From assembly GCA_900319365.1 (NCBI GenBank), contig ONOE01000006.1:1-64000 (forward strand): DNA of 64,000 bases, in the 5' to 3' direction. The position numbers were made by a program, and so were the translations under genes. Shown here one piece after another: positions 1 through 64,000 of this stretch. The notes under the pieces were generated by a model that worked only from the letters and a program-made list of their open reading frames with translations, did not search any database and was not told the origin of the DNA. Positions within the stretch are counted from its first letter, which is position 1, and the number at the start of each line of letters is the position of its first letter. The stretch comes from an uncultured bacterium. Its GTDB lineage: Bacteria > Cyanobacteriota > Vampirovibrionia > Gastranaerophilales > Gastranaerophilaceae.

Positions 1-162
1 ATAATCAGAAGATTCTTTCCAAAAGGAACGGATTTTGGTAAAATAAGTTCGGAGCAAATTAAATATGTAGAGAATTGGATAAATAACAGACCGATGAAAG
101 TTCTCAACTATTTAACACCAAATGAAAAATTCGCACAACTTAGTGTTGCGATTGCTTCTTGA
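1..162 (+). CDS. IS30-family transposase, C-terminal end (5'-truncated by window)
   Basis: The frame is open from base 1 to a TGA at 160-162 and gives 53 residues. It contains KGTDF, then VENWINNRP and a LTPNEKF-like segment. These match the C-terminal end of the DDE integrase core of IS30-type transposases (typically ENWINNRPRK followed by a TPNE motif). Family assignment is from recognised motifs. The catalytic Asp residues would lie upstream, outside the window, so it cannot be said whether the element is intact. No convincing terminal inverted repeat was recognised in the following 50 bases. Confidence 0.8.
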   Translation: MIRRFFPKGTDFGKISSEQIKYVENWINNRPMKVLNYLTPNEKFAQLSVAIAS

Positions 163-196
163 ATTCACCTAAAATCTGATGTAAAAATTTGTAACA

Positions 197-236
197 AAAA
201 AATTAAAAGGGTACAAGTATTTTTTTACTTGTACCC
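197..236 (-). terminator. Rho-independent terminator of the winged-helix gene
   Basis: A perfect 11-bp inverted repeat (209-219 with 226-236, loop TTTTTT) is followed, reading the minus strand, by a T-rich run (complement of 196-208). It lies about 55 bases beyond the stop of the minus-strand gene at 290-517, so it fits as that gene's terminator. Confidence 0.75.
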
Positions 237-289
237 GATAAGTTTGATATATATTTTATTTTTTATTTCTTTATTTATTTTATAAATAA

Positions 290-517
290 TTATTTAAGGC
301 TTACTCTTACGGCAGGTCCTTTTTGTTGAATATCAACTTTGTTTTCTCTTGCTAACCAGCCAAGACCTAAATCCGCAAAATTGCCTTTCAAATCTAATTC
401 TTTTTTCATTTTAGCAAATGAAGTTGCTCCGTTTGTGTGAAGATAGTTGTAAATTTCTCCTGCAGAAAAACCGATTTTTTCTTCTAATGTTAAATTTGAT
501 TTTTTTGATGATGCCAT
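290..517 (-). CDS. Small winged helix-turn-helix protein (DUF2582-like)
   Basis: A 75-residue basic protein. Residues 13-65 read like the small winged-helix family PF10771/DUF2582: 'IGFSAGEIYNYL', a middle 'SFAKMKKEL' helix, and the conserved 'LGLGWLARENKV' segment before the wing. Members of this family are presumed DNA-binding, but function is not established. The start is supported by AAGGAG about 8 bases before the ATG on the minus strand. The gene is monocistronic, with its own terminator at 197-236. The target is unknown. Confidence 0.75.
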   Translation of the reverse strand: MASSKKSNLTLEEKIGFSAGEIYNYLHTNGATSFAKMKKELDLKGNFADLGLGWLARENKVDIQQKGPAVRVSLK

Positions 518-640
518 GTTTATCTCCTTCCGTTTGACAAAATAATAATTGTATGTATGACACTTTTTCGATACTTCAATGGTAAGCTACTTTGACAATT
601 TTAACATCATATTATGGGTGTAGTTTTTAAGCGAATTTTT

Positions 641-649
641 ATGATAAAA
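641..649 (+). promoter_or_regulatory. Extended -10 promoter of the helicase-nuclease operon
   Basis: TGA followed by TAAAAT (644-649) forms an extended -10 element. It lies about 8 bases before the AAGGAG ribosome site (658-663) of the TTG-started helicase gene. No convincing -35 was seen at the matching distance. Confidence 0.4.
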
Positions 650-672
650 TAGGTCATAAGGAGTATTGCAAA

Positions 673-3600
673 TTGTTTATCGAGGGAAGTTTAGTTTCAA
701 ATAAGACCGATATTTTGATTGAAAAGTATTCGCAATTGCTAAATAGCGGAGTTAAGGCATCGGAAATTCTTGTGCTTGTTCAAAATTCTACCCTGAAAAA
801 CAATTTTAAAAACAAAGTGTCAGAGCAATTGCAGGTCGATTGTGTCGAAAATTTAAACATACATTCGTTTTTCTCGCTTGTTTATAACACGGTATCAGAC
901 AACTGGGCAATACTTGAAGATAGAAATATTTTTGATAATCCCGTAATTTTGCCGAATTTGTCGGGTCTTGAAGTTTCTCAATTTATCTTGAAAGATATTT
1001 TGAATAATGAAGTAAAATTCAAGGGCTACAATTCCAGAATGTCTTTAATTCAACAAATTTTCAGGAGATATTCTCTTATTGTTTTAAATGATTTAAATCA
1101 AAATGATGTTGATAAAAGGGCGCAAATTTTGCATGAAGGGTTTAGTGATGAAGCCTCTCTTGCAATAAAAAAACTCCTGCGCAAAACCCTTGAATTGCGA
1201 GGGTTTGATTATTTGAGGCAATGTCTTTTATTTAATTTTATTTATAAAAATACAAAATATTTTCAAAATATAAAATATTTATTTGTAGACGATGCCGATG
1301 AACTTGCGCCCGTGTGCGTGGATTTTATCGAATATTTATCAAAAAATCTGAAAGATTCTTTTATCGCAATTGACCCGATGGGCTCAAGCAGGAGCGGTTA
1401 TCTCGGCGCAGATAAAAACAATTATTCGATTTTAAAAAGAATTTTTGGTGATAGTTCTATTTTAAAACTTGATGAAAATAAAAATAAAAATGCCGACAAA
1501 CTTTTTAAAAACGTCATATCAAGCGGGGCAGAAATTCTTGATAATTTTTCTTACGAGTCATTTTCAAAACGTTCGGAAATGGTAGATTTTTCAATAAATA
1601 AAATTAACGAACTTTTAAAAAACGGAGTAAAACCCTGTGAAATATCCGTTATCACTCCCGTATGCGACGATATGTTGAAGTTTACTTTTAAAGAAAATTT
1701 TAAAAATATTCATCCGATGTTTTTAACGGGAAATGAAAAACTTATCCAAAACAAGCTTGTTCATTCGGCAATCACAATTTTAAAATTGAATACCGATTTG
1801 AGAAACTCTCTGTGCGAGTTTGATATAAGGATAATTCTATCTTCAATTCTCGGGATTCCATTAAAGTATTGCGAAGAAATTTTATCTTCGTTTGACAAAA
1901 CAAAAGAGCTTATTCCCTATGAATTTGCGGATAGCGATTACACTGTAAAATATGAAAATTTTTTAAATTTAGTCGAACAATTATCCGTTTCAAATAAGAA
2001 ATTATCGGAACAAATTATTGATATATATGATGAACTGTTTACGTTTAACGATTTTGATAAAAACGAAATCGGCAAGTTTAACTTTTTTATTAAACAAATC
2101 AGAGATTTTGAAAATATTTTCGGCAAGAATTTTAACAAGCGCAAATCGGACATAATTTTGCAGATCGAAAATTCCGTAATTTCCGAAAATCCGTATTCTG
2201 TTTTAGAAATTGAGCAAAACGATTTGATAATTTCTACCCCGCAAAAAATAATTGATTCTCAAATAAAAACAAAATATCAATTTTGGCTTGATATAACAAG
2301 CAGCGATTGGATAAAGTCTGATACGGGGCCATTATATAATGCGTGGGTTTTCCAAAAATACTGGGATAAAGATGAATATACCGTTGAAGATAATATAAAA
2401 TTGTCGGCAGAAAAAAATGCAAGGGTGCTACGCAAACTTACCCTCTGCGCCTATGAACATGTTTTCTGCACTTCAAGTTTGTTTGATTCAAACGGTGTGG
2501 AAAATTACGGCGGAATTGAAGAATATATCAAAGTCCCCGTAAATGATAATGCGCAGAAAAAAGACGAAAAAGTTTTTAAAATCATACCAAGACCCGATCA
2601 AAAACCTGTTTTGGATTATGAAAAAGGATATATGGGAATTTCGGCCGTTCCTGGTGCAGGAAAAACCACGATTTTGCTTGCGCTTATAATTAAACTGCTT
2701 TCAAAAGGTATTAACCCGGAAAATATTTTTGTTTTGACCTATATGGATTCTGCTGCCAGAAATTTCAGAGAACGTATTAAAGATGTTTACAAATCATCTT
2801 CTAAAATGCCTAATATAAGTACAATTCACGGACTTGCCCTGAGAATTTTAAAAGAAAACGGCAACTATGAAAAACTCGGGCTTTCGGGTGATTTTGAAAT
2901 TTGTGATGATTCTCAAAGAGGGCGGATTTTAAATGAAATTTCGCAGCGTTTGAAATTGGAAAAGAAAATGGCGGAGGAATTTGACAGAGCCGTTTCGACA
3001 TTCAAGATGAACGGCGGAAAAATCCCTGCTAATATTCAAGATGAAAAACTTAAAAAGTTTGCATATTTTTACCGCACTTATGTTATGGAACTAAAAACCA
3101 ACAACCTTATTGATTACGATGATATGCTCACGGGATCGGTAAAACTGCTTGAAGAAAACACAGATGTTTTGGAGTATTACCAAAATATCTGCCGATATTT
3201 AATTGAAGATGAGGCGCAGGATTCTTCGTTAATTCAGCAAAAATTAATATCGCTTCTCGGCGGGAAGTACAAAAATATTATCCGCTGCGGGGATGTTAAC
3301 CAATCTATTACGGCAACTTTTTCAAATGCAGATGTCGAGGGCTTCCGAAAATTTATAACAGAGCATTATAATGTAAGTATGAACTGTTCGCAAAGATGTA
3401 CAAAAGATGTATGGGAACTTGCAAATAAGTTCGTTGCCCTGTCGCTTGCGGAGGATACGAGTAAAAATGCATTTTTTAAAATGTTTATGCAGCCTGTAGA
3501 GGGCAAAAATCCTATCGAAAAAGATGCACTTCATGCAAAAATTTTTCAAACTTCTCAAGATGAAAAAAATAATGTGTTAAAAGTTATCAGAAATATTTTT

Positions 3601-4581
3601 TCTAAACACCCCGATTATACGATAGGAATTTTGCTGCGCAACAATTATCAGGTCGAATCTTGGCAAAACCTGATTGAAAACAGCGGATTTAAAGTAATAA
3701 CAAGAAATCAATGTCTTGCGCAAAAATCCGTATTCAGAATGGTGTTTGCCGTGATGAATATATGCTTGTATCCTTTTGATAACGATGTTTTAGGAAGCAA
3801 TTATGATATTCTGTCCGAAACGGGGCGCTACAAATACGGTTTTGGTGATGAAATAAAAAAATATGAAAACCCTTTCATAACTTTGAATGCGGATAATTTG
3901 AACAATGTTGATTTAGAACAATTTTACTGGGATGTAAATTATTGGGTTTCATTATGCAATTTGCCGCCTAATGAACTTGTTGTAAAAGCCGCACAGGATT
4001 TGGGTCTTATGAAATCCGAAACGGACAAATCAAATATTCATCTTATTTCAACCCTCATAAAAAGGCTTTGCATAAAAGATAATTCTTTGGCTTATGCTGT
4101 TTCAAGGCTTGCCGAGCTTTCTAAACGCCCGAATTTGAGCGGGTTTAAGTTCTTCTCTGAAGTTGATGAAGATGATAAAAAATCCTTGCAGGGAAAAGTA
4201 CAGATCATGACGATGCACAAGTCAAAAGGTGATGAATTTAATGTCGTATTTATTCCAGAGTTATCACAGAAAAATCTTCCGCTTACAATCGGTTCAATTA
4301 ATCTGAAATCCTCGGATTTTATAGAAGAAATTAAACGCTTGAATCCGCAATACAAGCAAAAATCCGATTTTGAATTAAAACGTGAAATTCTTGATGAAAA
4401 TTTAAGGCTTTTGTATGTAGCAATAACAAGGGCTAAAAACAGGCTTTACATAAGTACAAGCTTAAAAGAGAAAAATAAATATAACAAGATGAAAAATTCA
4501 GAGCCGAATATAATTTTTGAAGATTTGTTATCTGACTGTGTTCAAACGGAAGAAGCAGGAGGAAAAACCAATGCTGACTAA
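673..4581 (+). CDS. Two-motor UvrD/RecB-like DNA helicase (N-terminal motor degenerate)
   Basis: A 1302-residue protein starting at TTG, 9 bases after AAGGAG. The C-terminal half is an active-looking SF1 UvrD-type helicase: Walker A around residues 658-666 (VPGAGKTT), motif Ic (STIHGLALRIL), Walker B 843-847 (LIEDE), motif III (GDVNQSI), motif V (TMHKSKGDEFN) and motif VI (LLYVAITRAKNRL). The first roughly 600 residues also look like a UvrD fold but with decayed catalytic motifs: 'EGSLVSNKTD' for Walker A near residue 3, 'NIHSFFSLVY' for motif Ic, and 'FVDDADE' at 204-210 for Walker B. This resembles AddA plus AddB (or RecB plus RecC) joined in one chain. The next gene, overlapping by 11 bases, supplies a RecB-type nuclease. 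Predicted role: double-strand-break end processing. The role is inferred; the helicase family is clear. Confidence 0.85.
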   Translation: MFIEGSLVSNKTDILIEKYSQLLNSGVKASEILVLVQNSTLKNNFKNKVSEQLQVDCVENLNIHSFFSLVYNTVSDNWAILEDRNIFDNPVILPNLSGLEVSQFILKDILNNEVKFKGYNSRMSLIQQIFRRYSLIVLNDLNQNDVDKRAQILHEGFSDEASLAIKKLLRKTLELRGFDYLRQCLLFNFIYKNTKYFQNIKYLFVDDADELAPVCVDFIEYLSKNLKDSFIAIDPMGSSRSGYLGADKNNYSILKRIFGDSSILKLDENKNKNADKLFKNVISSGAEILDNFSYESFSKRSEMVDFSINKINELLKNGVKPCEISVITPVCDDMLKFTFKENFKNIHPMFLTGNEKLIQNKLVHSAITILKLNTDLRNSLCEFDIRIILSSILGIPLKYCEEILSSFDKTKELIPYEFADSDYTVKYENFLNLVEQLSVSNKKLSEQIIDIYDELFTFNDFDKNEIGKFNFFIKQIRDFENIFGKNFNKRKSDIILQIENSVISENPYSVLEIEQNDLIISTPQKIIDSQIKTKYQFWLDITSSDWIKSDTGPLYNAWVFQKYWDKDEYTVEDNIKLSAEKNARVLRKLTLCAYEHVFCTSSLFDSNGVENYGGIEEYIKVPVNDNAQKKDEKVFKIIPRPDQKPVLDYEKGYMGISAVPGAGKTTILLALIIKLLSKGINPENIFVLTYMDSAARNFRERIKDVYKSSSKMPNISTIHGLALRILKENGNYEKLGLSGDFEICDDSQRGRILNEISQRLKLEKKMAEEFDRAVSTFKMNGGKIPANIQDEKLKKFAYFYRTYVMELKTNNLIDYDDMLTGSVKLLEENTDVLEYYQNICRYLIEDEAQDSSLIQQKLISLLGGKYKNIIRCGDVNQSITATFSNADVEGFRKFITEHYNVSMNCSQRCTKDVWELANKFVALSLAEDTSKNAFFKMFMQPVEGKNPIEKDALHAKIFQTSQDEKNNVLKVIRNIFSKHPDYTIGILLRNNYQVESWQNLIENSGFKVITRNQCLAQKSVFRMVFAVMNICLYPFDNDVLGSNYDILSETGRYKYGFGDEIKKYENPFITLNADNLNNVDLEQFYWDVNYWVSLCNLPPNELVVKAAQDLGLMKSETDKSNIHLISTLIKRLCIKDNSLAYAVSRLAELSKRPNLSGFKFFSEVDEDDKKSLQGKVQIMTMHKSKGDEFNVVFIPELSQKNLPLTIGSINLKSSDFIEEIKRLNPQYKQKSDFELKREILDENLRLLYVAITRAKNRLYISTSLKEKNKYNKMKNSEPNIIFEDLLSDCVQTEEAGGKTNAD

Positions 4582-5230
4582 TTTTTCTCCCAATATGATT
4601 AAAACATATATTGATTGCCCGAAGAAATACTATTTTCGCTATATTGAAAACGTTAATGTTCCGCAATCGGTTACTCCGTTCGAAAAAGGTAAAAAAATTC
4701 ATGCGCTTGCAAATTATTACCTGCAAAAAATCAAAATCGATCGTATTGAAACGGCTCTTAATGACAGGGAAAAAGCCGCATGGGAACTTTTGAAGTCGAA
4801 TCCTTTTTATAATATGGATTATTTAAAATCCGAGTTTTCGCTGATGATAAGGCTGTCTGAGGGCAAACAAAATTTCCGGGTCGGCGGAAGGCTTGATGCC
4901 GTTGTGCACAAGGAAAAAGATTTGTATATTCTTGATTATAAAACGGGTTCAACCCCGAAAAATCCCGAATATGATTTCCAAACAATGATTTATCTGCTGT
5001 GTGCAAAAAGGTATTTTAAAGATTTTAAAACAATTTCTTTTGTTTATATCAACTTGAAAGACAAAAATAATTACGTCATAAAGTTAACCGATGAATTGGA
5101 AAAGAAGTATGAAGAATTGGTTGCAAAAGAATGCGAAACGATACTTTCCGACAAGCTTTATTCTTGTAAAATTTCAGATAATTGCAAAAGGTGTGAATTT
5201 TACAAAATCTGTCCGCATGATGAAAAATAA
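4571..5230 (+). CDS. RecB-family PD-(D/E)XK exonuclease with Fe-S cluster (AddB/Cas4-like)
   Basis: A 219-residue protein. The ATG at 4571 follows AGGAGG by 7 bases; upstream in-frame ATGs lie inside the helicase gene and lack such a site. Nuclease motifs visible: H44 in KKIHALA, E88, D109 in GGRLDAVV, D122-x-K124 in ILDYKTG, and the RecB-family QxxxY motif (Q137, Y141). Cys16 plus C-terminal Cys205, Cys208 and Cys214 (CX2CX5C) match the four-cysteine [4Fe-4S] arrangement of AddB, Cas4 and Dna2. Overlap with the helicase gene implies translational coupling and a joint helicase-nuclease complex for recombinational repair. It has no cas neighbours, so a CRISPR role is unlikely. Confidence 0.85.
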   Translation: MLTNFSPNMIKTYIDCPKKYYFRYIENVNVPQSVTPFEKGKKIHALANYYLQKIKIDRIETALNDREKAAWELLKSNPFYNMDYLKSEFSLMIRLSEGKQNFRVGGRLDAVVHKEKDLYILDYKTGSTPKNPEYDFQTMIYLLCAKRYFKDFKTISFVYINLKDKNNYVIKLTDELEKKYEELVAKECETILSDKLYSCKISDNCKRCEFYKICPHDEK

Positions 5231-5297
5231 CAGGATTTAATAATTTTACAAAGATTGTTTTTTATGTCAAAATAAAGGCAAAGGGAGCATTATATCA

Positions 5298-8141
5298 ATG
5301 GGTAAATCAAAAACTTTAATACTGATAGACGGTCATGCATTAGCGTTTAGAGAGTTTTATGCTCTTGAAAGAACTCAGATGCGCACAAATGCGGGTACTC
5401 CGACGTGGGCTGTTTACGGATTTTTTAAAGCCATATTTGATTTACTTAAAAATAAAGACATAAATGCGGATTCTATCGGAGTTGCGTTTGACGTTTCCCA
5501 TCATACTTTCAGAACCGAAAAATATGTTGAATATAAAGCAAACAGAGAAGCTATGCCTGACGATATGCAGGCACAAATGAATTTTATTTATGAAGGGCTC
5601 AATGCTTTTAACATTCCTATTTATACAAAAGCGGGGTTTGAAGCGGATGATGTAATTGGTACGATTTCCCAAAAAGCCTGCGACTTGGGACACAAAACTT
5701 TGATACTGACGGGCGATCAGGATTCGTTCCAGTTGATTGACAAAAAAGGCTGCGTAAAGGTTATTATCCCGACAAAAGGCGAATTAAAAGAGTACGGTTG
5801 GGATGAAGTTTATGCAAAACTCGGGGTGTACCCCGATCAGGTTATTGATTACAAGGCTTTAAGGGGCGATACGTCGGATAATATCCCCGGGATTAAGGGC
5901 ATCGGCGAAAAAACTGCCGTAAAGCTCCTTGCACAATTCCAAACTGTTGATAATGTCCTTGCGCATGCGGACGAAATCTCGGGAAATGCAGTAAGAGAAA
6001 AAATAAAAAACGGGGTCGAATCTGCAAAATTAAGCAAATATCTTGCAACGATTGTTAGAGATGTAGATATAGATTTTGATTTTGACAAAACTAAAATTGA
6101 ATTGCCCGAAATCTCAAAAGTTACCGACTTTTTCAGACAAATGCAATTTTACAGTTTCTTAAAAAATATTGAAAACATTTTAAAAACTTTTAATAAAGAC
6201 GGGAAGTATGCACTCATGCAAGAAACCGCACAAAATCCTCAAAGCCCGAACGGTCAATTGGGACTTTTTGCACAGGCTGTTCAAACGCAGGTAAATAAAT
6301 CCGAAATGAATTATGAAAGTAAACTTATAACGGATTCTCAGGATTTGGCGGATTTGGTAAAAAAATTAAAAAGCAGTTCGCTTATTACTTATAAAACGTA
6401 CTCGCAATACGAAAATGCCACGAATTTTGATTTGACGGGAGTTGCGGTTGCAATAAATAAGGATTATTCTTATGACTCCTCAATAAAAATAACAGATACA
6501 AATGCCAAAAACGAATGCTATTATATCCCTGTCGGACATAATATTGAAAATCAACTGCCTGAAAAAGACGTTTTTGAGCAGTTGAAAGATGTTCTTCAAA
6601 ATCCCGAAATTAAAAAGTTTACGCATGACGTTAAAAACGAATTGAATATCGCAAATCGCTACGGAGTGCAGCTTCAAGGCGTTGTCTTTGATACCATGCT
6701 TGCAAGCTACATAAAAGATTCCGCAGCTTCAAACGCTTTTGATATTCAATGTATGGAAAGAATTAATCACATTTTAAATTCTGTCATAACGGATAACAAA
6801 AAGGTTAAATTCACAGATTATGATGTAGAAAATATAAAAACCTATACGGGGGATTGTTCTTCCGGCTTGTTTGAATTGACAAAGTTTTGGATAAATAATC
6901 TTGATAAACAGGAATATAAAATTTTAACCGATATTGAAATCCCGCTAAGCTATGTACTTTCAGGCATGGAATTAAACGGAGTATCTGTTGATACGGATTA
7001 TTTAAAACAGTTAACCAAAGAGCTTGATGCTCAAATTTCGCAGCTTGAGCAGCGAATTTATGAACTTGCGGGATCTACGTTCAATATAAATTCTCCCAAG
7101 CAGGTTGGCGAAATTCTTTTTGATAAATTGAATATCCAAACGGGCAAAAAACGAGGGAAAAATAAAAAATCCACAAGTGCGCAGGTTTTAAACGAATTAG
7201 CACAAGATCATGAAATTGTACAAAGAATACTTGATTACAGAAAGTATGCGAAATTAAAATCAACTTACACGGAAAGCTTGCCCGAACTTATCGACCCGAG
7301 GGATAACAGGATTCATACGACTTACAATCAGGCTTTGACGACAACCGGACGTCTGTCCTCCTCAAATCCCAATTTGCAAAATATACCCGTAAGAACGCCT
7401 GAGGGCAACAAAATAAGACAGGCTTTTATCCCGAAAGACAGGGAAAATTCCGTTATACTTTCAGCTGATTATTCTCAAATAGAATTAAGGCTTTTAGCAC
7501 ATGTATCAGAAGATGAACATTTGATAGAAGCTTTCAAATCGGGTGTTGATGTTCATACACTTACGGCATCTAAAGTTTTCGGTGTTCCCGTTGATGAAGT
7601 TACAAAAGATATGCGCCGCAGGTCAAAAGCGGTCAATTTCGGAATCGTATACGGACAAAGCAAATACGGACTTGCAAAAGCTTTGAAAATTACAAATGAT
7701 GAGGCTGAAAGCTTTATAAATAAATATTTTGAAACGTATCCTAAAGTTAAATTGTATATGCAGGCAATGGTTGAACTTGTAGAAAAACAGGGATATGTTG
7801 AAACAATCTTTGGCAGAAAACGATACCTTGATAAAGAGATTAACAGCCCCAACGGTATGATTAGAGAGTTTGCAAAAAGAGCGGCAATCAATCACCCCAT
7901 GCAGGGTTCGGCATCTGATTTAATTAAAATTGCAATGATAGATTTTTATAAAAAATTGAAAGATAACAATTTAAAATCAGAACTCATAATTCAGGTGCAC
8001 GATGAGCTTGTAGTCGAGGTCAAAAAATCGGAACTTGATACGGTAACAGAGCTTGTAAAGCAGGCAATGGAATTAAATCAGCCGCTTAGAGTTCCTTTAC
8101 TTGTAGATATAAATACGGGAGCATCATGGAAAGAATCATAA
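5298..8141 (+). CDS. polA: DNA polymerase I
   Basis: A 947-residue Pol I, normal length. The N-terminal 5'-3' exonuclease spans roughly residues 1-295 (LIDGHALAFREFYAL, LTGDQDSF, GDTSDNIPGIKGIGEKTA). A 3'-5' exonuclease-like fold spans roughly 345-530. The polymerase domain spans roughly 560-947, with motif A SADYSQIELRLLAH (D724), O-helix RRRSKAVNFGIVYG and motif C QVHDELVVEV (D902). The first proofreading motif (family FDTE) reads TYKT here, so the metal-binding Asp and Glu are missing and proofreading is probably lost. It follows the helicase-nuclease pair, consistent with a repair cluster. The ribosome site AGGGAG lies 12 bases upstream. Confidence 0.97.
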   Translation: MGKSKTLILIDGHALAFREFYALERTQMRTNAGTPTWAVYGFFKAIFDLLKNKDINADSIGVAFDVSHHTFRTEKYVEYKANREAMPDDMQAQMNFIYEGLNAFNIPIYTKAGFEADDVIGTISQKACDLGHKTLILTGDQDSFQLIDKKGCVKVIIPTKGELKEYGWDEVYAKLGVYPDQVIDYKALRGDTSDNIPGIKGIGEKTAVKLLAQFQTVDNVLAHADEISGNAVREKIKNGVESAKLSKYLATIVRDVDIDFDFDKTKIELPEISKVTDFFRQMQFYSFLKNIENILKTFNKDGKYALMQETAQNPQSPNGQLGLFAQAVQTQVNKSEMNYESKLITDSQDLADLVKKLKSSSLITYKTYSQYENATNFDLTGVAVAINKDYSYDSSIKITDTNAKNECYYIPVGHNIENQLPEKDVFEQLKDVLQNPEIKKFTHDVKNELNIANRYGVQLQGVVFDTMLASYIKDSAASNAFDIQCMERINHILNSVITDNKKVKFTDYDVENIKTYTGDCSSGLFELTKFWINNLDKQEYKILTDIEIPLSYVLSGMELNGVSVDTDYLKQLTKELDAQISQLEQRIYELAGSTFNINSPKQVGEILFDKLNIQTGKKRGKNKKSTSAQVLNELAQDHEIVQRILDYRKYAKLKSTYTESLPELIDPRDNRIHTTYNQALTTTGRLSSSNPNLQNIPVRTPEGNKIRQAFIPKDRENSVILSADYSQIELRLLAHVSEDEHLIEAFKSGVDVHTLTASKVFGVPVDEVTKDMRRRSKAVNFGIVYGQSKYGLAKALKITNDEAESFINKYFETYPKVKLYMQAMVELVEKQGYVETIFGRKRYLDKEINSPNGMIREFAKRAAINHPMQGSASDLIKIAMIDFYKKLKDNNLKSELIIQVHDELVVEVKKSELDTVTELVKQAMELNQPLRVPLLVDINTGASWKES

Positions 8142-8644
8142 AATCAGTAATGAATTTTTATAAAAAATTTTTATCCCCTCGCCCCTTGCGGGAGAGGGAA
8201 GAATTTCGACTAAAGTCTTTGGCGAAAGTCAGAAATTCGGGTGAGGGGTTTATATTATTGTTAATCCTTATATTAATGTCGGGTATTGTTCCTGTAAAAG
8301 CTGCCGAACAGCCTGATTTGAGCAACCTTATAACGGCGCAGAATATTAAATATTCGGATTGCACAAAGGTTTTTAATACCGATAATGTTCATCTTTTTTA
8401 TTTGACTGTTTCGGCGATTAATGCAAACAGATTTACGGTAGATGAAATCCAGTCCAAAATGGGTTATGTCCTTTTTACGGCGGTTAATAAGCAGTTCCTT
8501 GCATCTGTATCAAACGTCAATACAAATCAGGGAATGCTCAAAATTACCCCTGCTGACGGAAATTATTATTTTCAGCCGGGAATAATTTCAAATATCTATA
8601 AGTATATCGAATTAAATTTATCAAAAAATCTTGAAAATATTTAA
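8126..8644 (+). CDS. Exported protein of unknown function with repeat-encoded insert
   Basis: A 172-residue protein that overlaps the end of polA by 16 bases; GGGAG lies 4 bases before its ATG. After a basic N-terminus (to about residue 16) comes a charged stretch (roughly 17-41) encoded by the palindromic repeat at 8175-8248. A hydrophobic helix follows (ILLLILILMSGIVPV), then a possible signal peptidase site after VKA. The mature part (about 115 residues) has no recognised domain; it contains YLTVSAINANRF and a Gly/Tyr-rich 'DGNYYFQPG'. The insert sits between the n-region and h-region of the signal peptide, making an unusually long leader. An alternative ATG at 8150 lacks a ribosome site. 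Confidence 0.65.
   Translation: MERIIKSVMNFYKKFLSPRPLREREEFRLKSLAKVRNSGEGFILLLILILMSGIVPVKAAEQPDLSNLITAQNIKYSDCTKVFNTDNVHLFYLTVSAINANRFTVDEIQSKMGYVLFTAVNKQFLASVSNVNTNQGMLKITPADGNYYFQPGIISNIYKYIELNLSKNLENI
8175..8248. repeat. Palindromic repeat element inside a coding frame
   Basis: The ends CCCCTCGCCC (8175-8184) and GGGTGAGGGG (8239-8248) pair with one G-T. Inner arms GAATTTC (8201-8207) and GAAATTC (8232-8238) pair perfectly, and CCCTTGCGGG forms a small internal hairpin. It is GC-rich against an AT-rich background. Similar CCCTC...GCGGGAGAGGG palindromes are widespread intergenic repeats in bacteria. Here the open frame reads straight through it. Confidence 0.8.
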
Positions 8645-8662
8645 CAATATTTATATTTTCTC

Positions 8663-8691
8663 TTGATTTTTAGGTTTGCGCATACTATTAT
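8663..8691 (+). promoter_or_regulatory. Sigma-70 promoter of rpsO
   Basis: TTGATT (8663-8668), a 17-base spacer, then TATTAT (8686-8691). The predicted start near 8698 gives a leader of about 48 bases before the rpsO ATG. Confidence 0.6.
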
Positions 8692-8745
8692 CTTCAATGT
8701 AGAGTGCTTACGCCAATAATCACTCGAACAAAAAGGAAAAACAAT

Positions 8746-9015
8746 ATGTCAATTAACTTAGAAAACAAAAAAGAATTCGTCAAGAAATTCGGTAAAAACG
8801 AAAAAGACACAGGTTCATCAGCAGTTCAAATCGCAATGATGACAAAGAAAATCGTTGATTTAACAGAACACCTTAAATCAAACAAAAAAGATTATGCTAC
8901 AAAACGTGGTCTTTTGATGATGGTAGGTAAGAGAAAGAAACTTCTTTCTTACGTTAAATCTAAAAACCTTGATGAATACAGAGATTTGATTAAAAAGTTA
9001 AAAATCAGAGGTTAA
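8746..9015 (+). CDS. rpsO: 30S ribosomal protein S15
   Basis: 89 residues, the usual S15 length. Family landmarks: TGSSAVQIAMMTKKIVDLTEHL and the basic 'KRGLLMMVGKRKKLLSYV' segment that contacts 16S rRNA. The ATG at 8746 is chosen because AAGGAAA lies 6-7 bases upstream and the protein then matches S15 exactly; the longer frame from 8704 is unsupported. S15 binds 16S rRNA early in 30S assembly. It is a single-gene unit with its own promoter and terminator, and codon use is biased as for a highly expressed gene. Confidence 0.97.
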   Translation: MSINLENKKEFVKKFGKNEKDTGSSAVQIAMMTKKIVDLTEHLKSNKKDYATKRGLLMMVGKRKKLLSYVKSKNLDEYRDLIKKLKIRG

Positions 9016-9036
9016 TCTCAAAAAAAAGATAAAAAG

Positions 9037-9060
9037 CCGACTTTCAAAAGTCGGTTTTTT
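9037..9060 (+). terminator. Rho-independent terminator of rpsO
   Basis: CCGACTTT (9037-9044) pairs with AAAGTCGG (9047-9054), followed directly by six T. It lies 21 bases after the rpsO stop. Confidence 0.9.
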
Positions 9061-9166
9061 AATACCTGTATCCTCCTATACCGGAATGATTAAGAGGGGC
9101 TTTAAACAAAGAAACTGCAAATCGGTTTTTAAAAGTATAATTTGAAAAATAAATAGGGTGATGAGT

Positions 9167-10363
9167 ATGAAAACATTAAAATCAAACAGACTTCATATAG
9201 GATTTTTCGGAAAAACAAACACGGGCAAATCCTCGCTGCTGAATAAAATTACGGGGCAGGATATCTCGATTGTATCTGATATTGCGGGCACAACAACAGA
9301 TGTTGTCGAAAAATCCATGGAACTTTTGCCGATAGGTTCTGTTACATACCTTGATACGGCGGGGTTAAACGATGATACTGTTTTGGGCTTGGAAAGAATT
9401 AAAAGAACTTTAAAAATCCTTAATCGTACCGATTTGGCGGTGCTTGTGTGCGATTACAACGGCTTAGATAAATCTGATATTGATATAATAAATCAGTTTG
9501 AAAATTTGAAAATCCCGTTTATCGTAATTGTTAATAAGTCAGATATTTCTAAAATTTCTGAAAGTAAGCTTGATGTAATTAAAAAATATTGCCAAAATAT
9601 AATTATAACCTCGGTTTATGACAATAATTTGATTTATGAATTTAAAAATGCATTGATAAAATTGCTGCCCGATGATTTTATTAATCCTCCTAAAATTGTC
9701 GGAGATTTAATTCCTGAAAAAAGCACGGTAATAGAAGTTATCCCGATAGATAAGGAAGCGCCGAAAGGCAGGATAATCTTGCCGCAGGTTCAGACATTGA
9801 GGGATTTGCTTGATTCAAATTGTATAACACTTTGCGCAAAGGTCAGCGAACTAGCGCAGGCGCTTGACGGGTTAAAAAATCCGCCCGCACTTGTTATAAC
9901 GGATTCTCAAGCGTTTGGCGAAGTTGCAAAAATCGTTCCCGAAAGCATCGCATTGACATCATTTTCAATACTTTTTGCAAGGTTAAAAGGCGATTTGAAA
10001 ACCTTTGTAAAAGGCGCTCGAATGATTGACAAACTTCAAGACGGCGACAGAGTTTTGATACTTGAAAGCTGCACGCATCATGCGATTGAAGATGATATCG
10101 GCAGGGTTAAAATTCCTAATCTGATAAGAAAAAAAACAGGCAAAAATCTTATTTTTGATAACATCTCTGGGCATGATTTCCCTGATATATCCAAATATAA
10201 ATTGATAATTCATTGCGGAGCATGCATGACAAACCGCAAAGAAGTTCTGTCAAGAATTTTGATAGCAAACCAAAAGGGCGTTCCCATAACCAATTACGGC
10301 ATAACGATTTCGTATTGTCTTGGAATTTTGGATAGAGCCTTAAAAATTTTCCAAAACTTGTAA
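9167..10363 (+). CDS. hydF: [FeFe]-hydrogenase H-cluster maturation GTPase HydF
   Basis: A 398-residue protein. The N-terminal Era/TrmE-type GTPase has P-loop GKTNTGKSS, AGTTTD switch region, DTAGL and NKSD. The middle and C-terminal domains carry 'ESCTHH' and 'HCGACMTNRKE', the Cys/His pattern that binds the HydF iron-sulfur cluster. HydF is the scaffold that receives the 2Fe subcluster from HydE/HydG and loads it into FeFe hydrogenase. It therefore implies fermentative H2 metabolism in an anaerobe. hydE, hydG and a hydrogenase are not in this window. Start: GTG 9158, ATG 9161 and ATG 9167 are in frame; AGGGTG fits 9167 best (6-base spacing). Confidence 0.93.
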   Translation: MKTLKSNRLHIGFFGKTNTGKSSLLNKITGQDISIVSDIAGTTTDVVEKSMELLPIGSVTYLDTAGLNDDTVLGLERIKRTLKILNRTDLAVLVCDYNGLDKSDIDIINQFENLKIPFIVIVNKSDISKISESKLDVIKKYCQNIIITSVYDNNLIYEFKNALIKLLPDDFINPPKIVGDLIPEKSTVIEVIPIDKEAPKGRIILPQVQTLRDLLDSNCITLCAKVSELAQALDGLKNPPALVITDSQAFGEVAKIVPESIALTSFSILFARLKGDLKTFVKGARMIDKLQDGDRVLILESCTHHAIEDDIGRVKIPNLIRKKTGKNLIFDNISGHDFPDISKYKLIIHCGACMTNRKEVLSRILIANQKGVPITNYGITISYCLGILDRALKIFQNL

Positions 10364-10461
10364 TAAACTTTTTTTTGTAGTAGTTTAAAAATGTATAAGT
10401 AAGAATTTAGTAGAGAGTGCATAAAGTATGCACAAAGTATTATAAAAAAGGAGAGGTCAAA

Positions 10462-11421
10462 ATGGCTGAAAGAAAATTAGTCGGAACGGGCGAAATGTTT
10501 AGAAAAGCATTAGCCGGAAAGTATGCTATTGGTGCTTACAACGTAAACAACATGGAAATCGTTCAAGGTATTGCAGAAGCTGCTGAAGAAACTCAATCAC
10601 CTTTGATTTTGCAAGTATCAGCAGGTGCAAGAAAATATGCTAACCAAACATACCTTATTAAATTGGTTGAAGCTGCATTAGCTACAACTACAGTACCTAT
10701 CGCATTACACTTAGATCACGGTGCTGATTTTGAAATTTGTAAAGCATGTATTGATGGCGGTTTCTCATCTGTTATGATTGACGGTTCAAGATTCCCGTTT
10801 GAAGAAAACGTTGCAGTTACAAAACAAGTTGTTGATTATGCTCATGAAAGAGGCATTTCAGTTGAAGCTGAACTTGGTAAACTTGCAGGTGTTGAAGATG
10901 CTGTTAACGTAAGCGAAAAAGATGCTAAATATACAAACGTTAAAGAAGCTGTTGAATTTGTAAAAAGAACAGGCTGCGATTCATTAGCAATTGCAATCGG
11001 AACTTCTCACGGTGCGTATAAATTCAAAGGCACTCCGAAATTAGACTTTGACAGATTGCACGAAATCAAAGATGCATTAAATGATGCAGGATTCGGAGAT
11101 TATCCTATCGTATTGCACGGTTCATCTTCAGTACCTAAATACTTGGTTGACAAATGCAACAAATTCGGCGGCAACTTGCCTGATGCACAAGGTGTTCCTG
11201 AAGATATGCTTAACTATGCTTCAAAACACGGTGTTGCAAAAATCAATATTGATACCGATTTAAGACTTGCAATGACATCTACAATCAGAGAGTTCTTCAT
11301 CGAACACCCTGAAAAATTCGACCCCAGAGAATATATGGGACCGGGCAGAACAGCTATCAAAGAACTTGTTATGCACAAAATGAGAGATGTATTGGGTACA
11401 GCAGGACACGCTAAAGACTAA
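10462..11421 (+). CDS. fba: Class II fructose-1,6-bisphosphate aldolase
   Basis: A 319-residue Zn-dependent aldolase that reversibly cleaves fructose-1,6-bisphosphate to dihydroxyacetone phosphate and glyceraldehyde-3-phosphate. Motifs: LHLDHGADFE (zinc ligand His and catalytic Asp), EAELGKLAGVED, IGTSHGAYKF and VLHGSSSVP (metal His residues), and INIDTDLR for phosphate binding. Start at 10462 because AAAGGAGAGG lies about 6 bases upstream; the longer frame from 10417 adds an unrelated leader. Codon use is strongly biased, as for a highly expressed glycolytic gene. It is followed by its own terminator. Confidence 0.96.
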   Translation: MAERKLVGTGEMFRKALAGKYAIGAYNVNNMEIVQGIAEAAEETQSPLILQVSAGARKYANQTYLIKLVEAALATTTVPIALHLDHGADFEICKACIDGGFSSVMIDGSRFPFEENVAVTKQVVDYAHERGISVEAELGKLAGVEDAVNVSEKDAKYTNVKEAVEFVKRTGCDSLAIAIGTSHGAYKFKGTPKLDFDRLHEIKDALNDAGFGDYPIVLHGSSSVPKYLVDKCNKFGGNLPDAQGVPEDMLNYASKHGVAKINIDTDLRLAMTSTIREFFIEHPEKFDPREYMGPGRTAIKELVMHKMRDVLGTAGHAKD

Positions 11422-11444
11422 TTGTTTTTCTGAAAATATTAAAA

Positions 11445-11481
11445 AATCCGTCTGATTTATTACAATCGGGCGGATTTTTTT
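11445..11481 (+). terminator. Rho-independent terminator of fba
   Basis: AATCCGTCTGATT (11445-11457) pairs with AATCGGGCGGATT (11464-11476), with two G-T pairs, and is followed by a T run. It lies 23 bases after the fba stop. Confidence 0.85.
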
Positions 11482-11500
11482 CATGCATGTTTTAAATTTA

Positions 11501-11509
11501 TGCTAAAAT
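11501..11509 (+). promoter_or_regulatory. Extended -10 promoter placing +1 at the holA ATG
   Basis: TGC plus TAAAAT (11504-11509), then exactly 6 bases to the ATG at 11516. No Shine-Dalgarno fits between them, so the mRNA is probably leaderless. Confidence 0.6.
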
Positions 11510-11515
11510 CTAATT

Positions 11516-12487
11516 ATGATTTATTTTTTCTATGGCGATGAAGAATTTGATATTTCAAACGAAATTAAAAAGCTAAAATCCAAACTTGATAAGAATTTTC
11601 TTGAAATGAGTTATAAGGAATTTGACAATCCCAAATTTCCTGATTTGATGTTTGTAATTTCTTCTCAACCCATGATGTTTGGTAAAATGCTTATTGTTAT
11701 TGGCTGTGCGGATTATTTTAAATCCTCTAAGAACGACGGCTTTGATGATAAGCAAATGAAACAATTTGAAAACGCTCTTGAAAATGCAAATGAGAATGTT
11801 GATATTGTTTTCAGGGCGTATAACAACCCCGATGCAAAGAAAAAGTCGGCTATCGATAAGAGAAAGAAAATTTTTAAAATTCTTTCTAAATTCAATGCGC
11901 ATGAGTTTAATCGTATACCGTCTTATAAAACGGCAGAATTAGAAACACGAATTAAGCAAATGGCAAAAAACAAAAATCTCAAAATTATGCCCGATGCTGT
12001 TACAAGGCTTTTGTTTCAGGTCGGTTCAAATTTGAGAATGCTTGATTCCGAACTTGAAAAACTTGCAGTATTTGTAAAAGATAAACCCGCAACAAAAGAA
12101 AACGTTAAAGAAATTTGTGTGAATAATGAAGATTTGTTTTCGTTTGTTGATATGCTTATTGCAGGTGATAAGGCGCAGGCGCTTGAGCAGTATAAAAAAC
12201 TTGTTATGACAAGGTATCCTTTGTCTATTCTTGCAACATTGCAATCAACCCTGCATTCAAAAATATTTATCAAAGCAAATTCTTCAAGGTATTCTCAAGA
12301 TGACCTTGCAAAAATGCTCGGTATTCACCCTTACAGGGTAAAGTTGGAGGTACAAAAACTTAAAAATACCTCTTTAAAAGATCTTGTAAAGCTCAAAGAA
12401 AATCTGACTCAATCAGAATATAAAATCAAAACGGGTAAAAGCGTTTTGCCGCCCGAAAGAGAGGTAGAGTATGCCCTATTACAATAA
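11516..12487 (+). CDS. holA: DNA polymerase III delta subunit
   Basis: A 323-residue HolA/YqeN-type clamp-loader subunit. It opens the beta clamp and joins delta-prime and tau/gamma in the clamp-loading complex. Recognisable by the opening 'YFFYGDEEFDI', 'EFNRIPSYKTAELETRIKQ', 'LLFQVGSNLRMLDSELEKLA' and 'DDLAKMLGIHPYRVKL' near the C-terminus. It overlaps holB by 17 bases, so the two subunits are translationally coupled. The start has no ribosome site; a -10 box ends 6 bases upstream, indicating a leaderless transcript. Confidence 0.93.
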   Translation: MIYFFYGDEEFDISNEIKKLKSKLDKNFLEMSYKEFDNPKFPDLMFVISSQPMMFGKMLIVIGCADYFKSSKNDGFDDKQMKQFENALENANENVDIVFRAYNNPDAKKKSAIDKRKKIFKILSKFNAHEFNRIPSYKTAELETRIKQMAKNKNLKIMPDAVTRLLFQVGSNLRMLDSELEKLAVFVKDKPATKENVKEICVNNEDLFSFVDMLIAGDKAQALEQYKKLVMTRYPLSILATLQSTLHSKIFIKANSSRYSQDDLAKMLGIHPYRVKLEVQKLKNTSLKDLVKLKENLTQSEYKIKTGKSVLPPEREVEYALLQ

Positions 12488-13376
12488 AGAAATAGAACAT
12501 AAACTGCCCGAACTTGTAAAATATTTTAAATGCGGGATACTTGATGAGTCTAAAAATATCGGACATTGTATTTTGCTTTGGGGGGCTGATATCAAATCAG
12601 AGTGTGAATTGGCTTTAGAAATAGCAAGACTTTTAAATTGCAAAAAAAACGGCGATATCGATTGCGATTGCTTAAGTTGCCGTTGGGTCAGAGAGCAAAC
12701 TCATCCTGCCGTAAAGATTTATACAAGACTTGATTTTAAAGAGGCAAACGATACTTCAAGCTCTGAAACAACTTCTGACAGCAAAAAAAACATAAATGTT
12801 GCGCAGGCAAGAAGTATAATTTCAGAACTTTCTGTTACAAGCGATTATCACAGAGTGTATATTTTCTGCGACAGAGATGAGGACGGGAATTTGCTGCCGT
12901 TAAATAAAATCAATTTCCCCGAAGTTACATCTAATGCGCTTTTAAAAACTTTCGAGGAACCGCCTGAAAATACTACTTTTATTTTTCTGACAAATTCAAA
13001 AACCGATATTATATCGACTATTGTTTCAAGAGCTGAAACGTTTTTTGTTCCGTCAAAAATGGAAGATAATCAAGACTTTTCAGGGGTTGAGGGATTCATT
13101 TCACAATATTGGAATATTGATAAAAACATGGTATTGGATTTTGAAGCGGAACTTGTTCAAGCAATTGATGAAAGCGACCCCGTAACCGTATTTACCCAAA
13201 TTCAAAACTATATGAAAAGTGTTTTAGTATCGAATTTTGAAAATAAGAAACTGTTTAACCGCATAATGCGTGATATAAAGTATGTAGAAGATGCCAAAAG
13301 GCAGGTTACGCTTACTCCTCCTATGAATACTCAAACCGTATGCGACAATCTGTGCTTTAAAATGATTTTGCATTGA
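12471..13376 (+). CDS. holB: DNA polymerase III delta-prime subunit
   Basis: A 301-residue AAA+ clamp-loader subunit. Seen: a Walker A position without GKT ('LLWGADIKSECEL'), a zinc-binding cysteine group 'CKKNGDIDCDCLSCRW', 'INVAQARSIISEL', 'SNALLKTFEEPPENTTFI' (the classic HolB segment) and 'IVSRAETF' (SRC-like motif with Ala for Cys). Absence of a functional P-loop is normal for delta-prime, which acts as stator rather than ATPase. Coupled to holA by a 17-base overlap. This holA-holB adjacency is uncommon but functionally logical. Confidence 0.92.
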   Translation: MPYYNKEIEHKLPELVKYFKCGILDESKNIGHCILLWGADIKSECELALEIARLLNCKKNGDIDCDCLSCRWVREQTHPAVKIYTRLDFKEANDTSSSETTSDSKKNINVAQARSIISELSVTSDYHRVYIFCDRDEDGNLLPLNKINFPEVTSNALLKTFEEPPENTTFIFLTNSKTDIISTIVSRAETFFVPSKMEDNQDFSGVEGFISQYWNIDKNMVLDFEAELVQAIDESDPVTVFTQIQNYMKSVLVSNFENKKLFNRIMRDIKYVEDAKRQVTLTPPMNTQTVCDNLCFKMILH

Positions 13377-13447
13377 TTTGCAAATAACCCCTATCTTTGA
13401 TAATATAAACTCAAGTAAAGCTTTAAAATAAGTAAGGGGTATGATTG

Positions 13448-14059
13448 ATGGATACGAATGTAATTTTAGAGATAGTTTTAACAATTGTTGCCGCATATTT
13501 AATCGGTTCGATTCCGACAGGTTATATTGTAGTAAAACTTTTCACGGGACAAGATATAAGAAAAATCGGTTCAGGGTCTACGGGAGCTACCAATGTAAAA
13601 AGAATAATGGGTAAAAAATGGTTTTTTATCGTAATGTTTCTTGATGCTTTAAAAGGAGCTTTGCCTGTATTTCTTGCATATTATTTTTCCAAAAATTTTC
13701 AAGACATAGGCTTGCTGCCTGTTCTTGCCGCAATTTTTGTAATTTTAGGACACAGCAAATCGATATTTTTAAATTTTACGGGCGGAAAATCCGTCGCATC
13801 GGGTGTTGGTACAATTATTGCTCTTGATTGGCAGGCAGGTTTGATTATAGCTGTTGTATGGGCAGCTGTTACGTGGGTTTCAAGATACGTTTCTTTGGGC
13901 TCAATCGTTGCGCTTGCGCTGTCGCCTTTAATTATGTGGTTTTTAAATGCGCCTATAGCGTATATTCTTTATACCGTTATTGCTGCTGTTTATGTTATTT
14001 ATTTGCACAGAGAAAATATTCAGCGCCTTATGAACGGCACGGAAAATAAAGTCCGCTAA
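13448..14059 (+). CDS. plsY: Acyl-phosphate:glycerol-3-phosphate acyltransferase PlsY
   Basis: A 203-residue integral membrane enzyme. It transfers an acyl group from acyl-phosphate to glycerol-3-phosphate, the first step of phospholipid synthesis. Motifs: GSIPTGYIVVKLFTGQDIRKIGSGSTGATNVKR (quoted in parts: 'GSIPTGYIVV', 'DIRKIGSGSTGATN'), 'GHSKSIFLNFTGGKSVA' and about five membrane segments. The ATG at 13448 is preferred over the TTG at 13445, with AAGGGGT 8 bases upstream. It is followed by a CpaE-like gene with no obvious terminator between. Confidence 0.95.
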   Translation: MDTNVILEIVLTIVAAYLIGSIPTGYIVVKLFTGQDIRKIGSGSTGATNVKRIMGKKWFFIVMFLDALKGALPVFLAYYFSKNFQDIGLLPVLAAIFVILGHSKSIFLNFTGGKSVASGVGTIIALDWQAGLIIAVVWAAVTWVSRYVSLGSIVALALSPLIMWFLNAPIAYILYTVIAAVYVIYLHRENIQRLMNGTENKVR

Positions 14060-14139
14060 AATATTGTTATTTGCTAAAATTTCATAATATTGCCCGCAAT
14101 TGAAAAACATGATATATTTGTCATGTAGGAAATGTGTAT

Positions 14140-15315
14140 ATGCAAAAAATCTTAGCTGTTATATTATCCGAAGAATTTTCGACTATTGAAGTGCTAAAAC
14201 TTTATGCAAGTGAGTTTGAGCAGTTTGATTTATATGAGGCTAAAGGTGTAGAAGATGCATTTGAAAAGATTAGCGAAAGCACGGATAAATCTGTGCTTAT
14301 TGCGGATTTGTCGAATAATAAATCCGATAAACTTGCGCTTATTCAAAAGATATCTTCACTTAACAAAAATTGCAAAGTTCTGGCAATGTCAGACAATCCG
14401 TCCGTTAATCTTATTATAGAAATTATGCGTGCGGGAGCAAAAGAGTTTGTTCCGATTCCGATTATAAAAGGCGAATTTTTAGAAAGCCTCAAAAAGCTTA
14501 TTGAGGAACCGATTAATCAAAAATCAAAGAATAAATGCAAAATTATTTCGGTATTTTCAAATAAAGGCGGCATAGGTAAAACTTCGCTTGCAACAAATTT
14601 GGCGCTTGAACTTGCAAAAATTACAAAAGAAAATATTGCGCTGATTGATTTGAATTTTCAAACGGGTGATATTACGACGTTCCTTGATTTAAAACCGTCA
14701 TTTAATATTTCATATATGCTTGAAAATATAGACAAAATCAACGAAACATTTCTTCTTAGCACTTTGGAACGCTACAAAGGAACAAGCCTGTATGTTCTGG
14801 CTGATCCTCCGTATTTCAAACAGGCGGATAATATTAAGCCGCAGCAGATTACAAAGCTTTTTAATACGTTAAAAGATACGTTTTCATATATTATAGTTGA
14901 CGTTGAGGCAAGTTTTGAGGGTAAAAATATTGCGGCACTTGATAATTCGGATTTGATACTGCTTGTTACGGTTGCAAATCTCCCCGCATTGAGAAATACC
15001 CAGAGATGCTTGGAGTTGTTTGACAAATTGGGTTATGACAAAAATAAAACTCAAATTGTTGTAAACAGATATATGGAAAATGACGAAATTAAGCAGGAGG
15101 ATGTAAAAAAAGTTCTGTCAAAAGACATTTATTGGAAAGTTCCGAACAACTATTTTGCGATAATGTCCTCAATAAATAAAGGCATTCCCGTCAGCGAAAT
15201 GAACCCGTTAACAAACGTTGCGCAAAGCTATAGAGAACTTGCAAAGCATATTGCGGATAATTTGTACAAACTGAATATGCAGGAAAGATTTGAAAATATT
15301 TTGAACAATACTTAA
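14140..15315 (+). CDS. CpaE/TadZ-like protein: receiver-like domain plus MinD/ParA ATPase
   Basis: A 391-residue protein. Residues about 1-120 form a response-regulator-like fold (SVLIADLSNN at the phosphorylation position; 'RAGAKEFVPIP' typical of CpaE). Residues about 135-385 are a MinD/ParA-type ATPase with deviant Walker A 'SNKGGIGKTSLATN', 'LIDLNFQTGD' and 'YIIVDVEASFEGKN'. CpaE/TadZ proteins localise Tad pilus or polar assemblies. No other tad/cpa genes are adjacent, so the partner machinery is unknown. The ATG at 14140 is preferred over GTG 14134 because TAGGA lies 9 bases before it. It is followed 33 bases later by a small gene with a strong ribosome site. Confidence 0.82.
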   Translation: MQKILAVILSEEFSTIEVLKLYASEFEQFDLYEAKGVEDAFEKISESTDKSVLIADLSNNKSDKLALIQKISSLNKNCKVLAMSDNPSVNLIIEIMRAGAKEFVPIPIIKGEFLESLKKLIEEPINQKSKNKCKIISVFSNKGGIGKTSLATNLALELAKITKENIALIDLNFQTGDITTFLDLKPSFNISYMLENIDKINETFLLSTLERYKGTSLYVLADPPYFKQADNIKPQQITKLFNTLKDTFSYIIVDVEASFEGKNIAALDNSDLILLVTVANLPALRNTQRCLELFDKLGYDKNKTQIVVNRYMENDEIKQEDVKKVLSKDIYWKVPNNYFAIMSSINKGIPVSEMNPLTNVAQSYRELAKHIADNLYKLNMQERFENILNNT

Positions 15316-15348
15316 ATTAATAACATGAAAAATTGAAAAGGAGATTGA

Positions 15349-15705
15349 ATGAGTATCGCAGAAAAATTGAAAAAAACTTTATCAACCGATTATGTTGTAA
15401 ATAGAGAAGCTTTACAGCAAAAATCTTCTGCAAGTTATATGTCAAAAGCCCCGTTAAGCAGCTCTATTCCCAAAATCATAGCTAAGCCGCAAAGAGAAAA
15501 TAAATTCCCCGATATGACAACGGAAATTATTGACAAAATAAACAAAACTCCATACTGGCATGAGTATTCCGAAGAAGCTAAGGAGAAAATGGTCAGCAAA
15601 TATTTTGATACAAAAATCAAATGCAGCCGCTATGAGGGCTTAAAATACAGTCTTGCCGATAAATTATTTTTTATCGAAGATGTTTTAAAAAGCGTTATTG
15701 CGTAA
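15349..15705 (+). CDS. Conserved-looking small protein of unknown function
   Basis: A 118-residue soluble, charged protein not recognised as any family. The ATG is preceded by AAAAGGAGATTGA, a near-ideal ribosome site. The N-terminal third is low-complexity (Ser/Lys-rich); the C-terminal part is predicted helical, with 'PYWHEYSEEAKEKMVSKYF' and 'LADKLFFIEDVLKSV'. It lies 33 bases downstream of the CpaE-like gene in the same direction, so it may be co-transcribed and functionally linked to it. A weak hairpin (GCAGG...CCTGC, 15707-15727, then ATTTT) may terminate the unit. Confidence 0.6.
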   Translation: MSIAEKLKKTLSTDYVVNREALQQKSSASYMSKAPLSSSIPKIIAKPQRENKFPDMTTEIIDKINKTPYWHEYSEEAKEKMVSKYFDTKIKCSRYEGLKYSLADKLFFIEDVLKSVIA

Positions 15706-15794
15706 AGCAGGTTGGGATTGTGCCTGCATTTTGAAAGCAGGTCGACCTTGCTATGCCGACAAAATAAAATGAAAATACTTAAATTTTTAATCAT

Positions 15795-15829
15795 GGCAAA
15801 TTGTTAAACACAAGGTTTAACAATTTGCC
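15795..15829. promoter_or_regulatory. 14-bp perfect inverted repeat overlapping the -35 region of the kinase gene
   Basis: GGCAAATTGTTAAA (15795-15808) pairs perfectly with TTTAACAATTTGCC (15816-15829) across a 7-base loop. It ends 17 bases before the TACAAT -10 box (15847-15852) of the histidine kinase. It could be an operator for a dimeric repressor. As an alternative it could end upstream transcription, but the T tract is weak (CTTTAAATT). Confidence 0.5.
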
Positions 15830-15846
15830 CTTTAAATTATTATTTG

Positions 15847-15852
15847 TACAAT
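15847..15852 (+). promoter_or_regulatory. -10 box placing +1 at the kinase ATG
   Basis: TACAAT followed by 6 bases and then ATG 15859. No Shine-Dalgarno is present, so leaderless initiation is likely. Confidence 0.5.
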
Positions 15853-15858
15853 AGAAGT

Positions 15859-17577
15859 ATGGGAAAGATTTTATTATTCAGCGAGAGCGAAGAAACCAAA
15901 AACAAATTTGACAAATTGCTTGCCGAAAAATATTTCAACTATTTTGTATGCGCAAGTCAGTATGAATTGCCCGATTTGATTGAAAAAGAAAGACCGGATA
16001 TTTACATAATCGATGCCAAGATTTCTGATTGCGATATAAAACAAATAATTAAAGATATCAAAAACTCAAACGAAAATACTCAAGTTTTGCTCTATAGCGA
16101 CGGCAAAGTTGAGGATAATGAGCTTTTTATAAATATAAACGGATATATTTTTAAAGATTTTTCGGACAATATGATTCTTTGCGCAATTAATTCTGCCTTG
16201 AAAACAAAATCAAGGTTTGACAAACTCGTATTGCGCAATACCGATATGGCAGAAAGCTTGTACCGCTTGAATGTTTTATATAATACGAGTTCTCAATTTG
16301 CGGGAACTCTTGATACAAAAAAACTTTTAACCTATATGATTGAAGGGCTTGATAAGTCTTTGAGCTTTGACCTTGCGTGCACGATTTCTTTCGGGTTTGA
16401 AAATGAACCTGTTTTAATTGTGGATTCATTATATGATATATCGGAAGAACTGATGAACGCAATAAAGCTGCGTGCGGTGTTGAATTATAAAGGGCTTTTT
16501 GAAAGTAAAAAAATTCCTTTTGAAATAGATGACAGAAATTTGAAAATCGTAAAAAATATTAAGAACCCTCATGAAAAGTTCTCTTTTGCGGTTTTTCAAT
16601 ATGACAATATTTTTGCTCCGATTGATTTGGGAGATCAATTCTTCGGGTGTATTGAAATATTTAAGAATAAAGCTTTTACATCAGATGATGCCGCATACTT
16701 TCAAACCATTGTAAGACAGGTGTCTTTGCCTTTAAAAAGTGCGGGTTTGTATAAAGAAATTATTCAAAAAAATATAAAACTTGAAAGACTTGAAAGCCTG
16801 AAATCTAATTTTACATCTATCGTATCACATGAATTGAGAACCCCTCTGACACCTTTAAACAATGCGCTTTCAATTTTATCGAACGGAATGTGCGGGGATT
16901 TGAATGAAAACGGTATAAAATTTTTGAATATGGCAAAGCGCAATGTTAAAAACCTCACAAGCATAATTAATGACCTGCTTGATTTCAATAAAATTGAGGC
17001 AGGCAAAATGGTATTTAAATATAAGCCTATGAATATTCATTCGGTTATTGAAAACGTTAAAAATAACTTTGATTCGGTTGCTAAGGAGCATAAGATTATT
17101 TTAAGCGCCGATGAACAACTGAATTTGCCCGAAATATTTGCCGATTCTCAAAGATTGGAGCAAATTCTTACCAACCTTATTTCAAATGCGATTAAATTTA
17201 CTCCCGAGAATAAACATATCGTGATTAAATCCGAATTGAAAAACGCAAAAGATATAAAACCTTGCAAATATTTTGAAGAAGATATGAAAACGATGGAGGG
17301 AAATTATGTCATCGTGAGTGTTTCTGATGAGGGCATAGGTATGAAAGATGAAAACATTTTAAAGGCATTCGAAATGTTTTCTCAAATCGAAAATCCTTTA
17401 ACTCGAAAAGTCGGGGGTACAGGGCTTGGTTTGACAATCGTAAAACAGCTTGTCAAAGCGCATAAGGGCGTAATCTGGTGTACGAGCGAAGAAAATAAAG
17501 GCTCGACATTCTACTTTGCTATTCCTGCAGGCTATGAGCATGCAGAGGGTAAGACAGTTCAAAAAGAACTTATTTAA
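15859..17577 (+). CDS. Hybrid sensor histidine kinase (receiver-like, GAF-like, HisKA, HATPase)
   Basis: A 572-residue cytoplasmic kinase with no membrane segments. Residues 1-110 are receiver-like (DIYIIDAKISD holding the Asp position; KDFSDN). Residues about 130-310 are GAF-like. Residues about 320-390 are HisKA with the H-box 'VSHELRTPLTPL'. The C-terminal HATPase has N-box 'LTNLISNAIKFTP', 'SDEGIGM' and 'GGTGLGL'. No response regulator adjoins it, so output is unknown. The ATG at 15859 is chosen because a -10 box ends 6 bases upstream; the TTG at 15844 overlaps that box. The inverted repeat just upstream may regulate it. Confidence 0.88.
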   Translation: MGKILLFSESEETKNKFDKLLAEKYFNYFVCASQYELPDLIEKERPDIYIIDAKISDCDIKQIIKDIKNSNENTQVLLYSDGKVEDNELFININGYIFKDFSDNMILCAINSALKTKSRFDKLVLRNTDMAESLYRLNVLYNTSSQFAGTLDTKKLLTYMIEGLDKSLSFDLACTISFGFENEPVLIVDSLYDISEELMNAIKLRAVLNYKGLFESKKIPFEIDDRNLKIVKNIKNPHEKFSFAVFQYDNIFAPIDLGDQFFGCIEIFKNKAFTSDDAAYFQTIVRQVSLPLKSAGLYKEIIQKNIKLERLESLKSNFTSIVSHELRTPLTPLNNALSILSNGMCGDLNENGIKFLNMAKRNVKNLTSIINDLLDFNKIEAGKMVFKYKPMNIHSVIENVKNNFDSVAKEHKIILSADEQLNLPEIFADSQRLEQILTNLISNAIKFTPENKHIVIKSELKNAKDIKPCKYFEEDMKTMEGNYVIVSVSDEGIGMKDENILKAFEMFSQIENPLTRKVGGTGLGLTIVKQLVKAHKGVIWCTSEENKGSTFYFAIPAGYEHAEGKTVQKELI

Positions 17578-17579
17578 CC

Positions 17580-17906
17580 TTAGTCGCCGAAATCAAATTC
17601 AACTCTTTCGCCGTCAAATAATGCGGGGTTTTTATCTGAAAATACTGCGATGTCGCCATCGTGATAGAAAACTTTTTCATTATTTATTTTTTTCAAAGGT
17701 TTGCCCGTAAATTTTTCAATAAAGCCTTGAATTAAATTTGTATTCTTTTTAGATAAAGATATAAGTGTCTTTTCTTCGCCAAGGTCATTGATTACGCTTT
17801 TCAAAACCTTATCCTGTGCTTTTGATGTCGGAAAGTTTTTAAAAGAACTTATAGTTTTATCCCATGATGTTACAACAATATTACCTTGAAATGATACGTT
17901 ATTCAT
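17580..17906 (-). CDS. Small protein with N-terminal NVSFQG signature, unknown function
   Basis: 108 residues, starting at 17906 with AAGGAG 6 bases upstream on the minus strand. It opens MNNVSFQGN, a short 'NVxFxG' signature also seen near the start of the GH13-like protein at 48482 (NVNFTG). The rest is soluble and mixed alpha/beta, with 'KAQDKVLKSVINDLGEEK', 'NLIQGFIEKFTGKPLK' and an acidic C-terminus 'GERVEFDFGD'. It is not assigned to a family. It converges on the kinase gene, with 2 bases between the stop codons. The signature may be a lineage-specific targeting tag; that is speculation. Confidence 0.6.
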   Translation of the reverse strand: MNNVSFQGNIVVTSWDKTISSFKNFPTSKAQDKVLKSVINDLGEEKTLISLSKKNTNLIQGFIEKFTGKPLKKINNEKVFYHDGDIAVFSDKNPALFDGERVEFDFGD

Positions 17907-17977
17907 GATTTTCTCCTTATTATATTGTTTATAAGAAAACACGAAAAAAAATTTTTTGCGTGTATATTTTAGTATGA

Positions 17978-17989
17978 TATAATTATAAT
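17978..17989 (+). promoter_or_regulatory. Promoter of dxr-ffh with two overlapping -10 candidates
   Basis: TATAAT at 17978-17983 (preceded by TGA, extended) and TATAAT at 17984-17989. They lie 10 and 4 bases before the dxr ATG, so the leader would be only a few bases and no ribosome site is visible. Confidence 0.5.
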
Positions 17990-17993
17990 CAAA

Positions 17994-19160
17994 ATGGTTA
18001 CGAATAAAAGAAAAATCAGCATATTAGGTTCGACAGGTTCTATCGGAACTCAGGCTCTTGAAGTTATAGACAGGCTTCAGGATAAGTTTGAGGTGGTAGC
18101 GCTTGCTTGCGGAAATAATACGGAACTTTTAAAAAGACAATGTGAAGTTTTCAAACCTAAATATGTATGTTCAAACGATGCGGCATTAAAAATTGACGGT
18201 GCGCAAACTCTGTACGGTGCGCAGGGTTTGAATGAAATTTGCTCAAATAAAGAAAATGATATTATTCTTGTTGCGGTTTCGGGTAAAACAGGCTTAAAAC
18301 CGACTCTTACCGCAATTGAAAACGGCATAGATGTTGCTCTTGCAAACAAAGAAACTCTTGTTATGGCAGGTGATATCGTAATGCCTTTGGCAAAAGAAAA
18401 AGGGGTAAATATTATCCCCGTTGACAGCGAACATTGCGCCATACATCAATGTATCAAAGATATCACTCGGGTTGATAAACTTATTATAACGGCAAGCGGC
18501 GGTCCTTTTTTACATAAGTCAAAAAACCAAATGAACAATGCAACAGTTGAAGAAGCACTTTGCCACCCGAAATGGAATATGGGTAAAAAGATTACGATTG
18601 ATTCTGCTACGCTTATGAATAAAGGGCTTGAAGTTATTGAAGCGCATCATCTTTTCGGTATGCCTTATGACAAAATAGAAGTTGTTGTACATCCGCAAAG
18701 TATTGTTCATTCGGCAATTGAATATGTTGACGGCAGCGTAATTGCGCAGCTCGGTATTCCGTCAATGCATTTGCCTATTCAGTATGCAATTACCTATCCC
18801 GAGCGCTATGAGGGCATTAAGTCAAAAAGCTTCAGCTTTAGCGAGATTGCAAGGCTTGATTTTGAAAAACCAGATTTTGAAAAATTTCCTGCGGTCAAAC
18901 TTGCTTATGAAGCGGGTAAGACAGGCGGCAGCGCAACGGTTTGTTTGAATGCCGCAAATGAAGAAGCCGTTTTTGCTTTTCTGAATAAGAAAATAAAATT
19001 AGGTGATATATATACAATAACTTCTCAAATGCTCAAAAATCATAAACTTGTTAAAGCTCCGTCGATTGATGAGATTTTTGAAATTGACAAAGAAGTAAGA
19101 ATTAAAACAAACGAATTGATAAAAAATTATAAAAAGGAAAATAAATGTTTGATAATTTAA
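17994..19160 (+). CDS. dxr: 1-deoxy-D-xylulose 5-phosphate reductoisomerase
   Basis: A 388-residue NADPH-dependent enzyme of the non-mevalonate isoprenoid pathway; it makes 2-C-methyl-D-erythritol 4-phosphate. Motifs: GSTGSIGTQALEVI (NADPH), 'ALANKETLVMAG', 'VDSEHCAIHQC' (metal Asp/Glu region), 'ITASGGPF', 'WNMGKKITIDSATLMNKGLE'. Length and domain order are normal. It overlaps ffh by 16 bases, an unusual operon pairing. The start lacks a ribosome site and sits directly behind TATAAT boxes. Confidence 0.97.
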   Translation: MVTNKRKISILGSTGSIGTQALEVIDRLQDKFEVVALACGNNTELLKRQCEVFKPKYVCSNDAALKIDGAQTLYGAQGLNEICSNKENDIILVAVSGKTGLKPTLTAIENGIDVALANKETLVMAGDIVMPLAKEKGVNIIPVDSEHCAIHQCIKDITRVDKLIITASGGPFLHKSKNQMNNATVEEALCHPKWNMGKKITIDSATLMNKGLEVIEAHHLFGMPYDKIEVVVHPQSIVHSAIEYVDGSVIAQLGIPSMHLPIQYAITYPERYEGIKSKSFSFSEIARLDFEKPDFEKFPAVKLAYEAGKTGGSATVCLNAANEEAVFAFLNKKIKLGDIYTITSQMLKNHKLVKAPSIDEIFEIDKEVRIKTNELIKNYKKENKCLII

Positions 19161-20530
19161 GCGAAAGATTGCAAAAAATAATTGCCAAAACTCAAGGCAA
19201 CGACGAATTAACTCAGGAAAATATGCAGGAGGCGCTGAGAGAAATCCGCCGTGCACTTTTAGAAGCCGATGTTAATTTAAGAGTCGTAAAAGCTTTTATA
19301 TCGTCAATCAAAGACAAAGCTGAGGGCGAAAACGTTTTGTCTGGCGTTAACCCCGGACAGCAGCTTGTTAAAATCGTTAATGACGAACTTGTTGAGCTTC
19401 TGGGTAAAGAATTGAAACCTTTGGATTTGTTGGGACATCCGACTGTTATTATGATGCTCGGGCTTCAAGGTTCGGGTAAAACCACGTCATCTGCAAAACT
19501 CGCCGTCAAGCTTAAAAAAGAAGGCAAAAATCCTTTGCTTGTAGCATGCGATGTCTATCGACCCGCCGCAATTTCTCAATTGCAAACTTTAGGCAAAGAA
19601 ATCGGCTGTGAAGTGTTTACGATTCCGGACAGCAAAGACGTACAGGATATTGTCAGCAAATCAATCAACTACGCAAAAGAAAACGGTTACAATGTCGTAA
19701 TTTTGGATACAGCGGGCAGATTGCAGATTGATACCGAAATGATGGCGGAACTATTAATAATAGACAGAGTTTTCCATCCGCAGGAAAAATTGCTTGTTAT
19801 TGATTCTATGACAGGTCAAGAGGCGGTGCATGTTGCGGAAAACTTTGATGCTCAAATCGGTTTGACGGGTTTGGTTCTGACGAAGTTAGACGGTGATTCA
19901 AGAGGCGGCGCTGCATTATCGGTTGTTTATTGCACGGGTAAACCCATAAAATTAACGGGAACGGGTGAAAAACTTAACGCTTTGGAAAATTTCTACCCTG
20001 AGCGTATGGCAACAAGAATTTTGGGCATGGGCGATATTGTTTCCCTTGTTGAAAAAGCTCAAGAGGCATTTGATGAAAAAGCCGCAAAAAGAATGCAGGA
20101 ACAAATGCAAAAAGCAGAGTTCTCGTATAATGATTTCTTGAGCATGCAAAAGCAGTTGAAAATGTTTGGCTCTATGGATCAATTATTGGGCATGATTCCG
20201 GGGCTTAACATCAAAAAAGAAGATAGAGAGATGATATCTCACAAGGGTGAGCAGGAATTAAGAAAAATAGAAGTCTTTATTCAAAGTATGACCCCGCAGG
20301 AAAGGGATAACCCGCAATTAATGAATACAAGTCGCAAAAGAAGAATTTCACAAGGCTGCGGGATAGATATGCACACCATTAATCTTTATGTAAAACAATT
20401 TGAACAAATGCGTAAAATGATGGGCGGCATGGGCAAATTGCAGAAGATGTTCGGCGGATTCGGCGGAAATAAACTTAAACAAAAACAAAATATGGTCAAA
20501 GCAATGAACATGGCAAGAAGATTTAAATAG
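19145..20530 (+). CDS. ffh: Signal recognition particle protein Ffh (SRP54)
   Basis: A 461-residue SRP GTPase that binds signal sequences of nascent membrane proteins together with SRP RNA and docks to FtsY. N domain (residues 1-90); G domain with GLQGSGKTTSSAKLA, 'VACDVYRPAA', 'VILDTAGR' and 'LTKLDGDSRGGA'; methionine-rich M domain with 'IPGLNIKKEDREMISHKG', 'SRKRRISQGCGI' (SRP RNA-binding helix) and a C-terminal MMGGMGKLQKMFGG-type tail. AAAGGAAA precedes the ATG. Coupled to dxr. Confidence 0.97.
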   Translation: MFDNLSERLQKIIAKTQGNDELTQENMQEALREIRRALLEADVNLRVVKAFISSIKDKAEGENVLSGVNPGQQLVKIVNDELVELLGKELKPLDLLGHPTVIMMLGLQGSGKTTSSAKLAVKLKKEGKNPLLVACDVYRPAAISQLQTLGKEIGCEVFTIPDSKDVQDIVSKSINYAKENGYNVVILDTAGRLQIDTEMMAELLIIDRVFHPQEKLLVIDSMTGQEAVHVAENFDAQIGLTGLVLTKLDGDSRGGAALSVVYCTGKPIKLTGTGEKLNALENFYPERMATRILGMGDIVSLVEKAQEAFDEKAAKRMQEQMQKAEFSYNDFLSMQKQLKMFGSMDQLLGMIPGLNIKKEDREMISHKGEQELRKIEVFIQSMTPQERDNPQLMNTSRKRRISQGCGIDMHTINLYVKQFEQMRKMMGGMGKLQKMFGGFGGNKLKQKQNMVKAMNMARRFK

Positions 20531-20631
20531 CATTTTTTTGTACTGTTTGAACAGAATTTAGGTTTACGTTTTTGTGGTGCATTCGTTGTTGCGCCTTGTT
20601 TTGGCTTGACTTTTAGCTGTTTAAAAATACA

Positions 20632-20649
20632 TGTTAACATTTGTTAACA
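20632..20649. promoter_or_regulatory. Two tandem TGTTAACA palindromes
   Basis: TGTTAACA at 20632-20639 and again at 20642-20649, separated by 2 bases and located just upstream of the promoter for the orphan gene at 20779. Such paired palindromes suit a repressor or activator binding site; the regulator is unknown. Confidence 0.35.
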
Positions 20650-20671
20650 AATCCGTAAAAACATGCAATTA

Positions 20672-20699
20672 TTGAATTTATAAATACTTTATATATATA
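20672..20699 (+). promoter_or_regulatory. Putative promoter of the orphan gene at 20779
   Basis: TTGAAT (20672-20677), a 16-base spacer, then TATATA (20694-20699). This gives a leader of roughly 70 bases ending in an AAAAAGGAG ribosome site. The 248-base gap after ffh otherwise shows only the TGTTAACA pair. Confidence 0.4.
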
Positions 20700-20778
20700 C
20701 AAGAGATGACAAAATCACAATAGGATGAATGATTCAAAAGTATATTAAGAGTATACGAGAGAAAAAGGAGATTGAAAA

Positions 20779-21219
20779 ATGGGTTTAGACGGAATTAATT
20801 CAAGTAAAAGAGCAGGTCAGGCTTTTAGTTTTCAGCCTGTATCAAATTTCTTTAAAGTAAATGATGTAAAAGTCGGTACAATTCAAATGACCGGTGTTAG
20901 CGGTGTAAATACTACCGAAAGAAAAGATTTGGCAAACGGTGCAGCTGATGTTACAAACAGAGCAAGAATGAATGCTCCTGTTGCTCAAGGCTTAGCTTCA
21001 GCTCAAGAAATTGAAAACGGTCAATTGGTATCAGGATATCATTTTGACAATCTTGGTAAATATGATGCAAAAGTATTTGCTTTAAAATACAATTCTGCAA
21101 ATACTCCGAGAATTGCGCAAGGTACTGAAAATGCATGTGAAGGCATTGAATATGCAGGCGTTGCTGGTAATCTTCAGGCAGCAGCTAAAAATTCACCTTT
21201 CGCAGAGCTTTTTTCATAA
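20779..21219 (+). CDS. Orphan protein, probably highly expressed
   Basis: A 146-residue protein not assigned to a family. AAAAAGGAGATTG is ideally placed before the ATG. Codon choice (GCT, GCA, GGT, GTT rich) resembles the ribosomal and fba genes here, which suggests strong expression. Composition is Ala/Gly/Asn-rich with few charges; motifs such as 'IQMTGVSGVNTTERK' and 'GYHFDNLGKYDAKVFALKY' give no functional hint. There is no signal peptide or membrane segment. It has its own promoter region and a strong terminator, so it is an independent unit. Confidence 0.65.
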   Translation: MGLDGINSSKRAGQAFSFQPVSNFFKVNDVKVGTIQMTGVSGVNTTERKDLANGAADVTNRARMNAPVAQGLASAQEIENGQLVSGYHFDNLGKYDAKVFALKYNSANTPRIAQGTENACEGIEYAGVAGNLQAAAKNSPFAELFS

Positions 21220-21260
21220 GTCATAATTAAAAACAATCTTCTTTCTCACATTCTAAAAAG

Positions 21261-21291
21261 CCGATTGAATTTTCAATCGGCTCTTTTTTCG
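21261..21291 (+). terminator. Rho-independent terminator after the orphan gene
   Basis: AGCCGATTGA (21261-21270) pairs with TCAATCGGCT (21275-21284), followed by CTTTTTT. Confidence 0.9.
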
Positions 21292-21342
21292 CCCTCTTAA
21301 TGAATGATTAATTGATAACAATCTACAAAAATCCTATCTTGG

Positions 21343-21351
21343 TGTTACAAT
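21343..21351 (+). promoter_or_regulatory. Extended -10 promoter placing +1 at the dnaG ATG
   Basis: TGT plus TACAAT (21346-21351), exactly 6 bases before ATG 21358. No Shine-Dalgarno is present. Confidence 0.6.
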
Positions 21352-21357
21352 TTTAGT

Positions 21358-23250
21358 ATGAGCGGTACATGGGACGAACTTATACAAGAAATTAAAAGCC
21401 GGCTGGATATAGTAGATGTTGTGTCAGAACAGGTTATCTTGAAAAGACGAGGTAACACTTATTGGGGTTTGTGCCCGTTTCACAAAGACAAACATCCCTC
21501 TTTTGCCGTAACTCCGAGCATGGGCATATACAAGTGCTTCAGCTGCGGGGAGGGCGGAGATGCAATAAAATTTATCATGAAAACCAAGAACATGGAGTTT
21601 CGTGAAGTTATTGAAGATTTGGCGCAAAAGTTTGGGCTTGAAGTTCCCAAAACTCACAAGTCAAACGGTTCGACCCGTGAACTCAAAGACCAAATGCTAA
21701 AAGCAACCGAAATTGCCGCAGAATTTTACCATGACTTGCTTTTAAGAAACAAAACCGAAAATGCCGAACTTGCGCTTGCTTATTTGACCAAGCGCGGCAT
21801 AGGACAGGATATTATTAAAAAGTTTCATCTCGGGATTGCGCCGAAAGCTTATACCTCTTTGTATGATGAATTGAGAAAAGATTTTTCAAATGATGTATTG
21901 GAAAAAGCGGGGCTGGTTTTGAAAAGCGAAAAAGGAGGATTTATTGACAGGTTCAGAAACCGTGTAATTATCCCTATTCAAAACGAAAACGGTCAGTTTA
22001 TCGCATTTGGAGCAAGGGCAATTGAAGAAGGGCAAAATCCGAAATATTTAAATTCCTCCGATTCATTAATATATAATAAAAGTAAAACGCTCTATGGGCT
22101 TTATACGGCAAAAGATGCCATAAAAGCCGAGGACAGCGTAATAATAATGGAAGGATATTTTGATGTTATTTCATCTCAGGCTCACGGGATTGAAAATTGC
22201 GTTGCCTCTTGCGGAACAGCCTTAACTCAAGACCACATAAGGCTTTTATCCCGTTATACAAAATCAAGAAGAATTTATTTATCGTTTGATACCGATAGTG
22301 CGGGGCAAAAAGCTACTGCAAAAGGCGCATCAATTATAAAAGAAGTTTTTGCGGGGCTCGGAAATATTAAGCAATTTGATGAAAGTTATATTGCCTCTAA
22401 TCCGCAATCAGACAGGTATGCATGCGAAATTCGTGTCATCGCACCGCCCGAGGGCAAAGATCCCGATGAATTTGTACGTTCCGTCGGGGCAGATGCTTAC
22501 AAAATGTATATGCAAAATGCTCCTTTATACATAGATTTCAGGATTAACAGCATTTTAAAAGACAAAGACAACTACAAAACTCCGCAGGAAAAAGCTCAAT
22601 ATATCAGTACGATTATTCCCGTTCTAGGGGAAATCCAAAATCCGATTATACGTGAAGAATACACTCAAACCGTTGCGGGTGCATTAGGGATTGATTCCTC
22701 CGTAATCAAGACAGAGCTTGAATCTTACTACAGGGCAAACATTCCGAGAGTCGAAAGAATTGTTAAGAATGTAACAAAAAATGATTCGGTTGTGCAAAAA
22801 GCGCAAAAAATTTTATTGAGCGTTTTTTTTGTACCCGACAGTCATTTAACATTTACTCAAATCAATGAAATGATTGGCGAAACTGCATTCAATGATGAAA
22901 TATTAATAATTGTAAAATCTACAATTGACAAATTGATATGTAGCGTAAATAATGTGAAAGAATTAATCGAACACTTATATACTGAATTTGTCGATAACCC
23001 TGATGCACAGGCTATTCTCCCGGAATTGGTCGAGCATGCTCAAGCGTATAAAGACCTGAGTGAGGAGGAGTTCAGAAACGTCATAAAAGAGGCTATTGCT
23101 AAAATCAATAAATGTAAGCATGTCGAGGAAGTAGAACACATTAAGAAAAAATATAAAGGGATCGATGATAATGACCCCGAAGCTCTTAAAATTCAAATTC
23201 AATTAAGAGACAAACTTAGAATGAAAAAAGAAAAATCGGAGATGAATTAG
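21358..23250 (+). CDS. dnaG: DNA primase
   Basis: A 630-residue primase making RNA primers at replication forks. The N-terminal CHC2 zinc ribbon is CPFHKDKHPSF followed by YKCFSCG. The catalytic core has 'FHLGIAPKAY', 'FRNRVIIPIQNENGQFIAFGAR' and 'NSSDSLIYNKSKTLYGL'. The TOPRIM domain has 'IIMEGYFDVIS' and 'LSFDTDSAGQKA'. The C-terminal helicase-interaction region is less conserved. The stop codon directly abuts the rpoD ATG, reproducing the dnaG-rpoD part of the macromolecular synthesis operon; rpsU lies elsewhere (46781). The start appears leaderless. Confidence 0.97.
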   Translation: MSGTWDELIQEIKSRLDIVDVVSEQVILKRRGNTYWGLCPFHKDKHPSFAVTPSMGIYKCFSCGEGGDAIKFIMKTKNMEFREVIEDLAQKFGLEVPKTHKSNGSTRELKDQMLKATEIAAEFYHDLLLRNKTENAELALAYLTKRGIGQDIIKKFHLGIAPKAYTSLYDELRKDFSNDVLEKAGLVLKSEKGGFIDRFRNRVIIPIQNENGQFIAFGARAIEEGQNPKYLNSSDSLIYNKSKTLYGLYTAKDAIKAEDSVIIMEGYFDVISSQAHGIENCVASCGTALTQDHIRLLSRYTKSRRIYLSFDTDSAGQKATAKGASIIKEVFAGLGNIKQFDESYIASNPQSDRYACEIRVIAPPEGKDPDEFVRSVGADAYKMYMQNAPLYIDFRINSILKDKDNYKTPQEKAQYISTIIPVLGEIQNPIIREEYTQTVAGALGIDSSVIKTELESYYRANIPRVERIVKNVTKNDSVVQKAQKILLSVFFVPDSHLTFTQINEMIGETAFNDEILIIVKSTIDKLICSVNNVKELIEHLYTEFVDNPDAQAILPELVEHAQAYKDLSEEEFRNVIKEAIAKINKCKHVEEVEHIKKKYKGIDDNDPEALKIQIQLRDKLRMKKEKSEMN

Positions 23251-24342
23251 ATGACAAGAAAAAAACAAAGCGGATCTTCAGTTGTTAGTATGGACGAAGA
23301 TGAAGCATTAAATTTGAGAAATTTAGATGAAGAAGATTCAATGACGAGTGACCCCATTAATTATATGAACGTAGATATTTCAACTGATAATATTGATGAT
23401 ATAGTTTCCTCAAAAATAGGGGATAAAGTATCTTCTGATGATATTTATATGATGCATTCATCTGATGATGCGGAACAAAAAGATATCGAAGTTCCGAAAA
23501 ATGTTGCAATAGACGATCCCGTCAGATTGTATTTAAGAGAAATCGGACGTATCAAATTGTTATCCGCCAATGATGAAATTGCACTTGCAAGACAAATCTT
23601 AGAAGGCGGCACAAAAGGTGCTATAGCTAAAAGAAAACTTGTTCAGGCTAATTTAAGATTGGTTGTAAGTATTGCGAAAAAATATATCGGCAGAGGTATG
23701 CTTTTCTTAGACTTAATCCAAGAAGGCAACTTAGGTTTAATCCGTGCCGCTGAAAAATTCGACCACGAAAGAGGTTTCAAATTCTCAACTTATGCAACAT
23801 GGTGGATAAGACAGGCAATCACCCGTGCAATTGCTGATCAGGCAAGAACAATCAGAATCCCCGTTCACATGGTTGAAACTATTAACAAGTTGAAAAAAGT
23901 AACAAGAAAACTTGCTCAAGAATATTCAAGAAAACCGACCGAAGAAGAATTGGCAGCAGAAATGAATGTTTCAATTCCTAAACTTCGTGAAATTATTAAA
24001 ATTGCTCAAGAGCCTTTATCTTTGGAAACTCCTATCGGAAAAGAAGAAGATTCAAGATTAGGCGATTTTATTGAAGATAGAGAAGCCGATGCGCCCGTAA
24101 AAATGGTTGCATCCGAACTCTTGAAAGAAGATTTGGCTGAAGTTCTTTGTACTCTTTCTCCTCGTGAAAGAGATGTATTAAGATTAAGATTCGGAATGGA
24201 TGACGGCAGACAAAGAACACTTGAAGAAGTCGGACAGTTGTTCGGTGTTACAAGAGAAAGAATCAGGCAGATTGAAGCAAAAGCTTTGCGTAAACTTCGC
24301 CACCCGAACAGAAAGAAAAGACTTGAAGAATATGTAGAGTAA
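23251..24342 (+). CDS. rpoD: Primary RNA polymerase sigma factor (RpoD/SigA)
   Basis: 363 residues. An acidic, poorly conserved N-terminus (to about 85) is followed by region 1.2 ([12 protein letters not shown]), region 2 ([46 protein letters not shown]), region 3, and region 4 ([46 protein letters not shown]). The intact 2.4 and 4.2 regions fit the TTGACA/TATAAT-type promoters seen throughout the window. The ATG immediately follows the dnaG stop, with 'AAATCGGAGATGAAT' supplying GGAG. A terminator follows. Confidence 0.98.
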
Positions 24343-24362
24343 TTCAAATTCTAAAGACTTAA

Positions 24363-24401
24363 AAAAAATCCTCTCAAAGTTAATTCTTGAGAGGATTTTT
24401 T
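24363..24401. terminator. Bidirectional terminator between rpoD and the convergent GNAT gene
   Basis: A long stem, AAAAAATCCTCTCAA (24363-24377) with TTGAGAGGATTTTTT (24387-24401), with A/T tails on both sides. It serves both convergent genes. Confidence 0.88.
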
Positions 24402-24418
24402 GTTGCCAAATTTTTTAT

Positions 24419-25393
24419 TTATCCCGAAATCTGGCTTTCTCCGAGAATAAATACTTTCCAGTCTTTGGATTCTGCCATTGCGGGTCTGTAAAAATCTTTT
24501 ACGAGTATATATTGTGTTTGTACGGGGATACAGCCTTTTGAATTTAAAAAGTCGCCGAAGTTTTGCGAGTTTTTTATATAATTTTTTTGTTTAACAAGCG
24601 GATAGAATGCTCTTTTCTTTTTGGCTATTTCGCATAGCATTGCGTTTATTACGTCATCATAACTCAGTTCGTAGCCGTTATTCAGGGTCGTATCAAGGAT
24701 ATAATTCAAATTGTCTGCCGTAGTGATTGAGAAATACCCAAGAAGCTTATTGCTTTCTTCAATAACGTATCTTGTTTTGTAGTAATTGGTAAACCCTTGG
24801 AAAAACGGTGGCTTAAACTCGTTGGGATATCTTATGAGGGACGGTTTGTAAATATTTATCAATTCGTCATTGTACAATTCAGATATTGCTTTGGCATCCG
24901 AATTTTGCGCATATCTCCATTTTAATTTATTTTGATATGGGGTAGGATGTTCGATTTTCCATAAGGTTTCCGATGAACATTGCCTGAACCCGCATCCGTT
25001 AACAAACAGGTCAAACAATTCGTTGTGGCATTCATCAATTACGACGGAAAACGTTACGGCGCCTTTTGCTCCGAGTTTTTGGATAATGAAATTTACGAGC
25101 GTTTTGCCGGCATCATAGTAATTCTCTTTAAAAATAAGCCTTGTAATGTTGATTTTGTATGGATTCCCGGGAGTGCAAACAACCGTGATAAGCCCGAGGA
25201 TTTCTTTCCCCTCAACAAGAATGAATGATTCCGATTTAAATTTCAATTTCAAAGGCATCATTGCATTGATAAAAGAAATAGAATCCTGAGTTAAATTTTT
25301 GGCAAGTTTATCATTGTCATCCGTACACAAATACGAAATCATCTTTTTTAACTTCGGATAATCAAAACAATTCAATCTTCTTATTATTGCCAT
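24419..25393 (-). CDS. GNAT-like (tandem N-acetyltransferase fold) protein
   Basis: A 324-residue soluble protein. Residues about 55-140 look like a GNAT fold (SFILVEGKEILGLITVV, a 'NYYDAGKTLVNFIIQKLGAKG' acetyl-CoA-type helix, 'LFVNGCGFRQCSSETLWKI'). A second, weaker copy occurs around 165-260 ('NSDAKAISELYNDEL', 'YVIEESNKLLGYFSITT'). Substrate unknown. On the minus strand, TATAAT (complement of 25400-25405) ends exactly 6 bases before the ATG and no ribosome site is seen, so initiation is probably leaderless. It converges on rpoD. Confidence 0.65.
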   Translation of the reverse strand: MAIIRRLNCFDYPKLKKMISYLCTDDNDKLAKNLTQDSISFINAMMPLKLKFKSESFILVEGKEILGLITVVCTPGNPYKINITRLIFKENYYDAGKTLVNFIIQKLGAKGAVTFSVVIDECHNELFDLFVNGCGFRQCSSETLWKIEHPTPYQNKLKWRYAQNSDAKAISELYNDELINIYKPSLIRYPNEFKPPFFQGFTNYYKTRYVIEESNKLLGYFSITTADNLNYILDTTLNNGYELSYDDVINAMLCEIAKKKRAFYPLVKQKNYIKNSQNFGDFLNSKGCIPVQTQYILVKDFYRPAMAESKDWKVFILGESQISG

Positions 25394-25399
25394 AGCCTA

Positions 25400-25405
25400 A
25401 TTATA
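25400..25405 (-). promoter_or_regulatory. -10 box placing +1 at the GNAT ATG
   Basis: Minus-strand TATAAT with 6 intervening bases before the ATG at 25393. Confidence 0.5.
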
Positions 25406-25473
25406 TATTATGAATTTGTTTGTTGCAAGTTTATCAAAAATTTTGCTTGTGGTATGACTTTTTGCGCCAAATA

Positions 25474-25482
25474 TGCTATTAT
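25474..25482 (+). promoter_or_regulatory. Extended -10 promoter of the TPR-glycosyltransferase gene
   Basis: TGC plus TATTAT (25477-25482), 7 bases before ATG 25490; no Shine-Dalgarno. Confidence 0.55.
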
Positions 25483-25489
25483 TACAACT

Positions 25490-26740
25490 ATGAACGAACA
25501 GGAAAAGCTTATTTCTTATCTTGAACTTGCAGACAAATTCAAGGCTCAAAAGGATTATAAATCCGCAATCGGGTGTTATGAAAATTTTATTAAAATTGAT
25601 CCGACAAAATCCGTAATCTATAATTTGACGGCAGATTTGTATAATAAAGCTTACGGCGATGACAGTCTTGAAAAACAGATTGAACTTTATGAGAATGCTT
25701 ACAAACTGCAGCCCGATAACAGATTAACATTGCACGGTTTGGCTTTTTCTTATGAAAAAATCGGCAATGCGCAGAAAGCGCAAGAATTTTATCGGGAGCT
25801 TTTACATAATAAGCCGACCGAAACTGATTTTTATAACTATGGAGCTTTTTTAATTCATAACGGGGATTTTGTAAACGGGCATAAATTCTTCGCACACAGA
25901 TTTTTGACAAATGATCAAAACCTTAAATATCCCGCTGATGTTTCAAAAAAATGGGATTTCAAATCGGATTTAGCGGGTAAAACGCTCTTAATTCATTATG
26001 AACAGGGGTTTGGCGATACGATAATGTATTCAAGATTTGTTCCGTTTTTTAAAAACATCGCAAAAGATGTCATTTTTGTTGTGCAAAAAGAGTTGTTTAA
26101 TCTTATTTCTCAATCGGCGATTTTTCAAGGTATAAAGGTTGCAACAGATGATGACGATTTAAAATATGATTATAATATGGCGCTGCTTGATTGTCCGTAT
26201 GTTATAAAAACAAATTCACAGAACTTGCCTTATAGCGACAAATATCTTGATGTTTCGGATAATTTGGTATCTTCGTATGCTCAAAAGTATTTAAAAACCG
26301 ATAAAAAATACCGTATCGGTTTATCGTGTCATGGTGATATGAACGCTAATTATAATGCCAGAAATATAGATATTTCAAAACTCATAAATTTTGAAGATTA
26401 TAGTGATGTACAATTTTATAATCTCCAGAAAGATGATGATATAAGGTCAAATTCTGTTACAGCGCTTGGCGATACGTTTAAAGATTTTACGTATAGCGCA
26501 TGTGCCGTTAAAAATATGGATATGGTTATAACAACAGACAATGTTATTTTAAATCTGGCGGGAGCTTTAGGGGTAAAGACAGTTGCACTTTTCAATAAAC
26601 AAACGAATTACCGCTGGTTTAAATTAAACGGCGAAGATGTCGGCTGGTATAAATCTGTTAAACCTTTGCAGGCTAAAAAACAGAATGACTTTACGCAGTT
26701 GGCGCTTGATTTGTCTGAATATTTAAAAACAACTCTTTAA
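25490..26740 (+). CDS. TPR protein with glycosyltransferase-9-like domain
   Basis: 416 residues. Residues about 5-140 contain three to four TPR-like helical pairs (LADKFKAQKDYKSAIGCYENFI, then YENAYKLQPDNRLTLHGLAFSYEKIG). Residues about 165-410 resemble the GT-B/heptosyltransferase-like domain often fused to TPRs: 'LLIHYEQGFGDTIMYSRFVPFF', 'IGLSCHGD' and 'DMVITTDNVILNLAGALGVKTVALF'. Likely glycosylates protein or envelope glycan; acceptor unknown. The ATG at 25490 is preferred over the 25454 start because a -10 box lies in between. Its 3' end overlaps the convergent rnhB stop by 4 bases. Confidence 0.8.
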   Translation: MNEQEKLISYLELADKFKAQKDYKSAIGCYENFIKIDPTKSVIYNLTADLYNKAYGDDSLEKQIELYENAYKLQPDNRLTLHGLAFSYEKIGNAQKAQEFYRELLHNKPTETDFYNYGAFLIHNGDFVNGHKFFAHRFLTNDQNLKYPADVSKKWDFKSDLAGKTLLIHYEQGFGDTIMYSRFVPFFKNIAKDVIFVVQKELFNLISQSAIFQGIKVATDDDDLKYDYNMALLDCPYVIKTNSQNLPYSDKYLDVSDNLVSSYAQKYLKTDKKYRIGLSCHGDMNANYNARNIDISKLINFEDYSDVQFYNLQKDDDIRSNSVTALGDTFKDFTYSACAVKNMDMVITTDNVILNLAGALGVKTVALFNKQTNYRWFKLNGEDVGWYKSVKPLQAKKQNDFTQLALDLSEYLKTTL

Positions 26741-27372
26741 AACAGGGATAATTGTTTTTCAAAATGCTTTTTTAAAAATGACGGTCTGTGATACTTGGTC
26801 AGTCCGTATTTATCAATCGCATCAAGGTGTTCTTTTGTCAGATATCCGGCATTGTGCTCCCAGCCGTATTGCGGAAATTCCTGTGATAACTTTTGCATAT
26901 ATCTGTCTCTTGTTACCTTGGCAAGTATGCTTGCCGCAGCAATCGAGGCTGACGTGCCGTCCCCTTTTATTATAAATTTTTGATGGTATGTATAATTTTT
27001 TATGAGTCTGTTTCCGTCAACAAGAGTTATAAAATCGGTCAACTTCGCTTCTTGAATAACGTTTTCGCAAGCCGTTTTCATTGCTTTGAGAGAGGAATTT
27101 AAAATATTTATTTTTTCAATTTCTTCAACTTCAACGCAAATTATTGAGTTTATGGAATTGTTTAGGATTATATCGTACAAATTTTCCCTTATTTTATGGG
27201 TTAATTTTTTGGAATCGTTTAATTTTTCCAAATCCTTTTTTAAGCTTGACGTAACTTTCGGAAAATAAACGCATGCCGCAAAGACTCCGCCGGCAGCAGG
27301 TCCTCTGCCTGCTTCGTCGGTGCCGATTACTGATGTTTTGAATTTTTTGTCAAAGTTAAATAGTGCGTTCAT
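26737..27372 (-). CDS. rnhB: Ribonuclease HII
   Basis: About 211 residues from the ATG at 27372. RNase HII nicks RNA in RNA-DNA hybrids and removes misincorporated ribonucleotides. Motifs: IGTDEAGRGPAAGGV (metal Asp-Glu), 'DSKKLTHKIRENL', 'ITLVDGNRLI' (third acidic), 'IIKGDGTSASIAAASILAKVTRDRYM' (quoted in parts) and 'GWEHNAGYLTKEHLDAI'. The start is uncertain: in-frame ATGs at 27405, 27387 and 27372 all lie near or inside the end of the upstream WG-repeat gene, whose stop is at 27356. GGGAGA sits about 15 bases before 27372. Translation is probably coupled to that gene. Confidence 0.93.
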   Translation of the reverse strand: MNALFNFDKKFKTSVIGTDEAGRGPAAGGVFAACVYFPKVTSSLKKDLEKLNDSKKLTHKIRENLYDIILNNSINSIICVEVEEIEKINILNSSLKAMKTACENVIQEAKLTDFITLVDGNRLIKNYTYHQKFIIKGDGTSASIAAASILAKVTRDRYMQKLSQEFPQYGWEHNAGYLTKEHLDAIDKYGLTKYHRPSFLKKHFEKQLSLF

Positions 27373-28291
27373 ATTTATCAGGTACATTCTCCCACTTGCC
27401 GTCATTCAATAAACCTTGCAGAGTATTTCGCTCTAATCTTATTTTCTTGTACTTGGTATCGGTTATTTTATTTCCGTAAAAATCAAGTACTCCGTATTTT
27501 TTGTCTTTTTTAACAAGTATGTATTCATTGAATTTTTTAACTTTGTCATACACGGGTTCAAGTACAACCTGTCCTTCACGATTGTAGATTCCATATTTGC
27601 CGTATTTTTTTATAACGATAACATCATGTATAGGTTTTATTCTTTCGCAATTATTGTTTAGCAAAATATTATCATCTTTATCCAGAATCCCGTAATATCC
27701 GTTTAATTTGGTAACAAATATTCCGTTCCCGATATGTGTCATTTTTTGATATTTTACGGGAACGATGGTATCTTCTGACAGGTCAATAATTCCGTAGCGT
27801 TTATCAAATTTTACAAGAATCCTGTTTGGAGTAATTTTTGTCATAAAAGAATAATTTCTTTTGGTCAAAGTTTCTCCGCTGTCATTTATCAATTTGTAAC
27901 CGTTTTTGTTGATTATAAAATAGTGCTTGTCGTTAAAAATTAAATGCTCAACGCTTTTGCAATCGATTTCGATAACCGAGCCGTCGCTGTTAAAAATAGT
28001 CGAATTTGAATATATCCGCCTTGAACCGTCGGAATAAAAGTTCGTTGCGGTTTCTGTTAAGATATAATGTTTGTCGCAATTGGTGAATTTATGCTCGGTC
28101 TTTTGATATTGGGTATTTATCAGCCGTACATTATCATGGGAAGAATTTCCTCCTGAAGAACGACTGTATGAGGAACCGTGAGAAGCACCGTGCGAACAGC
28201 TTCCACCTCCGCCGTGAGAGCATGAACACGCACCGTAAGAGCTTCCGCATAAAAATATAAACGCAATCAGTCCGAGTAAAATTTTTTTCAT
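27356..28291 (-). CDS. Exported WG-repeat protein with Cys/His-rich N-terminus
   Basis: 311 residues, starting at 28291 with GAGGTGG 6 bases upstream. A signal peptide (KKILLGLIAFIFLCGSSYG) is followed by an unusual Cys/His/Gly/Ser-rich stretch: CSCSHGGGGSCSHGASHGSS. The C-terminal half has successive WG-type beta repeats: KRYGIIDLSEDTIVPVKY, GYYGILDKDDNIL, GKYGIYNREGQVVLEPVY, KKYGVLDFYGNKI. WG repeats are common in envelope proteins and are thought to bind ligands; the function here is unknown. The Cys/His stretch could bind metal. It runs into rnhB with an overlap, an odd functional pairing. Confidence 0.78.
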   Translation of the reverse strand: MKKILLGLIAFIFLCGSSYGACSCSHGGGGSCSHGASHGSSYSRSSGGNSSHDNVRLINTQYQKTEHKFTNCDKHYILTETATNFYSDGSRRIYSNSTIFNSDGSVIEIDCKSVEHLIFNDKHYFIINKNGYKLINDSGETLTKRNYSFMTKITPNRILVKFDKRYGIIDLSEDTIVPVKYQKMTHIGNGIFVTKLNGYYGILDKDDNILLNNNCERIKPIHDVIVIKKYGKYGIYNREGQVVLEPVYDKVKKFNEYILVKKDKKYGVLDFYGNKITDTKYKKIRLERNTLQGLLNDGKWENVPDKYERTI

Positions 28292-28443
28292 ATCTGCCAC
28301 CTCTATATTTATATTTTTTACCACAAAAACAATCTTTATTGCTCTAAATAATTATATAGCTGTTTTGATTAAACATTTTTTAATAAAAGGTCAATTTTTT
28401 TATCCTAAAACACTTTATAAATATATACAGGTATGGGGAAAAT

Positions 28444-29238
28444 ATGAAATTAATCAGTTTGAATACGGCAGCAAAAGTGTCGCAAAAAATAATAAAGGCT
28501 TTTAAAAAAGAAAATGTCTTTAATTCAAAAACCTTTAATGCCATAATGGATAAAGATTGGGGCAAAGGTTCTAAAGCTATTTGTGCCAAATCAAAAACTA
28601 CGGGAAAACCCGTAGATATATTTGTAAAAGATAAAAGCGTTACTATTGGCGGCTGTACAAATTATTATTATACTCTTTACGATAAAAGCGGCAAAAAGAT
28701 AGGCTCAAAAAGTTTCGGTATAGAGCTTCGTCCCGATTCTAAAGCAGGCAACGAAATGCATTACGGGGTAATGGAAAATACTCCGTGCGACATTGCGGGA
28801 GCAGGGGTAATTGAAGATGCTATCCAAATCGAAACTGCCCTAAAAAACGGTATAAAAGTTATCCCGAGAAAATCTATGGCAAAAGCGACTTTATACCATA
28901 CCAAAATGGGCTTTTTGCCGACCCCAAACCTTGCGGAAGTCAAAGATTGGGGCGACGTTTCAGATTTAATGCAAGAATTAATCCAATATTCGCCCGATAT
29001 TAAAATAAGAAATTACAAACCCATAATTATAAAAAAGAACGGAAAGTTTTATCTTGATTTAAACACAACTCAAGCCCATGCAAACGCAAGAGAAATAAAA
29101 TCAAGACTTGCCAAAGACGGAGGCTACAGGGTTGAAGATTTGAAAGCTCTCGGAACCGATATGGAATTATCGGGCGATGAACTTAAAGTATGGAAGAATA
29201 AACTTGCCAATAAATCATTTTTAGACAAAATCGGATAA
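28444..29238 (+). CDS. GNAT-like protein of unknown function
   Basis: A 264-residue soluble protein; GGGGA lies 5 bases before the ATG. The N-terminal part (1-60) is helical and basic. The middle part contains 'KPVDIFVKDKSVTIGG', 'YYYTLYDKSGKKIGSKSF' and 'HYGVMENTPCDIAGAGVIEDAIQ'. It then has 'KATLYHTKMGFLPTPN', which resembles the C-terminal 'fYeklGF' signature of acetyltransferases. That similarity is the only functional hint and is weak. Divergent from the WG-repeat gene and followed closely by the fliI-like gene. Confidence 0.55.
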   Translation: MKLISLNTAAKVSQKIIKAFKKENVFNSKTFNAIMDKDWGKGSKAICAKSKTTGKPVDIFVKDKSVTIGGCTNYYYTLYDKSGKKIGSKSFGIELRPDSKAGNEMHYGVMENTPCDIAGAGVIEDAIQIETALKNGIKVIPRKSMAKATLYHTKMGFLPTPNLAEVKDWGDVSDLMQELIQYSPDIKIRNYKPIIIKKNGKFYLDLNTTQAHANAREIKSRLAKDGGYRVEDLKALGTDMELSGDELKVWKNKLANKSFLDKIG

Positions 29239-29286
29239 GTTTTGCTAACTTTTTTATTAACAAATTGCTATCATATAAAAAAACGT

Positions 29287-29292
29287 TATAAT
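29287..29292 (+). promoter_or_regulatory. -10 box of the fliI-like gene
   Basis: TATAAT with 7 bases before the ATG at 29300; no Shine-Dalgarno is visible. Confidence 0.5.
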
Positions 29293-29299
29293 ATTTTAT

Positions 29300-30649
29300 A
29301 TGAGCGTTGATATTGACAAAAGTGATTTGGAAGATTTAAAGCAAAGGGTTAAAAAGAAACTTGATGAAACCCATCTTTATTCATACAGGGGAACGGTTTC
29401 AAAACTGCTGGGGTTAACCGTTGAAGTTAAATTGCCGGGGTTAAAAATCGGTGATTTATGCTATATCGAAACCTATGACGGCAAGCAAAAACCTGCCGAA
29501 GTTCAGGCTTTCAAAGGTGAAGTTGCTCAGCTTGCTTTGCTGTTAGACGGTAGCGGAATCGGTCAGGGTAGTCTTGTTACATCTACCGGTAAACCGATTA
29601 TTATTCCTGTCGGGGATTTTTTACTCGGCAGACTTATTGATCCTATGGGTAATCCTATTGACGGCAAGCCTCTTGATACAACCGATGCGCAATGGCGTCC
29701 GATTGAGGGACCTCCCCCGGGACCTTTTGAAAGACCTATTATTACGGAAATATTTTCAACGGGTGTTCGTGCGATTGACGGATGTATGACTATGGGCTGC
29801 GGTCAGCGTTTAGGGCTGTTTGCGGGATCAGGTGTAGGTAAAAGTACGCTACTTGGTATGATTGCGAGAAATTCCGATGCCGACGTTAACGTTGTTGCGC
29901 TGATAGGCGAACGTGGCAGAGAGGTAAAAGAGTTTGTAGAAGATGCTTTGGGCGAATACGGTATGTCAAGATCGGTACTTGTTTGCTCAACAGGCGATAA
30001 GCCCCCGTTGATTCGTCAAAAATGCCTGCTGACAGCAACCGCCGTTTGTGAATATTTCAGAGATCAGGGCAAAAAAGTGTTCTTAATGACCGATACCGTT
30101 ACACGTTGCGCAATGGCAGGGCGTGAAGTCGGTTTGTCTTTAGGCGAACCTCCGACAATGAAAGGGTATCCCCCCTCAATTTTCTCTTGGCTGCAGAAAG
30201 TTCTTGAAAGAGCAGGAAATAGTGAAAAAGGTTCTATCACGGCTCTTTATACGGTATTGATGGAGGGTGATGATATTAACGACCCGATTGTTGATATTGT
30301 TCGAGGTATTGTTGACGGACACATTTTCTTATCAAGGAAAGTAGCAGAATCAAACCACTACCCTGCAATTGATGTACTGGGCAGTATTTCCCGTTTGATG
30401 AGTTCTATTGTTACGCCTGAACATAAACAGGCTGCCGCAAAATTAAGAACTTTAATGTCATTGTATAGAGAAAACAAAGACTTGATTGATGTCGGTATGT
30501 ATCAACAGGGTTCAAATCCCAGACTTGATACGGCAATTGAAATGATGCCGAAGATTAATGCTTTCTTGCAGCAAAGAACGGACGAAAGCGTAACAATGGA
30601 CGGTACAATCCAACAGCTTGTAGATATGATGAAAGACGTTAATATTTAA
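29300..30649 (+). CDS. fliI: FliI/YscN-type export ATPase
   Basis: 449 residues, normal for FliI. It is an F1-like hexameric ATPase that energises flagellar or type III export. Motifs: Walker A GLFAGSGVGKSTLLGMIARN, 'LIGERGREVKEFVED', 'DTVTRCAMAGREVGLSLGEPP', 'GYPPSIFSWLQKVLERAG', 'ADYHLSRKVAESNHYPAID'-like segment (here HIFLSRKVAESNHYPAIDVL) and C-terminal 'GMYQQGSNPRLDTAIEM', which favours FliI over Rho or AtpA. No fliH, fliJ or other flagellar gene adjoins it. Whether it serves a flagellum or another export system cannot be decided from the window. Confidence 0.88.
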   Translation: MSVDIDKSDLEDLKQRVKKKLDETHLYSYRGTVSKLLGLTVEVKLPGLKIGDLCYIETYDGKQKPAEVQAFKGEVAQLALLLDGSGIGQGSLVTSTGKPIIIPVGDFLLGRLIDPMGNPIDGKPLDTTDAQWRPIEGPPPGPFERPIITEIFSTGVRAIDGCMTMGCGQRLGLFAGSGVGKSTLLGMIARNSDADVNVVALIGERGREVKEFVEDALGEYGMSRSVLVCSTGDKPPLIRQKCLLTATAVCEYFRDQGKKVFLMTDTVTRCAMAGREVGLSLGEPPTMKGYPPSIFSWLQKVLERAGNSEKGSITALYTVLMEGDDINDPIVDIVRGIVDGHIFLSRKVAESNHYPAIDVLGSISRLMSSIVTPEHKQAAAKLRTLMSLYRENKDLIDVGMYQQGSNPRLDTAIEMMPKINAFLQQRTDESVTMDGTIQQLVDMMKDVNI

Positions 30650-30721
30650 TTTTTGGCAAATATTTGCAAAATTACGTTAAATCTTATTGTAACTATAATG
30701 TTGTTTAAGTTGTATTGTTGT

Positions 30722-31444
30722 TTACTTTTCTATTTTAACGTCGTTAACAAGTTGAATGTTTACTTTTTCGCCTGCTTTAGCTTTGTAGTTTAATCCGGGG
30801 GTTAATAATCCGACGGCTCCGCCTACGACAAACGCAATAGGTAGCCCGATGGCAAATCCGCCGATGATTACGGCATCTGCCGCAATTCCTATTCCGCAGC
30901 CTGCCGCAACGCCGACAGCAGAAGTTCCGAATGTTGTTCCAAAACCTTTGCCCATAGCGTTCAGCTTGCCTCTTGATAAGTATTCGTTTTTGCTAAAAAC
31001 TTGAGCTTTTACGGGTTTGCGCTCTCCTGACGGGAGTTCGATGTACTTAAAATCTAAATATATTTTCCCGCTTCTGTTAAAAGATTTCGGTTTTTGGATA
31101 TCCGTAATTTGTGCAAAGAGTTTTGTTGCCGGGGGTAAAATTTGAGATCCCTCGACCGTTGAAACGCCGTCTTTAAAAAGAAACGCTACTTCATCTCCGA
31201 CTTTGGCGGTTTTTTCATTAAAATTTTGCGCAAATGTTACCTGCAAAGTGTTGTATTGCGCAATATCATAATTTTCATCCGTTACGTTGACTATGTTTCC
31301 GGGAGTTTTCTTTGCCAGTTTCTTAGGCAATTTTATATGCTCAATTTTAGTTGAATTGTTTACTTCTTCAATTGCTTCAGAGCTTAAAGAAAGATTTAAG
31401 CCCAGCATTAAACCGCATAATAAACAGGAAAGAATCTTTTTCAT
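30722..31444 (-). CDS. Exported protein with glycine-rich hydrophobic C-terminus, unknown function
   Basis: 240 residues; AAAGGAGC precedes the ATG on the minus strand. Signal peptide residues 1-24 (KKILSCLLCGLMLGLNLSLSSEA). The mature region has a beta-rich domain ('GDEVAFLFKDGVSTVEGSQILPPATKL', 'AQITDIQKPKSFNRSGKIYLDF') and a Gly/Ala-rich hydrophobic stretch (about 170-225) that could insert in or cross the membrane. The 'GSQILPPATKLFAQITDI...RSGKIYLDF' pattern resembles periplasmic barrel-like proteins in which a default value is defined before a glycine-zipper. Function unknown. It converges on the fliI-like gene. Confidence 0.65.
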   Translation of the reverse strand: MKKILSCLLCGLMLGLNLSLSSEAIEEVNNSTKIEHIKLPKKLAKKTPGNIVNVTDENYDIAQYNTLQVTFAQNFNEKTAKVGDEVAFLFKDGVSTVEGSQILPPATKLFAQITDIQKPKSFNRSGKIYLDFKYIELPSGERKPVKAQVFSKNEYLSRGKLNAMGKGFGTTFGTSAVGVAAGCGIGIAADAVIIGGFAIGLPIAFVVGGAVGLLTPGLNYKAKAGEKVNIQLVNDVKIEK

Positions 31445-31511
31445 AACAATGCTCCTTTTTTGCCATGAATACTAGCACATAATTTGAATTTCGTAAATAT
31501 CAATTTTAAAA

Positions 31512-31862
31512 TTATTCGTTTACGTGGTCTAATGCCATTTTTAATATCGTTTTTACGTGCCCGTCGGTTAGTGAATAGTAAACATTTTTGCCTTGTTTTA
31601 AGGCTTTAACGAGTTTTGCGGTTCTTAAAATTTTTAATTGATGCGAAACTGCGGATTTTGTCATATCCAAAAGTGCAGCCAAATCGTTTACACACAAATC
31701 GGCTTCTTCTAAAGCCCACAAAAGCCTTATTCTTGTGCTGTCGCCCATTACCTTGAAAAAATCCGACAAATCATATAATTTTGTCAAATCAGGCATATCA
31801 GGCATAATTTCTTTGACCAATTCAGGATTAACCGCATTCGTATCAGTTTTTTCGTTACTCAT
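31512..31862 (-). CDS. ArsR/SmtB-family metal-responsive repressor
   Basis: 116 residues, with a winged helix: 'GDSTRIRLLWALEEADLCVNDLAALLDMTKSAVSHQLKILRTAKLV' (quoted in parts: LCVNDLAALLDMTKSAVS, HQLKILRTAKLV). Two candidate metal sites are visible: the helix-3 'DLCV' cysteine (C57) and a C-terminal D-x-H-x10-H-x2-E pattern, the helix-5 zinc site known from SmtB/CzrA/CadC. Divergent from the P1B ATPase, which it most likely represses. The start at 31862 is chosen because TATAAT ends 6 bases upstream; no ribosome site is present. Confidence 0.9.
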   Translation of the reverse strand: MSNEKTDTNAVNPELVKEIMPDMPDLTKLYDLSDFFKVMGDSTRIRLLWALEEADLCVNDLAALLDMTKSAVSHQLKILRTAKLVKALKQGKNVYYSLTDGHVKTILKMALDHVNE

Positions 31863-31868
31863 AATTTT

Positions 31869-31898
31869 ATTATAGTTTAACGATTGAACAATTGTCAA
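31869..31898 (-). promoter_or_regulatory. Promoter of the arsR-type gene
   Basis: On the minus strand, TTGACA (complement of 31893-31898), an 18-base spacer and TATAAT (complement of 31869-31874), then 6 bases to the ATG. The spacer contains ATTGTTCAAT, a half-match of the operator across the intergenic region, so autoregulation is likely. Confidence 0.7.
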
Positions 31899-31927
31899 AC
31901 TGTTTGTTAAGAATTATGTCATAGGGG

Positions 31928-31957
31928 TTGACAATTGAACAGTTGTTCAATTATAAT
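31928..31957 (+). promoter_or_regulatory. Metal-ATPase promoter with operator filling the spacer
   Basis: TTGACA (31928-31933) and TATAAT (31952-31957) are separated by 18 bases that are exactly the perfect palindrome ATTGAACAGTTGTTCAAT (31934-31951). ArsR/SmtB operators are imperfect 12-2-12 repeats of this type. Repressor binding here would block RNA polymerase until metal is bound. Confidence 0.85.
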
Positions 31958-31987
31958 ATTATTATATACATTAAAGGATTTTGGGAC

Positions 31988-33865
31988 ATGTGCAAATCAG
32001 AACATTGCGAAATTAGACATTGTAAACCTCAGTGCGCTATAGCGGCTGCGGTTATTATTTTTGTTTGCGCAATTGTTTTGAAGCCGACGGGTGTTTGGCG
32101 CTTTGTTGCTTTTCTTACCGCATATTTGATTTCGGGCGGGGATATTTTATTAAAAGCCGTTAAACATATATTTAAAGGTAAAATTTTTGATGAAAATTTC
32201 CTTATGGGTATTGCAACAATCGGTGCATTTGCAATCGGTGAATACCCCGAAGCTGTTATGGTTATGATTTTGTACCAAATCGGCGAGGCTTTTCAGGATA
32301 AAGCCGTTGAAAAATCAAAACAGTCGATTTCCGATTTAATGGATATAAGACCTGATTATGCAAATGTTGAAATTGACGGAAAGCTTGTTAAGAAAAATCT
32401 CAATGATGTCAAAATAGGCGATATTATAAAAGTTACTGCGGGTGAAAAAATTCCTTTAGACGGATTGGTAATTGACGGCTGCGGGGCTGTTGATACATCT
32501 GCTCTTACGGGGGAAAGTGTTCCACGCTGTGTTAAAAAAGGCGACAAAGCCGTAAGCGGGTGCATCAATACAAACGGACTTTTAACTATAAAAGTTGAAA
32601 AGAAATTCGGCGAATCCACGGTTTCAAAAATTCTTGAACTTGTTGAATATGCAAGTTCCAAAAAGGCGAAAGCCGAGAATTTTATAACAAAATTTGCAAG
32701 ATATTATACACCGGCGGTTGTTATAGGTGCGGTATTTTTAGCTCTAATACCTCCTTTATTTATAAAAGGCGCCGTATCTAGTGTATGGTTTGAGCGTGCA
32801 CTTACATTCCTTGTAATTTCATGCCCCTGCGCACTTGTTATTTCGGTTCCTTTGGGCTTCTTTGCGGGAATCGGCGGAGCATCAAAAGACGGAATTTTAA
32901 TCAAAGGCGCTTGTAATATAGAATCTCTTGCAAAGCCTTATGCGGTTGTTTTTGACAAAACGGGAACTTTGACAAAAGGAACGTTTAAAGTTACTGCGCT
33001 AAATCCCGCAAACGGCACGGATAAAGATGATTTATTAAAAATGGCGGCTTATGCCGAAAATTATTCTACTCACCCGATTGCGCTATCAATAAAAGATGCT
33101 TATAAAGATAAAATTGATACTTCAAAAATTAAAAATGTGGAAGAAATCGCAGGACATGGCGTAAAAGCATTGCTTGAAAATGATGAAATCCTTGCAGGCA
33201 ATATCAAGCTTATGAGAAAATTCAATATAGCTGATGTTGCTGAGGCAAATTCTTGCGGGACAACCGTTTATATTGCAATAAACGGCAAATTCGCAGGCTA
33301 TGTAACTATATCCGATGAAATAAAGCAAGATTCAAAAGATGCAATAAAAGAATTAAATACACTCGGTGCTAAAACGGTTATGCTGACAGGGGATGCGCAA
33401 GCTCCCGCAAAATATACGGCAGACGTTCTCGGGATAAAGGACGTATATTCTGAACTTTTGCCCAATCAAAAAGTTGAACAATTGGAAAAATTAATAAATG
33501 AGCATAAAGGCAGCGTAATATTTACGGGCGACGGAATAAATGATGCTCCCGTTTTGACAAGGGCTGATGTCGGAATTGCAATGGGTGCATTGGGTTCTGA
33601 TGCGGCGATTGAAGCGGCAGATGTTGTCATAATGGATGATAAACCCTCGAAAGTTGCTCAGGCTGTGAAAATTTCAAAAAGGACCATGCTTACGGTTAAA
33701 GAGAATGTTGTTTTTGCGCTCGGAATTAAGGCATTGTTCCTGCTGCTCGGTGCTATCGGCTTAATGACAATGTGGGGTGCCGTTTTTGCTGATGTCGGCG
33801 TTACTCTTATTGCCGTTTTAAATTCAATGAGAATGCTTGTTTGCAAAGAAACATCAAAAGCTTGA
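31988..33865 (+). CDS. P1B-type heavy-metal (Zn/Cd/Pb) exporting ATPase
   Basis: A 625-residue membrane ATPase. A short N-terminal cluster C2, C7, C12, C16 (MCKSEHCEIRHCKPQC) replaces the usual HMA domain and may deliver metal. Transmembrane CPC motif at 279-281 (SCPCALVIS), phosphorylation motif DKTGTLTKG (D323), actuator TGES ('ALTGESVP'), 'HPIALSI' nucleotide-binding HP and hinge 'FTGDGINDAPVLTRADVGIAMG'. The CPC form plus the SmtB-like regulator favour Zn/Cd/Pb export over copper. ATG 31988 is preceded by AAAGGATTTTGG. Regulated by the divergent ArsR-type protein. Confidence 0.92.
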   Translation: MCKSEHCEIRHCKPQCAIAAAVIIFVCAIVLKPTGVWRFVAFLTAYLISGGDILLKAVKHIFKGKIFDENFLMGIATIGAFAIGEYPEAVMVMILYQIGEAFQDKAVEKSKQSISDLMDIRPDYANVEIDGKLVKKNLNDVKIGDIIKVTAGEKIPLDGLVIDGCGAVDTSALTGESVPRCVKKGDKAVSGCINTNGLLTIKVEKKFGESTVSKILELVEYASSKKAKAENFITKFARYYTPAVVIGAVFLALIPPLFIKGAVSSVWFERALTFLVISCPCALVISVPLGFFAGIGGASKDGILIKGACNIESLAKPYAVVFDKTGTLTKGTFKVTALNPANGTDKDDLLKMAAYAENYSTHPIALSIKDAYKDKIDTSKIKNVEEIAGHGVKALLENDEILAGNIKLMRKFNIADVAEANSCGTTVYIAINGKFAGYVTISDEIKQDSKDAIKELNTLGAKTVMLTGDAQAPAKYTADVLGIKDVYSELLPNQKVEQLEKLINEHKGSVIFTGDGINDAPVLTRADVGIAMGALGSDAAIEAADVVIMDDKPSKVAQAVKISKRTMLTVKENVVFALGIKALFLLLGAIGLMTMWGAVFADVGVTLIAVLNSMRMLVCKETSKA

Positions 33866-33909
33866 AAAATGTTCAAACTCCTTAATATTTCGCAGTTTTG
33901 AGTAATTTA

Positions 33910-33918
33910 TGCTATAAT
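33910..33918 (+). promoter_or_regulatory. Extended -10 promoter placing +1 at the methyltransferase ATG
   Basis: TGC plus TATAAT (33913-33918), exactly 6 bases before ATG 33925; no Shine-Dalgarno. Confidence 0.65.
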
Positions 33919-33924
33919 TTAGCT

Positions 33925-36438
33925 ATGTCTGAAGTAAGGAGTGCAAAAACATATATAAGCCTGTTTAGTAGCGCAGGCGTAGGCTGTTACGGTTTTAAAC
34001 AACACGGCTTTGATTGTGTTGCAACAAGTGAACTCATTGAACGCCGTCTAAATATTCAAAAGTATAATCACAAGTGCAGTATGGATTCCGGGTATATTTG
34101 CGGTGATATTACCGATAAAGCCGTATTGAAAAAATTGTACACTCAAATTTCCGATTATAAAAAGAAAAATAAAACCGGTGATATTGATGTTATTATTGCA
34201 ACACCGCCATGTCAGGGAATGTCGGTTGCTAATCATAAAAAAGCAAAAGACGAAATTAACAGAAACTCTCTTGTAGTTGCTGCAATTAACATCATAAAAA
34301 AAGTTAAACCGAAATTCTTTGTTTTTGAAAATGTTCAGGCATTTATGAAAACAAACTGCTATGATAACGGGGTTTTAAAACCTATATCGCAGGCGATTAA
34401 AGATAATTTGTCGGAAAATTACATTTATACGGACAAAATTTTGAATTTTAAAAATTACGGCTCAAATTCAAGCAGAACAAGAACTCTTGTAATAGGTGTA
34501 AGAAAAGATTTATCCGATGACGTTTTACCATTTGAACTTTTTCCCGATTATACTCCTGAAAAGACCTTAAAAGATGTCATATATGATCTCCCGCGTTTAA
34601 AGAAAATGGGCGAGATTTCAAAAAATGATATTTACCATTATTTCAGAGAATATTCTCCTCAGATGAGAGATTGGATAAAATATATAAAACAGGGACAGTC
34701 GGCTTACGACAATAAAGATGAGCGCAAAAGGCCACATAAAATCGTAGACGGTAAAATCGTTCAAAACGTAAATAAAAACGGCGATAAATATAAGCGCCAA
34801 TGCTGGGATAAGATTGCGCCATGTGTTCATACAAGAAATGATATTCTTGCGAGCCAAAATACTGTTCACCCTGAAGATGACAGGGTTTTCAGCATAAGAG
34901 AATTGATGCGGATGATGTCAATTCCTGATGATTTTAAATGGGTCGAAGAAGATGAAAAAACAATAAATGCACTCCCTCTAAAAGATAAAAAAGCTTTTCT
35001 AAAGAAAAATGATATAAATATAAGACAAAGTATCGGAGAAGCTATTCCGACAGCTGTTATATCCTGCGTGGCGTCAAAAATAGAAAAGTTCCTTGATACG
35101 GAAAAATTAAAAGACAAGGATATTAAAAAGATTATAAAATCGGACAATCTGTCAGATACTTCTGCGATTATTGATTTTATAAAGAAAAATAAAAATAAAT
35201 ATGCTTTGAGCACTCTTTCAAGAATAGCCGAACTTTCAAATAACAGACGCACCGAAACGGCGGCTTATTATACAAATAAACAACTGCTTTTTGAAATTTA
35301 TAACAACTTGCCCGAATTTAAACAAGAAAACATTAAAATCTTAGAACCCGCAGCAGGTGTGGGAAATTTTCTGCCTTTAATTATCGGTAAATATTCTAAT
35401 TGCAAAAAACTTGATATTTGTCTTTGCGATAAGGATTCCGAAGCTTTGAAAATTTTGCGGGAACTCTATAAAATATCGGGTATTCCGTCAAATGTGTCTA
35501 TCCGTATTAAAAACGAAGATTTTTTACTTGCAAAAAATAAAGTTCATTATGACTTGGCAATCGGCAATCCGCCTTACGGCAAGGTTAAAGATAAAAAATT
35601 GCTGTCAAAATACCGCAAATTGTATAACGATGATGAGGCAGATAATATTGCGGCGTTTTTTGTCGAAAAATGCCTGCAAACTGCGGATAAAATTTGTTTG
35701 ATTTTACCGAAATACTTCTTGCACAATACTGATTTTTCAAAATGCAGGGACTATACAAAAAAATATTGCATAGATTCAATTATTGATTTTGGTGAAAACG
35801 GATTTAAAGGCGTTTTGATAGAAACAATCTGTCTGATAACAGATAATAAAAAACTTCCGAGATATACCCTTTGTTATTCGGTTCCGTATAAAAAAACAAA
35901 CAAAATCTTACAATCCAAGCTTACTGACGAAAATTTCCCGAATTGGTTATTATACAGAAACGAAAATTTTGACAAAATCGCCGATAAAATGTGCTTCGGG
36001 GTATTTAAAAGTTTCAGGGACAGGCAAATTACAAATAAACTTTTAAAGCATAAAGGAAAAATATGGGTTATAAAATCCCGCAACATTGCGCAAAACGGTT
36101 CAAAAATTGAGCATTTGCCCGATTATGATGCATATCTTGATGATAGGGCAGATATTAAAAATTTATCCGTTGCAAAGTATTACGGCAGAGATGATGTGTA
36201 TTTGAGCCCGAATATGACCTATTACCCCAGAGTCATAAAAAAGCCCAAAAATACTATTGTGAACGGTTCTGTCGCTATTTTTGAAACGGAAAATAAAAAG
36301 AGAATATCCAAAAAAGATTTGGAATATTTTTCGACTGATGAATTTAGAAAATTTTACGGTATAGCAAGAAATTTGAGCACAAGATCGCTAAATCTCGATA
36401 AAAATGCCGTGTTTTATTTCGGGGTAAGAAAACGCTAA
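33925..36438 (+). CDS. Fused C5-cytosine and N6-adenine DNA methyltransferase
   Basis: 837 residues in two catalytic parts. Residues 1-390 are a complete m5C methyltransferase: motif I FSSAGVGCYGF, motif IV TPPCQG with nucleophile C96, motif VI FVFENV, motif VIII SSRTRT, motif IX/X 'RELMRMMSIPDDF' and 'IGEAIPTAV'. Residues about 440-830 are an N6-adenine methyltransferase: motif I LEPAAGVGNF (473-482) and motif IV NPPY (548-551), then a specificity-like tail. Fused m5C/m6A enzymes are known from type IIS systems with asymmetric sites, where each half modifies one strand. The gene ends 1 base before the HNH endonuclease gene. ATG 33925 is chosen from the leaderless -10 signature. Confidence 0.92.
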   Translation: MSEVRSAKTYISLFSSAGVGCYGFKQHGFDCVATSELIERRLNIQKYNHKCSMDSGYICGDITDKAVLKKLYTQISDYKKKNKTGDIDVIIATPPCQGMSVANHKKAKDEINRNSLVVAAINIIKKVKPKFFVFENVQAFMKTNCYDNGVLKPISQAIKDNLSENYIYTDKILNFKNYGSNSSRTRTLVIGVRKDLSDDVLPFELFPDYTPEKTLKDVIYDLPRLKKMGEISKNDIYHYFREYSPQMRDWIKYIKQGQSAYDNKDERKRPHKIVDGKIVQNVNKNGDKYKRQCWDKIAPCVHTRNDILASQNTVHPEDDRVFSIRELMRMMSIPDDFKWVEEDEKTINALPLKDKKAFLKKNDINIRQSIGEAIPTAVISCVASKIEKFLDTEKLKDKDIKKIIKSDNLSDTSAIIDFIKKNKNKYALSTLSRIAELSNNRRTETAAYYTNKQLLFEIYNNLPEFKQENIKILEPAAGVGNFLPLIIGKYSNCKKLDICLCDKDSEALKILRELYKISGIPSNVSIRIKNEDFLLAKNKVHYDLAIGNPPYGKVKDKKLLSKYRKLYNDDEADNIAAFFVEKCLQTADKICLILPKYFLHNTDFSKCRDYTKKYCIDSIIDFGENGFKGVLIETICLITDNKKLPRYTLCYSVPYKKTNKILQSKLTDENFPNWLLYRNENFDKIADKMCFGVFKSFRDRQITNKLLKHKGKIWVIKSRNIAQNGSKIEHLPDYDAYLDDRADIKNLSVAKYYGRDDVYLSPNMTYYPRVIKKPKNTIVNGSVAIFETENKKRISKKDLEYFSTDEFRKFYGIARNLSTRSLNLDKNAVFYFGVRKR

Positions 36439-36439
36439 T

Positions 36440-37666
36440 ATGTTAACAAACACAGATATAACTGAATTTTTAAATAAATACGATTATGATATAAGAAAGA
36501 CGGGCAACGCTCGCTGGATTGACCAGAAATGTACGCCTGATGTCATTACGATTATATCTGACTGTATATATAATTTTCACTTAAATAATTCCGAAAAATT
36601 TTTTACGTCGTCAGATATAAGATTTTCCGATTATGCAAGAAGTAATGTTGTTGAAATTTTTAAAAAGCCCGAAGTGGATTCTGATAAAGCAGAACATGAA
36701 TACGATAAATTCTTCCAGCAGCCGATGGAATTGCTTGCGGCATCTCATGTTCTGACAAAATACAAGGTTAAAAACAGAAATGTTTATGAAATATCCGATA
36801 TTGAGATTTTGGATTATCTTGCGCTAAGAGAGAAAAATTCACTATATTTTTTGAAAGAATATATAACAAAAACTCTTAAAGACAGCGGGATTTATCCTTT
36901 ATTTGAAACATTTTTCAATAATCAGACTCCCGAAAATTATTCAAAAATGAAAAGCGGTTTTTCGAGTTTTACGATAAAAAACACTCCCATAAATAAAGAG
37001 CTTGAATGCAACAGAATTTTTATCAAGGTGCTGAATCCTCTTGCATACTTCAAAAATTCTTTAGGCACGGTAAAAGGCAGATTGTCAAAAGACAAAATAA
37101 CCTATGATATGTTGATGTACAACAGAAATAATTTCCGTGATATCAATGCCGAGAAACCGAAAAATGTAACAAGAAAAGAATATATGCAATCGCATAAAAT
37201 CGTATTCAACAAGGCTTATTACAGATATCAATCTCAAAAAGCAAAAAGGGTTTTGCATGATTTTAATACCCGTTATCGCAGGGATAAAAGCGAGTATGAT
37301 GATGAATACGCAAATGCTCCCGCAACGGAAATTCATCATATATTTCCCGAAAGCAAATATCCCGAAATTTCATATTATTTGGAAAATCTTATCGCTCTTA
37401 CTCCGACCCAGCATTTAAATTGCGCACATCCGAATCATAAAACCGGTGAAATTTCAAAGTCGTATCAGCATAAATTGCTGCTTGCAAAAGTTGAAAGAAT
37501 TAAAGAAAACTTAAATTCAGGTAATGCGGAAAAGAAATATTCTTTTTCAAATTTGCTTAAGGTGCTTGCTGTGGCGTTTGAAGATGACGGGATTTTGAAT
37601 ATTGATAATAATTATTTTGATGCGATAGTCGATGTAATCAATTCTCATTATTTAAGTGAACAATAG
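36440..37666 (+). CDS. HNH-type restriction endonuclease (putative type IIS)
   Basis: 408 residues. The C-terminal HNH site is visible: H299-H300 in 'TEIHHIFPESKYP', N316 in 'LENLIALTPTQH' and H325. This fits a beta-beta-alpha-metal nuclease. The N-terminal 280 residues are unrecognised and presumably read the target. It starts 1 base after the methyltransferase stop, without its own clear ribosome site, so it is translationally coupled and dependent on prior methyltransferase synthesis. Eco31I/Esp3I-type IIS enzymes are also HNH nucleases paired with m5C plus m6A methylation, so that group is the best comparison. The recognition sequence cannot be deduced. Confidence 0.85.
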   Translation: MLTNTDITEFLNKYDYDIRKTGNARWIDQKCTPDVITIISDCIYNFHLNNSEKFFTSSDIRFSDYARSNVVEIFKKPEVDSDKAEHEYDKFFQQPMELLAASHVLTKYKVKNRNVYEISDIEILDYLALREKNSLYFLKEYITKTLKDSGIYPLFETFFNNQTPENYSKMKSGFSSFTIKNTPINKELECNRIFIKVLNPLAYFKNSLGTVKGRLSKDKITYDMLMYNRNNFRDINAEKPKNVTRKEYMQSHKIVFNKAYYRYQSQKAKRVLHDFNTRYRRDKSEYDDEYANAPATEIHHIFPESKYPEISYYLENLIALTPTQHLNCAHPNHKTGEISKSYQHKLLLAKVERIKENLNSGNAEKKYSFSNLLKVLAVAFEDDGILNIDNNYFDAIVDVINSHYLSEQ

Positions 37667-37774
37667 CGAAAGACCGTCAGATGTACGAAATATAAGGCAT
37701 TTGCCTCAGAATGTCGGTATTTCTACTGGGTTTGGGTTTCTACCCCAACAATAAATTTTCAAAACACCCTTATG

Positions 37775-38776
37775 CTACACAAATTGTCCGCAGCATTCGC
37801 TTCCGCAGAATTTGCACCTGTTTATTACAAGGTTGTATTCTGAAATTTGATACCCGTCCCTTACAATTAACGGTCTGGCGCAGTTTTTGCAATATGTACT
37901 TGAGGTTTCAATATTTGTGAGATTGCCTGTATAAACATTATTTAGCCCGACTTGTTTTGCGATTTTATAAGCTTTTAAAAGTGTTGAAAAACTCGTGGCT
38001 TTTTTGTTTGAAAATTTATATCTCGGGAAAAAGGCACTAAAGTGCAGCGGAATGTCAGAGTTTAAATTTTTTAAAATCCATTCGCATTCGGATTTGAGCA
38101 TTTCTTCGCCGTCGTTTTCGCCTTCAATCAGCATGGTTGTTAATTCCGTATGACAATTCGTTTTGTTAACCGTGTATTCTATTGTTTTTAAAACGGGTTC
38201 AATATCCGAAAGACAGTTTTTTTTGTAAAATTCTTTGCTAAACCCTTTTAAATCAATATTTGCCCCATCCATATATTTAAAAAATTCTTTTGCGGGTTCG
38301 GGGTTTATAAACCCTGAAGTTATCGCAACTGTTTTAATCCCATTTTCACGGCATAGTTTTGCACAGTCAATCGCATATTCAAAAAATATTATCGGATCGT
38401 TATAGGTGAATGCAACGCTTTTGCAATTGTATTTTTGGGCAATTTCCACAATTTCTTTCGGCGAAGTTTTATTAAAATCCTGCGGGTTTGAATTATTTTT
38501 TGTCGTTTGCCAATTCTGGCAAAATTGGCAGCCCATGTTACAGCCTAATGTCCCGAATGACAGCGCAAAGCTTCCGGGGTAAAAGTGATAAAGCGGTTTT
38601 TTCTCTATCGGGTCAATTGCAAGCCCCGTATTGTAACCGTAAGTTGTTAATTCAATGTTTCCCTTAACATTTTTTCTTACATGGCAAAACCCGCTCTGTG
38701 TCGGAGCTAAAACGCATTTTCTCGGACAGATTAAGCATTGAACTTTACTGTTTGTTAATATATTTTGATATTTCAT
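37775..38776 (-). CDS. amrS: AmmeMemoRadiSam system radical SAM enzyme
   Basis: 333 residues. The radical SAM [4Fe-4S] motif is CX3CX2C in 'GTLGCNMGCQFCQNW'. An N-terminal cysteine pair 'CLICPRKCVL' and a further 'FCHVRKN', plus a C-terminal 'YCKNCARPLIVR' and 'CKFCGSECCG' zinc-like group, match the AmrS/PflA-like family. The substrate of this system is not established to my knowledge. The gene is divergent from the Memo-AMMECR1 fusion, only 21 bases away. The minus-strand TATAAT ends 7 bases before its ATG, with no ribosome site. Confidence 0.92.
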   Translation of the reverse strand: MKYQNILTNSKVQCLICPRKCVLAPTQSGFCHVRKNVKGNIELTTYGYNTGLAIDPIEKKPLYHFYPGSFALSFGTLGCNMGCQFCQNWQTTKNNSNPQDFNKTSPKEIVEIAQKYNCKSVAFTYNDPIIFFEYAIDCAKLCRENGIKTVAITSGFINPEPAKEFFKYMDGANIDLKGFSKEFYKKNCLSDIEPVLKTIEYTVNKTNCHTELTTMLIEGENDGEEMLKSECEWILKNLNSDIPLHFSAFFPRYKFSNKKATSFSTLLKAYKIAKQVGLNNVYTGNLTNIETSSTYCKNCARPLIVRDGYQISEYNLVINRCKFCGSECCGQFV

Positions 38777-38783
38777 AAAATAT

Positions 38784-38791
38784 ATTATAAT
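38784..38791. promoter_or_regulatory. Shared palindromic -10 box for two divergent leaderless genes
   Basis: ATTATAAT is its own reverse complement. It gives TATAAT on the plus strand (38786-38791, 6 bases before ATG 38798) and on the minus strand (complement of 38784-38789, 7 bases before ATG 38776). The whole intergenic region is 38777-38797, so the -35 regions must lie inside the opposite coding sequences. No strong -35 was recognised. Confidence 0.65.
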
Positions 38792-38797
38792 ACTATT

Positions 38798-40138
38798 ATG
38801 AAGATAAAAGAACCCGCAGTTGCAAATACTTTTTATACGGCGAATGTCGAAGATTTAAAGCTACATATAGATTACTTTAAAAGCATAAGTAAAAATCTCT
38901 ATACGTGTCCGACAAGAGCTGTTATCGTTCCTCATGCAGGATTTGTTTATTCGGGGCGTATTGCTTATGAGGGAATAAGCCAGATTGACAGAAACGTTAA
39001 AAATATTTTCATTTTTGCTCCTGCTCACAGAGTCGGTTTTGACGGACTTGCGTTAACGTGTTATGATGCGTGGAAAACACCTCTCGGGATTACGGAAGTA
39101 AACCATGAAATAGGGCAGGAATTGCATGATAAATTCGGCGCAAACGTAAATGATGATGCAATGTTTGGCGAGCATTCAATTGAAGTTGAATTGCCGATTA
39201 TTCAATATCTTTTCAAAAATGTAAAAATTGTTCCGGTACTGATAGGGAAAGAAAAGCCCGAAAAAATAAGCGAAATTATTTCACATTATTATCCCGATAA
39301 AAACAATGCATTTGTTATTTCATCGGATTTAAGTCATTTCTTAACTGATGACAACGCTAAGAAAGCCGATAAAGTAACGGCTCGCATGATTGAATCGGGT
39401 GATATCAGAAAATTTTCTTACGAAAATGCGTGCGGTGCTGTCGGAATTATGGGCTTGGTTTCGTTTGCCAATTCAAATAAATATTCAATGATTAGAATTG
39501 ATTTGGCAAATTCATCGGAAATTTCAGAGGATAAATCAAGAGTTGTCGGATACGGAAGCTGGTTTTTATTTGAAGGCAGCAAAGATGATTTTATCGCTCA
39601 ATATCACCCCGGATTTGTAATTGATATTTGCAAAATTATATTAAAATCCGAATTTGATCATAAACCTATGCAGATAATTTATCCGCAGGTATTTGATGAA
39701 CCCGGAGCCTGCTTTGTTACGCTTGAAGAAAACGGACATTTGAGAGGTTGTATCGGATCAATTGCACCTTACAGACCTTTAATAACGGATTTGGTAGAAC
39801 ACGTAAAAGATGCGGCTTTCAAGGATACAAGGTTTAATCCCGTAACGGAAGATGAACTCCCGCTTTTGAAATATGCCGTTTCAATTCTTACTACCCCTAA
39901 AATGATAGCTTTTAAAGACGAAGAAGATTTGTTGAAAAAAATCGTTCCTCATCAAGACGGTATCATTATAAGAGATAATGGTCATCAGGCTGTATATTTG
40001 CCTGCCGTTTGGGACGAATTGCCCGACAAAAAAGAATTTTTAAATTCATTGAAAGTCAAAGCGGGTTTACCGAAAGATTATTTCTCTCATACATTGGAAG
40101 CTTACAAATTTTCTACAATTTATATTAAAGAAAATTAA
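38798..40138 (+). CDS. amrB: AmmeMemoRadiSam proteins B (Memo-like) and A (AMMECR1) fused
   Basis: 446 residues. Residues about 1-265 are Memo-like (AmrB): 'VVPHAGFVYSG'-type segment (here IVPHAGFVYSGRIAYEG), 'FIFAPAHRVGFDGLAL', 'FGEHSIEVELPIIQYLF' and 'VISSDLSHFL', with conserved His positions of the dioxygenase-like fold. Residues about 270-446 are AMMECR1 (AmrA): 'ACFVTLEENGHLRGCIGSIAPYRPL', 'AAFKDTRFNPVTEDELPLL' and 'WDELPDKKEFLNSLKVKAGLP'. Separate genes in many bacteria, fused here, which supports a direct complex. Start chosen from the -10 box 6 bases upstream; the ATG at 38765 would overlap amrS. Confidence 0.92.
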   Translation: MKIKEPAVANTFYTANVEDLKLHIDYFKSISKNLYTCPTRAVIVPHAGFVYSGRIAYEGISQIDRNVKNIFIFAPAHRVGFDGLALTCYDAWKTPLGITEVNHEIGQELHDKFGANVNDDAMFGEHSIEVELPIIQYLFKNVKIVPVLIGKEKPEKISEIISHYYPDKNNAFVISSDLSHFLTDDNAKKADKVTARMIESGDIRKFSYENACGAVGIMGLVSFANSNKYSMIRIDLANSSEISEDKSRVVGYGSWFLFEGSKDDFIAQYHPGFVIDICKIILKSEFDHKPMQIIYPQVFDEPGACFVTLEENGHLRGCIGSIAPYRPLITDLVEHVKDAAFKDTRFNPVTEDELPLLKYAVSILTTPKMIAFKDEEDLLKKIVPHQDGIIIRDNGHQAVYLPAVWDELPDKKEFLNSLKVKAGLPKDYFSHTLEAYKFSTIYIKEN

Positions 40139-40151
40139 TCAGCCTTAAAAG

Positions 40152-40180
40152 TTGACAATGTTTTGTGTCCATGGTAAATT
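40152..40180 (+). promoter_or_regulatory. Promoter of the rpsE-secY operon
   Basis: TTGACA (40152-40157), a 17-base spacer ending in TGG, then TAAATT (40175-40180), which has an extended -10. The predicted start near 40187 leaves a leader of about 143 bases. Confidence 0.65.
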
Positions 40181-40204
40181 TGACCTGTCAGAAGTTATAC
40201 AATT

Positions 40205-40253
40205 GAATATATTTCCAAAAAACCTTAAAAACAGGTTTGTTTTTGGTATATTC
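40205..40253 (+). promoter_or_regulatory. Structured 5' leader hairpin upstream of rpsE
   Basis: GAATATA (40205-40211) pairs with TATATTC (40247-40253), continuing inward as CCAAAAAACC (40215-40224) against GGTTTGTTTTTGG (40234-40246) with bulges. A second stem downstream pairs AAAGGTT with AACCTTT (about 40269-40294). The leader may bind a ribosomal protein for feedback control; this is inferred from position and structure only. Confidence 0.4.
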
Positions 40254-40329
40254 ATTAAAATTTAAATAAAGGTTAATACCTGAAAACCTTTAAAAGTAAT
40301 CTAGAGTAAAATTATGAAAGGTAAAATCT

Positions 40330-40995
40330 ATGGAAAACAAAGAAGAAAAAGCGGTAGAAGTTAAAGAAGAAACTTCCGCTGAAAAAATAGAATCAACAGA
40401 TGAACAAAAATCTGTTGAAACTCAGGCAGATGCTCCTGCAGAACAAAATGAAAAACCTGCAAGAGGACGCCGCAGAAGAAAACAAAAAATCGAAACAACA
40501 TCAGAAGAAAAACCTCAATCGGAATGGACTGAAAATGTTGTTCAAATCAGCCGTGTAACAAAAGTTGTAAAAGGCGGTAAAAAATTATCTTTCCGTGCAA
40601 TTGTTATTGTCGGCAACAAAAAAGGTCAGGTTGGTGTAGGCTGTGCTAAAGCTTCAGAAGTTATCATTGCTATTCAAAAAGCAATCGCTGACGGCAGAAA
40701 GAACGTTATCACGGTTCCTATCTTCAAGACAACAATTCCTCACCCCGTTCAAGGAAAATCAGGTGCAGGCTGCGTTATGTTAAGACCCGCATCACAAGGT
40801 ACAGGGATTATCGCAGGCGGTGCTGTTCGTTCAGTATTAGAGCTTGCAGGTATTGAAAACATTCTGGCCAAATCTTTAGGTTCAAAAGCTCCTTTGAATG
40901 CCGTTAACGCAACAATCGAAGCTCTTAAATCTTTGACTCCGTTTAGCGAAATGGCTAAAAAGCGCGGTTTGTCAATGGCTGAGTTTTTAAATTAG
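40330..40995 (+). CDS. rpsE: 30S ribosomal protein S5 with N-terminal extension
   Basis: 221 residues against about 165 for most S5. The core begins near residue 65 ([25 protein letters not shown], quoted in parts) with '[22 protein letters not shown]', '[19 protein letters not shown]' and '[19 protein letters not shown]'. The first roughly 60 residues are a Glu/Lys-rich acidic tail followed by the basic 'RGRRRRKQK'. This is not part of the usual S5 fold. AAAGG lies 8-9 bases before the ATG. It is first in a four-gene operon; the normally preceding rplF-rplR genes are absent. Confidence 0.96.
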
Positions 40996-41028
40996 TTTGA
41001 AGTAGAAATTATATAAGGAAATAGAATT

Positions 41029-41220
41029 ATGGCAAATAAAAAATCTGAAATGATTAAAATTAAACTCGTAAAAAGTTTAATCGGTTCAAACGAAAAACAA
41101 AGACGAGTAGTTAAAGGTTTAGGTCTTTCCAAAAAAGATCAGGTTGTTGAACATGCATCAACTCCGACAATTTTAGGAATGGTAAACAAAGTTTCTCACC
41201 TTGTTGAGATTGTTAAGTAA
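41029..41220 (+). CDS. rpmD: 50S ribosomal protein L30
   Basis: 63 residues with 'IKIKLVKSLIGSNEKQRRVVKGLGLSKKDQVVEH' (quoted in parts: KIKLVKSLIGSNEKQR, VVKGLGLSKKDQVV) and 'TPTILGMVNKVSHLVEI', the typical L30 arrangement. TAAGGAAA precedes the ATG. It lies between rpsE and rplO as in most bacteria. As far as I recall, L30 is missing from plastids and photosynthetic cyanobacteria, so its presence is a useful lineage marker. Confidence 0.93.
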   Translation: MANKKSEMIKIKLVKSLIGSNEKQRRVVKGLGLSKKDQVVEHASTPTILGMVNKVSHLVEIVK

Positions 41221-41270
41221 TTACCGTTTGAAAGTTTATACAATAAAAAGTAAAGAAAGAAGGAAATAAT

Positions 41271-41720
41271 ATGGCAAATATAAAATTAGAAGATTTAAGA
41301 CCTGCAAAAGGCGCTACTTCTAAATCCAAAAGAGTAGGCAGAGGCCGTGCTTCAGGCTGTGGTAAAACTTCTTCCAGAGGTAACAACGGTGAAGGACAAA
41401 GATCCGGCAACTCATCCAAAAGAGGTTTTGAAGGCGGTCAAATGCCCGCATACAGAAGATTACCCAAATTGAAAGGGTTTCAGTTGTATTCAAAAGCTAA
41501 CTATGCTCAAATCAACGTTGGCAGATTAGATGCTTTGAATCTTAAAGAAGTTTCATTAGAAACATTATCCGAAAGAAAAACAATACATTCGTCATGTGTA
41601 GGATTGAGAGTATTGGGCAATGGTGATATAAAAAATGCGGTAACGGTTAAAGCCGCTTATGTTACACCATCAGCAAAAGCAAAAATTGAAGCCGCAGGCG
41701 GAAAGGTTGAAATAGTATAA
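41271..41720 (+). CDS. rplO: 50S ribosomal protein L15
   Basis: 149 residues; GAAGGAAA precedes the ATG. N-terminal 'LEDLRPAKGATSKSKRVGRG', a Gly/Arg/Ser-rich extension ('GKTSSRGNNGEGQRSG') and 'FEGGQMPAYRRLPKLKGF' identify L15. The C-terminal part has 'VKAAYVTPSAKAKIEAAGGKVEIV'-type ending. Its stop overlaps the secY start by one base (TAATG), giving strict coupling. Confidence 0.96.
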   Translation: MANIKLEDLRPAKGATSKSKRVGRGRASGCGKTSSRGNNGEGQRSGNSSKRGFEGGQMPAYRRLPKLKGFQLYSKANYAQINVGRLDALNLKEVSLETLSERKTIHSSCVGLRVLGNGDIKNAVTVKAAYVTPSAKAKIEAAGGKVEIV

Positions 41721-43063
41721 TGGCAAACGATTATAGAGCGCCTTCTGCTGAAGACTTAATGTCTATGTGGAATGCCTCCGGATTAAAACAAAAAATCCTG
41801 TTTACATTTTTAATGATTGCAGTATGGAGATTCGGGGTTCAGATACCTTTGTATGGTATCAACAATCAGGTATTCTCTACTATCGCATCAGGAAATAACA
41901 TAATCGGATTTTTAGATTTATTTACCGGCGGTGCACTTGGAAAAGTTTCTATACTTGCATTAGGTATCGGACCTTTTATCACATCTTCAATTATCGTTCA
42001 GCTTGTTTCGGTTGTCATACCGTCATTGGAAAAGCTGCAAAAAGAAGAAGGTGAAGAAGGCAGACGTAAATTGTCGCAGTATACGAGAATATTTACGGTA
42101 GTTCTCGGGTTGTTTCAGGGATTTATCTTTATGTTGTTCCTGCATCATTTACCGGGAGCGGTTATACCGAATGTAAATCCTATAATGTTCTATATTAATT
42201 CAATAATCATATTAACGGCAGGTGCCGTACTTGTAATGTGGATATCAGAATTAATAACTGAAAAAGGAATAGGCAACGGCGGTTCGCTCATCATCTTTTG
42301 CGGTATATTATCGGGAATCCCCGTATATGCTTCAAGAACATATCAGCTTGTTAAATCAAGCCCGAGTATGCAATTAGCATTATTGCTTTTACTTACGATT
42401 TTCTTCCTTGCAACAATTTTGATTGTTATTATGCAGGAAGCAGTAAGAAAAGTTATTATCGTTAACCCTAAAAGACAAATCGGTAACAAGGTTTATGGCG
42501 GTATGAATTCGTTTATTCCGTTCAAACTTAACCCGGGCGGGGTTATGCCGATAATCTTTGCAATTGCTATACTTCTGTTCCCGTCAACAATTCTTGCAAT
42601 GGTTGGTCAGGCTAATATTAAATCTGTTCAGCTTAAACATATTATTATCAGTATGAATCACTTTTTAAGCCCTGACGGATTGCCTTATTATCTGATATAT
42701 GTAGGTTTGATTATTGCATTGACTTTCTTCTATGCATCAATTATGCCCAATATGCAGCCCAAAGACATTGCTGACAACCTTAAAAAATACGGTTCATCAA
42801 TCCCCGGTATCAAACCCGGCAGACCGACTGCCGAAGCTCTTGATAAAATCTTATCAAAAGTTATATTTATCGGTGCTATCGGTCTTGGTATAATAGCATT
42901 GGTTCCGTCTTTCGGAAGTTATGTTACAAAGATTGAAACCTTGCAGGGAATCGGTGCAACATCCTTAATCATTATGGTCGGTGTTGCACTGGACTTGATA
43001 AATCAGGTAAGATCTCATCTTTATGCAAGAAATTATGAATCGTTCTTAAAAGATGATAAGTAA
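41720..43063 (+). CDS. secY: Preprotein translocase subunit SecY
   Basis: A 447-residue polytopic membrane protein with about ten transmembrane helices forming the Sec channel. Motifs: 'VWRFGVQIPLYGIN', 'FLDLFTGGALGKVSILALGIGPFITSSIIVQL' (quoted in parts), 'LQKEEGEEGRRKLSQYTR', 'NPGGVMPIIFA', 'ADNLKKYGSSIPGIKPGRPT' and a C-terminal 'VRSHLYARNYESFLKDD'. It is translationally coupled to rplO. adk, map and infA, which often follow secY, are absent; a terminator follows instead. Confidence 0.97.
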   Translation: MANDYRAPSAEDLMSMWNASGLKQKILFTFLMIAVWRFGVQIPLYGINNQVFSTIASGNNIIGFLDLFTGGALGKVSILALGIGPFITSSIIVQLVSVVIPSLEKLQKEEGEEGRRKLSQYTRIFTVVLGLFQGFIFMLFLHHLPGAVIPNVNPIMFYINSIIILTAGAVLVMWISELITEKGIGNGGSLIIFCGILSGIPVYASRTYQLVKSSPSMQLALLLLLTIFFLATILIVIMQEAVRKVIIVNPKRQIGNKVYGGMNSFIPFKLNPGGVMPIIFAIAILLFPSTILAMVGQANIKSVQLKHIIISMNHFLSPDGLPYYLIYVGLIIALTFFYASIMPNMQPKDIADNLKKYGSSIPGIKPGRPTAEALDKILSKVIFIGAIGLGIIALVPSFGSYVTKIETLQGIGATSLIIMVGVALDLINQVRSHLYARNYESFLKDDK

Positions 43064-43088
43064 TGTAAAGCGATATAAATAACTATAG

Positions 43089-43121
43089 AAGGTGTATTGT
43101 TCAATTACAATACACCTTTTT
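43089..43121 (+). terminator. Rho-independent terminator of the rpsE-secY operon
   Basis: AAGGTGTATTGT (43089-43100) pairs perfectly with ACAATACACCTT (43107-43118), followed by T residues. Confidence 0.9.
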
Positions 43122-43233
43122 AGTATTAATAAAATTGGATATCAAATTAATATTCAAAAAATATGTTGCAAACTAACAAATAAAATTATTTTGTGTTATT
43201 ATAACCATAGTAGCAAAATTAGGAATGTGTGTC

Positions 43234-44310
43234 ATGGCTAATTTATCAAATGAAGAAAAAGTAATAGGAATACCCCGTGCAATGTCGTTTTATAACAATT
43301 ATCCGTTTTATTACGGATTCTTTAACGATTTGGGGATAAAAATTGTGTTGTCTGATGTTACAACAAAACAAACAATGTCTGACGGTGCGGCGCTGGTTGT
43401 TACAGAAACTTGCCTGCCGATAAAAGTTTATGTCGGGCATGTCTTAAATTTAATACATAAAGGTGTAAAGAATATTTTAATCCCGTCAATTCAATCAACT
43501 GACGTGAAAATTTACAACTGCTCAAAAATCAGAGGATTGCCTGATTTAATCAGAAATGTTGTAAAAGAAGATTTTAATTTGGTAGAAGCGACGCTTGATA
43601 AATCAGAAAAACATCACGGATTGTATGATTTTCTTGAAGATTGCGTCAGACCTTTCGGTATAACGGATAAAAAGCTTATCAAAAAAGCTTCAAAAGCAGG
43701 CTGGAGATGCTATAACAATTTCCACGTTATGGCAAAATCGGGAATGCCTTATTCAAAAGCTTTGAGTTATGCGCTTCAAGGCAAAGTCGTAATTTCTTCA
43801 AGCCAGAAAGAATATCCGATTTCAATCGCTCTTGTCGGACATGGTTATAATATTTTTGATGACAGAGTTTGCATGAAGATTTCCGATAAATTGGAAAAAA
43901 TGGATGTTAAAGTTTGTACATCATTACAATTATCATCAGAACAATTGAATGAAGGTATTGCAAGTTTAGGCAACGATAAGTATTGGGCTAACGAAGATGA
44001 AGTAACCGGTACTGCCGGTCATTATTTAAAAGATAATAAAATTGACGGTATCATTACGATTACTGCATTCGGTTGCGGTCCTGATTCTTTGATGATTGAA
44101 AGAATCACAAGACATGCAAAACAGTTCGGCAAGCCGTTGTTGAATTTAACAATTGATGAACAAACAGGTGAAGCAGGCTTTGTTACAAGAATTGAAGCTT
44201 TTGTTGATATGCTTTTCCGTAAAAAACGTGCATCAATCGTTAATAAAATCAACATTAAAGAAAATGTTGCTCAATACAATACCAATACTAATATGATTAA
44301 GACCAAATAG
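43234..44310 (+). CDS. 2-hydroxyacyl-CoA dehydratase-family (DUF2229-like) Fe-S protein
   Basis: 358 residues, similar to the DUF2229/HgdB-like part of CoA-enzyme activase proteins: 'IGIPRAMSFYNNYPFYYGFF', 'VTETCLPIKVYVGHV' (C60), 'IYNCSKIRGLPDLI' (C96), 'FGCGPDSLMIERI' (C281) and 'NLTIDEQTGEAGFVTRIEAFVDML' (quoted in parts). The three cysteines probably hold a [4Fe-4S] cluster. Larger homologues carry a BadF-type ATPase domain, which is not present here. The substrate is unknown. ATG 43234 has AGGA 9 bases upstream; ATG 43225 is too close to it. Confidence 0.8.
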   Translation: MANLSNEEKVIGIPRAMSFYNNYPFYYGFFNDLGIKIVLSDVTTKQTMSDGAALVVTETCLPIKVYVGHVLNLIHKGVKNILIPSIQSTDVKIYNCSKIRGLPDLIRNVVKEDFNLVEATLDKSEKHHGLYDFLEDCVRPFGITDKKLIKKASKAGWRCYNNFHVMAKSGMPYSKALSYALQGKVVISSSQKEYPISIALVGHGYNIFDDRVCMKISDKLEKMDVKVCTSLQLSSEQLNEGIASLGNDKYWANEDEVTGTAGHYLKDNKIDGIITITAFGCGPDSLMIERITRHAKQFGKPLLNLTIDEQTGEAGFVTRIEAFVDMLFRKKRASIVNKINIKENVAQYNTNTNMIKTK

Positions 44311-44409
44311 CAGCTTTTAAAAAGTTCAAAAGTCTTAAAAACAGATATGGAATATTTTAAAATATCCCACGGATGTTTTTGTGCGTAAGTTTAAATATGA
44401 GGAGAATTT

Positions 44410-45222
44410 ATGGTCGGAATACTTGATATACAGTTTAACCCTGTAATAGGGGATAAACAGGCAAATTTAAAAACGGTTGAAAATTTTATCGCAAAAAATT
44501 CGGATAAAAAGCTCGATTTGGTTGTTATACCTGAATTTTTCTCAACAGGTATCAGTCATGATGCATTTGAAAAATTTCCCGAAGATGCAAATGGCGGCGA
44601 AACGATAGCGTATTTGTCAGAATTGGCAAAAAAATATAAAACTAATATCGTTTGCGGAACCGTGATAGAAAAGAACGGAAATAATTTTTATAATACATGC
44701 TTTGTTTTAAACAGGCAGGGTGAAATTGTTTGCAAATATAGCAAAATCCATTTATTTAATTATACGGGTGGAAATGAGGGCGAACTTATTACTCCCGGGG
44801 ATAAAGCGGTTGTTGCGAATTTGGATTTCGGCAAGGTCGGATTATCTGTTTGTTTTGACATGAGATATCCTTTATTGATAAGAAAACTTGCTCAAATGGG
44901 TGCACAAATTGTTGTACTTCCGACAGCGTGGGTAATTCCCAATAAAATTTATAATAATGATAAATCAAAACGGTTTGAGCGTGATATATGGCTTGCAATG
45001 AACCGAACAAGAGCTTACGATAATATGGTTTATGTTGTTGTGTCTAATGAAACGGGCAAGGCAAATGAAAATGTAAGTTCGCTCGGATCTTCATTAATTA
45101 TTTCACCTAAAGGGGAGATTTTGGCGGATGCCAAAGACGAACAAACCGCATTATATTTTGATGTTGACCTTGACGTTTTAGAAAAAATGAAATTGCAATA
45201 TCCGATAACAAGTATTGATTAG
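44410..45222 (+). CDS. Carbon-nitrogen hydrolase (nitrilase superfamily, omega-amidase-like)
   Basis: 270 residues with the Glu-Lys-Cys triad of the superfamily: 'LVVIPEFFSTG' (Glu), 'CKYSKIHLFNY' (Lys) and 'VGLSVCFDMRYPLLIRKLA' (Cys). 'GGETIAYLSELAKKYKTNIVCGTV' is also typical. The FSTG and CFDMRYP forms are closest to omega-amidase/YafV-like members, which hydrolyse alpha-keto acid amides; the exact substrate is uncertain. TGAGGAGAA precedes the ATG. It follows the dehydratase-like gene by 99 bases; a joint unit is possible. Confidence 0.88.
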   Translation: MVGILDIQFNPVIGDKQANLKTVENFIAKNSDKKLDLVVIPEFFSTGISHDAFEKFPEDANGGETIAYLSELAKKYKTNIVCGTVIEKNGNNFYNTCFVLNRQGEIVCKYSKIHLFNYTGGNEGELITPGDKAVVANLDFGKVGLSVCFDMRYPLLIRKLAQMGAQIVVLPTAWVIPNKIYNNDKSKRFERDIWLAMNRTRAYDNMVYVVVSNETGKANENVSSLGSSLIISPKGEILADAKDEQTALYFDVDLDVLEKMKLQYPITSID

Positions 45223-45330
45223 CATTTACTACAAATAATATCTTGTGATATATTAAATATTTTGGAAATAGAACAATAGAAATTACCGCCATAGCAAAAT
45301 TCGGAAATAACTTGTTAGTGAAATAACAAC

Positions 45331-45376
45331 AAAAACGGTCATTGTTTGAACGATAGTGAGTTTGACCGTTTTTTAT
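45331..45376 (+). terminator. Probable terminator after the amidase gene
   Basis: AAAAACGGTCA (45331-45341) pairs perfectly with TGACCGTTTTT (45363-45373), with T-rich sequence after it. The loop is long (21 bases). The 330-base gap 45223-45552 otherwise holds only the short repeat at 45518; no gene was seen in it. Confidence 0.6.
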
Positions 45377-45517
45377 ATTGAGCTTAGAAGTTATAGGAGA
45401 ATTTTGTGTGCGGGGGCTTTTGTGAAACTTTTTGCTTAAAAAGTTTCCGCTGTCTGCGCAAGACAAAGATAATAAAGATTACTGCATTTTCGCATATAGT
45501 TTCTAATATATTTTATG

Positions 45518-45541
45518 TAGGGTGCGGAGAGCTAACGCACC
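45518..45541. repeat. REP-like short palindromic repeat, copy 1
   Basis: TAGGGTGCGGAGAGCTAACG followed by CACC. GGTGCG pairs with CGCACC. Nearly the same sequence recurs at 46185-46210, so the two copies flank the HAD/XRE gene pair. Confidence 0.75.
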
Positions 45542-45552
45542 GATAAAATGTA

Positions 45553-45894
45553 TCAATGCTTCCAATATGCTTTAAATTCTTTGATATCTTTCAACATCTT
45601 ATTGTAATTTCCGTCAAAACAAATTGTTCTATCGTCAATGTACAAATATGCGGGGATTTTTACATTTGTTACATCTTTAAAATAAATATCCAATTTATTT
45701 TTTATAAGCCATTTAACAGACATTATTAAATTTCTGGTTGTAAAAAGGTATAAATCAGCAGACTTATTCAAGGTTTTTAAAAATTCATCTGCTCCTGATC
45801 TTACTTGTGGAATGAGGTTTTCATTAAATTTCCCATCGTAATAATTCAATACTCCATCTAAATCTATTAATATTTTCTTTTTGCAATTGTTCAT
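45553..45894 (-). CDS. Small HAD-superfamily hydrolase
   Basis: 113 residues. HAD motif I 'ILIDLDGVLNYYDGKFN' (nucleophile Asp and general acid Asp), motif II 'YLFTTRN', a Lys in 'FKDVTNVKIPAYLY' and motif III 'YIDDRTICFDG' are all present, with almost no cap domain. This is compact like deoxynucleotidase- or phosphatase-type HADs. Substrate unknown. GGGGAG precedes the ATG on the minus strand. Divergent from the XRE regulator, 57 bases away, and flanked with it by matching repeats. Confidence 0.75.
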   Translation of the reverse strand: MNNCKKKILIDLDGVLNYYDGKFNENLIPQVRSGADEFLKTLNKSADLYLFTTRNLIMSVKWLIKNKLDIYFKDVTNVKIPAYLYIDDRTICFDGNYNKMLKDIKEFKAYWKH

Positions 45895-45905
45895 TTATTG
45901 CTCCC

Positions 45906-45949
45906 CAATAGGTGGTAGATAACTTGTAATTAATATACCACAATAGGTG
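45906..45949. promoter_or_regulatory. CAATAGGTG direct repeats between HAD and XRE genes
   Basis: CAATAGGTG at 45906-45914 and at 45941-45949, start points 35 bases apart. They bracket the divergent start region, so they may be the XRE protein's own operator. The second copy also supplies AGGTG just before the XRE ATG. Confidence 0.35.
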
Positions 45950-45951
45950 TC

Positions 45952-46176
45952 ATGAGTAAAGACAGAAACAGACATCTTGAGAAATATAAAAAATTAGGAG
46001 AACACATAAGAAAGTATAGGTTAGAGCGTGGACTTTCTCAAGAGGAACTGGCTTTTAGAATTTCAAGTGCACGCAATTACATTGGTTGTATTGAGCGAGC
46101 TGAAAAATTGCCCAGCTTAAATACAATTTTTGATATTGCCGAAGAATTGCAGGTTAATATAAAAGATTTATTATAA
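45952..46176 (+). CDS. XRE-family helix-turn-helix regulator
   Basis: 74 residues, essentially one HTH domain: 'LGEHIRKYRLERGLSQEELAFRI' and 'SARNYIGCIERAEKLPSLNTIFDIAEEL'. Proteins of this form act as autorepressors or controller proteins of small mobile modules. AGGTG lies 2-6 bases before the ATG. Divergent from the HAD gene; both lie between two near-identical short repeats, suggesting the pair entered as a cassette. Confidence 0.85.
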   Translation: MSKDRNRHLEKYKKLGEHIRKYRLERGLSQEELAFRISSARNYIGCIERAEKLPSLNTIFDIAEELQVNIKDLL

Positions 46177-46184
46177 ATAAAACA

Positions 46185-46210
46185 TAGGGTGCGGAGCGCT
46201 AACGCCCCGC
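46185..46210. repeat. REP-like short palindromic repeat, copy 2
   Basis: TAGGGTGCGGAGCGCTAACG followed by CCCCGC. It differs from copy 1 at 45518 by two to three bases. It starts 8 bases after the XRE stop. Confidence 0.75.
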
Positions 46211-46304
46211 AATATTTATTTCGAAATATTATCCAAAAATTAATCCTTGAGTATAAATTATTGATTAATTTTGTTTGTTATATAATATATGGCGAGGTAT
46301 AAAT

Positions 46305-46661
46305 ATGCAATTAGAATTTTTAAATTCAAAAATACACAGAGCAACTGTTACTGATGCAAATTTAAACTACGTCGGATCAATAACGATAGATGAAACTTTA
46401 TTAAAAGCCGCAAATATGCGTGAATGGCAAAAAGTTGAAATTCTTGATGTCAATAACGGCGAAAGATTTCAAACTTATATTATCAAAGGAGAAGCCGATT
46501 CAGGGTGCATTTGTTTAAACGGAGCGGCAGCAAGAAAAGTCCAAAAAGGCGATAAAGTTATTATTGTAACTTATGCAATTTTAGAAGAAAATGAAGTTGC
46601 AAACCATAAACCGACAATCGTTATTGTTGATGAAAATAACAAAATAGCTCAAACAAAATAA
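46305..46661 (+). CDS. panD: Aspartate 1-decarboxylase
   Basis: 118 residues, the usual PanD length. It makes beta-alanine for pantothenate/CoA synthesis. The self-processing Gly-Ser is in '[14 protein letters not shown]' (Ser25 would become the pyruvoyl group), with '[12 protein letters not shown]' before it and '[18 protein letters not shown]' after it. ATG 46305 is chosen because GAGGT lies 5-6 bases upstream and the protein then begins like PanD. TATAAT (46281-46286) is a likely -10 box. No other pan gene is adjacent. Confidence 0.95.
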
Positions 46662-46697
46662 AAGTTTTTTAAGCTCAGAATGCTTGTAAATACGCAC

Positions 46698-46726
46698 ATT
46701 CAAGCCTGTACTTGAATTTTATTTTG
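46698..46726 (+). terminator. Rho-independent terminator of panD
   Basis: ATTCAAG (46698-46704) pairs with CTTGAAT (46711-46717), followed by TTTATTTT. Confidence 0.6.
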
Positions 46727-46780
46727 CTTTGTAGTATATTTATCGGGTACTAACAGCTATTAAGGTGGTGAAAATATAAA

Positions 46781-46954
46781 ATGGCAGAAGTTAAAGTCGG
46801 CGAAAACGAATCAATCGAAAGCGCTTTGAGAAGATTTAAGAAAAAAATCCAAAAAGCAGGGATTTTGTCTGAAGTAAAAAAGCGTGAAAGATACGAAAAG
46901 CCCAGCGTAAAAAGAAAACATAAATCTGAAGCTGCTCGTAAAAGAAAAGTTTAA
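46781..46954 (+). CDS. rpsU: 30S ribosomal protein S21
   Basis: 57 residues, small enough to be missed by length cut-offs. '[22 protein letters not shown]' followed by '[25 protein letters not shown]' (quoted in parts) is the S21 pattern, with basic C-terminal tail. AAGGTGGTG lies about 10 bases before the ATG. S21 joins the 30S platform near the anti-Shine-Dalgarno region and promotes initiation, which is notable in a genome that seems to use leaderless starts as well. It is separated from dnaG-rpoD, with which it often clusters. Confidence 0.95.
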
Positions 46955-46975
46955 GATACAAAATATTTAAAATAA

Positions 46976-47007
46976 GAAGCCCGCACAATTTTAATTGTGC
47001 GGGCTTC
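46976..47007. terminator. Terminator between rpsU and convergent ahcY
   Basis: A perfect 15-bp stem: GAAGCCCGCACAATT (46976-46990) with AATTGTGCGGGCTTC (46993-47007). T tracts on either side are modest. Confidence 0.8.
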
Positions 47008-47051
47008 TTGTAATCTGTTGATAATTTTTTAATTAAAATTCAATCCGAAAA

Positions 47052-48356
<1,305 letters not shown>

Positions 48357-48453
48357 TTATAACCTAAAAACACATTAAAAATTCTTTGACGATAATATTT
48401 GTAAAATTTTCTTAATAAAATTACAATATATGTCAAAAAATAACCTTTATCAT

Positions 48454-48462
48454 TGTTATACT
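48454..48462 (+). promoter_or_regulatory. Extended -10 promoter of the GH13-like gene
   Basis: TGT plus TATACT (48457-48462). The start would be near 48469, giving a leader of about 13 bases that just holds the AAGGAG site. Confidence 0.5.
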
Positions 48463-48481
48463 GGTTGGTAAGGAGTACGGT

Positions 48482-51400
48482 GTGAAAGTAAATTTAATTT
48501 CAAACCCTGTAAATAATACTAAAAATGTGAATTTCACGGGTTACAAATGGACAAAAGACGAGCATGGTTTTAAGAATTTTGAAACCTCTTACATTTTCGA
48601 TGAAAACAATCAGGATTGTTATTTAGAGATTTATACGCTGAATACCGATGAAAACGGTAATTATTACATCAGCGATAAGGCAAGATCTAGACAGGGTGGT
48701 GCCGATAGAATTAAAATGAAGCCCGGCTCAAATAAAGTCAACCTTACCAAAACATTTGGCATTTTGCCCGACAAACCGTTTGCTTACCATTATGTCGTAC
48801 GGGACAGAGGCGGACGAGAAACCGTCGCAATAGATGCAGGCGACAGTATTAAAGAAAACGGCGTTTCATTCAACGTTGTTGCTCAAAACGGTTCTCATGT
48901 TTCAAAAGGCGGATCGATGAAACTTGTCAATGTCGATTCTCAAAATGTCGGTATTGTTTATGATGAAAACGGAAAACCTAAATTAGATAAAGCATTAAAG
49001 GCTCGTGGCGAAAATGCAATAAAAACTTTAACCAACGTATTTGGCGGAACGGTTGCAGGTCTTGAAAAAGATATTGATGCAGGCAAATATGACGGATATT
49101 CAAGAATTATCTCCTTACCTATTTTTACAAGAGATGATTTCTCTGCTCACAAATATTGGATTGAAGATATTTTCCAACCTTGCAACAGCTTGTTAAACCT
49201 TAACAATTATTCTTCATTGCAGAAAAAAATGTTTGCACATGACCTGAACTTTGTATCAGACGGTGCATTTGTAAATGAAGGACTTCAAGGGGTTCACTTC
49301 AGCAACCTGTTAAGATGGGGTACCGATTCTCCTTATTTCAGATGGTTTAGAGCCAGCAATTTGAAAAATGCTCCTTTGTCTTTAGGTATTTATCCTAAAG
49401 ATACAAGAAATGTTTCATTCAAATTCGTAAACTCTCCTAAAATTTATACTCAAAATTCTTCGGGAAAAGTAACCGAACACAATAACGACAAATACGATCC
49501 CTCAAAACCGACTTATATCCAGTTCTTTGATAAAAGATTGGTAACGGATAAAGAAGTTAATGATCCCGAAAAATTAATCAAAACTTATTCAAAATTAAAT
49601 ACCGATAAATATTATGACCTCAATACTCATGATGATTCCGTATTCCCGTATTCTTTTGAGGTTAACCCCAAAACTATATCTCAAAATTTAAAAAGGTTTA
49701 ATCAACATAACGATATGCTGCCCAAAGATGAAAGAATACCTTTCAACAGCTATGAAGCATCAAGAATTATGTCCAAAAACGAAAACTTCGTTGTTGACGG
49801 CAAATTTGAAAGCGGATTTGAAACTTGGGATGCAAATACCGATATTGCCAAATTAAGCTTTGTAATGTCAAATAACGATTTGAAAAACCTTAAGAATTTG
49901 ACTCCTCACGAAGCTGAAGCGGAAGAAGATAAAATCAGACTTGCAAACTGGCAGGTTCAGGATTACACGGTAGAAGGCGGCAAATATTGGACAAAGAAAA
50001 CAGACGATATTTTAAGAATGTATGTTGCTCAGAATTTGAAAAACATTGATTCTCAAAATCCCAGAAAAGTATTTAAAGAAATCATGGATAATTCAAACGG
50101 AAAGGTATTCCCGAAATCTTTAAAAACCGAACTTTACGAAAATGAAGTAGATAACGTAATGTCAGGACTTTACAAGACTTCAAGAAAATTATCCGATGAA
50201 GATAAACAATCACAGGTCCTTGAACAGTTGATGAATACTCCGTTGGAATCTGTTGAATTCGGAACAAATCTTGTCGGGGTTCTGGCATCACCTCTTGTTT
50301 CAAAAAGAGCATCAACAGAAGATGAAATCGGTGTTTCAAGATACGATTTATTCAAACAGGGCAATCCGAATTTACCCGAAGAATATAAAAAATCTTACGA
50401 TGAAATGGACGGTATTTATCAGCATGAAATGATGAATTTTGCAATGAATGTCCTTAATGACGTAAATAATAAACTTCCTAAAGAAAATAAACTTTTTGAC
50501 GGCAATGAAGTTACCGAGTTTGGTCAATATGCTTTGCCTTTGATTGTCCCGAGAATTGCAAAATTCTCTGTAGTGCAGGCTCTTGCGCCGAAAGTTAAAG
50601 TTAAATACGATGACAAATCAGGCGAAATTTCGTATGATTACAACGCATTATTAAATACTCATCTTCAAAGCCTTAAACTTCCGAAAGCCGCATCGCCCGA
50701 GGATGAAGCAATACTTGTACTTGATAAAATGAAAAAAGGAATCCCCGCAATTTCGGATTCTTCAAAGAAACTTTTAACAGACAGTATCTTGACTTCATTA
50801 AAAGGAACAAGTGCTGAAAGTTTTAAACTTGCGGATTTAATCATTGATAAAACTCAATCGGGTTTGGATTGGAGAATTGATGCTACAAAAGATATCGCTG
50901 ATATTGATGCATTGAGAACTCATAAACAGCCGTTTGAAGATATTTGGAATGATGTATGCGGATTTTGGTCAAAATTCTCAAAAGGTATTTATGAACAGAA
51001 CCCTAATTCATACATTGTAGCAGAAGTTACGGATGAAGATGCCTTGCATGACAGCGCTTGGGGTTCTCAATCGCCGAATTACAGAAACAAAAGCGATATT
51101 TTGCCCAAGTTCTTCCGCAATACGGGGATTACCGCAAACGCTCAATATTCGTTCTACTTCTATGATATAGCAAAGCTGTTTGCAAAATCTTTCCAAGACG
51201 GTTCAACAATTGACGGCGGTCAGGAAAACTCTTTTGTACTTGCTCAACACTTAAAAGATGCATTGATGTCAGGCGACAGAGCATTTTTAAAAGCATTTTC
51301 ACTCCCCGCAATAGAATTTGCATATACATTCATCGGCAACCATGATAAACCCAGAGTTCTTCATTGCGCCGCATTGGATATGGATATGTTCTATACGGAT

Positions 51401-52633
51401 TTAACTTATCCCGAAAACAGAAAATTCAGAGAACAGGCATACAGACTCGTAACCGATAATTCAATGGGTCCTGTTACGGATAATGACTTGCTTAATTATG
51501 ATTTTGACGTAATTTCGCCCAAAGCCGTTGCAATGGGTATGGCTCTTAGAAAAGGTTTTATCGATGTTTTGAATATGTATAAAAATAAAATGTCGCAAGA
51601 GGAGTTTGATAACAACTTCAAAGCAATAAGTCAGGCTGTTGCGGACTTGAGCAGAGGCGAATTTGACGGAATTAGATTTGACGGCGATTCATTCGGGGTT
51701 AAACCGATTGATTTCAACATCAAAAAAGTTCTTGAACAAGCTAAAAAGCATCACGGTTTCCACATTTCAAATCCAGAAGTAAATGAAAAATTTGAAGATG
51801 ATGTATTTGAAAATGTAATGACTCCTGCAATAACAAAAGTTCTTGCAATGATGAAACTTCTTGTTGCAATGCCCGGCATGCCGACGTTGTATGACGGTGA
51901 TGATGCGGGTGCAACGGGTTACGATACGGAAACCAAAAACATGTATCTTCAAGGCAGACAAAGAATCCATAATGAATGGGTTGAAGATGAGAAAAATCCT
52001 AAGTATAAAGCTTTTCTTGCCAAGTATAAAAAAGATTTTGATAAAGTAATGTCATTGAGAAAAGACCCGACAAACAATGCCCTTAATAACGGTGCACCGT
52101 TTGTATTGCCTATGCAGTACGGCAAAAATCCGTTCGGCGGAGATAATACTCAGTATAATATTCCTGCCGTAATTCAGCAAAGTACCGATGGCAGAATGAC
52201 AATATCTTTGTTCAATCTTCACAGAAATACCGACAGCAGAAAACCTCATTATGACCACGAACAACCGCTTCACACAAAATGTGTCGAACTTCCTCAAATC
52301 ACTTTGAACTTTGATAATGAAGGCGACAAGGACGGCTCAATGGGAATCGGTATTCAGGGTATAAAGCCTGACACGGTATTTTATAACGCTTCAAATCCCG
52401 ATGATCATGCAAAATATTACGTAAATATGAGCAACGGGAAATATTATATAAAAAAAGAAGGCGGGTTCCCGATAATCGTAAATGACGTATCACTTGTATT
52501 GAAAAGCAATCCTGATAATGCTCCGTTGACATTTACGGGTCAATATCATTTGAAGCAAAATATCAATACTTTGACAAACGCTTATGCTCCTAAAGAAGTA
52601 ACCTGCGGAAAACAGTTGTCTTTGTGCAAATAA
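48482..52633 (+). CDS. Giant GH13-like (alpha-amylase family) protein with NVNFTG N-terminus
   Basis: 1383 residues, starting at GTG with AAGGAG 8-9 bases upstream. GH13 conserved regions occur in order: region I-like 'DLNFVSDGAFVNEG' (254-267), region II 'GLDWRIDATKD' with nucleophile D800, region III 'YIVAEVTDEDA' with E848, region IV 'FIGNHDKPR' with D955. Late 'AMPGMPTLYDGDDAGATGYD' also resembles the GH13 loop. So the catalytic triad looks intact, but spacing between I and II is far longer than usual. There is no signal peptide; the start 'KNVNFTGYKW' carries the NVxFxG signature. Predicted role: alpha-glucan or glycogen processing. Confidence 0.75.
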   Translation: MKVNLISNPVNNTKNVNFTGYKWTKDEHGFKNFETSYIFDENNQDCYLEIYTLNTDENGNYYISDKARSRQGGADRIKMKPGSNKVNLTKTFGILPDKPFAYHYVVRDRGGRETVAIDAGDSIKENGVSFNVVAQNGSHVSKGGSMKLVNVDSQNVGIVYDENGKPKLDKALKARGENAIKTLTNVFGGTVAGLEKDIDAGKYDGYSRIISLPIFTRDDFSAHKYWIEDIFQPCNSLLNLNNYSSLQKKMFAHDLNFVSDGAFVNEGLQGVHFSNLLRWGTDSPYFRWFRASNLKNAPLSLGIYPKDTRNVSFKFVNSPKIYTQNSSGKVTEHNNDKYDPSKPTYIQFFDKRLVTDKEVNDPEKLIKTYSKLNTDKYYDLNTHDDSVFPYSFEVNPKTISQNLKRFNQHNDMLPKDERIPFNSYEASRIMSKNENFVVDGKFESGFETWDANTDIAKLSFVMSNNDLKNLKNLTPHEAEAEEDKIRLANWQVQDYTVEGGKYWTKKTDDILRMYVAQNLKNIDSQNPRKVFKEIMDNSNGKVFPKSLKTELYENEVDNVMSGLYKTSRKLSDEDKQSQVLEQLMNTPLESVEFGTNLVGVLASPLVSKRASTEDEIGVSRYDLFKQGNPNLPEEYKKSYDEMDGIYQHEMMNFAMNVLNDVNNKLPKENKLFDGNEVTEFGQYALPLIVPRIAKFSVVQALAPKVKVKYDDKSGEISYDYNALLNTHLQSLKLPKAASPEDEAILVLDKMKKGIPAISDSSKKLLTDSILTSLKGTSAESFKLADLIIDKTQSGLDWRIDATKDIADIDALRTHKQPFEDIWNDVCGFWSKFSKGIYEQNPNSYIVAEVTDEDALHDSAWGSQSPNYRNKSDILPKFFRNTGITANAQYSFYFYDIAKLFAKSFQDGSTIDGGQENSFVLAQHLKDALMSGDRAFLKAFSLPAIEFAYTFIGNHDKPRVLHCAALDMDMFYTDLTYPENRKFREQAYRLVTDNSMGPVTDNDLLNYDFDVISPKAVAMGMALRKGFIDVLNMYKNKMSQEEFDNNFKAISQAVADLSRGEFDGIRFDGDSFGVKPIDFNIKKVLEQAKKHHGFHISNPEVNEKFEDDVFENVMTPAITKVLAMMKLLVAMPGMPTLYDGDDAGATGYDTETKNMYLQGRQRIHNEWVEDEKNPKYKAFLAKYKKDFDKVMSLRKDPTNNALNNGAPFVLPMQYGKNPFGGDNTQYNIPAVIQQSTDGRMTISLFNLHRNTDSRKPHYDHEQPLHTKCVELPQITLNFDNEGDKDGSMGIGIQGIKPDTVFYNASNPDDHAKYYVNMSNGKYYIKKEGGFPIIVNDVSLVLKSNPDNAPLTFTGQYHLKQNINTLTNAYAPKEVTCGKQLSLCK

Positions 52634-52710
52634 TTTAAGCCTGCGAGCGTGTCGGGCAAACGGTTTTGCAAAGCCGAAAAAAAACTGTTTTCTTTTATAA
52701 AAAATCTTTG

Positions 52711-52719
52711 TGGTATAAT
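52711..52719 (+). promoter_or_regulatory. Extended -10 promoter of the envelope-sugar operon
   Basis: TGG plus TATAAT (52714-52719), with a start predicted near 52726 and a leader of about 29 bases holding AAGGTTGAGAG. Confidence 0.55.
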
Positions 52720-52754
52720 TTATGCATAAAGAGTTTTATAAAGGTTGAGAGATT

Positions 52755-53759
52755 ATGAATTTTGACAAAGCAAAGCTTATAGAATCTGTTCCGAAATTGA
52801 GAAACAGCAGCATTTTGATAGTCGGTGATTTAGCGCTTGACGAAATGATATACGGTGATGCGGAAAGAATTTCAAGAGAAGCACCCGTTTTGATTCTGCA
52901 GCACACGAGAACCAAATTGATTTTGGGCGGCGCTTCAAACGCTGCTCACAACGTTGCAACTCTAAACGACGGAAAAGTCGGTGTAATAGGTGTTGCGGGC
53001 GAAGATTATCATTCTGATTTGTTAAAAGAAACATTTAAAGATGCAGGGATTAATTGCGACGGTATAGTTGATGACCCTAAAAGAAAAACTATTGTAAAAA
53101 CAAGAATTTCAGGTTCAATCACAACATCTATTACTCAGCAGATTGTAAGAATTGACAGACAGTCAAAAGGCTTTATATCAAAGGAAACGGAAGATAAGTT
53201 GATAAAAGAAATTACCGAATTGATGCCTTTGTATGATGCTGTTATAATTTCGAATTATCATATCGGGACGCTTACGCCAAAGATTATTGATTATACGATT
53301 GAACTTGCAAACAAATTGGGCAAAGTTATTGTTGTAGATGCTCAAAGAGATTTGAATACCTATAAAAATGTTACTTCCATGACCCCGAATCTTCCCGATA
53401 CAGAAAAATCGGTAGGTTTTGAAATAAAATCGATTGATGATATGAAAAAAGCGGGCGATAAATTGTTAAAAGAAACAAACGCCAAATCGGTTTTGATTAC
53501 CTGCGGGGCTGACGGAATGTTTATGACCGAACCGAACGGCAAATATACAAAAATTCCCGTATTTAACAAATCGGAAGTTTTTGATGTTACGGGTGCGGGG
53601 GATACGGTTACGGCTGTTTATTCGCTTGCTCTGGCATCAGGCATTGATCCTGTGTATTCCGCTGTTATCGGCAATGTTGCGGCAAGTATTGTCGTAAGGC
53701 AATACGGTTGCGCTACAACCACGATAGAAGATCTTTTATCGGCAATCGAAAAATTGTAA
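52755..53759 (+). CDS. hldA: PfkB-family D-glycero-beta-D-manno-heptose-7-phosphate kinase (RfaE1/HldA-like)
   Basis: 334 residues. The ribokinase fold has 'ILIVGDLALDEMIYGDAERISREAPVLI' (quoted in parts), the opening typical of RfaE, 'LGGASNAAHNVATL', 'GVAGEDYHSDLL' and the catalytic 'FDVTGAGDTVTAVYSLALASG'. This enzyme phosphorylates heptose-7-phosphate on the way to ADP-heptose for LPS core. The cytidylyltransferase half found in E. coli HldE is absent, so that step must come from another gene. GGTTGAGAG precedes the ATG. The downstream membrane genes fit an envelope role. Confidence 0.85.
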   Translation: MNFDKAKLIESVPKLRNSSILIVGDLALDEMIYGDAERISREAPVLILQHTRTKLILGGASNAAHNVATLNDGKVGVIGVAGEDYHSDLLKETFKDAGINCDGIVDDPKRKTIVKTRISGSITTSITQQIVRIDRQSKGFISKETEDKLIKEITELMPLYDAVIISNYHIGTLTPKIIDYTIELANKLGKVIVVDAQRDLNTYKNVTSMTPNLPDTEKSVGFEIKSIDDMKKAGDKLLKETNAKSVLITCGADGMFMTEPNGKYTKIPVFNKSEVFDVTGAGDTVTAVYSLALASGIDPVYSAVIGNVAASIVVRQYGCATTTIEDLLSAIEKL

Positions 53760-53805
53760 CCGACAGTTCAGAAATAAGTCCGAATCATTATATAAGGAGA
53801 ACTTT

Positions 53806-54375
53806 ATGAATAAAATTAAAGAATTTTTGAAAAAAATTAAATTGATAGATTGGATTATCATCTGCTTTTTAATTATCGCATGCGGAGTCGGTGTATACAC
53901 CCACAAAGGCTTCAGACAAACAGCAGATAAGCAGATTGAAGTTACTTCAAAAATTGTTTTCAAAGTTTATATGAGAGGTATAACTTTCTCAGGGGATGAA
54001 ATTCCTATCAAAAAAGGCGACAAAACATTTATCAGTATCAGAAATGTGCCTTATTCCGATTTAGATATCGTAGATGTAAAATCAGAACGCAGAAAAATTG
54101 TTATTCCTACTCCGACAAGCAAAAAGTTTGTTGTAGAAGTTGAAGATGCTTCTCAACCTGATTTGTATGATGTTGTCGTAACATTGGCAGATACCGCAAA
54201 AATCACAAAAGACGGTGCTGTTGTAGGCGGTAACAAAATCAAAATTGGCTTGCCAATCACATTGGAAGGCAAAAATTATAAATTTACCGGTTCGGTATCA
54301 GACCTGAAAGTTATTGATGCAGTTGATGATGAAACTATAAATAGAGATATGAATACAACGGATGATGTTCAATAA
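53806..54375 (+). CDS. DUF4330 single-span membrane protein
   Basis: 189 residues. A basic N-terminus and one transmembrane helix (LIDWIIICFLIIACGVGVY) anchor a soluble domain with 'VVFKVYMRGITFSGDEIPIKKGDK'-type strands (here IVFKVYMRGI, then 'GDKTFISIRNVPYSDLDIVDV'). This matches the DUF4330 pattern as I recall it; function unknown. ATAAGGAGAA lies before the ATG. It overlaps the O-antigen-ligase-like gene by 14 bases, so both are co-translated and may act together in surface polysaccharide assembly. Confidence 0.8.
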   Translation: MNKIKEFLKKIKLIDWIIICFLIIACGVGVYTHKGFRQTADKQIEVTSKIVFKVYMRGITFSGDEIPIKKGDKTFISIRNVPYSDLDIVDVKSERRKIVIPTPTSKKFVVEVEDASQPDLYDVVVTLADTAKITKDGAVVGGNKIKIGLPITLEGKNYKFTGSVSDLKVIDAVDDETINRDMNTTDDVQ

Positions 54376-55693
54376 TATTTTAGAATTTTTACAGGATAAA
54401 TTAAATATTTTATATAAAAACAGTTTAGTATTACAAAATTTGGACAAACTTGTTTTGCCATTAATTTTGTTAACCTTTGTTTCGTCAACTTTTATGGGGT
54501 CTGAAATAATCGGTGTTTTTGCGCTCGGCGTAATATTTTTAACCTTTGTTAAAATGCTTGTTACCCCGAAACAGAAATTTTCTTTCAGAGCTTATGAAGT
54601 ATTTTTATTGATATATTTTATGATAGTAATTGTAAGTTTGTTCGGGTCGACGTTATTTGCGCTGAGCCTGCACGGATTTATAAAAACATTCATTTATATC
54701 GGTTTTTATTTTTCACTTGTTGTGTATTTGAAAGATAACAAGAAACATATCCCGTTGATACTCGGTACGATTGCAACTTGTGTTGCTGTTGAAAGTTTTA
54801 TCGGTATATTGCAAAGTACGATGCATCTTGATGAAATTTCAACATGGCAGGATACTTCAAATATTAATCCTGAAGATGTAATATCAAGAATTTACGGAAC
54901 ATTGCAACCGCTAAATCCGAATTTGTACGGAGGTTATCTGGTTTGCGGTTTGCCTATAGTTATGGGTAGTGCATTTTACTTTTTGTATAAAAAATACTAT
55001 AAATCGGAAATTTTTGCATTGATTTGCTCGCTTACCGTTTGTTATGCAATTTTGCAAACGGGTTGCAGAGGGGCATATTTATCAATGATGCTTGTATTCG
55101 GGTTGGTATTTCTGATATCTGCAAAATTCTTCTGGAAAACTTATAAAAAAATCTATGTATCAATAATAAGTTTATGCGCATTGGCTTTTATATTTGCGAT
55201 GACATTTGTTAATTCTTTGAGATTAAGATTTTTGTCAATATTTGCAATGCGCAACGATTCGTCAAATTCGTTCAGATTTAATGTTTACCATTCTTCGTGG
55301 CAGATGTTTAAAGATAACTGGCTGCTCGGTATCGGGGTAGGCAATAAAAACTTCCGTGAAATCTACGGATTGTATATGAAAACGGGTTATGATGCATTGA
55401 GCTCATATAATATTTACCTTGAAACTGCCGTTGAAAGCGGAATATTTGCTCTGCTTGCGTTTCTGGCATTCTTGGGCAAATTGATTTATGACACGTTTAA
55501 ATTCATTTTGCATTCGGAAAATATAACGGAAATTATATTTGCGGCTTCTTGCATAACCGCAATTTGTGCAACATTGTTCCATGGTCTTGTTGATACGATA
55601 TATTTCAGACCACAGCTGCAATTTATTTTCTGGACTTTTGTTGCCGTAATAACATCAATTTTACCTGTCGGGGATAAAAATTATCAGCAATAA
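54362..55693 (+). CDS. O-antigen ligase / IctB-family membrane protein
   Basis: 443 residues with about ten to twelve hydrophobic helices and a large loop. The typical Wzy_C/WaaL segment is seen around residues 300-350: 'FRFNVYHSSWQMFKDNWLLGIGVGNKNF', quoted in parts, followed by 'SSYNIYLETAVESGIFALLAFL' ('H/YN..LE..aE.G' motif). 'PLNPNLYGGYLVCGLPI' and 'TGCRGAYLSM' are also characteristic. Members attach or polymerise surface glycans. Start either ATG 54362 or 54365, both inside the DUF4330 gene, implying coupling. The 3' end overlaps a convergent orphan gene by 10 bases. Confidence 0.85.
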   Translation: MMFNNILEFLQDKLNILYKNSLVLQNLDKLVLPLILLTFVSSTFMGSEIIGVFALGVIFLTFVKMLVTPKQKFSFRAYEVFLLIYFMIVIVSLFGSTLFALSLHGFIKTFIYIGFYFSLVVYLKDNKKHIPLILGTIATCVAVESFIGILQSTMHLDEISTWQDTSNINPEDVISRIYGTLQPLNPNLYGGYLVCGLPIVMGSAFYFLYKKYYKSEIFALICSLTVCYAILQTGCRGAYLSMMLVFGLVFLISAKFFWKTYKKIYVSIISLCALAFIFAMTFVNSLRLRFLSIFAMRNDSSNSFRFNVYHSSWQMFKDNWLLGIGVGNKNFREIYGLYMKTGYDALSSYNIYLETAVESGIFALLAFLAFLGKLIYDTFKFILHSENITEIIFAASCITAICATLFHGLVDTIYFRPQLQFIFWTFVAVITSILPVGDKNYQQ

Positions 55694-56055
55694 AATCCTC
55701 CGCCTCCGAAGTAACTGTAATTCATGCTGTAGTTGTAATTAAAGCAGCATGGCGAATTGAAAAACATCCACGGAGTGTATGCGTATGCGCTCATCATTCC
55801 CAGAGTTCCGATGGCGTTTGATGTCGGATTGCCGTATCCGACCGTTGAATTGAGAATATTGCCCGCTGAATTACCGCATTTTTGCATGTCATAAGCCATT
55901 TCATTGCGCATTAAACCGTTAAAGATGTTTCCGACAAGGTTTGTTGTTGCAACTTGCGGAGTCTGACCTTTTTGGCGTGCATCAAGGTAGCTGTTCAGCG
56001 ATTGCAATCCGCAGCTTATGCCTGTCAATGTTCTCATTGTTTCAGCGTGACCCAT
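55684..56055 (-). CDS. Orphan small protein, Asn/Gly/Tyr-rich
   Basis: 123 residues; GGAGAGAT lies directly before the ATG on the minus strand. The N-terminal half is helical ('TGISCGLQSLNSYLDARQKGQ', 'LVGNIFNGLMRNEMAYDMQKCG'). The C-terminal half is rich in Asn, Gly, Tyr and Met and ends '...GGGGFYC'. It has no signal peptide and resembles no family I know. The sticky Tyr/Asn/Gly tail suggests a structural or surface role, but that is a guess. Confidence 0.55.
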   Translation of the reverse strand: MGHAETMRTLTGISCGLQSLNSYLDARQKGQTPQVATTNLVGNIFNGLMRNEMAYDMQKCGNSAGNILNSTVGYGNPTSNAIGTLGMMSAYAYTPWMFFNSPCCFNYNYSMNYSYFGGGGFYC

Positions 56056-56267
56056 ATCTCTCCGTATGTTTACAGTTGTACCTCTTTAATATATAAAGTG
56101 TTTATTTTGACAAAAATTGATTATTTTTTGACTTTTTGTAAAGATATATTAATCATATACTTTTTGTATAAGTATTTTTGATTATCAAATATAGCATTTA
56201 TGGCAATTATTTTATTTATTTAAGAGATTATAATTTTTGTATAGAGATTGTAGTGGAGTAAATTATT

Positions 56268-56564
56268 ATGTTTTTGGAAAATAATTGCATAATTAGCCGT
56301 ATGGAAATGAAAAATATTAATAAAAATTTGTTATCGTGGTTTGAAGATATTATTTATGAAAACAATTGTAAAATCGAACGCAAAGAATGGAAAAGCAAGT
56401 ATAACAGTTATGTTGTCTATGATTATGAACCGTTTTGTACGGACGGATTTGAGATAAATCTTGTATTGTCGGCAAAAAATGTTGCGTATTTGAATTTCGT
56501 AAAATATTTATACGATGAAAAGGTTAATACGATTGAATATTTGAATAATTGTATAATGATATAG
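56268..56564 (+). CDS. Orphan small protein
   Basis: 98 residues with TGGAG about 8-9 bases before the ATG. It is charged, Asn/Tyr/Glu-rich and soluble, with 'LLSWFEDIIYENNCKIERKEW' and 'KNVAYLNFVKYLYDEKVNTIEYL'. No family recognised. It is a single-gene unit bounded by a long AT-rich upstream region (56056-56267, no gene seen) and a strong terminator. Confidence 0.55.
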   Translation: MFLENNCIISRMEMKNINKNLLSWFEDIIYENNCKIERKEWKSKYNSYVVYDYEPFCTDGFEINLVLSAKNVAYLNFVKYLYDEKVNTIEYLNNCIMI

Positions 56565-56570
56565 TGCAAA

Positions 56571-56608
56571 AAAAAAGACTTTCTACAAATAATCAGAAAG
56601 TCTTTTTT
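56571..56608. terminator. Bidirectional terminator
   Basis: AAAAAAGACTTTCT (56571-56584) pairs perfectly with AGAAAGTCTTTTTT (56595-56608). It serves the orphan gene and the convergent zinc-ribbon gene. Confidence 0.9.
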
Positions 56609-56628
56609 AATTATATTTATAAAACTCG

Positions 56629-56946
56629 TTACTCTGCTGTGTTTGCGCTTTCTTCAGACTGCTGCGGAGCAGAAGATGTTTCTACTTCTTTAAAGCATTC
56701 TTTGCAGTATACTTCTCTGCCCGGAACGGGTTTAAACGGAACTTGTGTTTGTGCCCCGCATTTTGAACATACAGCATCATACATTTTTCTTGATCTGCGA
56801 TGTTGTTTTCTTCTCAATTTTCTGCATTCAGGGCATCTTTTGGGTTTGTTTACCAAGCCTTTTTCCGCATAAAATTCTTGTTCGCCGGCAGTAAATACAA
56901 ATTCTTTGCCGCAGTCTTCACAGACTAACTTTTCATCTTCGTACAT
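56629..56946 (-). CDS. Double zinc-ribbon protein (CxxC type)
   Basis: 105 residues. Eight cysteines in four CxxC pairs: 'VCEDCGKEFVFTAGEQEFYAEKG' (quoted as CEDCGKEF, then FTAGEQEFYAEKG), 'RCPECRKLRRKQHRR', 'VCSKCGAQTQVPF' and 'YCKECFKEV'. This is the common bacterial zinc-ribbon protein whose second half is the CxxC-x17-CxxC module. A role in nucleic-acid binding is assumed but unproven. The acidic C-terminal tail is short. AGGAGAA precedes the ATG on the minus strand. Confidence 0.85.
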   Translation of the reverse strand: MYEDEKLVCEDCGKEFVFTAGEQEFYAEKGLVNKPKRCPECRKLRRKQHRRSRKMYDAVCSKCGAQTQVPFKPVPGREVYCKECFKEVETSSAPQQSEESANTAE

Positions 56947-57042
56947 TGTTTTTCTCCTGATTTGTGTACTTTGGTCTTTTGACCTTTACTCAAATTTAAT
57001 TGTACACATTTTTTGAAATAATGCAAGGAAAAAATAAATATA

Positions 57043-57048
57043 TACAAT
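57043..57048 (+). promoter_or_regulatory. -10 box before a 33-codon leaderless frame
   Basis: TACAAT, exactly 6 bases before ATG 57055. It would serve the small frame and the 57157 gene. Confidence 0.4.
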
Positions 57049-57054
57049 AAAATA

Positions 57055-57156
57055 ATGATAGATAATCTTAATTTACAAAATTTAATGAATTTAGTTCAAA
57101 TAGCAAAAACCGATTACTTTCGGTTTGTATGTTTATGTAAGAAAAAGGAAAGTTGA
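57055..57156 (+). CDS. Possible 33-residue leader peptide
   Basis: ATG 57055 to TGA 57154-57156, whose last base directly abuts the ATG of the 57157 gene. The peptide begins MIDNLNLQNLMNLVQ and ends CKKKES. Its start has the same -10-plus-6 layout as the leaderless genes. Inside it, AAACCGA (57107-57113) pairs with TCGGTTT (57120-57126), so translation of the peptide could affect a hairpin before the next gene. Coding status is unproven; a chance open frame remains possible. Confidence 0.35.
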   Translation: MIDNLNLQNLMNLVQIAKTDYFRFVCLCKKKES

Positions 57157-57603
57157 ATGGCAGATTTTGTAAATTTCGGGCGCAGTTTGGTTGAGCATGT
57201 AACAAAGAGTTTCAGCGCAGCTAAAGGTGCCAAAATTAAATATAGTATGAGCGGGAAAGAGTTGGACAGTTTTATTAACAATCCCGATAACCCCGAACTT
57301 TTTGGCGTATGGCTAAAACTCGGTCTTGATAAAAAGAAAGGTGTAACGCTTGATATAGCAACAAAAGCAAAATCTAATTACAATATTGCTTCAATCAATT
57401 TAAGAACCGATACTTCAAGCCTTGTAAGCGGCTGCTATTCCACATCAAAAGAAGCAACGGGCGAAGTCGCCAAATATCATTTCTCTGATAAGAAAAAGGT
57501 TTATCAGGGGTATGAAACTTCAGAAACCGAATTAGACAGAGTTACGCCTAATACAACGATACCTTTAACTCCCGAAAAATATATTATATTTGAGAAAATT
57601 TGA
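57157..57603 (+). CDS. Orphan protein of unknown function
   Basis: A 148-residue soluble protein; AAAAAGGAAAG lies before the ATG. The start MADFVNFGRSLVEHVTKSF contains an FVNFG segment loosely like the NVxFxG signature. The centre has 'LFGVWLKLGLDKKKGVTLDIATKAKSNYN' (quoted in parts) and 'RVTPNTTIPLTPEKYIIFEK'. No family recognised. The next frame (57611) overlaps conceptually as a continuation in another frame, so a single longer protein split by a frameshift cannot be excluded. Confidence 0.6.
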   Translation: MADFVNFGRSLVEHVTKSFSAAKGAKIKYSMSGKELDSFINNPDNPELFGVWLKLGLDKKKGVTLDIATKAKSNYNIASINLRTDTSSLVSGCYSTSKEATGEVAKYHFSDKKKVYQGYETSETELDRVTPNTTIPLTPEKYIIFEKI

Positions 57604-57610
57604 ACGAGCA

Positions 57611-57796
57611 ATGACGAGATTTACCTCTGATAAAGATTCAAGACCAGGAATAAAACTCGTAAAACACAATAAAAAATACGTTGCCGAAGTAAAAATAGGC
57701 GGCGAAGATGACCGTCTGATGTCAAAAGACGGTATTGTATTTGATGAGTTTGAACTGAGCGGGCTGCATAAAAAGAAAAAAGGAAAACGAGCTTAG
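57611..57796 (+). CDS. Small basic orphan protein
   Basis: 61 residues from ATG 57611 (a TTG at 57590 would add 7). Sequence runs 'MTRFTSDKDSRPGIKLVKHN', then 'KYVAEVKIGGEDDRLMSKDG', ending in a Lys-rich tail. There is no clear ribosome site, and it begins 8 bases after the previous stop. It may be translated by re-initiation or be the displaced C-terminus of the 57157 protein. Unknown function. Confidence 0.45.
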   Translation: MTRFTSDKDSRPGIKLVKHNKKYVAEVKIGGEDDRLMSKDGIVFDEFELSGLHKKKKGKRA

Positions 57797-57810
57797 AAAA
57801 TATTTACGCT

Positions 57811-59058
57811 CTAGATCTGATTTTTTACGACCTGAAACAGCGCATTGATAACATCAGGATCCCATTTTGAGCCTGATTCTTCTTTCATAATTGCAAGGGC
57901 TTTGTCTTTATCCATAGCCTTTCTATACGGTCTGTCAGAAGTCATTGCGCTGTATGCATCGGACACGGCAATAATCCTTGAGCCTAAAGGTATGGATTGA
58001 CCTTTTAAGCCTTCGGGGAATCCCGAACCGTCTACTCTTTCTGTTTGATAGGTAATATACGGCACGACTTCTGACAAGAAATTAATGTTCATCAATAAGT
58101 TTACACCGATATTTGTATGGTTTTTAATTTTATTTAATTCCTGCGGAGATAATTTGCCGTTTGTTGCAAAGAGTTTTTCGGGCAATGTGATTTTGCCGAT
58201 ATTTTGAAGCAATGCGGCATAGTATATCAAATCCGTAGTCTTTTCGTTCAAACCGAGTTTTGCGCAAATGTTTCTTGCAAGTTTTGCGCTGTTTCTTGAG
58301 TGCGAAACAGTATATTGACCTTTGCGGTCAACCGCTGTTGCAAGGGATTCTACAAAATTCTGCTGATAGTCGCACAAATCGCCGATTAGTACGGTCAAAT
58401 CCCCTCTTAATTTTTTGAGTTCAAACTCTGAAACGCTTTCATCATTAATTTCTTGATGAGTCTGTTCGATAACTTTTTGCAAGGTAATTGTCGTACCTAA
58501 AAGGTTTGCGATACTCAATACAACATCAAGAAAATCATCTTCAAGTTTGTGTGAAATCTTTAATTCGATTGCGCCTATCGGAGTGATTGAATTTCTGATA
58601 GGAATACAAAGGTATCCGTCTTTTTCAAGAGTTTCATTATGAATAAGTTCATAAGGGTTGAAATTAAATTCGGTTGTATCTTTGCCGGAGTTTCCGATTA
58701 AAGAAAATTTGCCGTTTTTTTCGAAAAATATTCTGCATTGTTCAACTTCCAACATTTGAACAATAGATTTTGCAATAGATGTATAAATCGCAGTTTCTTC
58801 TTTATTATCAAAATCCAGTACATGCAAAGTATTTTTTGAAGAATATAAATCCGTCAATTCTTTTAACTGATTTATCAATCGTTCTTTTTTGCTTGATTCA
58901 ATACTTATTTTTTTTGCAAGATCTTCCGATATCAAATCTTTTGTCAGGAAATCCCCTAAATTCAATGCAAACATTTCTTCTATGGGATCTGCTCCCATTA
59001 AATGCTCGGATTGTCCGAAAATTGAAACACCCGATTGCTTTTTATCTTCTTTATTCAT
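57811..59058 (-). CDS. GAF plus degenerate HD-GYP domain protein
   Basis: 415 residues; AAGGAAAT lies before the ATG on the minus strand. Residues about 60-195 resemble a GAF domain ('QMLEVEQCRIFFEKNGKFSL', 'YLCIPIRNSITPIGAIEL'). Residues about 235-415 align with HD-GYP phosphodiesterases: 'SHSRNSAKLARNICAKLGL', 'AALLQNIGKITLPEKLF', 'HTNIGVNLL', 'RVDGSGFPEGLKGQSIPLGSRI', 'VSDAYSAMTSDRPYRKAM'. But the catalytic HD dyad is replaced by Q285-N286, the HH pair before ERVDG by Q338-T339, and GYP reads GFP. It is probably not an active c-di-GMP phosphodiesterase and may be a sensor or scaffold. Confidence 0.82.
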   Translation of the reverse strand: MNKEDKKQSGVSIFGQSEHLMGADPIEEMFALNLGDFLTKDLISEDLAKKISIESSKKERLINQLKELTDLYSSKNTLHVLDFDNKEETAIYTSIAKSIVQMLEVEQCRIFFEKNGKFSLIGNSGKDTTEFNFNPYELIHNETLEKDGYLCIPIRNSITPIGAIELKISHKLEDDFLDVVLSIANLLGTTITLQKVIEQTHQEINDESVSEFELKKLRGDLTVLIGDLCDYQQNFVESLATAVDRKGQYTVSHSRNSAKLARNICAKLGLNEKTTDLIYYAALLQNIGKITLPEKLFATNGKLSPQELNKIKNHTNIGVNLLMNINFLSEVVPYITYQTERVDGSGFPEGLKGQSIPLGSRIIAVSDAYSAMTSDRPYRKAMDKDKALAIMKEESGSKWDPDVINALFQVVKNQI

Positions 59059-59131
59059 AATATTTCCTTATAAAGTCTTAAACCTTCTTATTTGTATATA
59101 CGGTCAAAAATCTTTAAAACTTTAATACTTT

Positions 59132-59156
59132 AAAAAAAATCCTCCATTTGGAGGAT
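59132..59156 (-). terminator. Rho-independent terminator of thyX-dtd
   Basis: On the minus strand the stem ATCCTCCA/TGGAGGAT (59139-59146 with 59149-59156) is followed by a run of T (complement of 59132-59138). It lies 12 bases after the dtd stop. Confidence 0.85.
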
Positions 59157-59167
59157 ATCTGCAAAAA

Positions 59168-59605
59168 TTATTTTTCAACCATAAATGTAACGGGTCCGTC
59201 ATTAAGGAGCTCAACTTCCATCATTGCTCCGAATTTGCCCGTTTGAACTTTAATATTTTTGTCTTTAACCAAGGAAATAAAATATTCATATAATTCATTT
59301 GCCCTGTCAGGGATTTCCGCATTGTCAAAACTCGGACGGGTTCCTTTTGCACAGTTTCCGCAAAGGGTAAATTGAGAAACGATAAGCATTTCGCCTTTTG
59401 TATCAAGGAGTGATAAATTCATTTTGCCGTTGTCGTCCTCAAAAATTCTTAAATTGATGAGCTTTTGTGCTAATTTGTCGGCATTTTCCTTGCCGTCGCC
59501 TTTTTGTACCCCTAAAAATACAAGCAATCCTCCCTTTATTGAAGAAAACAGCTTCCCATCAATTGTTACCGAGGCTCTTTTTACTCTTTGGATAAGCGCT
59601 TTCAT
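59168..59605 (-). CDS. dtd: D-aminoacyl-tRNA deacylase
   Basis: 145 residues, the standard DTD length. It hydrolyses D-amino acids mischarged on tRNA. Signature motifs '[21 protein letters not shown]' (SQFTL) and '[13 protein letters not shown]' (NxGPVT form) are intact, with the usual N-terminus '[17 protein letters not shown]'. The ATG lies 3 bases after the thyX stop and lacks a strong ribosome site, so it is coupled to thyX. Confidence 0.97.
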
Positions 59606-59608
59606 TAT

Positions 59609-60328
59609 TTATAAACCTGCTTTTTCAAACAATTCTTTTTTTGTGATTTTTCTGCCGCATGATTTGTGTTCGTCGCAGAATCCGAAAAATTCACATTTCG
59701 GAACAAGATAAGGTTTTAACCATGGTTCTTCTTTTGTGATTTCGTCGCACATGCCTTTTACAAGCGTTCTGATTTCGTACTGAGCTCTTGTGCAAAGTCT
59801 TAATTGTGCAAGGTGAATAAGTTCTCTTAAATTCAAACTTGCAACAAGTGAAGTTGCGCAAGCGTTGGGCAAAACAGCTCTTGCATCTTCTGCAGGTATA
59901 CCTGCCTCAATAAATTCCTGATATTTATTTGAAATTTCGCCCATAAAAGAAATGAATTTTTCTTTTAATTCGGGGTTCTTATCGATTGTCGGCGGGATAA
60001 GGAAATCAAACTGTCCTTTTTCCTGAACATATCTTTGAGATTTTTGAGAAAACGACATTAAACGATGTCTGACAAGCTGATGAGTGCAGGCTCTTGAAAC
60101 GTTTGAAATCGCAAAACTCAATTGAATATGTTCAATTGTCGAATGATGCCCCGATGCGATAACGTTATTTATGAGTTTTAGCATTTTTTCTTCATCTGTT
60201 GCTTTGTCATAAATATTTATGGGAGAATCTGCGCTGTAACATGTTCTGCAAGCGGTATAAACCGTTCTTAACATATTGTTCGGTTTTGATATTAATTTAA
60301 CTACAGGTTTATTGTTTCTTTCTTCCAT
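59609..60328 (-). CDS. thyX: FAD-dependent thymidylate synthase
   Basis: 239 residues. ThyX methylates dUMP using methylene-tetrahydrofolate, FAD and NADPH. The ThyX motif RHRxxS is present in 'LVRHRLMSFSQKSQRYV', with 'ASGHHSTIEHIQLSFAI' and 'LNLRELIHLAQLRLCTRAQYEIR' (quoted in parts). A cysteine-rich end 'CEFFGFCDEHKSCGRK' is an additional feature. GAGGGGAG lies about 13 bases before the ATG on the minus strand. It forms a unit with dtd ahead of a terminator. Confidence 0.96.
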   Translation of the reverse strand: MEERNNKPVVKLISKPNNMLRTVYTACRTCYSADSPINIYDKATDEEKMLKLINNVIASGHHSTIEHIQLSFAISNVSRACTHQLVRHRLMSFSQKSQRYVQEKGQFDFLIPPTIDKNPELKEKFISFMGEISNKYQEFIEAGIPAEDARAVLPNACATSLVASLNLRELIHLAQLRLCTRAQYEIRTLVKGMCDEITKEEPWLKPYLVPKCEFFGFCDEHKSCGRKITKKELFEKAGL

Positions 60329-60468
60329 AATAAATCTTGCTCCCCTCTTTTAAAACAATTTTATTCAAAAAATCAAAGCATGGCAAGTTTAATTACGGCA
60401 AGAATGTAATGTTAAATAATATTACTTAATTCCAAAGGATATGTTGATATTTGAAAAAATATTATTAA

Positions 60469-61599
60469 ATGGATAGTATGGCGTTTAATAGTATAAAAAA
60501 TTATTATGAAATTTTAGGAGTCGGTGTAGATGCAGATTTAGCGCAAATAAAATCTGCTTATAGAAAACTTGCCCGCAAATACCACCCCGATATTAACAAA
60601 GCCCCCGAAGCCGTTGATATTTTTAAAGAAATCACTCAGGCTTATGAAACTTTATCAAATGATAAGGATAGAGAAAATTATAATATTTTAAACGGCATTT
60701 TTTCTAAACCGAAAAATCCGTATACTTATAAACAAACAACCCAAACCAAAACAAATACTCCAAAATCCTCGCAGTCAACTTCTTCGCAGTCGACGACCGA
60801 GGCTAAACAACAAAATCCCAAATCTCAGACTTATAAAACTTATACTAAAACCGAAAATAAAGCCGGCAAACCGAAAACAAATGTTAAAAAACAAAATTCA
60901 TTATTAAGAAGAATTAAATATTTTCTTTCGAAATTTAAAAGAAATAAAGCAAGAGTAAAAGATAAAAAGCCTCAAAAAGGGAAAGACATAACGACCGAAT
61001 TAACCGTAACACCCGAAGAAATTATCACGGGTGCAAAAAGACTTATAAATATCCGTACCACAAGAACCTGCCCGAAATGCTCGGGGCACAGGTTTACCAA
61101 TGGCGACAAATGTTCATACTGCCATGGCAAAGGTTCTGTTACGGAAACAAAAAAAATAACTTTAACCATACCAAAAGGTATAAAAGACGGGACAAAACTT
61201 TGCCTGCGAGGAGAAGGCGGCTGCGGAAAAAACGGCGGAGCAAACGGAAATGTTTATGTTGTTATAAGAATTGAATCAAGAAATAAACTTCATCTTGATA
61301 AATTAAATATTTATTATAATGTTCCGATTACTCCGTTTGAAGCGGCTTTGGGCGAAGAAATAACCATTCCCGCATTTGACGGAACAATAAAATTGAAGCT
61401 GCCTAAAAACACATGTTCGGGGCAAAAATTCCGTATTGCAAAGCAGGGTATAAAAAGACAGGGCAAAATCGGTGATTTGATTGTAACCGTAAGTATTGAA
61501 TTTTCTCACAATTTGTCGGAAGATGAAATCAGACTGTATGAACAGTTGAAAAATTTATCAAACGATAACGTGAGGAAAAATTTAAGATATGGAAGCTAA
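60469..61599 (+). CDS. DnaJ-like co-chaperone with a single zinc-site repeat
   Basis: 376 residues (or 373 from ATG 60478). J domain residues about 10-75 has HPD in 'ARKYHPDINKAPEAV'. A long Thr/Ser/Gln/Lys-rich linker (about 85-150) replaces the G/F region. Then come only two CxxCxGxG-type units ('TCPKCSGHRFTNGDKCSYCHGKG', quoted as CPKCSGH and CSYCHGKG), instead of the four in DnaJ, enough for one zinc ion. C-terminal substrate-binding domains follow ('LTIPKGIKDGTKLCLRGEGG', 'PFEAALGEEITIPAFDG'). It is intermediate between DnaJ and CbpA, and a partner of DnaK is implied. It overlaps queE by 11 bases. No clear ribosome site. Confidence 0.87.
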   Translation: MDSMAFNSIKNYYEILGVGVDADLAQIKSAYRKLARKYHPDINKAPEAVDIFKEITQAYETLSNDKDRENYNILNGIFSKPKNPYTYKQTTQTKTNTPKSSQSTSSQSTTEAKQQNPKSQTYKTYTKTENKAGKPKTNVKKQNSLLRRIKYFLSKFKRNKARVKDKKPQKGKDITTELTVTPEEIITGAKRLINIRTTRTCPKCSGHRFTNGDKCSYCHGKGSVTETKKITLTIPKGIKDGTKLCLRGEGGCGKNGGANGNVYVVIRIESRNKLHLDKLNIYYNVPITPFEAALGEEITIPAFDGTIKLKLPKNTCSGQKFRIAKQGIKRQGKIGDLIVTVSIEFSHNLSEDEIRLYEQLKNLSNDNVRKNLRYGS

Positions 61600-62269
61600 G
61601 ATAAAAGAAATATTCCCCTCAATTCAGGGTGAGGGCTTGGTTATAGGCTGCAAACAGTTGTTTATAAGGTTTTGCGGCTGTAATTTAAAGTGTAAATATT
61701 GCGATACGGATTTTAAAAGCGAGGGCGGAATATCTTATCTTCCCGAAAATTTGGTCAACAGAATTGTATCAAATTATGATTTGGCAACCTTTCATTCTAT
61801 ATCGCTGACGGGCGGTGAACCGTTGCTGCATGCCGAATTTCTAAAAGAATTTTTAATTCTGTTAAAGAAAAAATCTGATGTTAAAATTTATCTTGAAACA
61901 AATGCAACATTGGCAGATGAACTTGCGCTTATTAAAGATTATGTCGATATTGTGGCTGCCGATATCAAACTTAATTCTTCTTCGGGAACGGATACGTTTT
62001 ATTTGCACCGTAAGTTTTTTGAAAAATGTAATGGCGTTCAAACTTTTGCAAAAGTTGTTTTTGATGAAAATATAACGGAAGATGAAGTTTCAAAATGCAC
62101 TCAAATGGCAAAGGATTTTGATATAGAACTTATTTTGCAGCCCAAAATGGTAGAAGATAAACCGTCGGTTGATGCGGATTTTTGCGAAAAGATAATGGAT
62201 AAATTCACTTCACAATATAAAAATACCAGACTTATCCCCCAAATGCATAAATTTTTAAATATAAGGTAA
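61589..62269 (+). CDS. queE: 7-carboxy-7-deazaguanine synthase (radical SAM)
   Basis: 226 residues. QueE converts carboxytetrahydropterin to 7-carboxy-7-deazaguanine for queuosine or deazaguanine DNA modification. The radical SAM motif CX3CX2C is in 'RFCGCNLKCKYCDTDF', preceded by the QueE opening 'IKEIFPSIQGEGLVIGCKQLF' (split: EIFPSIQGEG, VIGCKQLF) and followed by 'SLTGGEPLLHAEF'. It is coupled by overlap to the DnaJ-like gene; no other queuosine gene lies in the window. Confidence 0.93.
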   Translation: MEAKIKEIFPSIQGEGLVIGCKQLFIRFCGCNLKCKYCDTDFKSEGGISYLPENLVNRIVSNYDLATFHSISLTGGEPLLHAEFLKEFLILLKKKSDVKIYLETNATLADELALIKDYVDIVAADIKLNSSSGTDTFYLHRKFFEKCNGVQTFAKVVFDENITEDEVSKCTQMAKDFDIELILQPKMVEDKPSVDADFCEKIMDKFTSQYKNTRLIPQMHKFLNIR

Positions 62270-62273
62270 ATTT

Positions 62274-62501
62274 TTAATTTGAATTTTTATCTTCAAAAAG
62301 CCGTAGAATACTGATATTTAGTGCACGTGCGATACGGTTAAGCGTTTTTATCGTAACATTTTGCTTGCCCGTTTCGATTTTGCCGATATATTTTTCATGA
62401 ACCCCTATGATTTCCGCAAGTTGAGCTTGTGTAAGCTGTTTAATAGTCCGCTCGACTTTGATATTTAATCCTATTCGGTTAAAAAGTTCTTTGTCATCCA
62501 T
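62274..62501 (-). CDS. XRE-family helix-turn-helix regulator
   Basis: 75 residues: 'IGLNIKVERTIKQLTQAQLAEII' and 'HEKYIGKIETGKQNVTIKTLNRIARALN' form one complete HTH domain. On the minus strand TATTAT (complement of 62508-62513) ends exactly 6 bases before the ATG, and no ribosome site exists, so it is probably leaderless. It is divergent from the pilin-like/HNH-like gene, whose promoter lies 58 bases away, making that gene the likeliest target. It converges on queE. Confidence 0.88.
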   Translation of the reverse strand: MDDKELFNRIGLNIKVERTIKQLTQAQLAEIIGVHEKYIGKIETGKQNVTIKTLNRIARALNISILRLFEDKNSN

Positions 62502-62507
62502 ATATTA

Positions 62508-62513
62508 ATAATA
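62508..62513 (-). promoter_or_regulatory. -10 box placing +1 at the XRE ATG
   Basis: Minus-strand TATTAT with 6 bases before the ATG at 62501. Confidence 0.5.
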
Positions 62514-62570
62514 AGAGTATTTAAACTATCATTAAACAATTTAAAATAATACATTATGTAGTATTATATA

Positions 62571-62599
62571 TTGACTATGAAATAAAAATTCTCTATAAT
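62571..62599 (+). promoter_or_regulatory. Consensus promoter of the pilin-like/HNH-like gene
   Basis: TTGACT (62571-62576), 17-base spacer, TATAAT (62594-62599), then exactly 6 bases to ATG 62606. This is the clearest single example of a full sigma-70 promoter driving a leaderless start in the window. Confidence 0.75.
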
Positions 62600-62605
62600 T
62601 AAGCC

Positions 62606-62908
62606 ATGCAAAATATAAATAAACATCGCATACATTCTTTTTATCAGGCAATAAACCAATTCCAATCGGGTAAAAATAACAAATCCGCTTTTACATTGTC
62701 AGAATTACTAATAGCTTTAGGCGTAATAGCAATACTGACGGCAATATCCATGCCTATTATTAACAATTTATTGCCTGATCAAAATGTTGTTATGGCAAAA
62801 TTAAAAATAATACAACCTTATGAAAGCAGTATGCAAAAGCATGAAAAATTCAAAAGTATGCTCAAAAAAATCCTTCAGGAACTATGCGTGATTGTTTGCA
62901 AGAATTAA
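62606..62908 (+). CDS. Prepilin-like N-terminus (first part of a frameshifted gene)
   Basis: 100 residues. A 28-residue leader ends 'NNKSA', followed by the type IV pilin segment 'FTLSELLIALGVIAILTAI', with Phe at +1 and Glu at +5 (F29, E33). This matches a prepilin peptidase substrate with Ala instead of Gly at -1. After about residue 88 the frame loses sense: at an A7 tract (62864-62870) a shift of -1 continues into the 62884 frame as '...MLKKNPSGTMRDCLQ'. Either this is a broken gene, or slippage joins the two parts into a protein of about 348 residues. The start is leaderless. Confidence 0.6.
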   Translation: MQNINKHRIHSFYQAINQFQSGKNNKSAFTLSELLIALGVIAILTAISMPIINNLLPDQNVVMAKLKIIQPYESSMQKHEKFKSMLKKILQELCVIVCKN

Positions 62909-63651
62909 ATGCAAAATCTCTGGCAAAGTTAAGACAGGAAGAATTTGATATTCTAAATAAAATTGACGCTATGTCAAAAGAAACTGATACCAGTACCGCT
63001 AAACAGATACATGAATTTATTCTTACATCAAAAGAACAAATTACCGCAAACGAAAAAGGCAAAGTATTCAAACGAAAAAGATTTATAGTCGGGCTTGATA
63101 AAATATTAAAAAACAACTCCGACAGAGATTTTGCCGAAAAAGTACATGCGCAAGCCGATAAACTTCCAAAATCAAAAACAAAAACGGAAGCTTTTGTCGT
63201 AAAATATTCCAACGGTTATTCTTCCGATGAAATTACGGCAAGACTTTTAAAGCCGTCTATTGCCTCTATTGAACATATTACCCCCGCATTACGTGATGGC
63301 GGTTGCAATCTTGCAAACTTTATGACGGTTTCAAAAGATTGGAATGCAAGCAGAAGAAACAGGCCTTTAGCCCAATATATAAAAAGACACCCTGATATAC
63401 CCGAAAATACTAAACAGTATGCACAAGATATTATGGCTGCGATAAAAGATAATCGTCTGACAGGCTGCGATTGGTATCCTTATGTTTTAAAAGAAAAAAT
63501 CTTCAATGAATCCGAAGGAATTATTGACATTGATATTTCAAATTATCATATTGACAGAGATAGTGCGTTTAAAAATGCTCCCGCCGAAATAAAAAATATT
63601 TACAAAGATTTATTAACTAAAAATCAAAAAATCGCACAAAAAACCAATTAA
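62884..63651 (+). CDS. HNH-like (HNN) endonuclease-type protein, probably the second part of the pilin-like gene
   Basis: 255 residues from ATG 62884, overlapping the previous frame by 25 bases. The C-terminal half shows the HNH layout with final Asn: 'IEHITPALRDGGCNLANFMT' then 'VSKDWNASRRNRPLAQYI' (His, Asn, Asn). The first part is helical and lysine-rich. Only a weak AGGA lies 3 bases before the ATG. In this frame the codons upstream of the ATG (from 62869) stay open and read on from the prepilin part, so the ATG may be internal. The role of an HNH-type domain behind a pilin leader is unknown. Confidence 0.6.
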   Translation: MRDCLQELNAKSLAKLRQEEFDILNKIDAMSKETDTSTAKQIHEFILTSKEQITANEKGKVFKRKRFIVGLDKILKNNSDRDFAEKVHAQADKLPKSKTKTEAFVVKYSNGYSSDEITARLLKPSIASIEHITPALRDGGCNLANFMTVSKDWNASRRNRPLAQYIKRHPDIPENTKQYAQDIMAAIKDNRLTGCDWYPYVLKEKIFNESEGIIDIDISNYHIDRDSAFKNAPAEIKNIYKDLLTKNQKIAQKTN

Positions 63652-63714
63652 CCCGTTTCCTACTTCCCAAAACTTGAACTTTGTTGTATAATTCTTGTTA
63701 TACGAGGTGAAATT

Positions 63715-64000
63715 ATGGGTTATAAAGTATTATCAAAAAAAGAAATTTGTCCTAATCAATATGAAATGCAAATAGAGGCACCTTACGTTGTAAGAAATGC
63801 TAAAGCAGGACAATTTATTATATTCAGAGTAGAACAAGACGGCGAAAGAGTTCCTTTGACCGTTGCCGATGTTGACAAAGAAAAAGGTATTTTAACAATC
63901 GTATTTATGGCTGTCGGTTACACAACAAAAAAACTCGCAATGTTAAATGCGGGTGATGAGCTTGTTGATATCGTAGGACCTTTGGGCAAACCAACCGATA
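63715..64000 (+). CDS. NfnA-like ferredoxin-NADP reductase subunit, N-terminal part (truncated by window)
   Basis: Open from ATG 63715 to the window end, 95 residues visible. The opening 'YKVLSKKEICPNQYEMQIEA', 'VRNAKAGQFIIFRVEQDGERVPLT' (quoted as AGQFIIFRV, GERVPLT) and 'KKLAMLNAGDELVDIVGPLG' match the FAD-binding domain of NfnA/SudA-type subunits. These pair with a GltD-like subunit in NAD(P)H:ferredoxin transhydrogenation. CGAGGTG lies 5 bases before the ATG, and TATAAT at 63687-63692 is the probable -10. It fits the anaerobic, ferredoxin-based metabolism suggested by hydF. Confidence 0.85.
   Translation, partial: MGYKVLSKKEICPNQYEMQIEAPYVVRNAKAGQFIIFRVEQDGERVPLTVADVDKEKGILTIVFMAVGYTTKKLAMLNAGDELVDIVGPLGKPTD

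What the first reader, a model, noticed from the sequence alone, without database searches (positions are those of the whole stretch)
38777..38797. 21-bp divergent intergenic region with one palindromic -10 box serving two leaderless genes
The entire space between amrS (minus) and the amrB-amrA fusion (plus) is 21 bases and contains ATTATAAT, identical on both strands. It places TATAAT 7 bases before one ATG and 6 before the other. The two transcripts would have to compete for the same melted DNA, each with its -35 inside the other's coding region. This would give automatic mutual exclusion between the radical SAM enzyme and its partner protein.
Basis: partly seen in the sequence, partly recalled or inferred. 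Interest (0 to 1): 0.6.

Follow-up and report, generated by a model that had tools for sequence, protein, structure and literature searches.

The report
Shared two-way promoter between leaderless genes
Two back-to-back bacterial genes with only 21 bases between them appear to share one promoter box that reads the same on both strands, and this arrangement has been kept in many related genera; it is a very compact, conserved case of a known kind of two-way promoter, and probably not an on/off switch between the two proteins.

Summary
amrS (minus, ATG 38776) and the amrB-amrA fusion (plus, ATG 38798) are 21 bp apart; ATTATAAT (38784-38791) puts TATAAT 6 nt before amrBA and 7 nt before amrS, with no Shine-Dalgarno site. 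It is not chance: all 61 compact relatives found (13 genera, two families) have ATTATAAT, and among 39 distinct 21-bp spacers its eight columns are invariant while the other 13 all vary. Where amrBA lies further from the box, a Shine-Dalgarno-like motif is usual (13 of 15), against 0 of 62 (amrBA) and 0 of 73 (amrS) where the box adjoins the gene. TATAAT exactly 6 nt before ATG is a genome-wide leaderless signature here. Best reading: a bidirectional promoter with one shared, perfectly symmetric -10 element driving two leaderless mRNAs. Both ingredients are known; the minimal back-to-back combination looks like a new variant. 'Automatic mutual exclusion' of the two proteins is not supported: exclusion concerns simultaneous polymerase binding only, published bidirectional promoters show little competition at basal activity, and in the genus the two genes are present or absent together. 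No transcript ends have been mapped.

The parts
38784..38791 (.). ATTATAAT, the shared symmetric -10 octamer (two TATAAT boxes overlapping by TATA)
   Evidence: all eight columns invariant in 39 distinct 21-bp spacers
38786..38791 (+). -10 box (TATAAT) for amrBA, 6 nt before ATG
   Evidence: 6-nt spacing is the genome-wide leaderless peak
38784..38789 (-). -10 box (TATAAT) for amrS, 7 nt before ATG
   Evidence: 7-nt spacing kept in 58 of 61 compact pairs and in most pairs with longer spacers
38777..38797 (.). whole intergenic spacer, 21 bp; bidirectional promoter core plus both discriminators, no Shine-Dalgarno site
   Evidence: the 13 columns outside the octamer all vary
37775..38776 (-). amrS, AmmeMemoRadiSam radical SAM enzyme, 333 aa
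   Evidence: TIGR04337 440 bits, Pfam Radical_SAM
38798..40138 (+). amrB-amrA fusion (Memo + AMMECR1), 446 aa
   Evidence: TIGR04336, TIGR04335, Pfam Memo and AMMECR1
38763..38770 (+). weak -35 region for amrBA inside amrS codons 3-5: TTTTGA at 17-bp spacer, TTGATA at 15-bp spacer
   Evidence: amrS codons 3 and 4 are codon-frozen in relatives (ranks 4 and 3 of 327), suggestive only
38807..38812 (-). position of the amrS -35 inside amrBA (TTCTTT, 2 of 6 matches): essentially no -35 hexamer

Best explanation
The 21-bp spacer is the core of a bidirectional promoter. One octamer, ATTATAAT, holds a perfect sigma-70-type TATAAT on each strand, overlapping by the four bases TATA, the tightest overlap two perfect TATAAT boxes allow (follows from the letters). 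RNA polymerase can bind in either orientation and melt the same base pairs. Transcription toward amrBA should start at its ATG, and toward amrS at its ATG or one base before, so both messages are leaderless and need no Shine-Dalgarno site. Each box fixes positions -13 and -14 of the other, so neither promoter can carry the TGn extended -10 element; with weak -35 elements both should be modest promoters that supply two partners of one pathway together. Shown by sequence: anatomy, conservation, leaderless spacing rule, Shine-Dalgarno trade-off. Inferred: that both start sites are used, their exact bases, promoter strength, and co-expression as the benefit.
For: 61 of 61 compact pairs keep ATTATAAT; spacing 7/6 in 53 of them. 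In 39 distinct 21-bp spacers the invariant block is exactly the union of the two hexamers. TATAAT exactly 6 nt (14 genes) or 7 nt (4) before the first ATG of 296 genes, other distances 0-4; with one mismatch 30 genes at 6 nt against about 5. Shine-Dalgarno-like motif in 13 of 15 paired amrBA genes whose box is far, 0 of 62 when near; 0 of 73 near for amrS. amrBA genes without a divergent amrS mostly keep TATAAT 6-7 nt before ATG. Conserved N-termini leave little room for a later start codon.
Against: No transcript ends mapped in any member. Weak -35 elements. The comparison paired versus solo rests on about two changes on the tree, so it is not a statistical test. Two solo amrS genes keep ATTATAAT (L150, L166) and two solo amrBA genes have it 34-35 nt upstream (L071, L074), so the octamer does not strictly need the pair.
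Confidence: 0.85

Rival explanations
1. Regulatory switch: the shared box makes the two genes mutually exclusive, so that a cell makes either the radical SAM enzyme or its partner, or activation of one side shuts off the other.
For: Simultaneous binding in both orientations is sterically impossible, and activated bidirectional promoters can repress the opposite transcript (PMC12825309). The overlap is deeply conserved.
Against: At basal activity five tested bidirectional promoters showed little competition. The two genes are gained or lost together in the genus. Relatives have separated genes or longer spacers without losing either gene. No activator site was identified; the spacer leaves no room for one.
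Confidence: 0.1
2. Operator: the palindrome is a dimeric regulator's binding site that happens to look like -10 boxes.
For: The perfect palindrome extends to 12 bp or more in 24 of 39 distinct spacers.
Against: Conservation stops exactly at the two hexamers; outside, the two sides vary and the perfect palindrome drops to 8 bp in 8 spacers. The 6-nt box-to-ATG spacing is a genome-wide leaderless rule.
Confidence: 0.04
3. Only one gene uses the box; the other starts from a promoter further upstream and the symmetry is incidental.
For: In longer-spacer relatives amrBA has a leader and Shine-Dalgarno motif; start sites are unmapped.
Against: amrBA without amrS still has its own TATAAT 6-7 nt before ATG in most cases. 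Both spacings are held constant in 53 of 61 compact pairs. L029 and L167 show that leaders come with an extra Shine-Dalgarno-like motif on the displaced side.
Confidence: 0.08
4. Chance in an AT-rich genome.
For: The octamer is not rare; about 11% of all TATAAT sites in 353 kb are preceded by AT.
Against: Present in 61 of 61 compact pairs over 13 genera with fixed spacing, in spacers whose other columns all vary.
Confidence: 0.01

Closest known systems
Bidirectional bacterial promoters with a shared near-symmetric -10 element (Warman, Grainger and colleagues; PMC12825309, PMC10268837)
   Same: Divergent start sites expected within 7-25 bp, polymerase able to bind in two orientations at one -10 region, divergent genes often functionally linked.
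   Different: Preferred E. coli spacing is 18 bp (10 and 23 also common), where positions -7 and -11 coincide; here two perfect TATAAT boxes overlap by TATA with a predicted spacing of 21-22 bp. Both start sites coincide with start codons and no 5' leader exists on either side.
Leaderless genes with the -10 box adjoining the ORF (PMC3160421; Deinococcus-Thermus, PMC12340547)
   Same: TATAAT/TANNNT about 6-7 nt before the start codon, no Shine-Dalgarno site, seen genome-wide here.
   Different: Those papers describe one-directional promoters; the words bidirectional and divergent do not occur in either text.
AmmeMemoRadiSam system (NCBIfam TIGR04335, TIGR04336, TIGR04337)
   Same: All three components are present, with B and A fused in one protein.
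   Different: The family is known, its biochemical function is not; only the promoter arrangement is notable.

Membership tests
Bidirectional promoter with shared -10 element | Reciprocally overlapping -10 sequences on opposite strands | tested here: met
   ATTATAAT = TATAAT on both strands, invariant in relatives
Bidirectional promoter with shared -10 element | Divergent mapped transcription start sites 7-25 bp apart | not testable with these tools
   Predicted 21-22 bp from the usual box-to-start distance; no 5'-end data
Bidirectional promoter with shared -10 element | Preferred 18-bp configuration with -7 and -11 coinciding | tested here: not met
   Geometry of ATTATAAT gives 21-22 bp (definitions). 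This is a preference in E. coli, not a requirement
Leaderless gene | -10 box 6-7 nt before the start codon | tested here: met
   6 and 7 nt; genome-wide peak at 6 nt
Leaderless gene | No Shine-Dalgarno site | tested here: met
   0 of 62 amrBA and 0 of 73 amrS with adjoining box
Leaderless gene | mRNA 5' end at the start codon | not testable with these tools
   No transcript data
Dimeric regulator operator | Symmetric conservation beyond the -10 boxes | tested here: not met
   All 13 columns outside the octamer vary; perfect palindrome 8 to 20 bp long
AmmeMemoRadiSam system | Radical SAM, Memo and AMMECR1 components encoded together | tested here: met
   TIGR04337, TIGR04336, TIGR04335 above cut-offs

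The most novel reading that the evidence does not exclude
The exact overlap of the two promoters is itself selected because it couples the output of the enzyme and its partner (fixed ratio, lower noise, or polymerase competition when one direction is activated), rather than merely being the shortest workable spacer.
Probability: 0.17. Interest if true: 0.65.

Novelty: new variant of a known kind. Interest (0 to 1): 0.45.

Why it matters
It is about the smallest space in which two divergent genes can each have a full consensus -10 box and a start site, and it has persisted across many genera. It joins two known themes, bidirectional promoters and leaderless expression from gene-adjacent -10 boxes, and offers a natural series (both leaderless, one leadered, genes separated) in which the effect of promoter overlap on two partner proteins can be measured.

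Tried and rejected
Operator reading: rejected because conservation stops at the two hexamers. Chance: rejected by conservation and spacing. Phylogenetically independent test of paired versus solo: run, but about two changes on the tree, so no power. -35 constraint: amrS codons 3, 4 and 7 are among the most codon-conserved of 327 and codon 4 is CAA in 35 of 35 against 67% CAA genome-wide, but AT bias at 5' ends could explain this and no control genes were run. The first pattern search used wrong gaps and found nothing; one search replaced it. Same double architecture elsewhere: of 20 non-amr matches read, only two lie between two real genes. Literature search for leaderless genes in Gastranaerophilales found nothing, and the organism's name was never established.

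Full report
What was checked. The sequence at 38777-38797 is aaaatatattataatactatt, bounded by the ATG of amrS on the minus strand (38776) and the ATG of the amrB-amrA fusion on the plus strand (38798). ATTATAAT occupies 38784-38791. Reading TATAAT on each strand leaves 6 nt to the amrBA ATG and 7 nt to the amrS ATG. Pfam and NCBIfam confirm the genes: AmmeMemoRadiSam radical SAM enzyme, and a Memo plus AMMECR1 fusion.

Is it more than chance? The octamer alone is not rare in this AT-rich genome. The placement is: CAT-N7-ATTATAAT-N6-ATG occurs once in the 1.95-Mb genome. In 288 genomes of the family it gives 103 listed matches, about 46 of them at this locus (both my counts from the listing), against about 19 for the backward control. 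Of 20 non-amr matches read in detail only two lie between two real genes: a uvrC-like gene with a small cysteine-rich protein (L109), and a prephenate dehydratase-like gene with a phosphohexomutase-like gene (L125); these names are by eye.

Conservation. Relatives were collected from genus, family and order. Among 61 compact divergent pairs (spacer 21-24 bp; 13 genera in two families by the group codes) all 61 contain ATTATAAT. Spacing is 7 nt to amrS and 6 nt to amrBA in 53. Among 39 distinct 21-bp spacers the eight columns of the octamer are invariant and each of the other 13 varies. The invariant block equals the union of two TATAAT boxes and no more. The perfect palindrome runs from 8 to 20 bp, so symmetry outside the boxes is not required, which argues against a protein operator. 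Some relatives are metagenome bins, so a genus label may occasionally be wrong.

Leaderless expression. In 353 kb of the same genome TATAAT sits exactly 6 nt before the first ATG in 14 of 296 genes and 7 nt in 4; each other distance has 0-4. With one mismatch allowed the count at 6 nt is 30 against about 5 elsewhere. This is the pattern reported for leaderless genes in other bacteria (PMC3160421, PMC12340547). Among these 18 boxes only the two amr boxes are preceded by AT and so form ATTATAAT.

Natural experiments. In divergent relatives with longer spacers (37-65 bp) the box usually keeps its 7-nt distance to amrS while the amrBA start lies 24-50 nt away, and a Shine-Dalgarno-like motif is found in 13 of 15 such amrBA genes. 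With the box adjoining the gene the count is 0 of 62 for amrBA and 0 of 73 for amrS. In L029 the usual ATG position reads AAG within AAGGAG and the start lies downstream. L167 is the mirror case: box 23 nt from amrS and 6 nt from amrBA. Where amrBA stands without amrS (seven genera), TATAAT lies 6-7 nt before ATG in 13 cases and none of these 13 is ATTATAAT; two solo amrS genes do keep the octamer. The amrBA tree needs only about two changes between paired and solo, so this contrast is descriptive, not a test. On the amrS tree most compact pairs fall in one large group with a few longer and solo ones, and most longer spacers lie outside it; the root is not inferred, so the direction of change is open.

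Promoter strength. The amrBA side has TTGATA at a 15-bp spacer or TTTTGA at 17; the amrS side has TTCTTT at 17. In the overlap each box fixes positions -13 and -14 of the other, which rules out the TGn extended -10 element that several other leaderless promoters of this genome seem to carry (GC or GT before the box in 13 of 34; the reading as TGn is an inference). Codons 3 and 4 of amrS, under the amrBA -35 position, are unusually frozen, suggestive only.

Mechanism. The best reading is a bidirectional promoter with one shared -10 element whose two start sites coincide with, or lie one base from, the two start codons. The predicted start-to-start distance of 21-22 bp is within the 7-25 bp definition but differs from the preferred 18 bp of E. 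coli. The further step, mutual exclusion of the two proteins, does not follow: five bidirectional promoters studied in vitro were too weak at baseline to compete, and competition arose on activation. In the genus 23 genomes carry both genes and 23 carry neither, which fits joint use.

Status. Shown: anatomy, conservation, spacing rule, Shine-Dalgarno trade-off. Inferred: use of both start sites, promoter strength, benefit of co-expression. I found no paper describing two leaderless genes sharing one -10 box back to back, but that rests on one narrow search of an open-access library.

Noticed in passing
L086:6841-6887 (G000 contig C18 46841-46887): A second divergent pair of leaderless-type genes in the same genome, but with two separate TATAAT boxes in a 45-bp spacer: a natural non-overlapping comparator.
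   Followed up: partly
L109:1501-1527 (reverse strand) and L125:1501-1527: Two other divergent gene pairs in the family that share CAT-N7-ATTATAAT-N6-ATG: uvrC-like with a small cysteine-rich protein, and a prephenate dehydratase-like gene with a phosphohexomutase-like gene.
   Followed up: partly
L029 and L167 spacers: Two relatives in which one side has become leadered: L029 has AAG in place of the amrBA ATG within AAGGAG, L167 has the box 23 nt from amrS.
   Followed up: partly
window 39490-39515 (amrBA about codons 232-239; alignment columns 233-239): The strongest synonymous-codon conservation in amrBA lies here (AGA ATT GAT nearly fixed), away from the promoter; unexplained.
   Followed up: partly
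window 40330-40995: Ribosomal protein S5-like ORF with a long charged N-terminal extension, at the head of what looks like an S5-L30-L15-SecY order (by eye).
   Followed up: no
window 33898-37666: A large ORF that looks like a cytosine methyltransferase joined to a second methyltransferase-like part, followed by an HNH-like ORF: possibly a restriction-modification pair; the first has TATAAT 6 nt before an ATG at 33925 (by eye).
   Followed up: no
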